Positions 1 to 64,000 of a stretch of DNA of 64,000 nt are shown here, one piece after another. The notes beneath the pieces are model-generated. The model worked only from the letters and a program-made list of their open reading frames with translations. It had not been told where the DNA came from and did not search any database. The stretch is taken from NCBI RefSeq assembly GCF_019646055.1, contig NZ_JAESFE010000001.1, forward strand, positions 124,001 to 188,000. The letters run 5' to 3'. Origin of the DNA: Sodalis sp. CWE (GTDB lineage: Bacteria; Pseudomonadota; Gammaproteobacteria; Enterobacterales; Enterobacteriaceae). The first letter of the stretch is position 1, and every line of letters begins with the position of its first letter. Made by a program: the position numbers and the translations under genes.

Positions 1-167
1 TCACCTTCTACGTCGAATATCCAGCTGATATCAGCTCCAGCACGTCGCTCGATTTCTTGATCAGAATCAAAAAATTCCATATTAAGCTGTTGTGCTAACT
101 GGCGACCTATAGTGCTTTTCCCTGCACCCATAGGTCCAATTAAAAAGATGTTACGTTTCTCTGCCAT
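1..167 (-). CDS. aroK: Shikimate kinase I, 5' end only (runs off the left edge)
   Basis: Shikimate kinase phosphorylates shikimate at the 3-OH with ATP in the chorismate (aromatic amino acid) pathway in the cytosol. Only the first 55 codons are in the window; the rest lies beyond base 1. The visible N-terminus begins [19 protein letters not shown], almost the E. coli AroK start, with the P-loop GPMGAGKST at about residues 11-19 and the shikimate-binding DSDQEIE segment near residue 33. The ATG is at 165-167. In E. coli aroK heads aroKB-damX-dam and is not beside deaD, so its position here is a rearranged junction. Identification is firm; nothing can be said of the C-terminus. Confidence 0.93.
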
Positions 168-184
168 ATTATTAGTTAGATTAT

Positions 185-913
185 TTATTGTGTCGAAAAC
201 TCACTTAATCTAAGATCCACATTTTTTATCTGATTTTGTACTTTAGTGGTAAACTTGGCTAAGCGACGTGCATTTAACATTTCGTTGGTTGGTAATTTAA
301 TCTCCTGAATTTTTGATTTCATGATTCGCTCAATATTGTACAACAAACGACGTTCATGATGTTCCACAAACAATAAAGCACGTCCAGGTCGTCCAGCTCG
401 TCCTGTACGACCAATACGATGAACGTAAGATTCTGAATCTATCGGAATGTCATAGTTTATAACTAAACTAACACGATGCACATCTAACCCGCGCGATGCG
501 ACATCGGTAGCAATAAGAACATCTAAACGACCGTCTTTCAGACGACCTAGTGTCTGCTCACGAAGTGCTTGGTTCATATCACCGTTTAAGGCAGCACTAT
601 TATAACCGTTACGTTCGAGCACTTCGGATACCTTTAGAGTTGCTTCTTTTGTTCTTATAAAAATAATGGCTGCATCAAAATCCTCTATTTCTAAAAATCG
701 CATTAACGCTTCATTTTTGTTAATTCCATGTACTATCCAATATCCCTGACTTATATCAGGACGCGTATTAGCGTTAGATGGAATGCTAATTTCACGCGGT
801 TGATTCATAAATCGACGACTAATACGCCGAATTGGCTCCGGTATTGTGGCAGAAAATAACGCAGTTTGACGCTTTGCAGGTATTCTTGTCAAGATATCCT
901 CGACGTCTTCGAT
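185..913 (-). pseudogene. Truncated duplicate of the deaD helicase core
   Basis: This stretch repeats codons ~168-401 of the neighbouring deaD in the same frame and orientation, then diverges and stops eight codons later (ending RLSEFSTQ). It has helicase motifs III (SAT), IV, V ([10 protein letters not shown]) and VI ([11 protein letters not shown]), but lacks the Q motif, the Walker A P-loop, the DEAD box and the C-terminal RNA-binding domain. There is no ATG with a ribosome site at its 5' end; the only possible start is a TTG that is an internal Leu codon in the full gene. The reading frame is entirely open and appears identical to the parent, so the duplication is young or kept identical by gene conversion. 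It is most likely a non-functional fragment. A free RecA2-domain peptide is possible but unsupported. Confidence 0.85.
212..913. repeat. Direct repeat copy 1 (702 bp, deaD core)
   Basis: Read side by side, this segment matches 1589-2290 with a constant offset of 1377 bases and no difference that I could find. The encoded peptides are also identical. Identity begins at aagatccac and ends at cgtcttcgat; the flanks on both sides are unrelated. It lies between the aroK start and the deaD stop codon. Confidence 0.93.
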
Positions 914-967
914 TTGAAGTTAAATGTTAATGATAGAAAATATCAGTTTTAGTTTTAATTATACTGA

Positions 968-2791
968 TTAACAACTAATCGCTCTACGTGTCCGTGCAGA
1001 AGCATAGCGATGTTTTTGCTTGTTTTGATTCAAATAATGTTGTTGACTTTTTTTTAAATCGCTCAATTGATCTTGATCGTAGTGTTTTTCATCACAAAAA
1101 TTAGAATGACTGTGTCGTTTTCCATTAAATGACTTTGTCCTTCCTATTAATTTTATATTTATAGGTTTATTTAGGATTCGAGTACGAGCGAATCGAGATA
1201 GTATTTTTTCTGACATTTTTTTTGGAAGTTCTATAGTTGAGTATAAAGCAAATAATTTAATATTTCCGATATGATGACTATTGATATTTCCTTCGTTAGT
1301 AATTGTACCTACTATATGACGCACTTCAATACCATGATCGCGACCAAGCTCGATTCGATATAAATCCATGTTATTTATTCCACTGTTCTTAATGTTATGC
1401 CATTCTTCACATTTTGTTTGAACTAAACGATATGAACGAGCTTTTTTTAAATTTTTAATTATACGATCTGGAGGTAAAAGCAAAGGACGCTCTCCTTGTG
1501 CCATTTTTAGTAGCGCTGTGGCTAGCGTTTCCATATCAATTTCTTCAAATGAATTTTTCAGTTTGTTTAACAAGGATCGATATGGAGCAAGATCCACATT
1601 TTTTATCTGATTTTGTACTTTAGTGGTAAACTTGGCTAAGCGACGTGCATTTAACATTTCGTTGGTTGGTAATTTAATCTCCTGAATTTTTGATTTCATG
1701 ATTCGCTCAATATTGTACAACAAACGACGTTCATGATGTTCCACAAACAATAAAGCACGTCCAGGTCGTCCAGCTCGTCCTGTACGACCAATACGATGAA
1801 CGTAAGATTCTGAATCTATCGGAATGTCATAGTTTATAACTAAACTAACACGATGCACATCTAACCCGCGCGATGCGACATCGGTAGCAATAAGAACATC
1901 TAAACGACCGTCTTTCAGACGACCTAGTGTCTGCTCACGAAGTGCTTGGTTCATATCACCGTTTAAGGCAGCACTATTATAACCGTTACGTTCGAGCACT
2001 TCGGATACCTTTAGAGTTGCTTCTTTTGTTCTTATAAAAATAATGGCTGCATCAAAATCCTCTATTTCTAAAAATCGCATTAACGCTTCATTTTTGTTAA
2101 TTCCATGTACTATCCAATATCCCTGACTTATATCAGGACGCGTATTAGCGTTAGATGGAATGCTAATTTCACGCGGTTGATTCATAAATCGACGACTAAT
2201 ACGCCGAATTGGCTCCGGTATTGTGGCAGAAAATAACGCAGTTTGACGCTTTGCAGGTATTCTTGTCAAGATATCCTCGACGTCTTCGATAAATCCCATT
2301 TGCAACATTTCATCAGCTTCGTCCAATACTAATCTATTCAAATTAGATAGATTTAATGTTTTATTCTTCAGATGAGCTAACAAACGACCTGGCGTACCTA
2401 CTACGATTTGTGGTCCATAGTGTAATGCTCTTAATTGAGTACCATAATTTTGACCTCCATATAGAGTAGCTATATTAATGTTCTTTATATATTTAGAAAA
2501 GTTGGAAAAAGAATTTCCAACTTGGATTGCTAACTCGCGGGTTGGGGTCAATACTAATACTTGCGGAGCTTTTAACGAGATGTTAATATTTTGTAATAAC
2601 GGCAAAGAAAAAGCTGCAGTTTTTCCACTTCCGGTTTGTGCCATTCCTAATACATCTTGACCATTTAATAAAAGTGGAATACAAGCAATTTGAATTGGTG
2701 ATGGTTTTTTATAACCAAGATCAGTTAATGCGTTTAGGACAGGGCCTGTAATTCCTAGATCAGTAAAAGAAGAAAAATTTAATTCATACAT
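968..2791 (-). CDS. deaD: ATP-dependent DEAD-box RNA helicase (CsdA/DeaD)
   Basis: DeaD unwinds RNA duplexes and assists large-subunit ribosome assembly and mRNA decay, especially in the cold. The 607-residue product is close to the E. coli length (629). Visible in order are a Q motif (PSPIQ, ~30-34), Walker A AQTGSGKT (51-58), PTRELA (83-88), TPGR (133-136), DEAD (157-160), SAT (188-190), [10 protein letters not shown] and [11 protein letters not shown] in RecA2, then a DbpA-like RNA-binding domain (around [20 protein letters not shown]) and a basic tail. The ATG at 2791 starts MYELNFSSF. In E. coli nlpI lies between pnp and deaD; here that 289-bp space has no gene. Codons ~168-401 are duplicated downstream. 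Confidence 0.97.
1589..2290. repeat. Direct repeat copy 2 (702 bp, inside deaD)
   Basis: This is the parent copy of the repeat, lying within the intact deaD gene and encoding about residues 168-401 (end of RecA1 domain through RecA2 domain). It is separated from copy 1 by 675 bp that hold the deaD C-terminal coding region and a 54-bp spacer. Confidence 0.93.
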
Positions 2792-3080
2792 CTACAAATA
2801 CCTTACTTTATAACTTAATTATCCTTATTGTAAAAATCTTTGTAAGATTATAAGGAACATTTATCAGTTGAATAAAGATAAATGTTTTAATCAATGTAAT
2901 CTTAATTTTAGAATAACATTTTTTATTATATCTTGCTACTGCCTATAGTAAGTTAGGTTTAAATAATAAAGTGGACGATCATTACATAAATCAGAATTCA
3001 GTAGTTAAATTTAGATGTTTAAAAAAGCAAGAACAAATCAAACTAACTCTATTAAGAATAATAGAAGAATGCTCTCTTTT

Positions 3081-5186
3081 TTATTTTATATGAAAAGACT
3101 TGTCAGTCTGAGCTTCTTTAATGCTTAATCGTATTCGACCACTTCGGTCAATTTCAATAACTTTCACTGGCATCTCTTGACCTAAATGTAAATAATCCGT
3201 TACTTTCTCAATGCGTTTATCAGCAATTTGAGAAATATGTACTAGTCCTTCCTTTTTGCCATCAATGGAACAAAATGCTCCAAAATCTGCTATACGAATA
3301 ACCTTTCCATTATAAATACGACCCACTTCAATTTCAGCTGTGATTTCTTTAATTCGATGAATAGCTTGATAGGCTTTATCTTTGTCGGAAGAAGAAACTT
3401 TAACAGTGCCATCATCTTCAATTTCGATTGTTGTTCCTGTCTTTTCAATTAATGCACGAATTACAGAGCCTCCTTTACCGATCAAATCCTTTATCTTTTC
3501 TGGATTTATTTTTATAGTATGAATTCGTGGAGCGAACTTAGAAATAGTGCTGCGTGGTAATTTAATAGCTTTGTTCATCACATCCAAAATATGAATAAGT
3601 GCGCCTTTAGCCTGACTTAATGTAGTTTGCATAATCTCTTGAGTGATACCTTCATTTTTAATATCCATCTGCAAAGCGCTTATTCCTTCATTAGTACCGG
3701 CAACTTTGAAGTCCATATCTCCAAAATGATCCTCATCGCCTAAAATATCTGTTAATATGATGGAATTGCCCCCTTCTTGCACTAATCCCATAGAAATACC
3801 TGCAACAGCTGCTTTAATAGGAACACCTGCATCCATTAGCGCTAGTGAAGCGCCACAAACAGAGGCCATAGAAGAAGAGCCATTTGATTCAGTAATTTCA
3901 GATACTACACGTATGGTATATGGAAACTCCCTAGCGTTTGGCATTACTGGTGAAATACCACGTTTTACTAAACGTCCATGTCCGATTTCACGCCGCTTCG
4001 GTAAACCCACTATTCCAATTTCGCCAACACAGTACGGAGGGAAATTATAGTGCAATAAAAAACGATCTGTTCGTTCACCTATTAATTCATCAATACTCTG
4101 TGCGTTACGTTCAGTACCAAGTGTAACAGTAACCAATGCCTGAGTTTCACCTCGAGTAAATAATGCAGATCCATGAGTACGTGGAAGTATTCCTGTTCGA
4201 ACATCTAAACTACGCACCATATCCCTTTCTCGTCCATCAATACGTAATTCGCCACGAATTAAGCGACTACGTACTATGTTTTTCTCAAGAGATCCTAAAA
4301 TAGACTTAATTTTGTTTTCGCATAATGAACTATTTTTAGTAATTAAGTATGCGATCACATCGCTTTTAATATCATTAACCATAAAATGGCGTTCTTGTTT
4401 TTCAGTAACACAATAAGCTTTTTCCAAACGAGATTTAGCTAGCTCGACAATTTGTTCTTGCAAGTAAGTATTAATATTTTGCGCTTGCCAATTCCATTTT
4501 GATTTACCAAATTTTGCAACTAATTGATCGATATTATCGATAACAATTTGTTGTTGTTCATGACCATATATTATTGCACCTAGCATTTGTACTTCGTTTA
4601 GTAATTTTGCTTCAGACTCTACCATTAGAACAGAATTTCTAGTACTAGAGACGATTAAGTCGAGATGGCTTTCTGTTAGTTCAATTAAAGTTGGATTCAA
4701 TACATATTGGTTGTTAATATAACCAACGCGTGCAGCACCTATAGGTCCTTTAAATGGAATACCAGACAAGCTTAACGCAGCTGACGTACCAATCATTGCT
4801 ATAATGTCTGGATTGATTTGTGGATTAACAGACACAACGGTAGCAATTATTTGCACTTCATTCAAAAATCCGTCCGGAAATAATGGACGAATTGGACGAT
4901 CAATTAATCGAGAAATTAACATTTCATTTTCGTTTGGACGACCTTCCCGTCGAAAAAAACCTCCTGGAAATCGACCAGCAGCATAGGTTCTTTCTTGGTA
5001 GTTGACAGTTAATGGGAAAAAATTTTGTCCTAATTTTTCTTGTTTGGAGCCAACAACAGTTACAAAAACCGTCGTATCATCCATGCTTGCCATAACTGCA
5101 GCGCTCGCTTGACGGGCCATCATATTTATTTCCAATGTAATAGTATGTTGACCATACTGAAATTTATGAACAATCGGATTTAACAA
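3081..5186 (-). CDS. pnp: Polyribonucleotide nucleotidyltransferase (PNPase)
   Basis: PNPase is a phosphate-dependent 3'-5' exoribonuclease of the RNA degradosome that can also add 3' tails. It shows two RNase PH domains with a helical domain between (catalytic-core segments FFRREGRP and [14 protein letters not shown]), then KH ([16 protein letters not shown]) and S1 ([17 protein letters not shown]) domains. I start it at a TTG (5184-5186, giving [12 protein letters not shown]) because AAGGA lies 7 bases upstream and the E. coli gene also begins at this TTG; an ATG six codons earlier (5204) would overlap that ribosome site. Length is 701 residues against 711 in E. coli, with a shorter acidic tail. 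It follows rpsO, as in E. coli. Confidence 0.96.
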
Positions 5187-5486
5187 AATAATTTCCTTTT
5201 GCAATGCAAAGTGATTTCACAATAAACAGAAAAATTTGATGGAATTATAAGTTAGTTGGAATGATTTTTCTTTATTTTGTAACGATTCATTTTTTTAATA
5301 TTGTGAAGCAATTGTTTAGGGTTGTAGTTCTTGCGATTTTCTTATTTTTTTTGCTGCTATAGATAGCAAAATGTTCTTAAAAAAAGATATTAAAGTATTT
5401 AAATTTAATTCGCATTAGAAATGTTTTATGACTAAATGTGACAATAAATAAAAGAAAATACAGAAGAACTTTGTTTTTTTACTTGT
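5187..5486. other. rpsO-pnp intergenic leader, no gene
   Basis: This 300-bp AT-rich spacer has no coding sequence. In E. coli the same place holds the rpsO terminator and the RNase III-processed hairpin through which PNPase represses itself. Here I see only one weak stem (5349-5371, TTTTGC paired with GCAAAA) and no clear T-run terminator, so conservation of that control cannot be claimed. Confidence 0.5.
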
Positions 5487-5753
5487 CTAATGACGCAAAC
5501 TCAGTCGTTCAACAAGAATTTTATATCGTGCTAAATTTTTGCTTTTTAAGTAATTGAGCAGTTTACGTCTCCGTGATACCATACGCAATAAACCTCTTCG
5601 GCTATGGTGGTCTTTTTTATGTTTTATAAAGTGATCCTGAAGGTAATTGATCTGAAAAGTTAAAATAGCAATTTGTACTTCAGTAGAACCACTGTCTTTT
5701 ATGTTACGCCCAAAATCAGAAATAATCTTAGTTTTTTCAATATTTAGAGACAT
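5487..5753 (-). CDS. rpsO: 30S ribosomal protein S15
   Basis: S15 is a primary 16S rRNA-binding protein that helps form the central domain and bridges to the 50S subunit. The 88-residue product (E. coli 89) carries the family signature [22 protein letters not shown]. The start is the ATG at 5753 (MSLNIEK), preceded by a GGGG ribosome site 7 bases upstream; an in-frame TTG four codons earlier has no support. It lies between truB and pnp exactly as in E. coli, a cluster usually cotranscribed with the nusA-infB operon. Confidence 0.97.
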
Positions 5754-5914
5754 TGTAAACCCCAAAGTGACTTCAGAGAAAATAGTTCTGAAAATTCACT
5801 ATTTAACTAGTTCCAACATTTTAATTTATAATCTAGCTATCTATAAGTTCTTTTTATGATTCCACTATACTCTTATATTAATCAAAGAGAAATTACGTAT
5901 CTAAATTTATGAAA

Positions 5915-6853
5915 TTATTTATTTGTTGTTTTTATTAAACGACGTGGAGAAAGATAACCTAATGCGAAAATTTCGCCAATTCCAAAAAATCGTCTCTCGT
6001 ATCCTTCTGTCAAACGTACTAACCCAATTTTCAATTTTTTTGAAACTTCTATAGTTTGTCCAAATCTAATTTTATTAGCGGTATTAGGCGGTAAGTTGAC
6101 CTCTGGAATATTCATTACTGCACTATCTAACTTTAATAAAAGAGAATCCAATTGCTTTAAAGGTTTTAGTTTTTCTATCTTAACAAGAGTTTGCAAAAAT
6201 CCGAGAGAAATCATATCTTTACTTAGATAATTAGCTACTCGCAATCGACGCAGCGCTACAACATGTGCACCACATCCAAGATGTTCGCCTAAATCATCAA
6301 TAATAGTTCGGATGTAAGTACCTTTTGAACAATGAATTTCAAGTTCAACTTGCTTTAAATCCCAATAATGCAATTGTATATTATATATTTGTATGGACCG
6401 CGCTTTACGATTTACGGTGACACTATGCCTGGCATATTTATATAATGGTTGTCCTCGATATTTTATGGCAGAAAACATAGAGGGAATCTGAGTAATTTTA
6501 CCACGAAATTGATTTAATGCATTTTCTAATTCTAATTTGCTAAATGCAGCTTGTCTGACAGCTATTACTCGTCCTTCAGAGTCAGCAGTATCTGTACGCT
6601 TGCCAAATCTAGCAGTTACTTGATAGTATTTATCAGCGTTTAGTAAAAATTGTGAAAATTTAGTTGCTTCTCCAAAGCAAATTGGAAACATTCCTGTCGC
6701 TATTGGGTCTAATGAACCAGTATGTCCAGCTTTATTAGCTCGGAATAAGCGTTTAACTTTTTGTAACAATTCATTTGAGGATAATCCGGTAGGTTTATCT
6801 ACTAAGATAATGCCGTCAATATCACGGTTATGGTAACTTGATCGGCTTATCAT
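5915..6853 (-). CDS. truB: tRNA pseudouridine-55 synthase
   Basis: TruB isomerises U55 to pseudouridine in the T-loop of tRNAs and also acts as an RNA chaperone. The product is 312 residues (E. coli 314). The catalytic motif GHTGSLDPIATG places the nucleophilic Asp at residue 49, and the N-terminal IDGIILVDKPTGLSS and the KGTYIRTIIDDLG motif are intact. A C-terminal PUA-like domain ends in LSPRRLI. It sits 22 bases downstream of rbfA and 161 bases upstream of rpsO, in E. coli order. Confidence 0.97.
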   Translation of the reverse strand: MISRSSYHNRDIDGIILVDKPTGLSSNELLQKVKRLFRANKAGHTGSLDPIATGMFPICFGEATKFSQFLLNADKYYQVTARFGKRTDTADSEGRVIAVRQAAFSKLELENALNQFRGKITQIPSMFSAIKYRGQPLYKYARHSVTVNRKARSIQIYNIQLHYWDLKQVELEIHCSKGTYIRTIIDDLGEHLGCGAHVVALRRLRVANYLSKDMISLGFLQTLVKIEKLKPLKQLDSLLLKLDSAVMNIPEVNLPPNTANKIRFGQTIEVSKKLKIGLVRLTEGYERRFFGIGEIFALGYLSPRRLIKTTNK

Positions 6854-6875
6854 ATTTATTTTTCTGATCTCTACT

Positions 6876-7247
6876 CTAAAATAGGTGTTCTTTTTTTACG
6901 ACTTGATCTACCAATTTAGATATTCGTATACTTTCATTCAAAGAATGATCATAAATAAATGCTAACTTAGGTACGATACGCAGATACATATTTTTACTAA
7001 GTAAACTACGAATAAATCCTGCCATACCTTGTAATGCCTTAATTGCAATTTCATTTGCATCTGGATCTCTGCTCTTTCTTAGAAAGGTAACAAAAATCTT
7101 AGCATAAGTCAGATCTCTGGATAATGTCACATCTAAAACGGTTACCATATTAATACGTGGATCCTTTATCTTCTGTTGTAAGATAACGGCAATTTTTTTT
7201 CTTATTTCTTGAGAGATTTGTTGAATTCGATTATATTTTTTAATCAT
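6876..7247 (-). CDS. rbfA: 30S ribosome-binding factor A
   Basis: RbfA binds the 30S subunit near the 5' end of 16S rRNA and is needed for its late maturation and cold tolerance. The product has 123 residues (E. coli 133, the difference being the C-terminal tail). The fold is a single KH-like domain; the recognisable segments are RIQQISQEIRKKIAVILQQ, DPRINMVTVLDVTLSRDL and FIYDHSLNESIRI. It is downstream of infB by 69 bases and upstream of truB, as in the nusA operon of E. coli. Confidence 0.95.
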   Translation of the reverse strand: MIKKYNRIQQISQEIRKKIAVILQQKIKDPRINMVTVLDVTLSRDLTYAKIFVTFLRKSRDPDANEIAIKALQGMAGFIRSLLSKNMYLRIVPKLAFIYDHSLNESIRISKLVDQVVKKEHLF

Positions 7248-7316
7248 TTCTTAGAATTTAAGTTACTTTATTCAAATGGAAGATCCATCATTTTAATGAT
7301 GTATTTTCTTAAATTA

Positions 7317-10028
7317 TTAAATAATAGTACGACGTATTGCAGTGTTTTCACATACTTCAATTATATCTCCAGTACGAAGATTATTACAATGCCTTATTCC
7401 AATGCCACACTCTTTACCGCTACATACTTCATTAACATCATCTTTGAATCTTCGTAGCGATTCTAGCTCACCTTCATAAATTACTTTGTGTTTTCGTAAG
7501 ATGCGAATCTTATTATGCCGTTTTACTGTTCCCTCTACTACCATACATCCAACTATAGACCCAAGTCTTGGTGAGTGAAATATATTTCGAATTTCTGCTA
7601 ATCCAATAATTTTTCGCCTATATTTTGGCGTTAACATACCATTTATTAACTGTTCAATTTCATCAATTAAATGATAAATTATTGAGTAAAAACGAAGATC
7701 TAAATTCTCTTTTTCAACAATTCGACGAGCAGAACTATTTGCTTGTACATTGAATCCTAAGAGGATAGCGCTGGAAGCTGCCGCTAACATTGCATCTGTT
7801 TCAGTGATATTTCCAACTCCAGATCCAATAATGTTTATCTTTATTTTTTCATTGGAAAGTTGTTTTAATGTATCGCTAATAGCCTCAACAGTACCCCGTA
7901 CATCTGATTTCAAAACAATATTTAGTTCAGCATCTTCTCCATCATTCATATTGGAGAAGGCGTTCTCTAACTTCGATTTTTTCTGATGCGCTAGTTTTAT
8001 TTCACGGAATTTTCCTTGGCGATACAGCGCCACTTCGCGAGCTTTTTTTTCATTACGTATTACAGTTAATATATCTCCAGCGATTGGGACACCAGATAAT
8101 CCAAGAATTGCAACAGGTATTGAAGGACCAGCACAGAAAATACTATGACCTATTTCATTCCGCATTGCTCGTATGCGGCCATATTCAAAACCACATAAGA
8201 CAACATCTCCCTGATTTAAAGAACCGTCACGAATTAAAACAGTGGCAACTGGACCAAGTCCTTTATCTAAAGAGGATTCAATAACTATACCATTAGCCAT
8301 TCCGTTATGGACTGCTTTTAATTCAAGCACTTCTGCTTGTAACAGAATGGCCTCTAATAATTCATTGATACCTGTTCCAAATTTAGCTGAAATAAGTACA
8401 AACTGATTTTTACCACCCCATTCCTCCGGAAGAATGCCATGTTGAATTAGTTCTTTTTTTACTCGATCTGGGTTTGCTTCCATTTTATCAATTTTATTAA
8501 TTGCAACTATTATAGGCACTTTAGCAGACACAGCATGTTGAATAGCCTCAATAGTTTGAGGCATAACACCATCATCAGCAGAAACTACTAAGACAATGAT
8601 ATCAGTTATTTGTGCACCACGAGCACGCATTGCAGTAAAAGCCATATGTCCAGGAGTATCTAGGAATGTTATCATTCCATTATTTGTTTCTACACAATAT
8701 GCGCCAATGTGTTGAGTAATGCCACCCGCTTCACTAGAGGCTATTTTAGATGAACGAATATAATCTAATAATGATGTTTTTCCATGATCAACATGTCCCA
8801 TAATAGTAACCACTGGCGCACGACGCTCTAAACAAGTAGAATTACCGATATCTCGATCAGACATTACTGATTCTTCTAATTCCCCTTCATGATGCAAAGT
8901 TACTTTGTGTCCCATCTCTTTTGCTATTAATTGCGCAGTTTTTTGATCAATTAACTGATTAATAGTTACCATTATTCCCAACTGCATTAGAGCTTTAATG
9001 ACAAAAGAGCTTTTTATTGCCATTCTATTAGCAAGCTCTGCTACAGTAATGGTTTCCCCAATTACTATATTACGACTCATTGCTTGTATCGGTTTGCTAA
9101 ATTCTTGCACTATAGTATTTGTTTTCCTTTTATTTTTTATTCCTCGATTTACAACACGAGTCTCTTCTCGATCAATTTTAGAGTTTTCAAATAGACGACT
9201 TGTTTTTTTTTGCTTCGCAGTCTTTCCATTTCGAAATCGGCTGCGTCTTTCTCCTTCTACTTTTCGGTCATTTTCATCTTCGGCTTCACGGGCGTGAAAA
9301 GAAGTCGTAATGTGATAGTCTTTGCTATCTTCCTCAATAATTTTTTCAAGTGTATTGTTCCAATGATCGTTAAACTCTTTAGCCATACGCCGAGTTTCTG
9401 CTTCAATCCGTTGAGCATTTTCCTCAACCTTTTTACGTATCTCTTCCTCAACTTTATTTCTTAATTGTGTAGTTTCAGCTTTTAGGCGAACCTTTTCAGC
9501 TGTTTTTTGTGATTTAACTATTAAAATGCTATTTTTTTGTTGGATTGATTTAGCACTTTTTTTTTGGAAAGATTTTGTTCGATCAAGATCTTTTTTCTTA
9601 ATTGTTTCTGTAATTTTATTCTTGTTTTTTTCTTTATCGCTGTTTTTAATTTTATAAACTTCTTTTTCAAAAGCATCATATTGTTGCTCTTTAGGCAGCA
9701 ATTCTTCTGACTTATTTTTTTCTTCTTCACATAAATTATTCTGTACATAAATACGTTTTTTTCTTATTTCGATTTGAACTGGCTTGTTTTTTCCGCCAAT
9801 ACCAGAAACGTTTAAAGTGCTGTGTGTTTTTCTTTGAACTTCCAGTTGTCTAATGCCAGATGTAATGTTGCGAATTTGACTTAGATACGTTTGTAGAATT
9901 TCTTTTTCATGTTGACTCACAGAGTCAATTGCGGTTTTATAAATTCCAACATCAGCAAACTGTTGTATTAAACGATCAATTGGAACATGTCTTTCAGCAG
10001 CAAGGGATTTTATGGTTATATCCTTCAT
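7317..10028 (-). CDS. infB: Translation initiation factor IF-2
   Basis: IF-2 is the GTPase that brings initiator tRNA to the 30S subunit and promotes 70S joining. The full-length product is 903 residues (E. coli 890). It has an IF2_N domain at 1-50, a long Lys/Glu/Arg-rich helical linker (~100-300), a second IF2_N at ~320-370, and a G domain with GHVDHGKTS (~408-416), DTPGH (~456) and NKID (~510). Two beta-barrel domains and the C-terminal fMet-tRNA-binding domain follow. The linker codes through long A-runs (including nine A near 9557), where slippage could matter. The gene begins 15 bases after nusA, so the two are surely cotranscribed; an internal IF2-beta start was not resolved. Confidence 0.97.
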
Positions 10029-10043
10029 TCTATTATTTTCCTA

Positions 10044-11540
10044 CTACGTAGCTCTATTACTAAACCAGCAAATATTGCGGGCAGTCATTATAAGTTCACC
10101 AACCTCTTCACTATTTAGACCTTCGATATCTGATAAATCGCTGATAGCCTGTTCAGCTAAATCTTCAAGCGTGCAAATACCATAATCGGCTAATTTAAAT
10201 GCTATTTTTTTTTCCAATCCAGGCAAATTTAGTAAGTCTGTAGATGGTGTATTTTTTGAATCGGAAAGACAGTTCTTTCGCGTCAATTCAAGTTTAGTTA
10301 ATACATTTCTTGACTTTTCTTGTAGCATTTTTATTGATTTTTTTTCAATGCCTTTAATTTTTAAAAATTCATGCGTTGGTAAATAAGCCAACTCTTCAAG
10401 GGAAGAAAATCCTTCCTTTACTAAGAGAGTTGCGAATCCTTCATCGATACCTAATTTATGAATAAAAATATCAATTGCTGCACAGGTCTCGGCTTTATGT
10501 TTTTTCTGCAAATCCTCTACTGTTGTTACGTTTAATTCCCATTTGCTGAGCTGAGAAACTAACCTAACATTTTGTCCGTTTCGTCCAATAGCTTGAGCAA
10601 GACTATTGATTTCTACTGCAATATCCATTGTGTGTTTATCTTCATCTACGACGATAGATTCAACATCGGCTGGCGCCATCGCATTAATTACAAGCTGAGC
10701 AGGATTATCATCCCAAAGCACAATATCGATACGTTCACCTCCTAATTCATTTGAAACTGCCTGAACACGTGCACCACGCATACCTACGCACGCACCAATC
10801 GGATCGATACGTTTATCGTTAGTTTTTACGGCAACTTTTGCTCGTGATCCAGGATCACGAGAAGCGGCTTTAATTTCAATAATTTCCTCTCCAATTTCTG
10901 GCACTTCTATACGGAATAATTCGATTAGCATTTCCTTTCGAGATCTACTAACAAATAATTGTGCTCCACGTGCTTCTGGTCGGATAGAATATAAAACACC
11001 CCTTACTCGATCACCAGGGTGAAAATTTTCTCTGGGCAACATATCTTCTCGGCTAATAATTGCTTCAGCATTATTACCCAAGTCAAGACTGATGTTATCA
11101 CGGTTCACTCTTTTTACTATACCAGTTACAATTTCACCCTCGCGATCTCGAAATTGGTTAGCCACTGCCACTCGTTCAGCTTCGCGTACCTTTTGAATAA
11201 TAACCTGTTTGGCCGTTTGAGTAGAAATACGGTCAAACATTATCGATTCAATTTTTTCTTCAACATAATTACCAAGTTGTATCGTAGGATTATCAATTTG
11301 AGCTGCATCAAATGTAATTTCTTTGGTAGGTTGAACTACCTTATGAACGACTAACCAACGACGAAAGGTATTAATATGTCCTAACTTTCGATCAATATTG
11401 ACACGAATTTCAATTTCTTGTTCGTATTTTTTCTTTATTGCCGCAGATAAAGCTATTTCCAGTGCTTCAAAAATCTTCTCTTGCGGAATAGCTTTCTCAT
11501 TAGAGACCGCTTCCACAACAGCTAGAATCTCTCTATTCAT
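10044..11540 (-). CDS. nusA: Transcription termination/antitermination factor NusA
   Basis: NusA binds RNA polymerase and nascent RNA and controls pausing, intrinsic termination and antitermination. The 498-residue protein (E. coli 495) has the N-terminal polymerase-binding domain, an S1 domain ([20 protein letters not shown], ~135-200), KH1 and KH2 ([29 protein letters not shown]) and both acidic repeats AR1 and AR2, the latter ending [15 protein letters not shown]. Retention of both acidic repeats is worth noting in a reduced genome. In E. coli rimP precedes nusA; here it is missing and a terminator separates nusA from the upstream tRNA gene. Confidence 0.97.
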
Positions 11541-11872
11541 TTTGATTGCCTCATTAAAAGAAAATCAAAAGCAGGAAACTCTGTTGCTATCTGCTGAACT
11601 TTTATTCGTTGATCTCGCAGCCTAATCATTTATTTTTTGTTAGGATAATTTCCTGCTACCACCACAGCATAACTCTACAATTTGAATCATACTTATTAAT
11701 TCATAACTATGCCGATATCAATAACAACTAAATTGTATCGTTGTTATGAATATACCTGCGCAATTTATAGAAGTGCGATTGAATTTTATTTAAGTTAAGT
11801 TAGAAATTGAGACTGTTTAGTAAACAACTATATTTTATTGATTAATTTGTTTCTTTTATTCTAAAAAGTAAT

Positions 11873-11894
11873 AAAAAACCCCGAAAAATCGGGG
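11873..11894 (-). terminator. Intrinsic terminator downstream of tRNA-fMet
   Basis: On the minus strand a CCCCGA/TCGGGG stem with a TTTT loop is followed directly by six T. It is one of the few GC-rich stems in the gaps. It would end a tRNA-fMet transcript before nusA, unlike E. coli where metY, rimP and nusA are cotranscribed. Confidence 0.85.
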
Positions 11895-11972
11895 CGCTAA
11901 AATGGTAAATACTATGTAAATTGAAAAGCGCCTTTTGGTGCCTGTGTCAAGATAGTAAATCCAGTTAGAAAT

Positions 11973-12000
11973 GCTTAGGCGTTTACTAAAACGCCTAAGC
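11973..12000 (-). other. 12-bp perfect stem-loop just 3' of tRNA-fMet
   Basis: GCTTAGGCGTTT and AAACGCCTAAGC form a perfect 12-bp stem with a 4-base loop, starting 8 bases after the tRNA 3' end on the minus strand. No T-run follows, so it is more likely a processing or RNA-stability hairpin than a terminator; the true terminator is 80 bases further on. Confidence 0.75.
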
Positions 12001-12008
12001 AAAGTTTC

Positions 12009-12082
12009 TTGCGGAGGTCGGATTTGAACCGACGACCTTCGGGTTATGAGCCCGACGAGCTGCCAGACTGCTCCACTCCGCG
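12009..12082 (-). tRNA. metY: Initiator tRNA-fMet(CAU)
   Basis: The 74-nt gene is a near copy of E. coli initiator tRNA with anticodon CAT. It shows initiator hallmarks: a C1-A72 mismatch at the top of the acceptor stem and three consecutive G-C pairs (GGG/CCC) in the anticodon stem. The 3' CCA is not encoded: the bases after discriminator A73 read GAA, so CCA must be added by the product of cca in this window. The symbol is given by position relative to secG, tRNA-Leu and nusA. Confidence 0.96.
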
Positions 12083-12165
12083 TTTAAATTAATTGTATAA
12101 TACTTCAGACGAAGACAACAAATTAAGTCTTAGTGAGACACAAGAACCTAGCTTTGTATGGATCA

Positions 12166-12251
12166 TGGTGCCGAGGACGGGATTCGAACCCGTAAGCCTG
12201 TTGAGCACTACCACCTCAAAGTAGCGTGTCTGCCAATTTCACCACCTCGGC
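12166..12251 (-). tRNA. leuU: tRNA-Leu(GAG)
   Basis: This is an 86-nt class II tRNA with a long variable arm, anticodon GAG and an encoded 3' CCA (12166-12168). The acceptor stem GCCGAGG pairs with CCTCGGC. It sits immediately downstream of secG on the same strand, the position of leuU in E. coli, which supports the symbol. argG, which follows leuU in E. coli, is absent. Confidence 0.95.
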
Positions 12252-12269
12252 TTTTGCCGAAAATTTATT

Positions 12270-12596
12270 TTATTGAGGAATATCACTTAATTTTCCACTT
12301 TTATGATGAAATTTTTTTAAATTTTCTAAATTTAAATTACTTTGCTGACATTGAATCTCTTTATGATTACTGCTTAAGTTACTTAATATTAAACTAAGAA
12401 TAAAAAAAAGAGTTGCTAATACCGCTGTCATATGCGTTAAAAAGTTCCCGGATCCTTTTGTCGAACGAAAAAAACTACTATAGGCATTTTCTCCGAAAGA
12501 AGATTTTATATTAGGGTCATCGCCTTTTTGAATTATTATTAACAAAATTAAACTAGTAGCTACTATCAAAAATATAACTAATAAAATCTGATACAA
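12270..12596 (-). CDS. secG: Sec translocase subunit SecG
   Basis: SecG is the small non-essential membrane partner of SecY and SecE in protein export. The 108-residue product (E. coli 110) has two predicted membrane helices, at about 2-22 and 55-74. Between them is the conserved cytosolic stretch IIQKGDDPNIKSSFGENA ending in a Gly/Ser turn (STKGSGNFLTHMTA). The hydrophilic tail is Asn/Gln-rich and diverged. tRNA-Leu follows 18 bases downstream as in E. coli. Confidence 0.93.
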   Translation of the reverse strand: MYQILLVIFLIVATSLILLIIIQKGDDPNIKSSFGENAYSSFFRSTKGSGNFLTHMTAVLATLFFILSLILSNLSSNHKEIQCQQSNLNLENLKKFHHKSGKLSDIPQ

Positions 12597-13138
12597 AGCT
12601 TTTCCTTTTAAGTTTCCAGATAATAAAAACTGTCAAATGCTTTATTTCTAGCTATAAACCTAATGAAGAAATAATATCTCTAATATTGTTTATTTGCAAG
12701 AACAAATTTAACGATTAAGTGCTTTCAATTAATTAAAATAATTAATTTTTAATAAAAAATATTTTTTTAGCGAAAAATAATACTGATTGAATGAACTGCT
12801 TAACGTTTCAAAAATAAGCATACAAGCAAACAAAGAAGTTTTCATTCAAAATAGAACAGTCTATAAAAAAAGCGACGCCTAATCAATTGATTAAAATTGA
12901 AATTAATAACTATTTTGATAACTTTCATTTTTGCTTTAAATTAAACTAACTTAATTATTTAAATTCCTTGATTTTTAATTCAAAAAACATTGTGTATTGT
13001 TTTGATAAGTAAACTCATTATGGATGAATTTTTTCTTGTGATCTATAATCAATATTAAGATTTAAATTTATTTGGGTATTTCCTTATATTTAAATTTTAG
13101 GTGTTTTAAAAATAATAGTTAACTTTAATTTTTTATCT
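12597..13138. other. Gap in the glmM position, no gene
   Basis: In E. coli glmM (phosphoglucosamine mutase) lies between folP and secG. These 542 bp are extremely AT-rich with no frame resembling GlmM; the gene has been lost from here. I see no RNA gene or clear terminator. Confidence 0.6.
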
Positions 13139-13996
13139 CTAAGTATTCTTACTCTTTTGTATAAATTCTTTTGCTTTAAATATGGCTTTTACTATTTTCA
13201 TCGCTTCTACAGTTTCTTTAACATCGTGTGCTCGAATTATTTGTGCTCCTTGCAAAGCAGCTATAACAGCACAGGAAATGCTCCCAAAAATTCTTTTTTC
13301 TACTGGAGCATTTATTATATTTCCTATCATCGACTTACGAGACATTCCTACTACTAATGGTAGATTGAAGCAATGCAATTGTCCTAATTGTGCCAAAATT
13401 TGATAGTTATGCTCTAAATTTTTTCCAAAACCAAAACCCGGATCAATTAATAATCTATTTTTTTTGATACCAGTCGCTTCACAATGCGAAATTTTCTGTG
13501 CGAAAAACTTTTTTATTTCTTCAAAAACATTTTTATACCTTGGATTTGCTTGCATAGTTCTTGGTTCTCCTTGCATATGTCCTAAACATATAAGAAGCTG
13601 ACTATTCAAAGCAGCTTTAAGCGCATTTGGTTCACGTAATGCTCTAATATCATTAATTAAATGCGCTCCAGCTTTTGCACTTTCCTTGATTACAAGTGAT
13701 TTGGAAGTATCAACAGAAATAAAAACATCAAAGCGTTTCGATAACGCCATAATTATCGGTACTACACGCTCTGTTTCCTCTTCGTCACTAATCGTTTGCG
13801 CACCTGGACGAGTAGACTCTCCACCGATATCAATAATAGTTGCTCCATTGGCTAACATTTCTGCCGTGTGATCAATTGCGCTAGTTAAAGTTTGATATTT
13901 ACCCCCATCAGAGAAGGAATCTGGGGTAACATTAAGTATTCCCATAACATTTGGGGCTTCTAAATTAAGCGTACGTCCTAACGCAACAAGTTTCAC
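13139..13996 (-). CDS. folP: Dihydropteroate synthase
   Basis: FolP condenses p-aminobenzoate with 6-hydroxymethyl-dihydropterin pyrophosphate to give dihydropteroate in folate synthesis. The 285 residues form one TIM barrel with the pterin-binding signatures NVMGILNVTPDSFSDGGKY (~17-35) and IDIGGESTRPGA (~56-67). DPGFGFGK (~185-192), the VGMSRKSMIG lysine/serine loop and the terminal IIRAHDV are also present. Together with folB at 61978 it indicates that the folate branch is kept. It is followed 180 bases upstream by ftsH on the same strand, the E. coli order. Confidence 0.96.
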   Translation of the reverse strand: MKLVALGRTLNLEAPNVMGILNVTPDSFSDGGKYQTLTSAIDHTAEMLANGATIIDIGGESTRPGAQTISDEEETERVVPIIMALSKRFDVFISVDTSKSLVIKESAKAGAHLINDIRALREPNALKAALNSQLLICLGHMQGEPRTMQANPRYKNVFEEIKKFFAQKISHCEATGIKKNRLLIDPGFGFGKNLEHNYQILAQLGQLHCFNLPLVVGMSRKSMIGNIINAPVEKRIFGSISCAVIAALQGAQIIRAHDVKETVEAMKIVKAIFKAKEFIQKSKNT

Positions 13997-14177
13997 GTGA
14001 GTCCTTAATAAGGTTTGATATTAGAAATAACGATATTTTAATTTATACTTATTTTGTTTCTTCAGTAAAGATGCTTGCTATTAAATAATGTTGAATATCA
14101 TTATAGTCCTCTAACATAGACATTTATTGGACTAATGACTGTTTAATAGGATTATTTTGCGATTCCGAACAAAGTTG

Positions 14178-16112
14178 TTACTGGTTTCCATATTGTTCTA
14201 ATATGGAATTGATAGAATTCAATATAGTTTTTTCTTCACTTACTGAAGCAAGAATGCCAGATGATTTTCCATTATTATTATTTCCAGAGGAATTTTCATT
14301 CCAACCAGCTGGAGAACGAACAGTTTTTCGATTCATTAAATCATCAATTTGTGATGCATCGATCGTTTCATATTTCATTAACGCATCTTTCATAGTATGT
14401 AAAATGTCCATATTCTCTATAAGAAGAGAGCGAGCTCGTACGTAATTTCGTTCAATAAGCAATTTTACTTCCTGATCAATGATGCGTGCCGTTTCATCAG
14501 ACATATGTTTCGCTTTTGCTACTGAACGACCAAGAAACACCTCTCCTTCTTCTTCTGTATACAAAAGCGGACCAAGCTTTTCGGAAAAGCCCCATTGTGT
14601 CACCATATTACGAGCAATAGAGGTTGCTACTTTTATATCGTTGGAAGAACCAGTAGATACTTTTTCTGGTCCATAAATAATTTCTTCAGCCAATCTGCCG
14701 GCATATAAAGTAGAAATTTGGCTTTCTAATTTCTGACGACTGGTACTAATAGAATCTCCTTCAGGTAAAAAGAAAGTAACTCCAAGTGCGCGTCCACGAG
14801 GAATAATCGTTACTTTGTGTACAGGATCGTGTTCTGGTACTAATCTTCCTATAATTGCATGTCCAGCTTCATGATAAGCAGTTGATTCTTTTTGCGCTTC
14901 TGTCATTACCATTGAGCGACGTTCAGTTCCCATCATGATTTTATCTTTAGCCTTTTCAAATTCAATCATTGATACTACACGTTTATTACCACGAGCAGCG
15001 AAAAGTGCTGCTTCGTTTATTAAGTTCGCCAAGTCAGCTCCGGAAAATCCAGGTGTACCTCTTGCAATAACGGATGGATCTATATCTGATGCAAGTGGAA
15101 CATGTTTCATGTGTACTTTTAGTATTTGTTCACGTCCACGAACATCAGGTAAACCAACTACTACCTGACGATCGAAACGACCTGGTCGAAGTAACGCAGG
15201 ATCAAGGACGTCTGGTCGATTAGTTGCGGCAATAACGATAATTCCTTCGTTGCCTTCAAAACCATCCATTTCTACTAACATTTGGTTTAATGTTTGTTCA
15301 CGTTCATCATGACCTCCACCAAGACCTGCACCACGTTGTCTTCCCACTGCATCAATTTCATCGATAAAAATGATACAAGGTGCCGTTTTTTTTGCCTGCT
15401 CAAACATATCACGTACTCGTGAGGCACCAACACCAACAAACATTTCTACAAAATCTGAACCAGAAATAGTAAAAAATGGAACTTTTGCTTCTCCAGCAAT
15501 AGCTTTAGCTAACAAAGTTTTACCGGTTCCTGGAGGTCCTACCATAAGAATTCCTTTTGGAATTTTTCCACCTAACTTTTGAAATCGACTTGGCTCACGT
15601 AGATAATCTACTAACTCACTGACTTCTTCTTTAGCCTCATCACAACCAGCAACATCTGCAAACGTTGTTTTGATTTGATCTTCTGACAACATTCGAGCTT
15701 TACTTTTTCCAAATGACATTGCTCCTTTTCCTCCACCTCCCTGCATTTGACGCATAAAAAAGATCCAAACTCCAATCAGTAACAACATTGGAAACCAAGA
15801 AATGAAGATAGATGCAAGTAAACTTGGTTCCTCTGGAGGTTCACCTATTACTTTAACATTCTTAGTTAAAAGAATATCAAGTAACTTAGGATCATTAACA
15901 GGAATATAAGTGGTGTAATGATTACTGTCCTTCTTAGTGACAGTAATTTCACGACCGTTAATGTGAACCTCTTTAACTTGATCGTAGTTTAGTTCAGACA
16001 TAAAAGTAGAATAGTCTACCGTGTGTCCACTGGTATCGCTAGGACCGAAACTCTGGAACGCCGATATTAAGACAACTGCGATTACTAACCAGAGAATCAA
16101 ATTCTTGGCCAT
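14178..16112 (-). CDS. ftsH: ATP-dependent zinc metalloprotease FtsH (HflB)
   Basis: FtsH is a hexameric membrane AAA+ protease that degrades unassembled membrane proteins and regulators such as sigma32 and LpxC. It has two membrane helices (~4-22 and ~95-115) around a periplasmic domain, Walker A GPPGTGKT, Walker B IIFIDEID, the SRH arginines, and the zinc motif HEAGH at ~414-418. I chose ATG 16112 (MAKNLILWL) to match E. coli; an ATG eight codons upstream (16136, MRLNPLSD) is in frame, and an intervening TTG has the better-placed GAGG. The membrane regulators hflK and hflC are at 32.6-34.9 kb. Confidence 0.97.
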
Positions 16113-16196
16113 ATCACTCAAGGGGTTTAACCTCATAATTACATTAGTGCTAACAATTAGCGCAGGAACCTACCAATACTATAATTTTGATTCGAA

Positions 16197-16820
16197 TTAT
16201 AATATACGTCCCATCGCCACAATATATACTTCTCGAGAACAAGTCCTGGAGGAGTCGGGCTTACAGATTTTTACTTTTGTAAATAGAGAACGAGTTTCTT
16301 TTATGTAATCATTAACACTTTCTCCTTGAAAGATTTTAACCAAAAAATTCCCACCAGACGACAGAATATTCCGACAAAAATTTAAAGCTGATTGTGCAAG
16401 ATGTATGGATTTTGGAATATCGATCTCTGGCACTCCGCTTATATTAGGTGACAAATCAGATAAAATCAGTTGCACTTTTTTTTTTCCTATAAGCCTATAA
16501 ATATTTTTTACTACTGCAGGTTCACGAAAATCTCCATGAATAAAATTAACGTTTACTATGGGGCTCATTGATAGAATATCACAAGCGATAAGGGAACCGT
16601 TGTTGCCAATTTTCTTAGCGGCGTATTTGGACCAACCACCAGGCGCTGCACCAAGATCTATCACTGTCATGCCTGGCTCTAACAATTTATTGTTTTTTTG
16701 TATCGCATCAATTTTAAACCAAGCTCTAGAGCGTAGCTTTTTTTCTTTTGTCTTTTGGACGTATTTATCATTAAAATTTCTGTGTAGCCAACGACAAGAG
16801 CTTGGAGAATGTTTTTTCAT
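16197..16820 (-). CDS. rlmE: 23S rRNA 2'-O-ribose U2552 methyltransferase
   Basis: RlmE (RrmJ/FtsJ) methylates the ribose of U2552 in the A-loop of 23S rRNA and is needed for late 50S assembly. The 207 residues (E. coli 209) contain the SAM motif [12 protein letters not shown] (~54-64) and the catalytic K-D-K-E set: Lys36 in SRAWFK, Asp122 in LSDLSPN, Lys in VKIFQGE and Glu in SREVYIVA. A run of ten A on the coding strand (16476-16485) encodes the IGKKKV segment. It lies upstream of ftsH, as in E. coli. Confidence 0.96.
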
Positions 16821-17157
16821 GATTGTTTTTTAAACAAAACCAAATTATTTTAATTTTCCTCTTTAAGAAGAGCAAAAATTGAAGAAAAAGATATATTACT
16901 TTTTCTTTAAAATCGTCATAAAATGAGGATATATACGATATAACGGTAGAGTATTTTACTTCAATAAATATTAGATAAAACACATTTAAGTTAAAAGTAA
17001 CGAAGTGTTTTTTCAAAAGTTAACCGTCGAAGTAAATATATATAGTCTTTCCGTTGAGTAAGTAAACTTAATTTAAACAAAGATTTAAAAACAAAATAAG
17101 TTAATAAGAAAAAATTGGAACATTAAAGTTTAATATAGTGACTTTAATAAATGAATC
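16821..17157. other. Gap between greA and rlmE, no gene
   Basis: E. coli has yhbY (a ribosome-associated CRM protein) between greA and rlmE; no trace is readable here. The only structure is a small palindrome, CTCTT/AAGAG at 16859-16872. No good promoter could be chosen. Confidence 0.5.
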
Positions 17158-17634
17158 TTACAAGTATTCTACTTTAAGTATTTTATATTCCACTTCTCCA
17201 CCAGGAGTTGTAACTGTTACAAGATTTCCTTCTTCTTTTCCTATTAAGCCTCTAGCGATTGGAGAATTAATAGAAATTAAACTTTGTTTGAAATTAGCTT
17301 CATCATCACCAACAATACGATATTTATGTTGCTCATTAGTATTTAATTTTTCTATACTAACTGTAGAACCAAAAACAACACGATTGCTTGGAGTTAATTT
17401 AGTTACGTCAATTATCTGTGCATTGGATAGTTTAGCTTCGATTTCACGAATACGACCTTCGCAGAATCCTTGTTGTTCTCTTGCGATATGATATTCAGAG
17501 TTTTCTTTTAAATCACCATGTTCTCGAGCATCAACAATAGATTTGATTATTTCAGGTCGACGGATGTTTTTTAGATAATCCAACTCTTTCCGCAACTTTT
17601 CAGCGCCACGTAAGGTCATCGGAATCTGGTTCAT
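17158..17634 (-). CDS. greA: Transcription elongation factor GreA
   Basis: GreA enters the RNA polymerase secondary channel and stimulates cleavage of backtracked RNA. The 158-residue product equals E. coli in length. The N-terminal coiled coil carries the catalytic tip with Asp41 and Glu44 ([10 protein letters not shown]) and the C-terminal FKBP-like domain ends [14 protein letters not shown]. The start ATG at 17634 ([10 protein letters not shown]) matches E. coli and has a GGA about 9 bases upstream; a TTG seven codons earlier is not needed. Only greA was seen; no greB in this window. Confidence 0.97.
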
Positions 17635-18160
17635 AACTATATATCCATTTAGCAACGTCTTATTTATTTAAACGGTTTTCCTTCTAAAGGTTTAGGTATT
17701 ACTTTTATAGCTTAAAGCATTAACAACTATAAATTTATCACTAGCTTTATTCAATATATTATTGAATATAAAATTTTTATTTCTTTTTATAGATGGATAG
17801 TATATCAATATGTTTCGCCTTATTTTTAATATATCCACTTTTTAATAGAGAACTAATATTATAACTTCTTAAGAAGAGAGGCTTCTTATACCTTAAAGCA
17901 GCTGATAAAATTATTTTATTACTTTTTGCTTGGTTATACATCAGATTCCAAAAACTGGAAGATTTCTTCTTAGTAAGAAATATAATTATCTTCAATAAAA
18001 GTGAAAAACTGCTAAAAAATAGCACTGTATGTAAATAAATTAATATAGAAATTAGCTCTTTCATATAAAGAAATTATCTTTTCTCAATAAAAAAAGTTCC
18101 AGAAAAGACAGTTCTGTTTTATTTTTAATAATGCTCTTAATTTTTTACTTTTAAATATAG
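17635..18160. other. Gap between obgE and greA, no convincing gene
   Basis: dacB occupies this place in E. coli. Here a 95-codon open frame (17777-18064, minus) has a hydrophobic N-terminus but no ribosome site and no resemblance to DacB that I can see, so I leave it out. A 12-bp perfect palindrome CTTCTTAAGAAG lies near 17865-17876. Confidence 0.5.
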
Positions 18161-19526
<1,366 letters not shown>

Positions 19527-19781
19527 TTAATATCTAATATTAACTAGCCTTTGGTTTGTAGAAACTTTAAACGTAAACTGAACTCGCCCTGTCTTCAAGG
19601 CAAAAAGTGTATGATCTTTTCCGCAACCCACATTTTTTCCAGGATGAAAGAGAGTTCCACGTTGCCGAATAATAATGCTTCCAGCATTTACTATTTCTCC
19701 TTCGTATCGTTTAATACCAAGACGCTTACTTTTTGAATCACGTCCATTACGTGTAGAACCACCAGCTTTTTTATGTGCCAT
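19527..19781 (-). CDS. rpmA: 50S ribosomal protein L27
   Basis: L27 lies at the peptidyl transferase centre with its N-terminal tail reaching the P-site tRNA. The 84 residues (E. coli 85) begin [20 protein letters not shown], the tail sequence of gammaproteobacterial L27 that needs no protease trimming beyond Met removal. The core [16 protein letters not shown] is intact. It follows rplU by 18 bases and the two form the usual operon. Confidence 0.97.
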
Positions 19782-19799
19782 AATTTTTTATATTAAACT

Positions 19800-20111
19800 C
19801 TAAATACTGATATTATTAATTTTTACGTCAGTAAACCATTGACGATGTCCTTGAGACTTACGATAGTGTTTGCGACGACGGAACTTAATAATTCTTATCT
19901 TATCAAGTCGACCATGATTTATGATTTCTCCTATAACTTTAGCACTACATAAGAAAGGAGTACCAATTTGTATTTTTTCACCATCAGTAATCATCATAAC
20001 ATTTTTAAATTCAATAAATTTGCCTTTTTCTGTGTTCAATTTCTCGAGACGAACGATCTGTCCTCTGCTTGCCAAAAATTGTTTACCACTGCTTTGAAAA
20101 ATCGCATACAT
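19800..20111 (-). CDS. rplU: 50S ribosomal protein L21
   Basis: L21 binds 23S rRNA in the 50S subunit and needs L20 for assembly. The product has 103 residues, the same as E. coli, beginning [20 protein letters not shown] and carrying the C-terminal RNA-binding stretch [19 protein letters not shown]. It is divergent from ispB across 273 bp, as in E. coli, so that interval should contain promoters for both. Confidence 0.97.
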
Positions 20112-20303
20112 AGAAATTCAACTTCCTTATTTTAATTTTTAGTTGTCAAAAACTATCTAACACGACCTTTTTATATCTGATTTTTTTTATAAAAGCAAGT
20201 GTAATTTTTGTAGAAAAAAATTCCTAAAGTTTAGAATATTCCCCTCTTTGGAAGAAAAATTCCTATTTACCTTATACTTTTTGTTTTTTTAATAATTTAA
20301 TGA

Positions 20304-20331
20304 TTGATACGCTTTTAGCGTTCTTTATCAT
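20304..20331 (+). promoter_or_regulatory. Possible sigma70 promoter for ispB
   Basis: TTGATA (20304-20309) and TATCAT (20326-20331) are separated by 16 bases and lie about 54 bases before the ispB ATG. Each hexamer matches consensus at five of six positions. In DNA this AT-rich such matches arise easily, so support is modest. Confidence 0.35.
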
Positions 20332-20384
20332 GTTGTGTGATATAACTAGTTACTAGTGAGCTATTCTTAATTTAATTAATAATA

Positions 20385-21356
20385 ATGAATCTTCAACAAA
20401 TTAATAAACTAACTGCGCAAGATATGGCAGAGGTAAATACGATAATTCACAGACAGATTAAATCCGATATTGCTTTGATTGATCAATTAGGACACTATAT
20501 TATTAGTAGTGGCGGAAAACGTATAAGACCAATGATTGCAGTATTAATTGCAAGAGCTTTGCATTATCAAGGGAAGCAACATATAACCGTTGCTGCTTTA
20601 ATTGAATTTATTCATACTGCTACGTTACTTCATGATGACGTAGTAGATAAATCCAATATGCGTCGAGGGAAGGCAACAGCTAATGCGGAGTTTGGTAATG
20701 CAGCTAGTGTATTAGTTGGTGATTTTATCTATACTCGAGCGTTTCAAATGATGACTACTTTAGAATCACTACGGGTATTAAAACTAATGTCAGAGGCAGT
20801 TAATATTATTGCTGAGGGTGAGGTTTTGCAATTAATGAATTGCCACGATCCAGATATCACTATCAATGATTATATGCGAATCGTTTATAGTAAAACTGCA
20901 AGGTTGTTTGAAGTAGCTGCACAAGCCTCTTCTATTTTAGCTGGTGCTAATGAATATCAGGAATCAAAACTTTGTGCTTATGGTCGACATTTAGGCGCTG
21001 CTTTTCAATTGATCAATGATTTACTAGACTACAGTACAGATTGTAAATTTTTAGGAAAAGATTTTGGTAGTGATTTAAATGAAGGAAAATCTACTCTTCC
21101 ATTGCTGCATTCTATGCAAAACAGCAAACCAGAGCAGGCAGCTTTAATCCGAAATGCTATCAAAACAGGTAAAGGACGTCATCTAATGGAATTCATTCTA
21201 GATATAATGCACCAATGCAACTCTCTTGTTTATACTCGCCGCTGTGCAGAAAAAGAAGCGAAAAAAGCTATTGCTAGTCTCAGCTGTTTATCTCCATCTC
21301 CTTATCGCGATGCATTAAAAAGTTTAGCTTGCGTAACAGTACAGCAAGATTTATAA
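20385..21356 (+). CDS. ispB: Octaprenyl diphosphate synthase
   Basis: IspB adds isopentenyl units to farnesyl diphosphate to make the C40 side chain of ubiquinone-8 and menaquinone. The 323 residues (E. coli also 323) show the GGKRIRPM motif (43-50), the first Asp-rich motif LLHDDVVD (81-88), KTARLF, and the second motif region FQLINDLLDY (207-216). In the second motif the first Asp of DDxxD is Asn (residue 211), whereas E. coli IspB has Asp there; this residue coordinates Mg-diphosphate in the family. The rest of the motif and the DLNEGKSTLPLL segment are intact, so I expect an active enzyme. Confidence 0.96.
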   Translation: MNLQQINKLTAQDMAEVNTIIHRQIKSDIALIDQLGHYIISSGGKRIRPMIAVLIARALHYQGKQHITVAALIEFIHTATLLHDDVVDKSNMRRGKATANAEFGNAASVLVGDFIYTRAFQMMTTLESLRVLKLMSEAVNIIAEGEVLQLMNCHDPDITINDYMRIVYSKTARLFEVAAQASSILAGANEYQESKLCAYGRHLGAAFQLINDLLDYSTDCKFLGKDFGSDLNEGKSTLPLLHSMQNSKPEQAALIRNAIKTGKGRHLMEFILDIMHQCNSLVYTRRCAEKEAKKAIASLSCLSPSPYRDALKSLACVTVQQDL

Positions 21357-21483
21357 ATAAAGAAATATATTTAGTTTCTGTTTTTAGCAAAATTAACTGA
21401 TAATCTTATTGCATTAAATTTTATCCATTAATTAAGAAGTAGAATTTTCTATACTAGAATGATGTAAATATAGATTGAGAGTA

Positions 21484-21513
21484 TTGACAACATTTTTTTA
21501 TAACTACCATAAT
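21484..21513 (+). promoter_or_regulatory. Probable sigma70 promoter for ppa
   Basis: A perfect TTGACA (21484-21489) is followed after 18 bases by CATAAT (21508-21513), 60 bases upstream of the ppa ATG. It is the best -35/-10 pair I saw in the window and fits with ppa being transcribed separately from ispB across a rearrangement joint. Confidence 0.6.
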
Positions 21514-21573
21514 TAGATAATCCTTTTTATTTCTATACGAAAAATACATGCTAAGTAATTAGAGAAAGTAAAT

Positions 21574-22131
21574 ATGAGTTTGCTTCAAGTTCCAGCAGGA
21601 AAAAATCTTCCAGAAGATATTTACGTAATTATTGAAATTTCGGCTAATTCTGGTCGCAATAAATATGAAGTTGATAAAAATAGTGGTATTTTGTTTGTTG
21701 ACCGATTTATGTCAAGCACAATGTCTTATCCTTGTAACTATGGATATATCAATCATACATTATCTTCGGATGGAGATCCAATCGACGTGTTAGTGCCAAC
21801 ACCCTTTCCATTGCAGCCAGGTTGTGTAATAAGATGCTGTCCAGTTGGAATGTTAAATATGATCGATGAATCGGGTAAAGATATAAAAGTAATTGCAATA
21901 CCACACGCTAAATTATCGCAAGAATTTGCTTCCATTAAAGACATTGATGATTTGTCTTTATCACTACGAGAACAAATAGTTCATTTCTTTGATCATTACA
22001 AAGATCTTGAAAATAACAAATGGACAAAAGTAGAAGGTTGGAGTAATGCCGAAAAAGCAAAAACCGAAATTCTTTCCGCTTTTGATCGAGTTAGAGCAAC
22101 TAAAAGTAAAATTAATGTTAGTAAATTGTAA
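21574..22131 (+). CDS. ppa: Inorganic pyrophosphatase
   Basis: Ppa hydrolyses pyrophosphate to phosphate, driving nucleic acid and aminoacyl-tRNA synthesis. The 185-residue protein (E. coli 176) begins [18 protein letters not shown] and holds the metal-binding signature [12 protein letters not shown], the PCNYGYI segment and [16 protein letters not shown]. The extra length is a nine-residue tail after the normal end (KINVSKL). It is alone: ispB lies upstream on the same strand but belongs to another E. coli region, and 3.1 kb without genes follows. Confidence 0.97.
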
Positions 22132-25100
22132 AATCATTCTACTTTACTAATTGTAAGTTAAATTTCTCTCGATTAAAAAAGCTATCTTTAATAGAGGAAA
22201 AAATAATTTTAGATTTTTGATTATAAAATCGTAGATATAACATAGAATCATTATTTTCCAAATGGAAACTACTACGATATTTTTGACATTTAAAAGCTAA
22301 GTCAATTAAGTCAAAAAGTAAATATTTAAATTTTATAAATCAAGTTCGATTTATGCAATTACCTACGTAACAAAGTAGCATTAAAAGAAATTTCCTTTGT
22401 AATTTAGTTTGTAATAGAAAAGTAACCATCCTTTCTTTTTCAGTTAATGATTTAAACAAATCATTTGAACTGTGAAGATAGCACTATTTTCGTTAAGAAA
22501 TTTAATTTTTCATGACTTCTGATTAAGTAAGGCTGAACGAAAAGATCAAAAATAGCCGCTATTCAGAAATTTTTGAGTTTCTTATTGGAACCTCCAGAAA
22601 AAATACCTCCAGTAGTACATGCTCTAAAATAAACTGGTAAGTTTAGGAGTTAAATAAGATTAAGTTAACATTTATTTTTAAATGAATTATTATATCTAGT
22701 CTTTGTTTAAAAGACGTCTACAGTTTGATATATTTTATTTAATTATTTCAATTATAATGTCCAAAAGTATTTTTAACTATAATACTATTAATGATGATAA
22801 CTTTCTCATATATTTGATTATATTTCCGCTTCAAAAATATTGCTTTAAATAGCAAACACCATTTTTGTTTTTTCTAATCTAAATCTCTTATAAAATTTCT
22901 TTACAAGAAAGAGTGATTTGTTAACTGTAATTTTTTAAGAGAAAAGTAAAAATTAGTTTCGAAAGAGTTAGTTATAAGTTTTAAAATAAAAGTCTGAATT
23001 TAATTGTTATAAAATAAATTACTAATTACAACGAAGATAATTAAAAGTCTTTGATTTTAATTTTTAAGATCTCTAGTGAATTTCGAAAAACTATTACATG
23101 TCGAATACCTATCTAAAAAACTTTTTAATTTTTTCGTTGGACAAGCTCGTGAGTTATAACTGAATTTAAATTTTCATTTAATATTCAAGCTTAATGTAGT
23201 TTTTTATTTTTTATCTTACGATGTAAATGCCTTTAATCAGAACATTATCAATAGAAGGAGAATTGGTTAACGCGTTTTCAATAGCATTTTTTCATCTAAG
23301 GTTTATAGTTAATGATATTTAGTACATTTATAGCCTTCAATTTAATGAATTAACTTAATAATTATGAAATAACTTCAAATTTCTAAGTTTTTCAGAACTT
23401 TTGGTGCTATTTGTTTTTTTTCATCATTTAATGAGTTAGCATGAAGATTTGTTAATTTTAAATATAGATTATTAGGACTTTATGCTTATAACTACACAGA
23501 TGTAATTTTTTTAAAAACTATAATTTTTTCTTCTAATTGCTTTAGCCATTTAATCATTTGTAAACAATATCAATTTGTTTAAAAAAGAGCTAATTTAATG
23601 GTTATTTCAAGTTTAAATCCTGATTTAAGGTATATTTTATTTTAGCTACTTTTTTAAGCAGCTATTAAAAATATGCAAAAATCAACTTTCGGTAATTAAT
23701 TCTATGATTATCTTAATTTAAATGATAAACAATAATTCTATGTATAGAAGTAACGTTTAATTAAAACTGGCGCTACTAATTATTGAAAATAAAGCTTTCA
23801 TCAAATGAGTTTAAGAACCTTTGAAAATAGATTTAGTGCGTCTTTAACGTAGAAACATGAGTTTCATTTATTTGCTTGTTTAGTTGTAACAACTATTTGG
23901 TATGTAATCGATACACTAGCAATAGTGTTGCAAATTATTATTAATATTAAGTTAATTTACTAAATTAAAACATAATTTCAAATTTATTAAGATCAATATA
24001 ATATTATTGTTTATAACTTGTATGCGTGTTATCAATTGTTAAACGATAATAAATTAATAAAATTAAAAACAAAAAATTTAATTTTTCAAAAAAAAGAGCG
24101 GCAGTAAACAATTAACAATATAATAATTCTATTATAACCATATTGCTTTTCCATCAATAGCTAGATTGAATTTTTTAAACTGAAGAATTCAAATGATCTA
24201 TTCTAGTTTTTATAAAAAAATTGTATTTTACTTAAGATCATAGTAAAGCAAGCAATTTCATTATAAAAAATCAATCAGCGCGGTTCTTTTTTTTGATTTT
24301 TTAGTTTTATTCCACCAACTATTATCAATAGTAAATAAGTTCTTTAACATATTCCGCAAATATTAAATTAGTGTTTTGTCTTAGAACTGTTAGTTTGGAA
24401 TTACTAAACAACTTAGCGATTGATCTTTATCTAGTTTTATGGAGAAAAAATGTTATAGTTAATAACTTTATGTTTCTTTTTATCAAGAAGGTCGAAAGAA
24501 TAGGAAAGAAAGAGGAAGTCTGTAAAAATTTTTTACAAAAAGCTAAGTGTGTTACAAAAAAAATATTTTGTTGCCTAGTTTTATAAACTTATAAGTTAAA
24601 TGAAATCAATTTCACGCCTATAAGAATTAATTATTTTAAATATAAAAACTTTAATTCTTTACGATTATATTTCTTTCGATCTTAAAAAGACTCGTCAAAT
24701 AAAAGTATTACATAATTTTTTCGTTTCTCAAAAGCTAAAAATAAACGCGTGAATCCTATCTTAAATCAAAATGGATTTTTCTTGCTTTGCAAGAAAATTT
24801 TAAAAACATTTAAATATCTTGCAGATTTAAATTAACAAAATTTATATAGCTTATACCTTTAATTTAAATTTTTTAAAAACCAAGTCTTATTAATAATATA
24901 CATGTTTTTTGTTTTTTCTTTAAAGGACGATGATATTCTTTAATTTATTTGGACATGATAATTTTTTTGTTTTTATATTGAGAACCATAACTCAAAATTA
25001 TTATCATGTTGTAATAAAAAATTGAATTTCTTAATTATTCTTTAAAATTTCTATAATTCAACTGATGGAAAAGCTTAATATCAATTAAAACTAAATTTTT

Positions 25101-25257
25101 CCTCTTTTTTAAAAAGAACTAAAACGTTTTATTATTAAAACTTTTGATGCTACAAGCAGTTTTATTTTACGAAAAATGAGTTCTAATTCAGAGCTATTAA
25201 ATTTAAAATTTTAATGCTTAAAATATAAAAATTGATCTAAAAGTTAAAAACAAATTC
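22132..25257. other. 3.1-kb gene desert between ppa and rplI
   Basis: I find no convincing gene, tRNA or structured RNA here on either strand; stops are dense and the AT content is visibly higher than in the genes. In E. coli the ppa-rplI interval holds a run of genes including tamA, tamB, msrA, cysQ, cpdB, cycA and fklB, so this is probably the eroded remainder of that region. Slightly GC-richer patches exist, notably 22530-22640. A 15-base palindrome TCTTTTTTAAAAAGA lies at 25103-25117. A 71-codon frame at 24371-24586 looks like chance. Confidence 0.6.
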
Positions 25258-25710
25258 CTATGTTTCAGGAAGAATTATTATATTTATATTGACGGAAATT
25301 TCTCTATGTACCTGAATTTTTACTACGTGACTGCCAACAGATCGAAGGGAGTTCGCTTTTAAGCGGACCTCGTTTTTGACGATTTTAATTCCTTTATCGC
25401 TAATAGCGTTTGCGATATCACGAGTACCGATAGAACCAAACAGTCTATTTTTAGAACCTGCTTTAGAAAAAATAGTAATACTACCTAATTCTTTAAGTTT
25501 TAAAGCACGTTCTTCGGCAGTGCGTCGAATATTTTCTGCTCGAACCTCAAGTTCATTGCGACGTGATTCAATAAGTTCAAGATTTTTTTTAGTGGCTAAA
25601 ATAGCTTTTCCTTGTGGAATTAAGTAGTTTCGCGCGTATCCAGCTTTTACACTGACTTGCTTACCGAAGTTACCAAGTTTAGAAATTGTATCAAGCATAA
25701 TAATTTGCAT
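25258..25710 (-). CDS. rplI: 50S ribosomal protein L9
   Basis: L9 binds 23S rRNA domain V and spaces neighbouring ribosomes on polysomes. The 150 residues (E. coli 149) start MQIIMLDTISKLGNFGKQV with the signature GYARNYLIPQGKA, then the long connecting helix and the C-terminal domain (GSKNRLFGSIGTRDIANAI). It is last in the rpsF-priB-rpsR-rplI cluster, 30 bases downstream of rpsR. Confidence 0.97.
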   Translation of the reverse strand: MQIIMLDTISKLGNFGKQVSVKAGYARNYLIPQGKAILATKKNLELIESRRNELEVRAENIRRTAEERALKLKELGSITIFSKAGSKNRLFGSIGTRDIANAISDKGIKIVKNEVRLKANSLRSVGSHVVKIQVHREISVNINIIILPET

Positions 25711-25740
25711 TGTTTTATCCAGTCAAAGATAAATAAGTCG

Positions 25741-25968
25741 TTACCGATGGTGATCAGTGTACGGTAATAAAGACAGATAGCGAGCACGTTTAATAGCGCG
25801 GGATAATTGACGCTGATATTTAGCACTAGTGCCTGTAATCCGACTTGGAACAATCTTTCCGCATTCAGTAATATAGTTTTTTAAAAGCGTGATATCTTTG
25901 TAGTCAATTTCAGTAATTTTTTCCGTAGTAAAACGACAAAACTTACGACGATGAAAGCGAAGCGCCAT
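25741..25968 (-). CDS. rpsR: 30S ribosomal protein S18
   Basis: S18 pairs with S6 on the 30S platform. The 75-residue product equals E. coli in length and carries [10 protein letters not shown] at the N-terminus and [20 protein letters not shown], the rRNA-binding segment. It begins four bases after the priB stop, implying coupled translation. Confidence 0.97.
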
Positions 25969-25972
25969 AAAA

Positions 25973-26290
25973 TCACTCTCCGGATGTTATTAAATCAATT
26001 TTTTTGGCGTGCAAAACAATTCTGCTTAGGCCATCATATCTTTGATGGCAATTAATAAATCCTTGCACGATAACTTCCTTTCCAAGGATTGTATGTTGAT
26101 CAACATCAAATGTCAAATTTCCGCTAACCATTACAGATAGACAACACCGTGCTTGACGTGAAAAACCAGATTCTTGTTGCAAGGAATGATGATCCAGCAT
26201 GAATTGATAATAAGGAATGCCTGATGGATTTATTTTTTTAACAAAAATCCTATAAATGGTTCCTGATAATTTTATATTATTCTCTACCAT
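25973..26290 (-). CDS. priB: Primosomal replication protein N (PriB)
   Basis: PriB is a single-stranded DNA-binding OB-fold dimer that stabilises PriA at stalled forks and helps reload DnaB. The 105 residues (E. coli 104) show [11 protein letters not shown] at the start, the central [16 protein letters not shown] segment and the C-terminal [13 protein letters not shown] strand. It is encoded between rpsF and rpsR, its standard place; the spacing of 10 and 4 bases suggests translational coupling. Whether priA survives cannot be told from this window. Confidence 0.94.
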
Positions 26291-26300
26291 TTTATTCTTT

Positions 26301-26729
26301 TTATAGATTTATACGATTAATATTTTCGTCAAATTTAACGGAGGAAGTTTTATGATTTGATATTTCTTGTTGTTCGTTTTTTATTTTGTTCATTGGAGAT
26401 GGTTCAAGTATATTAAATTTAGTACACGTAATCATACTACGAATAATAGCTTCATTAAATTGAAGATCTAATTTTATTTCGTTAATTATAGTTTTTGGTA
26501 TTTCTATGTTCATTAAAACATAATGAGCTTTATGTAATTTTTTGATTGGATAGGCCAAATGGCGTCTTCCCAAATTTTCTAAACGATGAATTTGTCCTTT
26601 AACATTGTTAATTATCGTTTTGTAGTGATCTATCATTTTTTCAACTTGTTCACTGTGGTCAGGATGAACCATGAAAATAACTTCATAATGACGCATCGGA
26701 TGGTTTTTTTTAAAAAATTTACTTGCCAT
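26301..26729 (-). CDS. rpsF: 30S ribosomal protein S6
   Basis: S6 binds the central domain of 16S rRNA together with S18. The 142-residue product starts with an extension MASKFFKKNHP before MRHYEVIFMVHPDHSEQV. E. coli S6 starts at that second Met (MRHYEIVFMVHPDQSEQV), so the true start may be the ATG at 26696. The ATG at 26729 does have upstream AAGGTAAG about 8 bases away, so I keep the longer form. The C-terminal glutamate tail of E. coli is replaced by an unrelated Asn/Lys-rich tail. Confidence 0.93.
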   Translation of the reverse strand: MASKFFKKNHPMRHYEVIFMVHPDHSEQVEKMIDHYKTIINNVKGQIHRLENLGRRHLAYPIKKLHKAHYVLMNIEIPKTIINEIKLDLQFNEAIIRSMITCTKFNILEPSPMNKIKNEQQEISNHKTSSVKFDENINRINL

Positions 26730-27373
26730 GAGAACTTACCTTTTTATGGAACTTATTTTCAGTAAGTAAAATAGATTCAATGTCACATACCAAAATGTAG
26801 CCAATATGCTGGAGTTGAACACACGCTGAAATGAAACGTATTTTTTTGTTTTTTATTTGGAAGAATTAAACAAACAACTTCTCACGATTATAATTAATAA
26901 GAATGTAATTTTCAACTCTTTTTAAAAAAGAGTTAAACATACTAAAAAACAAAAATTTGATTTTGCTAAATATCTCACTTATTTGCTGAAGACTCACCTA
27001 TAAAATTTGATTAAGTGATTAGTAACTAATATCGATAGATAACGTTTACTTTTTTATAGTAAAAAACACTTTTTACTTGAGAATATTATAATTTTTTAAA
27101 AATTAAAAAATCTGTTTGCTCTATATAGTTATGGAGCATTAAATTATAAAGAAGTAATAACAATTAATAATTAATTTTTTTCAGCATTGCAATTGCAAGT
27201 AGCTTCCACTCAGAAAAAGTCTCTCACTAGAGACCTCAAACTAAGAATAATTATCATTGCATATTTTTAGAATATTCTGCTCGTGATTCTCTTCAAAAGA
27301 GAATACCGTTAATATTTATAATAAATTTACTTAAAGGTAAAAAATCTGGCTATTTTAGCGATGCAAAAATTTT
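26730..27373. other. Gap between rlmB and rpsF, two hairpins
   Basis: No gene is visible in these 644 bp. A stem ATTCTCTT/AAGAGAAT with a 3-base loop lies at 27286-27304, about 70 bases past the rlmB stop, and may end that transcript. A second, AACTCTTTTT/AAAAAGAGTT, lies at 26914-26934. The promoter of the rpsF operon must be here but no hexamer pair stood out, and the S6:S18 leader motif was not recognised. Confidence 0.5.
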
Positions 27374-28156
27374 TTAGACATGACCTAGAAAAACTTTCTT
27401 TGTATAATCGGAAACTTCTTTTCTTCTTTGTCGTATTATTTCAAATAAACATACGCCAGTAGCGACTGAAACATTAAGTGAAGAGACCGTTCCGCTCATA
27501 GGGATATTAATAAATTCATCACAATATTTACGCGTCAGATATCTTATCCCTTTTCCTTCTTCTCCCATAACTAATGCAAGTGATCCAATCAATTTACTTT
27601 GATAAATAGAATGATCAGCTGATTCAGAAGTACCGGCCACCAACACGTTGTTCTTTTTTAAGAGAAGTAAAGTACGAATTAGATTGGTGGTGCGAATAAG
27701 CGTTACAGTTTCTGCGGCACCACTAGCTGCTTTTTTGGCGGCAGCGTTTAGTGGTGCTGCTCGATTATGAGGGACAATCACTGCATGAACTCCTGCAGCG
27801 TCAGCACAACGTAGACACGCACCAAAATTACGCGGATCAGTAACACCATCAAGTATTAGAAATAGCGGAAGTATATCTCTCCTTGTTAGAAACATTGACA
27901 AATCATTTTCACTAAGAAATTGACTTGTTTGTACATGGGCGATAATACCTTGATGTGCTGTACTGTTCGCTTTTTTGTCTAGACATTTACGTGCAGCTAC
28001 CTGAATTACAATTCCTGCATTTTTTAATTGCTTTACTAAAGATTGTAAACGAGGATCGCTCTTTCGTTCTTTTGATATATATACGTTTATAAAATGCTGA
28101 GAATTCCACTTTAAAATAGATTGTACAGCATGAATACCGTAAACAATTTTACTCAT
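27374..28156 (-). CDS. rlmB: 23S rRNA 2'-O-ribose G2251 methyltransferase
   Basis: RlmB methylates G2251 in the P-loop of 23S rRNA. It is a SPOUT (knotted) enzyme with the motifs LDGVTDPRNFGACLRCADA, VMGEEGKGIRYLTR and SLNVSVATGVCLFE, and an L7Ae-like N-terminal domain. I start it at ATG 28156 (MSKIVYGIHAVQ), the E. coli start; a GTG 16 codons upstream (28204) is in frame but adds a lysine/asparagine-rich stretch not found in the family. It is 260 residues plus a short basic tail beyond the E. coli end. It follows rnr as in E. coli. Confidence 0.96.
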   Translation of the reverse strand: MSKIVYGIHAVQSILKWNSQHFINVYISKERKSDPRLQSLVKQLKNAGIVIQVAARKCLDKKANSTAHQGIIAHVQTSQFLSENDLSMFLTRRDILPLFLILDGVTDPRNFGACLRCADAAGVHAVIVPHNRAAPLNAAAKKAASGAAETVTLIRTTNLIRTLLLLKKNNVLVAGTSESADHSIYQSKLIGSLALVMGEEGKGIRYLTRKYCDEFINIPMSGTVSSLNVSVATGVCLFEIIRQRRKEVSDYTKKVFLGHV

Positions 28157-28456
28157 GATATTGTTTAGTAGTTTTTGAATTAGATTTTTATATAAGTTAT
28201 TCACTGCAAATAAAATTTATGATACTCTTTACCGTATTATCAGATAATTTATTACTATGTACGATAAATTATTTCCACAATCTCAACTTGGAAGATTGAA
28301 AATGTCAGCAATTATTGACTGTTTATTTTAAACAGATAAAAGTATAAGATTTTTTTAAAAAACTATTAATTCCTTTTTTCGTATAACTATAAATTGTTTT
28401 AATCTTTTATTTAAAATAAACTATTATTCTTAATAATTAACTGAATTGTTTTTATT
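28157..28456. other. AT-rich spacer between rnr and rlmB
   Basis: Nothing coding is seen in these 300 bp. In E. coli rnr and rlmB are nearly adjacent, so this spacer is unusually long for a pair that should be cotranscribed. Confidence 0.4.
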
Positions 28457-30742
28457 TTATTTATTATAGCAATTTTTTTTTTCTTTTTTGGAAATTCTTT
28501 TTTTCTGATTAATATTTAATTTCTTTATCATTCTATTTGAGAGACGTTTTTGATCAGAAATCAAAGAAAAATCAATCTTTCGATCAATCACATTTACAGT
28601 TTCGACTCGAATTCTTACTATATCCCCTAATTGATAGATTTTTCCGCTAAATTCTCCTACTAATCGATGCGAAATACTGTCATAACGGTAATAATCGTTA
28701 TCCAAGGACGAAATATGTACTAAACCATCAATAAAAAGCTTGCTAACACGTACAAAAAAACCGAAATTGAAAATATTTATTATAATACCAGTAAATATTT
28801 TACCAATATGTTCTTGTATAAAATCACACTTTAACCAATCAGTTACACTACGAGTTGCTTCATCAGCTCGACGTTCACTAAGTGAACATTGTTGACCTAA
28901 CCGTAACATTTCTTTTAAATTGGAATGCCAACCGCCGCTTGGCGTAGCACGACCATGAGTCCTTCCATTTTTTTGTCCGAGAAGATATTTTATTGCTCGA
29001 TGCAATACTAAATCTGGATAACGACGAACTGGAGAGGTAAAATGAGCGTAGGCCTGAAGAGCTAACCCAAAATGTCCACGATTTTCTGGGTCGTAGATTG
29101 CTTGTTTCATTGAACGTAACAATATAGTTTGTAATATTTCATGGTCTGGACGATTTGCAACTAAATTAATTATGTCAGCGTAATCTTTTGGTCCAGGGTT
29201 ATCTCCACCACCAAGAATTAAACCTCTTTCTTTCAGAATAATTCTTAATAGTGTAATATGTTCATTGCTTGGCTTATCGTGTACTCGATAAAGTACCGGT
29301 TCCTTATGCTTCTCAACAAAGCGAGCAGCAGAAGTGTTTGCTAAAATCATACATTCTTCAATTAGTTTATGAGCATCGTTACGTTTTACTGATTCAATTC
29401 GTTTGATGCGATGAGATGCGTTAAAGATAAATTTAATCTCTTCGGTTTCAAAAGTGATTCCTCCTCGCTCTACTCTAGCTTTTTCTAAAGTCTGATATAG
29501 TTTATGTAACTGCATTAGTGGATTAACGGCTTTTTTATATTGAAAACAAAGTTTTTTATGTCCTTGCAAAATTTGTGAAACTTCGTTGTAAGTTAAACGT
29601 GCATAAGAATTCATTACTGCCTCGTAAAACTTGTAAGACAAAAGACATCCTTGAGACGAAATGACCATTTCACATACCACACATAATCTATCGACTTGTG
29701 GATTCAATGAACATAAACCATGAGATAATTTTTCTGGAAGCATCGGAATTACCTGAGAAGGAAAGTAAATTGAAGTAGTGCGACGGATTGCCTCCTTGTC
29801 AAGCGGGGTGTATGGACGAACATAGTAGCTCATGTCGGCAATTGCTACCCAAAGAAACCAGCTTCCATCTCGTTTTTCCTCACAGTAAACTGCGTCATCA
29901 AAATCTTGAGCTTCTTCACTATCTATAGTCACTAACGGTAATGTACGTATATCAACACGTCCTCGCTTAGCTATTTCTGGCACTTCTTCCTGAAGGTTAG
30001 CAATTTGCTGTTTAACTTCTTGTGGCCATGAGTAAAGAATATTGTGTGTACGTAATGCAATATCTATTGCCATGCTAGCATTTAAGGTCTCACCAAGAAT
30101 TTTTATTACTTTACCAACAGCTTTTGCATTCCAGTTTGGACGCTGAGTTAACTCAATAACAACTATGAGCCCAATGCGCGCACCTTTAGTTTCTTCTGGT
30201 GGAATTAAAATTTTAAAATTAAAACGTCTATCATTTGGGACAACAAACGAATTATAAGCACAGGTAAAAAATCTACCTACTATTTGACCAATTTGCGGAA
30301 CTAGAATGCGAATAATTTGTGCTTCATGCTTATTTTTTTTGTCTGTATCCTGGTAAGTGAACGCCATCACTTTATCACCGTGAATAGCAATTCTCATTTG
30401 TTCGTGTGAAAGATAATAATCATTTTTTTTTCTTTCATCAGTACGAAGAAAACCAAAGCCATCTCGATGTCCAATAACTACACCCTTTAATAAATTTAGG
30501 TTTCTTGATATTGTATAGCATTGATTTCCAGTAACAACCAATTGCTTTGTGCGTTCCATAGCAGATAAACGTCTGCATAAATTTTCTAATTGGTCTTTCC
30601 TTTTTACGCCAAGCTCTTGCGCTAACACTTTTCGATTAACTGGTTTTCCTCGCTCGGCTAAGTAAAAAAGAATAAGTTCTCGACTTGGAATTGGAAATAC
30701 ATACTTTTCTCTTTCCCTTTCCAGAAAAGGGTCTCTTAGCAT
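28457..30742 (-). CDS. rnr: Ribonuclease R
   Basis: RNase R is a processive 3'-5' exoribonuclease that can degrade structured RNA and takes part in rRNA and tmRNA quality control. Domains in order are an N-terminal helix-turn-helix (~20-80), two cold-shock domains (~80-240), the RNB catalytic domain with the Asp cluster TIDSEEAQDFDDAVYC (~273-288), and a C-terminal S1 domain (~650-735). It has 761 residues against 813 in E. coli, most of the Lys-rich tail being lost. The remaining tail (KKEKKNCYNK) is encoded through a ten-A run at 28473-28482. nsrR, upstream in E. coli, is gone. Confidence 0.97.
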   Translation of the reverse strand: MLRDPFLEREREKYVFPIPSRELILFYLAERGKPVNRKVLAQELGVKRKDQLENLCRRLSAMERTKQLVVTGNQCYTISRNLNLLKGVVIGHRDGFGFLRTDERKKNDYYLSHEQMRIAIHGDKVMAFTYQDTDKKNKHEAQIIRILVPQIGQIVGRFFTCAYNSFVVPNDRRFNFKILIPPEETKGARIGLIVVIELTQRPNWNAKAVGKVIKILGETLNASMAIDIALRTHNILYSWPQEVKQQIANLQEEVPEIAKRGRVDIRTLPLVTIDSEEAQDFDDAVYCEEKRDGSWFLWVAIADMSYYVRPYTPLDKEAIRRTTSIYFPSQVIPMLPEKLSHGLCSLNPQVDRLCVVCEMVISSQGCLLSYKFYEAVMNSYARLTYNEVSQILQGHKKLCFQYKKAVNPLMQLHKLYQTLEKARVERGGITFETEEIKFIFNASHRIKRIESVKRNDAHKLIEECMILANTSAARFVEKHKEPVLYRVHDKPSNEHITLLRIILKERGLILGGGDNPGPKDYADIINLVANRPDHEILQTILLRSMKQAIYDPENRGHFGLALQAYAHFTSPVRRYPDLVLHRAIKYLLGQKNGRTHGRATPSGGWHSNLKEMLRLGQQCSLSERRADEATRSVTDWLKCDFIQEHIGKIFTGIIINIFNFGFFVRVSKLFIDGLVHISSLDNDYYRYDSISHRLVGEFSGKIYQLGDIVRIRVETVNVIDRKIDFSLISDQKRLSNRMIKKLNINQKKRISKKEKKNCYNK

Positions 30743-31071
30743 TTTATACTATCCCCCAAACAAACTCGAAAAATAGGACTAATTATAATTATCAATTAAA
30801 TTTTGCACCGCGTTTTATGGAGAAGAAATTAGAGAAATACGGAATTAGTCTGTATAAAACAGAAGAAAATTTAAATTTTTTAAATTTTGACTGTTTTAAA
30901 CAATGATATGAAGATTGAATTACACGCTATTCGTAATCAGACGCACAAAAACAGACTAAATATTGTTTTCTCTTAGTAAGAGAAAAGCAGCCTGGGATTG
31001 AAAAATCTTAGAAAAGAACAAATAAAAACTATTTACCAAATTTTCTTATTATTGATTTAACTATTTCCAAT
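30743..31071. other. Gap in the nsrR position
   Basis: nsrR (nitric oxide-sensing repressor) lies here in E. coli. No gene is readable in these 329 bp. A perfect stem TTTTCTCTTA/TAAGAGAAAA at 30966-30986 lies about 85 bases past the purA stop and could stabilise or end the purA transcript, though no T-run follows. Confidence 0.5.
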
Positions 31072-32385
<1,314 letters not shown>

Positions 32386-32626
32386 TTACTTATTAAACTA
32401 ATATTTAGTTGTAAAAAACTATAAATACGATTAGAAAAATTTGAGTGTTTTTTGCATTGTTTTTTTAAAAAAATAAAAATTACTAGAAATAAAAAATTAA
32501 CGTACCTTTATTCTATAATAAATATATCTGAGATGTTAGTAGCAATTTCTTTTTTCGCTTAAAAGCTGCAAAAACAGAAATTGATAAAAATTCTCCAGAA
32601 TATAAAAAATCAGAAGAGTAGTTCAA

Positions 32627-33658
32627 TCATTTTATTTTAAAAGAATCCTTAGAATTTTGACTAGTCATACTTGACGATTTCATGAACCGAAAAAAATCAC
32701 TATCCGGATTAAGTACCATTAAATCATTTTTGTTATTAAAACTTTTTTCGTATGCGCGCAAACTACGAATAAAGACGTAAAAAGAAGGATCTTTGTTAAA
32801 TGCATCAGCATATAGTTTGGCGGTTTCTGCATCTGCCTCACCACGAATAATCAACGCTTGACGCTTCGCTTCAGCTAATGTGCGAGCTACTTTATAGTCT
32901 GCTGCAGCACGCAACTTTTCTGCTTCTTCTTGTCCTTGCGAACGGTGACGACGAGCTACAGCTTCTCGTTCAGCACGCATACGCTGATAAATTGCATCAG
33001 AGACTTCTGATGGAAGATTAATTTGTTTAATACGTACATCAACGACCTCAATCCCTAAAACAGCCATGCTGTTAGGACTGACAGAAAACAAAGTATCGCT
33101 GACTTCTTTCTCTGTTTCCAAAGGAGCAGGTGGGATTGCACTCATTGAAGTTGTTTGTATTCCTTCATCATCATCAGATGTTCCATTATTTAGTGAATCG
33201 CGTACATCAGTCATCAAGCGATTACGGGAGTCTGTAACAATTTCTTTAACGTTTAATCGACCTAACTCTGAGCGCAAACGGTCGGAAAATTTTCGTTTTA
33301 ATAACACCTCTGCTCTAGATATATCACCGCCTCCAGTGGCTAAATAATAACGACTGAAGTCGCTGATCCGCCATTTGATGTATGAGTCAACAATTAGATC
33401 TTTTTTTTCCATGGTAACAAAACGATCAGCTTGATTTTCCATGGTTTGGATACGTGCATCAAGATTTTTAACTTTTTCAATAAAAGGTGTTTTCATATGT
33501 AAACCAGGACTATACACTAACGGGTTATTATTTCTGTCTCGTAATACTTTACCAAAACGCAAAACAATACCGCGTTGTCCTTCCTGTACTACAAAAAATG
33601 CTGTACTTAGTAATACAGATCCTACTATTGTAATAAATAATAAAATTTTACGTATCAC
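32627..33658 (-). CDS. hflC: FtsH regulator HflC (SPFH/prohibitin family)
   Basis: HflC forms with HflK a large membrane cage around FtsH in the inner membrane that controls access of substrates. The 343-residue product (E. coli 334) has an N-terminal membrane anchor (~4-22), the SPFH domain beginning VVQEGQRGIVLRFGKVL, a long charged helix (AEREAVARRHRSQGQEEAEKL split by Ala-rich turns) and the conserved YVFIRSLRAYEKSF near the end. It starts three bases after hflK stops. Confidence 0.96.
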   Translation of the reverse strand: MIRKILLFITIVGSVLLSTAFFVVQEGQRGIVLRFGKVLRDRNNNPLVYSPGLHMKTPFIEKVKNLDARIQTMENQADRFVTMEKKDLIVDSYIKWRISDFSRYYLATGGGDISRAEVLLKRKFSDRLRSELGRLNVKEIVTDSRNRLMTDVRDSLNNGTSDDDEGIQTTSMSAIPPAPLETEKEVSDTLFSVSPNSMAVLGIEVVDVRIKQINLPSEVSDAIYQRMRAEREAVARRHRSQGQEEAEKLRAAADYKVARTLAEAKRQALIIRGEADAETAKLYADAFNKDPSFYVFIRSLRAYEKSFNNKNDLMVLNPDSDFFRFMKSSSMTSQNSKDSFKIK

Positions 33659-33661
33659 AAA

Positions 33662-34927
33662 TTATTCTCTCCCTGTGCGTAAAGAAGTTTCAGTACGTTT
33701 TGCATTAGTACGTCGTTGATCCAAAACATTTTCTTTAGCATTGTTTTTTTTAGTAAGTGATCTAGTAGTAGTAACATTCTCCATATCTGGCAAGATAGGA
33801 GGATTAACAACATTTTTTTTCGGATGAAAATTATCAAAATAATTGAGAGGTGCTTGTTGTGATGTCTGATCTATTGGTAATAGTACTAGTAGATTATTGC
33901 TATTTCTCTGCCTGTCATTGACTAAAATCTTTCTTGTATTACTTAATATACGCTCCATTGTGTCGATATACAAACGTTCACGAGTAATTTCCGGCGCTGC
34001 TCTATATTCTGGAAGAACTTTAAAAAATCTTTGAACCTCTCCCTGCGCTTCTAATACAGTATGAGCTTTATAAGCTCTCCCTTCTTCTAAAATGCGCTGC
34101 GCCTGTCCATTCGCACGCGGTTGTACTTCGTTTGAATATGCTTCAGCTTCACGAACATATTGTTGTTCATTTTCTCTTGCAGCAATGGCATCATCGAATG
34201 CTGCTTTTACCTCTTCCGGGGGTCGAGCAGCTTGAAAATTAACATCTAATAAAACAATTCCCATATTATATGGAAGAATAGTTTCTTCCAAAACATGCTG
34301 AGTATCACTACGTACCAAAGTACGACCTTCCGTTAAAATACGATCCATAGTATATTTACCTATAACGCCTCGTAAAGCGCTATCGGTTGCTTGACGCAGA
34401 CTATCATCAGCATTAGTTACACTGAATAAATAAAGATTAGGTTCAGTTATGCGATACTGAACATTCATTTCTACACGAACAACGTTCTCATCAGAAGTTA
34501 ACATCACGCCGGAAGCAGCTAGTTCTCGCACAGATTCTACGTTAACAGCAGTTACGGTATCAATATAAGTCGGCTTCCAATTCAAACCAGGTTGAACTAA
34601 TCGATTCAACTTTCCAAAACGCAACACTACCCCGCGCTCAGCTTCTTTAATCGTATAGAATCCACTTCCAACCCAAATAATTATAAGAATTACGCTTATC
34701 AAGCTAATATAACAGACATTTTTTTTTGGTAGTCTAAAACTCATACCGTCTTTTTTATTACTGAATTCATTTAACCTAAATCCAATTTTTTTGAGAAATT
34801 TATCTAAATAAGAAGTTTTTTTTTCAGAGTTTTTTTTATTGTTTTCAGTAGAATCACTATTGCTATTATTTTTTCTCCCCCATGGATCGTGATCTTGCTT
34901 ATTGTTCCCAGGATGATTCCACGTCAT
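33662..34927 (-). CDS. hflK: FtsH regulator HflK (SPFH/prohibitin family)
   Basis: HflK is the partner of HflC in the FtsH-HflKC complex of the inner membrane. The 421 residues (E. coli 419) begin MTWNHPGNNKQDHDPWG, close to E. coli. Then follow a Asn/Lys-rich cytosolic stretch in place of the E. coli Gly-rich one, one membrane helix (~75-95), the SPFH domain (IKEAERGVVLRFGKL) and a helical region (ERLYIDTMERILSNTRKILV). The N-terminal stretch is coded through A-runs of eight to nine bases. hflX, between hfq and hflK in E. coli, is missing. Confidence 0.96.
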   Translation of the reverse strand: MTWNHPGNNKQDHDPWGRKNNSNSDSTENNKKNSEKKTSYLDKFLKKIGFRLNEFSNKKDGMSFRLPKKNVCYISLISVILIIIWVGSGFYTIKEAERGVVLRFGKLNRLVQPGLNWKPTYIDTVTAVNVESVRELAASGVMLTSDENVVRVEMNVQYRITEPNLYLFSVTNADDSLRQATDSALRGVIGKYTMDRILTEGRTLVRSDTQHVLEETILPYNMGIVLLDVNFQAARPPEEVKAAFDDAIAARENEQQYVREAEAYSNEVQPRANGQAQRILEEGRAYKAHTVLEAQGEVQRFFKVLPEYRAAPEITRERLYIDTMERILSNTRKILVNDRQRNSNNLLVLLPIDQTSQQAPLNYFDNFHPKKNVVNPPILPDMENVTTTRSLTKKNNAKENVLDQRRTNAKRTETSLRTGRE

Positions 34928-35697
34928 AATTCTAGCTCCATTTTAATAACTAATCAATTTAATTTAAGGCTTAACTGCACCGCAAAGATGGTTTAAATTC
35001 CAGTAAGGGTTTTTGATTCTTAAGTTGATACTGAAACCAATGGCTGCAACTAATTTTGCTTCTATATTTTTTAGTAAACTCTCTTAATTTTAAATTATTG
35101 TTTCTTTTCTTACGTTAAGTCATAGTTATACTTTTTTGATAAAAATTCCGGTTAACAAATTATTTTTGAAGTATCTAAGTAGGCAATTTTTCTTTTATCA
35201 AAGATGAATTCGAAGTATTTATTAGTAGTGATATTAGTCGAGATCACTAGCTAATAACGTTTATTTCGCTTTCAAAACAAATAGTAACCGATTTTAAATT
35301 TGAGTAAACTCGTAATCTCTATGAGATTAGTATATTAATATATTTTTTATCATAATAAAAATGTACAATAACTTATTGATACACAAACTTTTGGAGAAAT
35401 AAAGCACGAAAATCCTTTTAGCTCAATGGAAATTCTCCTATGTCTAAGATAGAAGTTTCATGTTATAAACATTTCTTTCTTAGAAAGATTTAAATATATG
35501 ATTTACTCAAATTTATTTTTGAATTAAAAAGTGAGTTTGTTTACTGAGCGCGTAGTAAGTAAATTGGTATATAATTTATCTTTTTTGAACTTATTCGACT
35601 TCTATTATGATAGAGATTTTTGTAAAAAACTTACTCTAAAATTAGAATCGGAAGAGGCATGTTATTTATTATTCATTTTAGGAATCAATTGAGGGGC
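34928..35697. other. Gap in the hflX position
   Basis: hflX (ribosome-splitting GTPase) lies between hfq and hflK in E. coli. No GTPase motif or frame is readable in these 770 bp. Two small palindromes are present: TAATCTC/GAGATTA at 35313-35329 and CTTTCT/AGAAAG at 35475-35487. Confidence 0.55.
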
Positions 35698-35964
35698 TTA
35701 GTTGTTTTCATAAAAATAACCGCTAGAAGTAGCTAAACTAGGATTATTGTCATGATATGAAACTGAACGCGCAGGAACTATAGTTGAAATAGCGTGTTTG
35801 TAAATTATTTGGCTAACTGTATTTCTTAATACAATAACAAACTGATCAAAAGATTCAATTCGACCTTGTAATTTGATACCATTTAATAAATAAATAGAAA
35901 CCGGAATATGTTCTCGACGCAATGTATTTAAAAACGGATCTTGTAAAGATTGTCCTTTAATCAT
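35698..35964 (-). CDS. hfq: RNA chaperone Hfq
   Basis: Hfq is a hexameric Sm-like protein that pairs small RNAs with mRNAs and affects mRNA stability. The 88-residue product has the full Sm core ([20 protein letters not shown], then [20 protein letters not shown] and [14 protein letters not shown]), including the Q8, F42-type and YKH motifs. The disordered C-terminal tail is shortened (E. coli 102 residues) and ends GYFYENN. It follows miaA with 140 bases between, as in E. coli. Confidence 0.96.
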
Positions 35965-36104
35965 CTTATTATATCCTTAATATTGTATTCCTGACATTTA
36001 TTAAGAATTATTTTTTTAGATTAATAGTTCTAAGCTAGAAGCTTATACAATTAAAATAATTATTGCCAATAAAAACATTTTATCTGTCTGCTTGCTAACT
36101 AAGT

Positions 36105-37067
36105 TTATGCAAGGTTGTCTGATTGTAGATTTTTAACTATTTGCAGAGCTCTCTTGAGAGAAAGGTTAGAATTGTTGTTCTCTATCCAGTGAATATTGGC
36201 CCAACGTTTTAACCAGGAAATTTGATGCTTAGCTAGCTTTTTTGTTGCGCGAATTGCATGAAAAATCATGTCATCATAATTAATTTCATTAGATAAATAT
36301 GACCACATTTGACGATACCCAACGCAACGGATAGATGGTTTATTTTTATGTAAATCATTTCTTGAAAAAAGCATATTGACTTCTCGTTCAAAACCATTAT
36401 CTATCATCTGATAGAATCGTTGCGTTATACGTTGATGCAATAAATCGTGATCAAACGGAATAATGGCAAGTTGAAAGACTCGATATCCTAATACCTCACC
36501 GGATATTTTTGTTAGTTCAGTTATTGTATTACCAGAAATAATAAAAACTTCTAGCGCACGTGATAATCTCTGAAAATCATTTGGATGAATGCGACTTGCA
36601 GCAATTGGATCAATTTTTTGCAGTCGCTTATGTAGAGCTATTTTTCCTACCTTTTCCACTATTTTTTTAATATAACGACGAACCTCATAATTTGCAGAGG
36701 GTAAATAAGAAATTCCATACAGAAGACTTTTAAAATAAAGCATGCTTCCACCAACTAGTAATGGAATTCGTCCTGTTTTAGTGATATCTATCATTTCCTT
36801 TACTGCGTCACGACGAAAATCTGCCATTGAATAAATTTCAGATGGATCACGAATATTTATTAAACGATGTGGTATCGCCTCTAATATGCTAGAAGGTGGT
36901 TTAGCTGTACCGATATCCATTCCTCGATAAACCAGTGCAGAATCAACACTAATAATCTCTATTGGAAGATATTTATATAATTCTATTGCTAATGAAGTTT
37001 TTCCAGAGGCAGTTGTTCCCATGAGAAAAATGGCTGCAGGATGAGAAGAACGTACATGTATGGTCAT
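36105..37067 (-). CDS. miaA: tRNA dimethylallyltransferase
   Basis: MiaA transfers a dimethylallyl group to A37 of tRNAs that read codons starting with U. The 320 residues (E. coli 316) contain the P-loop GTTASGKT (~17-24; E. coli GPTASGKT), [31 protein letters not shown], and [16 protein letters not shown]. The C-terminal [12 protein letters not shown] is also present. The upstream mutL of E. coli is missing, so miaA now needs its own promoter within the 1-kb gap above it. Confidence 0.97.
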
Positions 37068-38065
37068 GATTTGTGTTTTAGTTGTTTAGAAACATACAAC
37101 TTTTAGCAAAAAAACTTTTTTCTACTGAAAAATAATTTTATTGCATATGATATTTTTAGGAGTAGCTTGTAAATAACAGAGTCTCGTAACCATAAATTAG
37201 TAAAAAGAAAACACAGATTGTTATATTATGTGTATTGCTGATGATTGGAATCATAACGTTATTTTTATAATTTTTAAAAAATTTGCTGTTATAATAATAC
37301 CTGCATTGTATCACTTTTCTTTTAGAAAGATACCTTTCTATGAGGTATTTTTTAAAATTTAATTAAAAAAATTCATTATACATGGATTTATTATACTGTA
37401 GCGCATAACGAGTAATCGTATACGATAAATTTTTAATTCAGAATTAAACACAATTGGTAATCTATTTGAAATGCTAAAGAGAACTCTTTTTAAAATCGAA
37501 ATAATAAAATACTGATACTTTTATCCATTGTTAACTCTAGTTGAAGCATAGTTTTTAATTACACCATTTTTTCTAAAAAATTCTTCTATCTTAATATTAA
37601 GCTGATAGCATGAATTATCCCTTAAGACAGCTGCGAAGATTTTTAAGGTTTAAACAATTTATCTTGAATAATTTAAAAAAAATAGGTTTTTTTGTAAAAA
37701 ACTACTATAACATAAGATTTATAATTGCTTCAAATTTCTTTTGAGGTTAATTAGAATAATTAAAATTTCTCCTATCCTAATATCATAGGGTAACGAGTTG
37801 TTGACTTATCTTATGAGATTGACAGATACTCCATAATGCGCAGCAATTATTCTTAATGAATTTCCATTTATTACTTGATATTAGTAATACTCAAGTGATC
37901 TTGTATTTTTGAATTTTTTACCAGGTAAAATGAAAGTTCTCTGTATAATTTTTCATTATTCTTTTTCAATTTATTTAATATAGAAGTCGAAACTATGTGA
38001 ATCTTACCTGTCTTCTACATGAAGACGTTGCTAACTCACAACGTTTATTGTTATTAAAATACTGT
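37068..38065. other. 1-kb gap in the mutL position
   Basis: mutL (mismatch repair) is between amiB and miaA in E. coli. I see no GHKL ATPase motifs or other gene here. The only structure is a terminator-like hairpin on the plus strand, ATACCT/AGGTAT with a 7-base loop and following T-run (37330-37353), which faces away from both flanking genes and has no obvious gene to serve. Confidence 0.55.
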
Positions 38066-39460
38066 TTAATAAAAGGTATTGTTATTTTGAACATTTTGAT
38101 TTTTATTATCAAAATTTACTCTCTTTGAGAGATTAGTACTACTTTTTAATTTTGGAATATAGCGTAATGAATGCTCAAAAAAATAAGAGCGTAAACCTAA
38201 GTATACGGCATTAGCAATTTTATCTTGATAAATTTTGTTAGTTAGCTTTTTCGCTTCTTTAGGATTGCTAATGAAACCTGCTTCTATCAATAGTGAAGGA
38301 ATGTCCGGTGAACGAAGTATTCCTAAACTAGCGTGTTCTGGTTGATATTTATGTAGATTGCATACTTTTTGTAACTGACTTAGAATTTTTACTCCTATTT
38401 CATATCCTACTCGTTGTGAATAACCAAATTGGAGATCTAGCAACGTTTGATTAAGATAAACATCAGTTCGTAAATCTCTGGTTGAAAATTTTTCAAGCTT
38501 TAACAATTCAGTACGTTTTTCACATTGTTCCAACCGATCTACTATTTCGTTATTGACACGTCGATTAGAAAGCACCCATACTGATGCGCCGTTTGCATTA
38601 TGATTTTTTGCGGAATCAACATGAATAGATATAAGCACTCTAGCTCCATTTTGACGTGCTATGTCAGAACGTCTCTTCACTGGAATATAAAAATCGTTGT
38701 TTCTAATTAGAAACGGTTTAAAGGTGAAATCCTTTTTAAGCAATGTTTTTAAATTTCGCGCAATAGCAATAGTCACGTCTTTTTCATATAAACCATAAGA
38801 AGTGGTCGCTCCAGGATCTTGTCCACCATGTCCAGCATCAATAGCTATTATAATTGGTTTAAAGTTTATTTTTGATTTATTTTGTGTAGTAGATATTGAA
38901 GCTAGTGGCGTCATTACTGTAATTGGTTTCTTTATTCCTAATTTTTTATTAAACAAATTTCTTTTTTCTTTAGGTGATTTGTGTATTTTCGTATTCGAAA
39001 TGCGTTTACTTGTTTGCAAAGAGGGTTTAATGAAACTCAATTGCCGACTGACAATGGTTAATATAAGATCATAGTGATTATTAACCCGTTTTGTTTTAAA
39101 AAAAATTTTAGACTCTTTAGTCAGATCACATATTAGTTGCAAAATTTTTTTATCATGGAACATTCTGATATTAATGCACTTAAGGATTTTTTTTTCATTG
39201 AACTCAGCTGATCGTCGTTTTTTCAAAATTAAATCGCTGCGATAAATATTAACCATAATCCTTTCAGGACAATGAACTAAAGAAAAAGAATACATTGGCT
39301 TTTGAATAAATTTTAATGTGATTATTGACTGATTGAATTTATTAATGATATCTATCAGAATGGGGTTTTTTTCTGTTGACTCTGTATTTTTTACTGACAG
39401 GCTCAGCATAACTAACACAAATATGGCTCGCATTAAAAAGATCATAAATTGTAGTAACAT
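38066..39460 (-). CDS. amiB: N-acetylmuramoyl-L-alanine amidase AmiB
   Basis: AmiB is a periplasmic zinc amidase that splits septal peptidoglycan for daughter-cell separation, activated by EnvC in E. coli. The 464 residues start with a likely signal peptide (MLLQFMIFLMRAIFVLVML), then a diverged AMIN domain (~30-140), a linker and the Amidase_3 domain with zinc and catalytic residues in AIDAGHGGQDPG, the Glu of LYEKDVTIA, ISIHVDSA and LLIEAGFISN. The tail is Asn-rich. It argues that this bacterium keeps and remodels a cell wall. tsaE, upstream in E. coli, is absent. Confidence 0.95.
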   Translation of the reverse strand: MLLQFMIFLMRAIFVLVMLSLSVKNTESTEKNPILIDIINKFNQSIITLKFIQKPMYSFSLVHCPERIMVNIYRSDLILKKRRSAEFNEKKILKCINIRMFHDKKILQLICDLTKESKIFFKTKRVNNHYDLILTIVSRQLSFIKPSLQTSKRISNTKIHKSPKEKRNLFNKKLGIKKPITVMTPLASISTTQNKSKINFKPIIIAIDAGHGGQDPGATTSYGLYEKDVTIAIARNLKTLLKKDFTFKPFLIRNNDFYIPVKRRSDIARQNGARVLISIHVDSAKNHNANGASVWVLSNRRVNNEIVDRLEQCEKRTELLKLEKFSTRDLRTDVYLNQTLLDLQFGYSQRVGYEIGVKILSQLQKVCNLHKYQPEHASLGILRSPDIPSLLIEAGFISNPKEAKKLTNKIYQDKIANAVYLGLRSYFFEHSLRYIPKLKSSTNLSKRVNFDNKNQNVQNNNTFY

Positions 39461-39937
39461 ACCACAGTAAATATACCTTTAATTACTAATTAAAAGATAA
39501 ACAGGCCCAGCCATAGAAAAAACAATAAAAGGTGAATAAAAATTCATTAGTGTTTATGTTGTTCTAAAATAGAATTAATTAGGTCTTTTATTAGAAAATA
39601 AGTTGATATGTAACATCACAGTATCATTATCGATGATTAATTATTTAAAAATTTTTACAACAACATACTAGAGTGAGTTGTAGTTTCTACGTTTTTTTCA
39701 GAATCTTCTTTTAGTTGAAATTAATTTTGTAATGTCTAACAAAGATTGAATGCCTGTCTTTTAGCATAAAGAGAAACAACTAGATGAAATGGTGAATTTT
39801 TTAAATTAATACCGTTGAATATAGCTTTATAATTAGAAAGAAAATCAACCTGGTTCAATCAATTTTTTAATTTACATTAATTCCTGTTTCTTACATTTAA
39901 GAAAATTTAATTTTTTAACTATATTATTGTTTATTTT
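39461..39937. other. Gap between tRNA-Gly and amiB (queG, nnr, tsaE lost)
   Basis: E. coli has queG, nnr and tsaE here. I find no gene in these 477 bp and no clear terminator for the tRNA. Confidence 0.5.
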
Positions 39938-40012
39938 TGGAGCGGGAAACGAGATTTGAACTCGCGACCCCAACCTTGGCAAGGTTGTGCTCTACCACTG
40001 AGCTATTCCCGC
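39938..40012 (-). tRNA. glyV: tRNA-Gly(GCC)
   Basis: The 75-nt gene reads GCGGGAATAGCTCAGTGGTA at its start, has anticodon GCC and ends with an encoded CCA (39938-39940). It is very close to E. coli GlyVXY tRNA, with one base fewer in the D-loop. E. coli has three tandem copies here (glyV, glyX, glyY) near orn; this genome keeps one, so the choice of symbol among the three is arbitrary. Confidence 0.95.
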
Positions 40013-40516
40013 ATATATTAGAAATTTGCTTTCATATCTCTAATGAGATTGCATTTCTTCTTAGAAAGAATTAATTTTTTCTTGAATCTAAATAAGATTT
40101 TATTTTTTTTGAAAAAATCAATTTTAAATTAAAAAATCAAAAATCATGATCTTATTTTTTTATCTCTTAATTTTTTATAAAAAATGATATTTTTGCTTTA
40201 CTTTTTATTTTTTCGATTATTGCGAAATTGTTTTGCTATTCATTATTTGATCATGTAAATATTATATTAGTGGAATCACTAAACGAGATATTTGACATGC
40301 TTCTTAATAAAGAATGGCATGTGTTTCCTTCTAAAAAAGACAGATAAATAAACTTTTTTCTATCTACAAAAACAACTAAAATCTTTGAAAGGCTAATTGA
40401 TAATTATTAAAAATAATAAATTACAAACGATTTTTTGAGGAAATCATTATTTTTATAATAGAATCTGTAATTTATAGAATACTTACATTTCTAAATGGTT
40501 TTTTACTAATCTTTCA
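40013..40516. other. AT-rich gap between orn and tRNA-Gly
   Basis: No gene is visible in these 504 bp. Two weak palindromes occur: ATCTC/GAGAT at 40036-40049 and an imperfect TTCTTCTTAGAAAGAA close behind it. Confidence 0.45.
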
Positions 40517-41062
40517 TTAAAGACGAATAAAATGTTCCCTATAATAAGCCATTTCAGCTACTGATTCTCTGACATCACTTAGAGCTTGATGGACTTTATT
40601 TTTTTTTAATCCAGATAAGATCGCTGGTTTCCAACGACGTGCTAGTTCTGCTAATGTGCTAACATCTAGATAATGATAATGAAAGTAAGCTTCAAGTTCT
40701 GGCATGTAGTATGACAAAAATCGTCGATCCTGTCCGACACTATTACCACAAATTGGTGATCTTCTAGCTGGAACCCACTTCTTAAGAAAAGATAGAGTAC
40801 TCATCATTGCTGTTTCTTCATTAAGTTGACTATTTCGCACTTTCTCAATTAATCCGCTAGATGTGTGAATTTGTCTATTCCAATCGTCCATTAATGATAA
40901 TTGACTATCAGACTGTTGAATAGCTAACACAGGGCCCTCTGCTAAAATGCTCAAATGAGCATCAGTAATTAACGTTGCTATCTCAATAATACGGTGTTTT
41001 CTTGGATCAAGTCCAGTCATTTCTAGATCAATCCATATTAAATTATTAATATTTATTGTCAT
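40517..41062 (-). CDS. orn: Oligoribonuclease
   Basis: Orn degrades the 2-5-nt RNA fragments left by RNase R and PNPase and is essential in E. coli. The 181 residues (E. coli 181) are a DEDDh exonuclease: [11 protein letters not shown] carries the first Asp/Glu pair, [11 protein letters not shown] the next, and [11 protein letters not shown] the last Asp. I use ATG 41062 ([18 protein letters not shown]); a GAGG lies just three bases upstream, and a TTG three codons earlier is in frame. With pnp and rnr here, the terminal mRNA decay set is complete. Confidence 0.96.
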
Positions 41063-41840
41063 AATCCTCAAAGAGCATCTTTACAAGAATATTACTTTCT
41101 ATCTTTAGTTACAATTTCTAATTGTTAAATTTATTGTCAAATGTTTACAAATTGCTCGTCTGAATTAAATCAGTGAGATTAAACTTCTTTCGAAGAAAGC
41201 TTTTTGTAAATTATTATGTTGAAATATCATCTTATTCTTCTCATTATACAACAATAATTGCTTAGCTTAGTTCATATAAGGAAGCAGTTAGAAAGATACA
41301 TCTCTTTCAGTCAAGTTTATATACTAATTTTTTAATTCTATTTTATTTAAACTGTTTAAAAATGAAACCTATAGTTCTTGTTTTTGAATAAGTCAAGATA
41401 TAATGAGCTCGAACGATTAGTAAGATCAAAAAATTGAATTTCTAACCGTAAGACTAATTTTAGCAATAATTCATTTAGATAATACTTTACTATCAGTCCA
41501 TTTACAATGAAGAACATTATATTCTGCATATAACAAAGATCTTTTTTTTCAAAAAAATGGTACTTTTCAAGTGTTAATTATTTAAAATAAATAATGGATA
41601 ATACAATTTTAAATTTAAACTTTACAGAAATTACAATCTGGCTATATCCATTTTTAACTTAATCATGTTAGTATTTTACATATCTTTTATCGCTGAAAAA
41701 TTTTTTAAATGATTATTATTGATAATAGTCCAATGTTAAAATGCATGCCCTTTAATCTTTAAAAAAGAAACTATAATACATATAAATTTTTTTGATGATT
41801 GATTGTATAAACTATTTATGATTAAAATACGAGGTCTCGT
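41063..41840. other. Gap in the rsgA position
   Basis: rsgA (30S-assembly GTPase) lies between orn and psd in E. coli. No circularly permuted GTPase motifs are readable in these 778 bp. The palindrome CTTCTTTCGAAGAAAG (41184-41199) is followed by GCTTTTTG. The promoter for psd must lie near the right end, but I could not choose one. Confidence 0.5.
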
Positions 41841-42728
41841 TTGGACAAACTAAAAATAATTTTACATCAATTTCTTCCTAAGAAATGGATAACAGAATTA
41901 ATTGGCTTAGGTGCTGAATACCGTGGAGGATGGATTACTAAAGTTTTGATTTCTTTGTTTGTTCGTTGGTATAACATTGATTTAAAGGAAGCACAAAAAC
42001 AAGATATATCCTTATACTCTACCTTTAACGAATTTTTTGTCAGACCACTACGTTATGAGGTTCGTCCTATTGATACTGATCCAAAAGCATTGATATGTCC
42101 GGCAGATGGAGTTATTTCCCAAATTGGGTTTATTAAAGACAAACAGATTTTTCAAGCAAAAAAACATTACTTTAACCTAGAAGCATTATTAGCATGCAAC
42201 GAATTTATGGTAGCCAAGTTTCAAAATGGAATTTTTGCCACTATTTATCTTTCTCCTCGAGATTGTCACCGTATATATATGCCTTGTGATGGCATTTTAC
42301 ATGAAATGTTATATGTTCCTGGCGAATTATTCTCTTTAAACTCACTGGCAGTAACCAATATTCCAAATGTATTTGCTCGAAATGAACGTGTTATTTGTTT
42401 ATTTGATACAAATTTTGGATTAATGGCTCAGATTTTGATAGGTGCAATCATTGTTGGTAGTATCGAAACCGTGTGGGAAGGAGTTATTACTCCTCCGCGA
42501 GAAGGAGTCATTAAACGATGGCGTTATTGTCATGCGGATAATAAAAAAAAGATAACTTTGCTTAAAGGACAAGAAATGGGACGTTTCAAACTTGGTTCTA
42601 GCGTTATTAATTTATTTACTAACAACAGTGTAGTTTTAAGCGAACATCTGCATAAAAATTATACTATCCATTTTGGTCAAAAATTAGGCCATGGAATCCC
42701 ACAAAATAATATACATAACAATGTATAG
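41841..42728 (+). CDS. psd: Phosphatidylserine decarboxylase proenzyme
   Basis: Psd converts phosphatidylserine to phosphatidylethanolamine at the inner membrane. It is made as a proenzyme that cleaves itself, here at Gly252-Ser253 in [11 protein letters not shown] (E. coli LGST), generating the pyruvoyl group. Conserved segments include [27 protein letters not shown] and [17 protein letters not shown]. The 295 residues lack the acidic C-terminal tail of E. coli (322). The start is TTG at 41841 with AGG 6 bases upstream; an in-frame TAA five codons before rules out a longer form. mscM follows, as in E. coli. Confidence 0.96.
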
Positions 42729-42781
42729 CCCTCAACTGACTTGAGCTTAAAACTGTTAAGCTAATTGAAGAACTTCTTACT

Positions 42782-45700
42782 TTGCGCCTGATTACAATTT
42801 TTATTTTAGGATGGCTATCATTCTTTCCAATCTTCGCCACTAATTTATCTGATGAGGTTTGGGTTAAAACATCTTTACAACATTTTCAAGAAAATAAAAA
42901 TGAATTAAAACAAACAAATTTGTTTATTATCAAGAAATTGGAATCCGTGTTAAATTCTGTTGTTGAGCAAAAGATGCTTATTCTGAAAATTGAAAACTTT
43001 CAAAATCAGAAAGCCGATAATAATTTACTAACAACTGCTTGTCATTTTTTCAAAGAAAGTGAAAAAGATAGAATCTTGTTAAAAGATCTTTTTATTTCTA
43101 GTTTAAGACTGATTGACAATCAGTTCAACTGGCTTCTATTGAAGATAGGCAATCAATTTATAGATCAGTTAAATCAATTGCAAAAAGAGTGGAGATTGTT
43201 GTGTATTATTAATGATTCGTTGACAAGTTTATTATCTTTTCAGCAACAACAAGCTAAAGCATTAAAAAACCTAAATAATATAGAGCAAAAAAATCGACTT
43301 TTTTTTATACAAAAAAATGTTTCGAAAATAATCCAAAAGGATATTGAGCTAGAAACAAAACAAAAAATTACTGAATTAAAAACAAGAAAATTAAATCCTA
43401 TCCAGTTTCCCGAGATTATTAATAGTCAATTAAAAATTAATCGTGAACTTTCTATTACTCTAAGTCAACAAGCAAAGCGTTTGGATTTTATCATTGGTCA
43501 GCAACGTCAAGTTTCCTTACAAACTCTCCAAGTACGGCAAGCTCTTGTCACTCTTCGAGAACAAGCACAATGGTTGGATAAGTCACCAGTTTTAGGAGAA
43601 ACACTTCGAGCGCAAGTTGCTAGACTACCGAAAGTATCAAGATCGCAACAACTTGATAACGATATGGCTCAATTACGCGTTCAACGTCTTTATTTTGAAG
43701 AACTAATGAATAAATTGGCACAATCTCTTTATGCAACTTATCGTCAAGATAATGGGCTGCCATTATCTTCTGCACAAAATCGTATTCTTGAAAAACAACT
43801 CGCCATACAACGTAATCTTCTAAATGCATTATTAACGGGATGTGATACTCAAATTCTAGAACTAACTAAATTGAAAGTAGCCAACAGTCAGCTTAAAGAG
43901 GCAATGAATGAAATGCAAGAAGCTACGAATCGCTATCTTTTTTGGGTAGCGGATATAATTCCAATTTCTTTTTCTTATCCATTACTTGTTGCTCAGGACT
44001 TACGTCGATTAGTAACTTTAGATACTTTTCATCAATTAACTAATGCGTTTAGCATGATAATTTCTAGTCAAGAAACACTTTTTTTATTATTTGGAGCATT
44101 GTTATTAGGTTGTTTTAGCCTTAGCTCCCGTCATCATTATTATGCTTTTCTTGCTAGAACTAGTGGTCAAGTAGGAAAAGTTAATCAAGATCATTTTTCT
44201 TTAACTTTGTGCAATGCTCTTTGGTCAGCACTGATAGCTTTACCTTTACCTATCCTATGGGCCGTTTTAGGGCATGGATTAAGACATGCTTGGCCTTACT
44301 CGGTGGCAGTTTCTATTGGCAATGGGTTTACTGCTACGATACCAGTTTTATGGATATTTGTAATGTGTTTTCATTTTTCACATCCGCAGGGACTATTTAT
44401 AATTCATTTTGGTTGGCCAAAACATCAGGTTAAACGTGTACTTCGTTATTATAGTTTAGCTATTGGCATGATTATTCCAATGATAATGGCGTTGATTTTT
44501 TTTGACAGTTATAGTGAGAGAGAGTTTGCTGGAACTTTAGGAAGATTTTGTTTTCTCTTATTATGTATTTGTCTGGCTATTGTGACTAATAGTTTGAAAC
44601 GAACTGGATTGCCACTTTATTTTGATAAAAGTGGCAGTGGAAACAATGTCGTTAATCACTCTTTATGGAATCTTATGATTTGTGCACCTGTTATTGCTTC
44701 CATTTCATCTTGTCTTGGATATTTAACAGCAGCAAAAGTGTTATTAACACGACTGGAAACTTCATTATCTATTTGGTTTCTATTATTAATAATCTACCAT
44801 ATCATACGAAGGTGGATGTTTATTCAAAGGCGTCGTATTGCATTCGAACGAGCCAAACAACGTCGTGCAGAAATACTAGCTTATCGAGCACGTACAGAAG
44901 AGGACTTGCCACAATTGCAAATGAATAACGAAGTTGCTGCTGAAGTCGATGCAAAGGTGTTAGATCTTGATACTATCAGCGCGCAATCATTACAATTGGT
45001 AAGGTCAATCTTAGCATTAGTTGCGGTATTATCGGTAGTTTTATTATGGTCGGAATTACATTCAGCTTTTAGTTTTTTGGAAAATATAACTTTATGGGAT
45101 ACAACTTCAACGAGTCATAAAGTTGATGGCATTCAATCAATCACGTTTGGAGCAGTATTGATTGCCATTTTAGTTTTTATCATTACTGCACAAATGGTAC
45201 GTAATTTACCTGCTCTTTTAGAATTAGTTTTATTACAGCATTTAGACTTAACTCCTGGAACTGGATACGCTATAACTACTTTGACCAAGTATAGCCTAAT
45301 GTTAATAGGATGGCTTATTGGTTTTTCTATATTGGGAATTGAATGGTCAAAATTACAATGGTTAGTAGCTGCGCTTGGGGTTGGACTAGGTTTTGGTTTA
45401 CAAGAAATTTTTGCTAATTTTATCTCTGGACTAATGATTTTGTTTGAAAGACCTATCCGCATTGGCGATACAGTCACAATCCGTAATTTAACTGGAAATA
45501 TTACAAGAATTAATACTCGCGCTACAACGATTACAGATTGGGACCGTAAAGAGATCATTGTTCCGAATAAAGCTTTTATTACTGAACAATTTGTGAATTG
45601 GTCGTTATCAGATACCTTAACGCGTGTAGTGTTGAACGTACCTGCTCCATCAAACGCTAATATCGAACAAGTGACTCGCATTTTAGTACAAGCCGCTCAA

Positions 45701-45967
45701 AAATGTCCGTTAGTTTTAGAGTTTCCACCACCTGAAGTGTTTTTGGTTGATTTACAAAAGGGCTTACCATTATTTGAATTACGCATGCATGCAGCAGAAA
45801 TAGGACATAGAATGCCACTGCGACATCAGGTCCACATGTTAATTTTAGAGAGCTATCACAATAATGGTATGGAATTACCATTTCCTCCTTTTCAATTACG
45901 AGAAGAACAAATTAAAGTAAGTAATATCGCTAATGATTTTGTTAAATCAGATAATGGTTACATTTAA
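42782..45967 (+). CDS. mscM: Large mechanosensitive channel of the MscK/MscM family (YjeP)
   Basis: MscM-type channels open under membrane tension to release solutes during hypo-osmotic shock. The 1061-residue protein begins with a signal peptide (MRLITIFILGWLSFFPIFA), then a long periplasmic coiled-coil region (~25-390). Several membrane helices follow (~395-830) and a C-terminal MscS domain with the pore-helix motif LGVGLGFGLQEIFANFISGL and the beta-domain FERPIRIGDTV. The start is TTG at 42782, matching the E. coli MRLI start; no strong ribosome site precedes it. It lies 53 bases after psd and is almost certainly cotranscribed. A large dispensable-seeming channel is notable in so small a genome. 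Confidence 0.94.
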   Translation: MRLITIFILGWLSFFPIFATNLSDEVWVKTSLQHFQENKNELKQTNLFIIKKLESVLNSVVEQKMLILKIENFQNQKADNNLLTTACHFFKESEKDRILLKDLFISSLRLIDNQFNWLLLKIGNQFIDQLNQLQKEWRLLCIINDSLTSLLSFQQQQAKALKNLNNIEQKNRLFFIQKNVSKIIQKDIELETKQKITELKTRKLNPIQFPEIINSQLKINRELSITLSQQAKRLDFIIGQQRQVSLQTLQVRQALVTLREQAQWLDKSPVLGETLRAQVARLPKVSRSQQLDNDMAQLRVQRLYFEELMNKLAQSLYATYRQDNGLPLSSAQNRILEKQLAIQRNLLNALLTGCDTQILELTKLKVANSQLKEAMNEMQEATNRYLFWVADIIPISFSYPLLVAQDLRRLVTLDTFHQLTNAFSMIISSQETLFLLFGALLLGCFSLSSRHHYYAFLARTSGQVGKVNQDHFSLTLCNALWSALIALPLPILWAVLGHGLRHAWPYSVAVSIGNGFTATIPVLWIFVMCFHFSHPQGLFIIHFGWPKHQVKRVLRYYSLAIGMIIPMIMALIFFDSYSEREFAGTLGRFCFLLLCICLAIVTNSLKRTGLPLYFDKSGSGNNVVNHSLWNLMICAPVIASISSCLGYLTAAKVLLTRLETSLSIWFLLLIIYHIIRRWMFIQRRRIAFERAKQRRAEILAYRARTEEDLPQLQMNNEVAAEVDAKVLDLDTISAQSLQLVRSILALVAVLSVVLLWSELHSAFSFLENITLWDTTSTSHKVDGIQSITFGAVLIAILVFIITAQMVRNLPALLELVLLQHLDLTPGTGYAITTLTKYSLMLIGWLIGFSILGIEWSKLQWLVAALGVGLGFGLQEIFANFISGLMILFERPIRIGDTVTIRNLTGNITRINTRATTITDWDRKEIIVPNKAFITEQFVNWSLSDTLTRVVLNVPAPSNANIEQVTRILVQAAQKCPLVLEFPPPEVFLVDLQKGLPLFELRMHAAEIGHRMPLRHQVHMLILESYHNNGMELPFPPFQLREEQIKVSNIANDFVKSDNGYI

Positions 45968-46066
45968 GACTAAATATAAAGATCCGCTCTATGAGCTCTG
46001 ACGCCTTATTAAAGAAAGAGTTAATGTTACATTATAGTGTAGAATTTGGAAATATGTTTTAAACAT

Positions 46067-47053
46067 TTAAGCTCGCTCTACTGAAAAAGCAATTACGTCG
46101 TTTAAACAATTTGTATTCAACACCATCATAATTAAACGGTCTATACCTAATGCTACTCCAGAACACGCTGGCATTCCATGAGTCAAAGCCGCTAGAAAAT
46201 TTTTGTCAACAGATTGCTTATTAAGTTGCATTTTTTCTCGTTTGCGATTATCCTGCGCAAATCGCTGACGATGTTCATTTACATCAATTAGCTCACGAAA
46301 TCCATTAGCTAACTCAATACCTCTAAAATAAACTTCAAATCGATCTACGACGCGACAGTCTTCAACGTTAACTTCAGCTAATGCTGACTGCGAAATAGGA
46401 AAAAGGTAAATAAAAGTAGGTTTTTTAAGTCCAATATTTGGTCTTACTTGTATTGTAAATAATAATTGTACAAGTGTGTCACGATCCTCTTGTTTCTCTA
46501 TTAAATAAGCTTTTTCTTCTTCTTCGAAGAGATTTAATTTCACGGCTGCATCGTATAACTGTTTTTTATTTGCTGATAAAGGATCAAATCCTACATGATT
46601 TATAAAAATTTGCTGATAAGTAAACATTTCCCTACCATTACAGTCTAGAATATTCTGTAATAAATCATTAACTTCATTCATCAAACAATGAATATCGTAA
46701 TTTAGTCGATACCATTCAAGAATAGTAAATTCTGGATTATGATAACGACCAATCTCCTCGTTACGAAAACTATGACATATTTGAAAGATAGGGCCACTTC
46801 CTGCAGCAAGGAGACGCTTCATATGGTATTCAGGACTAGTTATCAAATACAATGGAACTGTTTTCGTACTAATTCCTGATTTAGTGAAATACGTCTGAAA
46901 AGAAGATAAATGAACATCCGTCACTGTAAAGTGACTCATTGATGGTGTTTCTACTTCAAGAAGCCCACGATTCTTAAAAAATCGTCGAATTTGATCTAAA
47001 ATTGCAGCACGTCGTGAAAGGTTAGAAATAGGAGCACTTGGTTTCCAGTTCAT
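46067..47053 (-). CDS. epmA: EF-P (R)-beta-lysine ligase
   Basis: EpmA (PoxA/GenX/YjeA) is a truncated class II lysyl-tRNA synthetase that attaches (R)-beta-lysine to a conserved Lys of EF-P. The 328 residues (E. coli 325) contain the class II motifs: motif 2 as [20 protein letters not shown] and motif 3 as [12 protein letters not shown], with no anticodon-binding domain. Convergent with mscM, with 99 bases between. Its partner epmB and target efp are 0.8-2.4 kb away. Confidence 0.96.
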
Positions 47054-47853
47054 TAATATTGCCTTTTGTGATTACTCTCTATATTTTATTACTAATCGAA
47101 CATAATTAGAAAATTTTTTACTTTTATGGAATGGTTTTACTATCCTATACCAAGGGATGCTGTAATGATAAATCCATCATTTAATAATTAACCGAACGAG
47201 TTTGCTTATTTCGCTAAATTTAAATATTCCGTGCTTTCTAATTTTTTAGTTCACTACTCCTCACTTCATATACATTCCAGACATCTGTAACAACTAACAT
47301 TGATTTTTTCTTCATTTTTATCACTGTATTATTTTATTTCAAAAATTTCATAATCTAAAAAAAATTATTTTTAATAAAGTTAGTTTGTTTACAACTTATG
47401 AATATCTCATCTCTTAAACTGAGATGAACTTACATCATCCTTAACTATATTCAATTAAACGTTAAATTTTTAACTTCTTAAGAAGAAATCTTCATCACAA
47501 GGAAAATCAATAAAGGATAATAAAAATTATACAGTAGAAATTGGTTAGCTAAGAGCCATATCATTATCAAATATATGAATATTTTTAGTAAAAAATTACT
47601 TGATCTTCATAATCTTTTTGCTTATTAAGTAATAATTTGAATACTTATAAACATTTAAGATCTGAAAAAATTTAATTAATATAATTTAATGAATTTAATT
47701 TTATTATTGTAATTCATCTATACTAGGACCTATTCTAGTTTTTATACCTACATCAAATCCATGAATTAATTTATTCAAAAAAAAATAATTTTTGCTTCAT
47801 AGAAATGATTGTTTTCAAAAAAACATAAGCATCATTTTTGGTGGAAATAAAAA
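47054..47853. other. Gap in the frdABCD-ampC-ecnAB position
   Basis: E. coli has the fumarate reductase operon and several other genes between epmA and efp. No gene is readable in these 800 bp. Two hairpins stand out: CATCTC/GAGATG at 47408-47426 and the perfect palindrome CTTCTTAAGAAG at 47474-47485. Confidence 0.55.
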
Positions 47854-48435
47854 CTAAAGTTGTTTAATTCGAGAAACATACTCTCCTGAGCGGGTATCAA
47901 TTTTAACTGTTTCTCCGGTCCGCAAAAAAAGCGGGACTTTTACTACTGCGCCGGTTTTTAATATAGCTAATTTATTGGAACTGCCTCCTAAAGTGTCTCC
48001 TTTCAAATTTAAATCAGTATTAATAATTTCTAATTCTACAAAATTGGGAGGATTTACGATAATAGGCTCTCCATTCCACAGTGTTAACGTACATATGGTT
48101 TGTTCTACCATCCATTTAGCGTTATCACCAATTGCTTTATTGTTAACAGCTAGTTGCTCATAAGTTTTTTTATTTATAAAATACCAAAATTCTCTATCAC
48201 GATATAAATAAGTTAAATTTATTTCTACAACATCAGCGGCTGGTACTGAATCACCAGACTTAAAAATTTTTTCTAGAACTTTTTTGGATATTAATTTTTT
48301 TAAACGAACACGATTAAATGATTGTCCTTTTCCTGGTTTTATAAATTCATTTTCAATGATTATACACGGTTCACTATCAACGATAATTTTAAGACCAGAG
48401 CGAAATTCGTTAGTATTGTAATAATGAAGTGACAT
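47854..48435 (-). CDS. efp: Elongation factor P
   Basis: EF-P rescues ribosomes stalled at consecutive prolines. The 193-residue product (E. coli 188) has the three beta-barrel domains, with the modifiable loop lysine at residue 36 in [14 protein letters not shown], and the terminal signature [15 protein letters not shown]. The modifying enzymes EpmA and EpmB are both encoded alongside, so the lysylated form is expected. It is divergent from epmB across only 35 bases, which must hold both start regions. Confidence 0.97.
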
Positions 48436-48470
48436 AGTATCTTTTTTTAATTAAAAATTAGTGAATTACA

Positions 48471-49484
48471 ATGACGTATATTGCACCTCTTAAAGAAGAT
48501 TGGTTGCGTCAACTTAGTGATGTTATTACTGATCCTTTTAAACTTCTCCAGATTCTTAAACTTGAAAAAGATCCTTTTCTTTGTAGAGTTGTTGCAGCAA
48601 GTCATCTTTTTCCTTTTCTGGTTCCTCGTGCTTTTGTTTCTCGAATGAAACCCGGGGATCCAAATGATCCTCTTCTCCGTCAAGTAATTACAACAAACGA
48701 GGAATTTAATTTAATACATGGATTTAGTGTTAATCCACTGAACGAACATAGTGTCATTCCTGGAGTGTTGCACAAATACAAAAATCGTGCACTAATTCTA
48801 GTAAAAAAAAGTTGTGCAATTCACTGCCGATACTGTTTTCGACGATTTTTTTCATATAAAAAAAATCAGGGAAGTAAAAAAAACTGGATGCGGATAACAA
48901 CCTATTTTCAGGAACATCCTGAATTAAATGAAATTATTCTTTCCGGTGGTGACCCACTAATGGCTTTAGACGACGAATTGGGTCAACTTATTTCTTTGTT
49001 GGAAAAAATTCCTCACATAACTACAATTCGCATTCATAGTCGATTACCCGTCATAGTTCCTGCTCGTATCACTACACGATTATGCCAAATATTGGCGTTT
49101 TGTCGAATGAACGTAGTATTAGTGACGCATGTCAATCACGCACATGAAATCGACTTTGATTTTTACAAAAGTATGGCTAAATTGCGAAATGCAGGAGTAA
49201 CTTTACTTAACCAAAGTGTTTTGTTACGCGGAATCAATGATAATGCTAACATTCTAGCAGAGCTTAGCAGGACATTGTTTAATGCAGGTGTTCTTCCTTA
49301 TTATCTTCATCTTCTAGATAGAGTTCATGGAACATCGCATTTCTTAGTAGAAGATAAGCAGGCAAAGAAAATTATGCGTCAACTACTAGAAAAAACATCA
49401 GGTTATTTAGTGCCAAGACTAAGTCGAGAAATAGCTGGAAAACGTAGCAAAGTACTGTTAAGTTTTGGCACTAGATTAAAATAA
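48471..49484 (+). CDS. epmB: EF-P lysine 2,3-aminomutase
   Basis: EpmB (YjeK) is a radical-SAM, PLP-dependent aminomutase that makes the (R)-beta-lysine used by EpmA on EF-P. The 337 residues (E. coli 342) contain the iron-sulfur motif CAIHCRYCFRR with cysteines at 115, 119 and 122, the SAM region ILSGGDPLM and the PLP-lysine region near the C-terminus. The ATG at 48471 starts MTYIAPLKEDWL. It is followed by an intrinsic terminator and then by convergent groEL. Confidence 0.96.
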   Translation: MTYIAPLKEDWLRQLSDVITDPFKLLQILKLEKDPFLCRVVAASHLFPFLVPRAFVSRMKPGDPNDPLLRQVITTNEEFNLIHGFSVNPLNEHSVIPGVLHKYKNRALILVKKSCAIHCRYCFRRFFSYKKNQGSKKNWMRITTYFQEHPELNEIILSGGDPLMALDDELGQLISLLEKIPHITTIRIHSRLPVIVPARITTRLCQILAFCRMNVVLVTHVNHAHEIDFDFYKSMAKLRNAGVTLLNQSVLLRGINDNANILAELSRTLFNAGVLPYYLHLLDRVHGTSHFLVEDKQAKKIMRQLLEKTSGYLVPRLSREIAGKRSKVLLSFGTRLK

Positions 49485-49505
49485 TCATTTCTAATGTTTT
49501 TAGTC

Positions 49506-49530
49506 AAAAGGAAAAACTTATCCTTTTTTA
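49506..49530 (+). terminator. AT-type hairpin plus T-run after epmB
   Basis: AAAAGGA and TCCTTTT pair around an 8-base loop and are followed by further T, 22 bases past the epmB stop. It probably ends epmB transcription together with the stronger stem just downstream. Confidence 0.5.
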
Positions 49531-49538
49531 AAAAAACT

Positions 49539-49565
49539 AAAAACCCCGATGAAATCGGGGTTTTT
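49539..49565. terminator. Bidirectional intrinsic terminator between epmB and groEL
   Basis: AAAAACCCCGAT and ATCGGGGTTTTT form a perfect 12-bp stem with a GAA loop, so either strand yields a GC stem followed by five or more T. It lies between the convergent ends of epmB and groEL and can serve both. The core resembles the tRNA-fMet terminator at 11873-11894. Confidence 0.93.
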
Positions 49566-49618
49566 ATTTTAGTTTACTATCTTTACTAAAATTGGCTAAA
49601 TATGAAAACAAAAAATTT

Positions 49619-51280
<1,662 letters not shown>

Positions 51281-51319
51281 CTAATCAATATCGTTCAGTC
51301 CAGATGATTTACACACGGA

Positions 51320-51732
<413 letters not shown>

Positions 51733-52133
51733 AGGAGAGAAAGTAAAAAATTTTTAAGTGATAACTTTATTGTAATTCATCCATAGATGAGCTTATTTTA
51801 AATGTACTGACGGGTACATAAAGCTTTTAAAAAAGCTATTAAGATTTTATAAGTCAAATTTGCCAAGGAAGTAATTACGTATTGCTATTTCACTAATTTT
51901 TTAAAATTAGAGAATTGGTAATCAAAGTACCTCAAATAAAAAATGTATCCGCCAAACAATTGAAACAAATAATAATTAGTTATGAATTATTTTTAATCTG
52001 ACCAGTTTTAATTTTTTTTACTTTAAGCTAAGAGTATAATTCTATAGCAATGAAAAATCTTATTAGCAGACAGACTTCAACCTGGATTAATCTATTCGTC
52101 ATTATAATTAACTAAAATCTATAAGGAAAGCAT
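51733..52133. other. groS-aspA intergenic region (fxsA lost)
   Basis: E. coli has fxsA here. No gene is visible beyond the groSL promoter. A stem AGCTTTT/AAAAGCT lies at 51822-51837. A TATAAT occurs about 100 bases before the aspA ATG but without a good -35 element, so the aspA promoter is not assigned. Confidence 0.45.
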
Positions 52134-53564
52134 ATGCCGACTCTTATCCGTATCGAAGAAGATTTACTTGGTACTCGTGAAGTGCCAGCCGATGTTTATT
52201 ATGGTATTCATACCTTACGTGCTATAGAAAATTTCTATATTAGCGGAACACGCATTAATGACATTCCTGAACTGATACGTGGTTTGGTAATGGTCAAAAA
52301 AGCTGCTGCGCTAGCTAACAAAGATTTAAAGAATCTATCGTATAATATGGCCGATACTATTGTGCGCGCATGTAACGAAATATTGATTTACGGTCGTTGT
52401 ATGGACCAGTTTCCAGTAGATGTTTTTCAAGGCGGCGCAGGAACCTCAATTAATATGAATACCAATGAGGTATTAGCTAATATTGGATTAGAATTAATGG
52501 GATATAAAAAGGGAGAGTATCAATTTCTAAATCCAAATGATCATCTGAATTTATGTCAATCTACTAACGATGCGTACCCGACTGGGTTTCGCATTGCTGT
52601 TTATAACGCAATCCAAAACTTAGTCAAAGGAATTGATTATTTAAGAGAGGGATTTGAAAAAAAAGCGAAACAATTTTACGATATTCTAAAAATGGGAAGA
52701 ACCCAATTACAAGACGCAGTCCCTATGACACTTGGCCAAGAATTCTATGCATTCAATGTTTTACTGAAAGAGGAAAATAAAAATTTATTACGTGCCGCAG
52801 AGTTATTACTGGAAGTAAATCTCGGTGCAACTGCTATTGGCACTAAGCTTAACACTCCAGATTGTTATCAGTTATTAGTAGTAGAAAAACTAGCAGAAGT
52901 AAGTAACCTTCCGTGCGTTCCTGCAGAAGATTTAATAGAAGCCACGTCTGACTGTGGAGCTTATGTTATGGTCCACAGTACGTTAAAGCGTTTAGCGGTT
53001 AAACTATCTAAAATTTGTAACGATTTACGACTATTATCGTCGGGTCCTCGAGCTGGCTTTAATGAAATTAACTTACCACAATTACAAGCAGGATCCTCTA
53101 TCATGCCAGCTAAAATTAACCCCGTATTGCCAGAAGCGGTTAATCAAGTTTGTTTCAAAGTTATAGGCAATGACATTTGCATTACTATGGCAGCAGAAGC
53201 TGGCCAGCTCCAATTAAATGTTATGAAACCAGTCATTATCCAGGCTATGTTTGAGTCGTTACGTATTTTAACTAACTCATGTTATAATTTGCAAGACAAG
53301 TGCATTAATGGAATTACCGCTAATCAAGCTGTTTGCGAAAAATACGTCTTCAATTCTATCGGAATTGTAACTTACCTTATTCCATTCATTGGACATCAAA
53401 ACGGAGATACTGTTGGTAAAATTTGTGTTAAAACTGGCAAAAGTGTAAGGGACGTTGTTCTTGAACTCGGTTTGCTAACTGCTTCACAACTAGATAATAT
53501 TTTTTCATTAAAAAATTTGATCAGTCCGAAATATAACTCTATCAAAAAAGAATATCTCCAATGA
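52134..53564 (+). CDS. aspA: Aspartate ammonia-lyase (aspartase)
   Basis: AspA interconverts aspartate with fumarate and ammonia. The 476 residues (E. coli 478) belong to the fumarase/aspartase superfamily with the conserved [11 protein letters not shown] loop (~318-328) holding the catalytic serine, [12 protein letters not shown] and [12 protein letters not shown]. In a symbiont it can feed the citric acid cycle from host aspartate or release ammonia. The start ATG 52134 has AAGGAAAG 6-8 bases upstream. It is followed by a synteny break. Confidence 0.97.
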
Positions 53565-54073
53565 TTCCTTTTTATCTTAATTGATTTGCAATTATAAACG
53601 AATATAATATTCTTAAATTTACCTAAGGTATATCGGAAAATGATCTTGGCTGTTTAAGAAAATTTTTCTTATTGTACAACACAAGAAAATCTCCCTACTC
53701 ATGTTACATGTTCGTCCTAAAATAGGACTATAAGATAAAGCCTAAAAAGGAATTATATAGTGCAATTATTTTTATATTTAAAACTTTTTATTAATCAAAA
53801 AAAAAGTCTTAGATATTTTTTATGGTTATTTTTTCAGTATTTCGCTGCTTTCATTATCGAGTATCACGAATCGCAACTAACGCTTATGAAAGAAAATTAG
53901 TAAACTTTTATTGATTTTTAAACTCTACTACAATGAAATAATGCTATAATAATTAAGAAAAATGATTTTTCTAGAATTAAATTTAAAAAATTTACATACT
54001 CTTTAACGATAAAAAAAAGAAAACGTATCGCAAAGGCGCAATTTTCGTTAAAAATATATCTAGCAAATGATTG
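53565..54073. other. aspA-plsC gap at a synteny joint
   Basis: aspA belongs to the 94-min block of E. coli and plsC to the 68-min block, so a rearrangement joint lies in this stretch. No gene, tRNA or repeat is visible. Confidence 0.5.
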
Positions 54074-54099
54074 ATAAATCCTTTGAATAAAGGATTTAT
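54074..54099 (-). other. 11-bp perfect stem-loop overlapping the plsC stop codon
   Basis: ATAAATCCTTT and AAAGGATTTAT pair with a 4-base loop. The plsC stop codon (54096-54098) lies inside one arm. It lacks a T-run on the minus strand and so is more likely an mRNA 3'-end stabiliser than a strong terminator. Confidence 0.7.
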
Positions 54100-54839
54100 T
54101 GAAATCTTAAAGATTCTCTTTGGTTAACTTCTAAATTTAACTGATCAAGTTTGTTTTTCATTATATTCCAACAATGTGCAGCTAATACACGTCCCTGTTT
54201 TTTGTTATAACCGATCGTTTCTACTGGAGGTAAAATTTCGATGATAACTAGTCCATTAGACCATCGGTTAAGTCTAATTTTATTAGAAGTGTTAGAAACA
54301 CAAATCGGTACTATAGGAACACCGGCAGAAATTGCCATGTAAAATGCCCCAACTTTGAATGGAAGTAAGCCGCGTCCACGACTCCTGGTTCCTTCCGGAA
54401 AAACCCAAATAGACATATTATTTTTTTTAACTTCTTTTATAACTTTAGTAAGAATATTATAAGTTTTGGTATAATTATTACGGTCAATCAGTAAGTTCCC
54501 AGTCAACCAATATAGAAGTCCAAACAACGGTATCCATAGTAAACTTTTCTTACCTACTAAAATAGTGCGAGGTTGTACCACACATGAAGTGGTAACAATA
54601 TCATAAGTGTTTTGATGATTAGCAATATAAATACAATTATTTGGTAACATTATATCTTTAGGCCATCGCACTTCTACTTGCAAACCAAAAAGGAAGGACA
54701 TACGACCAAACCAACGCCCAAGAACGGAAATATGTCGAGGGTCTTTTGGCTTGCATAAGTAACAGATTAAACCAAGAGTACATATTAATATTGATAAAAG
54801 TGTCGCTAACACAGTGCGTATAATAGCAAGAAACATCAA
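54096..54839 (-). CDS. plsC: 1-acyl-sn-glycerol-3-phosphate acyltransferase
   Basis: PlsC adds the second acyl chain to lysophosphatidic acid, giving phosphatidic acid at the inner membrane. The 247 residues (E. coli 245) have an N-terminal membrane helix (~5-26), the catalytic NHQNTYD (HX4D), VGKKSLLWIPLFG, and FPEGTRSRGRG. The C-terminal CVSNTSNKIRLNRW stretch is also conserved. With plsY in this window it covers two of the steps from glycerol-3-phosphate to phosphatidic acid, and psd completes phosphatidylethanolamine. Confidence 0.96.
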   Translation of the reverse strand: MMFLAIIRTVLATLLSILICTLGLICYLCKPKDPRHISVLGRWFGRMSFLFGLQVEVRWPKDIMLPNNCIYIANHQNTYDIVTTSCVVQPRTILVGKKSLLWIPLFGLLYWLTGNLLIDRNNYTKTYNILTKVIKEVKKNNMSIWVFPEGTRSRGRGLLPFKVGAFYMAISAGVPIVPICVSNTSNKIRLNRWSNGLVIIEILPPVETIGYNKKQGRVLAAHCWNIMKNKLDQLNLEVNQRESLRFQ

Positions 54840-55501
54840 CTTAAGCCTCCATATTCAGGCTCTATTCGAGCAAGCTGTTTTATATTCAATCTACGTTGAG
54901 AAAATTTGAAATCTTCTGGAAAATCACATGTTGCCCTTAGTATTTGCAATATTTATCTCGAATTAAAGGCTAGATTTAGCACTCGGAATAAAAGAACAAA
55001 TATTTCCTCTTTGTATAAAAGAGAGAGACTGTCGAAAAAGAGAACTATATTTTTTGCTTCTTTATAACCTATGGATAAGTTGAACGGTATGTTTATCGAG
55101 CTTCCTCCAATCGAACAGCCTTTATCACACGCTTAATAAAATAGTTGAGAATAAAAAATAACGTATTAATCATATGTTTTATTAGAAATTTTTAGTACAC
55201 AACATAGTTCTGATCTTTCTTCAAGAATTTTTGGCATGAAAATAAATAAGTGATCGTCTTCTTATGATAAGAGAACTGTTAAAGTAAATTATTTATTTGC
55301 TTAATGAACTACATAACAATTTCAAACACTGCACAGAAATTAGTGTTTGTTAAATAATTATTTAACTTTTTGGTATAAAAAGAAAATTTAATACTTTATT
55401 GAATAACTTATCTTATGAAAACTTATAAATCATTGAACAGTAAACTTTTTGCATAAGTCATTTTTTAATAAAAATTGCATAATAATTATTATATTAATAA
55501 A
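54840..55501. other. Gap between ribB and plsC
   Basis: These 662 bp hold no visible gene. A small stem CTCTTT/AAAGAG occurs at 55007-55023. Confidence 0.5.
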
Positions 55502-56152
55502 TTAACTAATGTGTTCTAAAGAACGACGGTAAACGATAAGATCTTCAACAGTTAGCACTGGCATATCATATCGTTGACCAAAAGCAACTATTTCTGAAGT
55601 ATTTGCCATAGAACCGTCTTCATTTGTTACTTCGCATAATACACCCATCGGTTTTAGACCAGCCAGTATAGCTAGATCCACTGCCGCTTCAGTATGACCG
55701 CTACGTGTCAGCACCCCTCCAGGTTGCGCTCGAAGTGGGAAAATATGTCCAGGACGATGGAGATCTGTTGGTTTAGCATTATCCTTAATAGCAGCTCGGA
55801 TTGTGGTTAATCGGTCATTAGCTGAAACCCCTGTCCCAATCCCTGAAGCGGCTTCAATTGTAATTGTAAATGCTGTCTGATAGCGGTTATTATTATTTTT
55901 CACCATCATTGGAAGTGCTAGCTGCTGACAACGTTCGGCTGTCAGACATAAACATACAATACCGCTACCATGTCGGATGGTAAGAGCCATTTGTTCAACA
56001 GTCATATTTTCTGCAGCGAAAATCATATCTCCTTCATTTTCACGACTTTTATCATCCAATACTAATACTCCTCGACAAGCGCGAAGTGCCTCTAACGCAT
56101 TTCGTACGCGTTGATATGAAGAATCATACCCGGAAAGAGACATTTGGTTCAT
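55502..56152 (-). CDS. ribB: 3,4-dihydroxy-2-butanone 4-phosphate synthase
   Basis: RibB converts ribulose 5-phosphate to the four-carbon unit of riboflavin. The 216 residues (E. coli 217) show the acidic active-site loop [13 protein letters not shown] (~36-48), [22 protein letters not shown] and [11 protein letters not shown]. There is no GTP cyclohydrolase II fusion. In E. coli an FMN riboswitch controls ribB; no such element could be recognised upstream here. Confidence 0.97.
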
Positions 56153-56554
56153 GGTAAAAATACCTTGAATTTATTTTGAATTGCCATAATTAAAACCATG
56201 TTTTGAAATTAAATAAAAAAAAACAGTTAAGAAATTATAAGTTCTAGGATTTTTTTTATTACATATAATTAGATATTTGTTAAATATAAAATTGGACTAT
56301 TAGATTCTCATATGTTACAAGCTATGTTTAGATATGCTTTTAAAGCTTGTACAACTATTATTGTCTATTTTATAATTTCTGAAGCTATCTTATTTTACTG
56401 TAGTAGTTGTTCTTAACACTAAGAAAGCATACTATCATTCCATTAAAACTTGAGCAACCAATAAGTACATTTTTAAATAAAAATCTCTTTTCTACTTTAG
56501 AAAAATTGAGCGATACAATTAATTGCTATTACTATTTAGTCTGGGACATTTATA
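56153..56554. other. ribB-ubiK divergent intergenic region
   Basis: This is 402 bp of AT-rich DNA between divergent genes, so it should hold two promoters. I looked on the minus strand for the conserved GC-rich cores of an FMN (RFN) riboswitch and found none. Confidence 0.5.
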
Positions 56555-56854
56555 ATGATTGATCCAAAAAAGTTTGAACAATTCGCTCGATATATGCAAG
56601 ATTCTTTGCCAAAGTTCCTGCGATACTTGGGAAATGATATAGAAAAAAAAATACATCAAATACTAAAGCATCGATTTAATTGCATGGATTTTGTTAGTCG
56701 TGAAGAATTCGATGTACAAACACGTATCTTATTACATGTTAGAAAAGAATTAAATCGGCTGGAAAGTCGTTTAAATATTATAGAAAAAACGTTAGAAAAA
56801 AAATTGATTACTGATCCTTCCGCGGCTCATTCTGCTAAAGATAACGCTAATTAG
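56555..56854 (+). CDS. ubiK: Ubiquinone biosynthesis accessory factor UbiK
   Basis: UbiK (YqiC) is a small coiled-coil protein that helps the Ubi complex in aerobic ubiquinone synthesis, binding UbiJ and lipids. The 99 residues begin MIDPKKFEQFARYMQDSLPK and end with the conserved helix SREEFDVQTRILLHVRKELN followed by a coiled coil to ~85, matching the BMFP family. It is divergent from ribB and upstream of hldE, as in E. coli. With ispB it suggests that ubiquinone-8 is made. Confidence 0.92.
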   Translation: MIDPKKFEQFARYMQDSLPKFLRYLGNDIEKKIHQILKHRFNCMDFVSREEFDVQTRILLHVRKELNRLESRLNIIEKTLEKKLITDPSAAHSAKDNAN

Positions 56855-57188
56855 CAAATAGAAATTTTATTTGGATATCATCTTTACCATGAAAGTTGAT
56901 ATATGAATATAGACACAGTCGAATCCTTTATTACTAAATAAAGTTATTCTTTACAGATTTCTATTTTTATTTTCTAACTTATCGAAAATGCTATCTAACT
57001 AGTTTTTTGATGTTAAAACAAAGCATTTTAGAAACTAAACAAATTTCTCCTCTTAAAAAGAGGATATCTCCTTAAAGGAAACTGTTCTTGTTTTAAGATT
57101 TTATGTTACTAAACAATAGTAAAAATCTAATTAATTATGAGTATTATTGTATGTTTAACAGATTTTATATTTGTATAAATTTAAAATG
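56855..57188. other. Gap between convergent ubiK and hldE
   Basis: There is no gene in these 334 bp. A 7-bp perfect stem with 3-base loop, TCCTCTT/AAGAGGA at 57048-57064, lies between the two convergent genes and may serve as a terminator for either. Confidence 0.5.
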
Positions 57189-58628
57189 TTACTCTCCATT
57201 CCTTTGCTTAAGGATAGTATCTATGATTTTGCTAGTAGAGAAGCCTTCATTGAATTCTAACATTAATACACGTCCACCATTACGCCAAACTTCTTTATAA
57301 CCGGCAATTTGATTTGGATAATAATCACCTCCTTTAACTAGTATATCTGGCAATATGTCAGTGATTAGCCGATAAGGCGTATCCTCATTAAAAGAAACTA
57401 CCCAATCCACTGCTTCTAGCGCTGCTAAAACTGTCATACGTTGCATTAAAGGATTTATTGGTCTAGTTTTTCCCTTTAATCTTTTAGTAGATTCATCACT
57501 GTTTATAGCTACGATAAGTCGATCACCTAATTGACGTGCATTAGAAAGATAATTAATATGGCCTATGTGCAACAAATCAAAAATACCATTAGTCATGACT
57601 ATCTTTCCACCTTGTTTACGTACTAAGTTTACTTCTTTTTTTAGTTCATCTTCAGTTACAATGCCAAATTTTATTTCAGCGCATCCGCAAACAAAATTTT
57701 TTAGATCAACAGGTTTAGCAATAGAGGTTCCTAGTTTGCCAACTACCATACCTGCTGCAGCATTAGCTAAAAAGCAAGATTCTTCTAAATTACTACCTGT
57801 TGCTAATGTTGCAGCCAGCACACCAATTACCGTATCTCCAGCTCCTGTAGTATCATAAATTCTTCTTGCTTGTGTAGGTAGTTGCAATGGTTCTTTATCG
57901 GACTGTAGCAAAATCATACCTTTTTCCGATCGAGTAATTAGTAATGCTGATATATGATAATCAGTAATCATCTCCATGCCTCGCTTAATTAATGTTTTTT
58001 CATTTTTACAATTACCTACTACTGCTTCAAATTCAGACAAATTAGGAGTAAGAACTGTTGCCCCTTGATAATGGCTAAAATTTGTCCCTTTAGGATCAAC
58101 AAGTACTGGTACATTAGCTGAACGTGCCAATGCGATTATTTCTTCGTGTACGCAGGTTAAAGACCCTTTAGCATAATCGGATAGCACTAACACATTTACT
58201 TGTGGTAACGTAAGTCGAACTCGTTCCACTATAAGTTTTAGATCGATATTTTTAAAATTCTGCTCAAGATCAAGGCGAATTAGTTGTTGGTTACGAGAAA
58301 ATATCCGCAACTTAATAATAGTAGGATTATTTTCGTTAATGATGAAATTACAAGTCACATTTGCTTTACTAAGTTTTTCTTTAAGAATGCGGGCAGCTTC
58401 ATCAATACCAACAAGTCCAATTAAATGTGAATGACCGCCAAGAATGGCAACATTCATTGCAACATTTGCAGCACCGCCAGGTCGATCTTCAATAGTTTCT
58501 ATTTTTACAACAGGCACTGGCGCCTCTGGAGAGATACGATTAGTAGGTCCGTACCAGTATCTATCTAACATTATATCTCCTACGATTAATACATCTGCTT
58601 GACGAAAATCGGGTAAAGTTGCCGTCAT
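57189..58628 (-). CDS. hldE: Bifunctional heptose 7-phosphate kinase / heptose 1-phosphate adenylyltransferase
   Basis: HldE carries out two steps of ADP-L-glycero-D-manno-heptose synthesis for LPS inner core. The 479 residues (E. coli 477) have an N-terminal ribokinase-type domain (~1-320; [29 protein letters not shown]). The C-terminal nucleotidyltransferase domain (~340-475) has the motif [11 protein letters not shown]. Presence of this enzyme implies a heptose-containing LPS core, in contrast to symbionts such as Buchnera that have lost LPS. glnE, upstream in E. coli, is gone. Confidence 0.97.
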
Positions 58629-59591
58629 TTAACTTACTCCTAAAAAGAGATGCTATGTTTTACGGAAAGAGCTACTATCTTATCGGTTAAGATATCTGTT
58701 GATAAATCGAGTAAATCTCCTTTCTAAAAAAGGAAAGAAGTAGTTATTCGCCCCTAACCAAATTGTTTCCATTCATTAAAGTATCATAATAAACATAATG
58801 CTTAAACTCAGCCATTTATATTCCGCTAAACTAAAGTTATTAGATTAAATTGTTGCTATATGTATACCCAAAAATAGATAAGATTTTTATATAACTAATT
58901 TAATTAACGATAAGTTATTAGCAAGTTTAAAATAAGTGATACATGACGGTTTTTTGAGACATATCAGATTTAAAATCTAACTCCACTGGAAAGTGCACTT
59001 TCTTGGAGCAAAATATTGTAGTTATAACTATTGATTAATAATTTCTTTAGTTGTATGAAATTTCAGTGTGAAAAAGTCCATTCAAACTGTTTAGTTTTTC
59101 AAAATATTAATTATCACAGTGGTTTATTACTTTAATTACAGCTATTAATCTGGCGCTTAGAAAGCTTTCTATCTTTGTACAGTGAACCATTTGAAATAAG
59201 TGATATGTAGTGCAAATATTGAATGTAATCCACGCTATAAAACAAATTATTTTAAGTACGAGCCTAGCTAATACTTAGAAAACATATAAATCACGTCTAT
59301 TTTGGAAGAAATATTACTCGAAATTAAATTTTCGACAGAATTATTATCAATATTCAATCTAAAAAAGACTGTAACTTTATTACTAATTTTTTTAAGATTA
59401 GAAAGAAGCAACTTAATTTTATAAGATGTTAATTACATTAATAAAAATTACTAAAGCCTTATAGGTGATAAGTATCGCTAAAAACTGACCAAGTCATCCC
59501 TTTCTAAGATTGGAAGCAAGTAATCTGTTAGACGCAATTATGATTTCTTTTAAATTAAAAGATAAACCTTAATTCTGAGAGAGAAATAATT
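58629..59591. other. Gap between hldE and cca (glnE, ygiF lost)
   Basis: These 963 bp lie between divergent genes and contain no readable gene on either strand. The only structure is a small stem TCCTTT/AAAGGA at 58718-58734. Confidence 0.55.
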
Positions 59592-60842
59592 ATGAAAAAG
59601 TACCTGGTAGGCGGTGCTGTACGCGACAGTTTATTGCATCTTCCTGTCTATGAACGAGACTGGGTTGTAGTTGGTACAACTCCACAAGAAATGGAAACAC
59701 AAGGCTACCAGCGAGTAGGTAAAATTTTTCCTGTTTTTTTGCATCCTAAAAATCATGAGGAATATGCACTAGCCAGAACAGAGCGAAAGTCTGGTCATGG
59801 ATATACTGGATTTACTTGTTGTTTTTCACCTTCTGTTACTTTAGAAGAAGATTTGCATCGTCGAGATCTTACTATTAATGCTATGGCTCGTGACGAAGAA
59901 GGAAATCTTATTGATCCTTATCAAGGAAAGGAGGACATCAAAAATCGTTGGCTACGCCATGTTTCCACTGCATTCGAAGAAGATCCATTACGTGTACTTC
60001 GAGTGGCACGTTTTGCCGCACGTTTTGCTCATCTAAACTTTCGCATAGCACCAGAAACCATGGTTTTGATGAACAAAATGATTCATGAATTATCACTATT
60101 ATCTCCTGAACGTATTTGGAGAGAAACAGAACGAGGACTAAAAACTAACAATCCTCAAGTTTTTTTTCAAGTTTTACGTACATGTGGCGCGTTAAAAGTG
60201 TTATTTCCAGAACTAGATGCACTATTTGGAATCCCAGCGCCAAAAAAATGGCATCCAGAAATCGACACAGGCATTCATACTATGCTGACAGTATCAACAG
60301 CAGCTAAACTAACAGAAGATACTGCAGTACGTTTCGCTGCACTTTGTCATGATTTAGGTAAAGCGCTCACTCCTAGAGAATTTTGGCCTTTCCACAGAGG
60401 ACATGGTTTGGCAGGATTAAAAATAATAAAAACAATTTGTCAACGTTTAAAAATACCAAATTCATTACGTGATCTTGCTTTAATAGTTGCTCGCTATCAT
60501 GACCGCTTAAATAACGTTAATCAACTTCACCCTAAGAAATTAATAAAACTTTTCGGCTCTATCGATGCTTGGCGACGTCCTCTACGCTTAGAACAAATAA
60601 TCCTTGCCAGCGAAGCTAATGCTCGTGGTCGTTTTGGTTTTGAGAATCACGCTTATCCACAGGCAAATTTTCTTCGTAATGCATTTTACGTAGCTAATCT
60701 AATTAGCGGAAAAGACGTAATTAAGGATGGTTTTTATGGCACCTATATTGGTGAAGAAATTAGTCGACGTCGCCAAAAATCTCTTATTATTTGGCAGAAA
60801 GAGCAAAACAAGCCACGAAGAATGTTAAGAAATTCTCGTTAA
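59592..60842 (+). CDS. cca: CCA-adding enzyme (multifunctional tRNA nucleotidyltransferase)
   Basis: Cca adds or repairs the 3' CCA of tRNAs. The 416 residues (E. coli 412) start [24 protein letters not shown], which holds the GGxVRD and DxD nucleotidyl-transfer motifs. [13 protein letters not shown], the [16 protein letters not shown] segment and an HD-type phosphohydrolase domain ([11 protein letters not shown], ~250-260) follow. It is needed here since tRNA-fMet in this window does not encode CCA. It is convergent with uppP across 124 bases. Confidence 0.97.
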
Positions 60843-60966
60843 AAACCAAAATATATTATCTAGTGAGCTCGTGGATATAACCGTAACCTCATAATATTGT
60901 ATTCTCGCTTTCTATTTTTTGTTCTTATCCTTTCTTTAGAGTAAAAGAACTATAAATAATTTACAA

Positions 60967-61797
60967 TTAGCCGGCCAAGCTCCAGTAAATCATGGCTGCT
61001 AAAAAAAAACGATAGATAGCGAAAGGAACAAATGAAACGTGACGGATAATTCGTAGGAAAAGTTTAACAGATAATCGTGCTACCAAGAAAGCAGTAGTGA
61101 AACCAATAATGAACATCGAAAAATCTTGCCATACAAGAAACGGTAGGTTTTTGTATAAATCTACCATTGATGCACCGAGCAATGTTGGTATTGCTAAGAT
61201 AAAAGAAAATTCTGATGCAGCATAACGACTTACATTAACTATTAGTCCCCCACTAATAGTAGCACCAGAACGAGAAAAACCAGGCCAAAATGCTAAGCAC
61301 TGGAAACAACCAATAAGAAATGCCTGCAGATAAGTCAACTCATTAATATTTTCTGTACGTGATATAACTGTCAATTTAATCCATTCTCCTGCTAACAATA
61401 ACATTCCGCCAGCTATCAACGCATACATTACATAAATTGGAATATAAATAGACTTAATTTGTTCATAACATATTGATCCAACTATAACTGATGGAGTCAC
61501 TCCTAACAAAATATGATTGAAATTCAATTGGCTGCTTTTATTACATAAATGATTATATTCTAATCGATAAATTTTTTCTAAATAAGTTTTAGTAAGATTA
61601 AACAATCGTTCCCAAAACACTTTTACTATTGCTAAAATTGACCCTAATTGAACGACCGTCTCAAAAGACTTGGCTTTATTTCCCATAAAGCCAAGCAAGT
61701 TACCGACTAATATTATATGTCCTGTCGATGAAATTGGTAAGAATTCTGTTATTCCTTCCAGGATGCCAAAAATAAAAGCAATAATCGAGTCGTGCAT
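60967..61797 (-). CDS. uppP: Undecaprenyl-diphosphatase
   Basis: UppP (BacA) dephosphorylates undecaprenyl diphosphate so that the lipid carrier can be reused for peptidoglycan and other surface polymers. The 276-residue membrane protein (E. coli 273) has about eight hydrophobic helices. The catalytic motifs are GILEGITEFLPISSTGHIILV (split here as EGITEFLP and SSTGH) and FWPGFSRSGATISGG. It follows folB by 180 bases with two hairpins between. With amiB it points to a retained cell wall. Confidence 0.97.
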   Translation of the reverse strand: MHDSIIAFIFGILEGITEFLPISSTGHIILVGNLLGFMGNKAKSFETVVQLGSILAIVKVFWERLFNLTKTYLEKIYRLEYNHLCNKSSQLNFNHILLGVTPSVIVGSICYEQIKSIYIPIYVMYALIAGGMLLLAGEWIKLTVISRTENINELTYLQAFLIGCFQCLAFWPGFSRSGATISGGLIVNVSRYAASEFSFILAIPTLLGASMVDLYKNLPFLVWQDFSMFIIGFTTAFLVARLSVKLFLRIIRHVSFVPFAIYRFFLAAMIYWSLAG

Positions 61798-61895
61798 ATT
61801 ATTTTTTTAATCATGAATAATTAAAATAACTAATAAAAATCTAATCAAATCGTTTAACAAATACCACTTCCACTTTTCATTTTATATTTAAAGTC

Positions 61896-61920
61896 CCCTC
61901 CCCCTTTTTTTAAGGGAGGG
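61896..61920 (-). other. GC-rich stem between folB and uppP
   Basis: CCCTCCC and GGGAGGG pair around an A/T loop, giving a strongly purine/pyrimidine-split stem. Runs of five G are rare in this genome's gaps. It is the second of two hairpins in tandem past the folB stop codon. Confidence 0.6.
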
Positions 61921-61947
61921 TTATTTCTCATTATAACTGAGAAATAA
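61921..61947 (-). terminator. 10-bp stem-loop after folB
   Basis: TTATTTCTCA and TGAGAAATAA form a perfect 10-bp stem with a 7-base loop, about 30 bases past the folB stop. It is probably part of the folB transcript end together with the adjoining GC-rich stem. Confidence 0.55.
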
Positions 61948-61977
61948 ATTAATACATATTTTACGATATAGTCACTA

Positions 61978-62376
61978 CTATAATTTTATTTCTTCCTTTT
62001 TCCATCTTTCAATGATCACACCAACATTAGCAGCTTGCGGTATCGCGTTCGGCTTACTGATTTTTAAACGAATCCATAATAATTCGAATTGAGATATGAG
62101 ATACCCTGCTGTTTCTTCTGCAGCTCGTTCTATTAATGAGAAGTTTTTCTTAACTAAAAATGACAGTACAGAAGTAGCAACATTTTCATAATCTAGACAG
62201 TCGACAATATTATCACTACGTGCGGCTTTACGATTATCCCAACCCATTTCTAAATCAAAAATTAGTTTCTGTGATCGTGTTTTTTCCCATTCATAGACCC
62301 CTATTGTAGTCAATACAGTTAGTTGTTCAATAAATACAATATCCGTTACCTCATGATGACGTATCCTGTTGTTCAC
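61978..62376 (-). CDS. folB: Dihydroneopterin aldolase
   Basis: FolB cleaves dihydroneopterin to 6-hydroxymethyl-dihydropterin and glycolaldehyde in folate synthesis, feeding FolP. From TDIVFIEQLTVLTTIGVYEWE onward (read as two halves) it matches E. coli FolB (122 residues), ending AANVGVIIERWKKEE. The E. coli Met is replaced by Thr (ACG), so no usual start lies at that point; I use a GTG at 62376 which adds nine residues (MNNRIRHHE) and has AGAGG about 12 bases upstream. The start remains uncertain. It is divergent from plsY across 108 bases, as in E. coli. Confidence 0.92.
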   Translation of the reverse strand: MNNRIRHHEVTDIVFIEQLTVLTTIGVYEWEKTRSQKLIFDLEMGWDNRKAARSDNIVDCLDYENVATSVLSFLVKKNFSLIERAAEETAGYLISQFELLWIRLKISKPNAIPQAANVGVIIERWKKEEIKL

Positions 62377-62484
62377 TTTTGTGTTATACCTCTTTATTTT
62401 ATAATTCTTAAGATTCAGTCCTACCTATAAAAGTGCATGCATTTTCAGAGGGTAGAAAAAATAAAATGATTATTGGAGTAGTGT

Positions 62485-63114
62485 ATGATTAACGTAATCC
62501 CAATTGGGATGATTGTTTTTTCCTATTTATACGGTTCAATATCTAGTGCAATTTTAATTTGCAGGTTTATGCAACTACCCGATCCTCGTTCTGTTGGATC
62601 TAAAAATGCAGGTGCTACCAATGTAATCCGCACTGGAGGCAAATTAGTAGTAGTTATTGGAGTAGTAATTTTTGATGTCCTAAAAGGTTTTATCCCAACA
62701 TGGATAAGTTACTATATCCTTGGCTTGCAAACATTTTGGTTAAGTTTGATAGGACTAGCTTCTTGTCTCGGGCATATTTATCCAGTTTTCTTTCATTTTC
62801 ATGGAGGAAAAGGAGTCGCTACCGCCCTTGGTACTATTATTCCTATTGGTTATGATTTGTTTGGACTAATAATCGGTACTTGGTTTTCAGTTGCTTTTCT
62901 TTCTGGATACTCCTCTTTAGGAACCATTATTAGCATTATAATTGCTTTCTTTTATGTTTTTTGGACTAAACCACAGTTTATTTTTCAAGTTGGAGCGATT
63001 GCTTTTCTGGTGCTTTTATGTCACCACGAAAACATATATCGCCTCCTGAAAGGCCAAGAAAATCATTTTTGGCCTTTCAAAGGGAAATTAAAAAGTTTTA
63101 AGCAAAAAAAGTAA
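62485..63114 (+). CDS. plsY: Acyl-phosphate:glycerol-3-phosphate acyltransferase
   Basis: PlsY moves the acyl group from acyl phosphate to glycerol-3-phosphate, the first step of phospholipid synthesis. The 209-residue membrane protein (E. coli 205) has about five helices and the three motifs [12 protein letters not shown] (~37-48), [13 protein letters not shown] (~106-118) and GYSSLG (~155). It is convergent with tsaD across only 18 bases with no terminator between, so their 3' ends probably overlap as RNA. Confidence 0.97.
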
Positions 63115-63132
63115 TTCAATATAAAAACGTAC

Positions 63133-64000
63133 TTAATCTTCCAAAGAAGAAGTAATTGAAGAAGATAAATCTTCCAGTGGCCATCGTGATCGTACTGAAA
63201 TTGTAAGATCCGTTTTAGACCAGTTTTGAATTCTTAGCATTCCCGTATAGGCAATCATTGCTCCGTTGTCTGTACAAAATTTTGGACAGGGATAAAATAC
63301 TTTTCCACCTCGCTTGCGCATCATTTCGTTCATGTTATTACGTAATGACTGATTAGCAGCTACACCACCAGCTAGTACTAGCCGATGAAAACCAGTCAAA
63401 TCAAGTGCGCGATTACACTTTATTAAAAGTGTTTCTACTATTGCTTCCTCAAACCCTCGTGCAATATCCGCACGATCTTGTTGATTTTTAATATTTGTAT
63501 TCACCATTTTACTAATGAAAGTTTTCAATCCAGAAAAACTAAATGTTAATCCTGGACGATTTATCATAGGACGAGGAAATTTATAACGGCCTGGAGCGCC
63601 ATGTTTTGCTAAATCCTCTAACAATGGCCCGCCTGGATAACTTAATCCTAATAATTTAGCAACTTTATCAAACGCTTCACCAACAGCGTCATCAACGGAC
63701 TCTCCAAGTAATTTATATTTACCAATCCCAGTTACAGCAATCAGTTGAGTATGTGCGCCAGAAATTAAAAGTGTTATGAATGGAAATTCAGGCGGATTTT
63801 TTTCTAACATTATTGACAATAAGTGCCCCTCCATATGATGGACGGCAATCGCTGGAATTTCTAAAGCATAAGCAAGTGAGCAACTAACAGTTGCTCCAAT
63901 CATTAGTGCTCCTACTAGTCCTGGTCCGGCAGTATAAGCTATTCCATCAATATCGGAAGTTTGCAAATTAGCTTCTGAAAGAGCGGCATATATAAGCGGA
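63133..64000 (-). CDS. tsaD: tRNA N6-threonylcarbamoyladenosine transferase TsaD, N-terminus outside window
   Basis: TsaD (YgjD/Gcp) transfers the threonylcarbamoyl group to A37 of tRNAs decoding ANN codons, working with TsaB, TsaC and TsaE. The frame is open to the right edge, where the reading continues upstream as [19 protein letters not shown], so about 50 N-terminal residues lie beyond base 64000. Visible are [17 protein letters not shown], the metal-binding [23 protein letters not shown] and VAANQSLR. tsaE is absent from its usual place beside amiB in this window. Confidence 0.96.

Follow-up and report, generated by a model that had tools for sequence, protein, structure and literature searches.

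The best explanation for a 702-bp perfect direct repeat at the deaD locus of Sodalis sp. CWE is probably an event of an ordinary kind, a recent insertional partial duplication of deaD, whose recency and mechanism we infer. The genome comprises 797,418 bases in two contigs, C1 and C2, and the DNA analyzed here, hereafter the window, is the 64,000-base stretch C2:124001-188000. An earlier note on this DNA had spoken of a decaying, AT-biased genome, a fair description of both composition (32.4% G+C in the window) and size (797 kb). Elsewhere in the window, this reduced genome retains the Ribosomal S15 leader RF00114 at the start of rpsO (5700-5798, minus strand; 44.8 bits, gathering score 39.5). 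The single 16S rRNA match (G000 C1:201764-203315) stops about 92 bases short of the end of C1, so that one contig end adjoins rRNA genes. The features of the repeat locus, in window coordinates, are as follows.

968-2791, minus strand: deaD, the parent, encoding a full-length DEAD-box RNA helicase of 607 aa (open reading frame, Pfam)
1589-2290, minus strand: source copy of the 702-bp repeat within deaD, residues 168-401 (702/702 identity)
914-967: 54-bp spacer from the deaD stop codon to the duplicate, holding most of a weak promoter-like match
212-913, minus strand: the duplicate, 702 bp, confined to the Helicase_C region (identity, Pfam)
185-916, minus strand: open frame with the duplicate, 243 codons: Q, DeaD 168-401, RLSEFSTQ, stop (translation)
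168-211: 44-bp spacer from the duplicate to the aroK start codon
1-167, minus strand: start of an intact aroK (172 aa), which continues into the preceding contig sequence

The repeat had been noticed by eye as mismatch-free at an offset of 1377, with a base-by-base alignment of the copies proposed as a check. Such a comparison of 212-913 with 1589-2290 found 702 of 702 bases identical, with 0 mismatches, and the exact match stops at these limits on both sides, giving the repeat sharp boundaries. Both copies lie on the minus strand in direct orientation and, as the earlier note had it, in the same reading frame, the duplicate covering DeaD residues 168-401; it was also correct that the duplicate stops eight codons past the repeat, where it ends RLSEFSTQ-stop. 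Immediately outside the repeat, identity at the same offset falls to 25% (left) and 10% (right) over 20 bases, and stands at 30% and 20% over 60 bases. Local alignment of the 44-base left flank gave a score that was reached by 237 of 500 shuffles, and that of the 54-base right flank one reached by 486 of 500, so that these flank alignments, scoring no better than shuffles, reveal no decayed shoulders outside the 702 bp.

The pair is the sole direct repeat of at least 24 bases in the 64-kb window and lies far beyond chance. When the repeat was searched as DNA against its own genome (797 kb), exactly two places matched, and the 12 kb that precede the window contained no repeated 40-mer. Repeated 40-mers numbered 663 at the deaD locus of this genome and 0 in 11 of 12 relatives' deaD stretches, with 6 in the remaining one (G030, L137). 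A protein search of the genome returned a third place, C2:382537-382875, which matches weakly (28% identity, E 3.2e-4); we take it as probably another helicase. Short inverted repeats can be seen by eye at both junctions (ATCTAAGAT at the left, CTTC..GAAG at the right) and are too short to weigh.

Assemblies often go wrong at exact repeats that exceed the length of short reads, and because this assembly is in two contigs it must be asked whether the second copy is absent from the chromosome altogether. We consider such an artifact unlikely. An assembly loop walked twice would repeat the whole unit in tandem and create one false junction, whereas here the 675-bp interval that separates the copies (914-1588) is unrepeated and there are two novel junctions, both absent from the parent. 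The repeat also sits 124 kb inside a 594-kb contig, away from the contig ends. The same arrangement led us to reject a simple tandem duplication in the chromosome itself, which would leave one novel junction rather than two and a repeated 914-1588 interval.

An insertional duplication accommodates these features. In a single recent event, 702 bp from within deaD would have been copied and inserted directly into the gap between deaD and aroK. A replication fork or broken end could have jumped to the deaD coding sequence close by, used about 0.7 kb of it as template and then returned, leaving a templated insertion; template switching is probably the source of the duplicate. Rearrangement junctions of E. 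coli carrying inserted lengths of nearby sequence are described in PMC3161906, where template switching is proposed for them. That study reports microhomology at all 40 amplification junctions sequenced from starving E. coli. By inspection, microhomology at the junctions described here amounts to 0-1 base provided that the spacer is still complete, which argues against the standard form of template switching unless the original spacer was trimmed.

Three accounts of the perfect identity had been put forward in the earlier note, namely that the duplicate is very recent, that it is kept by gene conversion, or that it is an assembly artifact. These were the right options, and identity that runs sharply to both ends favors the first; together, the sharp ends, the two novel junctions and the undecayed edges favor recency and disfavor a simple assembly loop. 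An older duplication whose identity was maintained by conversion between the copies would also give identical copies, and recA, recB and ruvB are each present above curated cut-offs while the copies lie only 675 bp apart in direct orientation. Loss of the duplicate by crossover truncates deaD, so the layout could also persist while conversion proceeded. However, conversion would generally be expected to lag at the ends of a repeat, and here identity reaches the last base on both sides with no diverged margin. We regard conversion as a shade less likely even than an artifact, and prefer recent duplication.

How recent can be bounded from the 0 differences in 702 bases, which place divergence at no more than 0.43% (95% upper bound). 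Rates for nonfunctional DNA, as quoted in PMC4643148, are 4.3e-9 per site per year in Buchnera and 1.5e-8 in Blochmannia. If only the duplicate drifts, its age would be less than about 0.99 million years at the Buchnera rate or 0.28 million years at the Blochmannia rate, a bound that uses rates borrowed from other symbionts, which may differ from that of this organism, and that is void under gene conversion. Recency rests on such borrowed rates because the comparison includes no other genome of the genus.

The duplicate is most likely a fresh, nonfunctional pseudogene fragment that lacks the ATP-binding first domain. Pfam assigns four domains to the parent, DEAD, Helicase_C, DeaD_dimer and DbpA. 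In the duplicate it finds Helicase_C alone, complete (profile positions 2-110 of 110), and DEAD, DeaD_dimer and DbpA were all not found; the retained part corresponds to what we take to be helicase motifs III-VI. A DEAD-box helicase has both helicase domains with motifs I and II, and the duplicate, without a DEAD domain, does not qualify as one. With its parent intact and its own essential domains missing by Pfam, it is a partial duplicate. The frame does not open with an ATG, and the earliest candidate start codon (ATG, GTG or TTG) is a TTG at 892, which still precedes most of it. The absence of an ATG start together with the missing ATP-binding first domain is what makes a pseudogene the most likely status of the fragment.

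A selected role would require the duplicate to be expressed as a RecA2-domain polypeptide, for instance a regulator or decoy of DeaD. The frame of 243 codons is open with no internal stop, Helicase_C is complete, and the minus strand carries a weak promoter-like match (9 of 12) just upstream, at 958-930. An open frame is nevertheless expected of any fresh, identical copy, and the only start codon near its beginning is the TTG, in a product missing the DEAD domain. The region 1-3200 in any case has 8 promoter-like matches, below the mean of 13.6 for its shuffles; another of them, in the other spacer, precedes aroK (196-168, gene strand, 10 of 12). Nor is there a second copy in 11 genomes with a single DeaD match (that of G005 is weak). 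We consider an expressed polypeptide very improbable, and nothing found here in the sequence appears to indicate an independent function of the duplicate.

Across the genomes searched, 59 of 60, this one included, contain a DeaD match. The parent gene is full length, and its identity to the 29 top-scoring relatives, out of 58 other genomes with a match, is 60-75%. The 11 with a single match are counted out of 59 other genomes; the other 47 matching genomes each have several DeaD matches, paralogs included, among the matches listed. Each of 31 relatives' deaD neighborhoods holds one deaD piece, in a comparison that left out pieces of less than 50% identity, and none of these relatives is from the same genus. 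A scan for close relatives covered the best 80 loci, with a top identity of 55%, and may omit records very near the window. DeaD open frames are short in two genomes of about 300-400 kb: 476 aa in G033 (C1:56097-57434) and 477 aa in G058 (C1:54504-55829), with DeaD matches that run to residues 452 and 444, respectively. Both have apparently lost the RNA-binding domain, so natural short forms of DeaD do occur. In G028 (completeness 49%; C1:617495-618749), deaD is apparently broken: it is covered by two matches that adjoin but differ in frame, and the second contains a TGA.

No aroK was found within 1.5 kb beyond the deaD match in any of 29 relatives (L004-L032, the best-scoring of 58), nor beside deaD in 12 wider stretches, which add G007 and G021 for 31 relatives in all. 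In 4 of the 12 wider stretches (G013, G030, G018 and G010) deaD is followed by ridA and argF, with valS further along in G013, G018 and G010 and pepA in G030, G018, G010 and G013; the remaining 8 show none of ridA, argF, valS or pepA within the stretch. These neighbors were named by eye from translations rather than by family search. G013 carries its aroK about 28 kb beyond deaD, on the same strand. In the genome studied here, aroK-aroB-rpe-trpS stand between deaD and valS (window 1-2791 plus C2:112001-124000; names by eye). Of 16 genomes searched for aroK, 15 have a best match of 50-76% identity, and the sixteenth (G058) one of 34%. Because aroK was seen beside deaD in none of the 31 relatives, and ridA and argF occupy that place in 4 of 12, the deaD-aroK junction is probably derived, a lineage-specific rearrangement in which the duplicate sits.

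That the copies might recombine, with deletion or amplification of the C-terminal coding region of deaD as the result, as had been suggested in the earlier note, is plausible, since with recA, recB and ruvB present they can recombine; the outcome would be only one of two things, a truncation to 409 aa or an amplification. As computed, the crossover product loses 1,377 bp and leaves a DeaD of 409 aa ending RLSEFSTQ. This predicted protein is without the DbpA-type domain, and its dimerization domain (375-442) is cut. The reciprocal product is an amplification. Judging from the layout, and in contrast to a simple tandem duplication, a crossover would be unable to restore the ancestral arrangement, and clean loss of the duplicate would need another deletion.

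A bolder reading joins these strands. The duplicate would be a templated insertion from the rearrangement that brought aroK to deaD, less than about 1 million years ago, and would act as a one-way trap, such that a 409-aa form without the C-terminal RNA-binding domain segregates alongside full-length DeaD in the symbiont population, a one-step route to the short DeaD forms of smaller genomes. We think this improbable. The short DeaD proteins of G033 and G058 resemble the predicted crossover product in apparently having no DbpA-type RNA-binding domain. In the present genome, however, deaD is full length, and the 409-aa form is only predicted and would cut the dimerization domain as well.

Recent partial duplication has other parallels. 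Like other truncated pseudogenes that lie beside their parents, the duplicate is in direct orientation, truncated at both ends, without an ATG and next to an intact parent, but unlike the usual partial gene duplication it is wholly undiverged and forms the sole direct repeat of at least 24 bases in the window. It likewise resembles the template-switch or MMBIR-type junctions of E. coli described in PMC3161906 in that nearby sequence is inserted and the resulting direct repeat feeds unequal crossing-over; it differs from them in having little or no microhomology and in being known from sequence alone. Among the titles and abstract openings listed by PMC full-text searches, none names a report of this locus. 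If the duplicate is real, it would represent a freshly made pseudogene fragment caught before decay, in a small, symbiont-like genome and at a probably derived junction; otherwise the locus would amount to a partial duplication of an ordinary kind or to a mistake in the assembly. A real duplicate would be usable to date the rearrangement and to measure the repeat-mediated truncation of a housekeeping gene.
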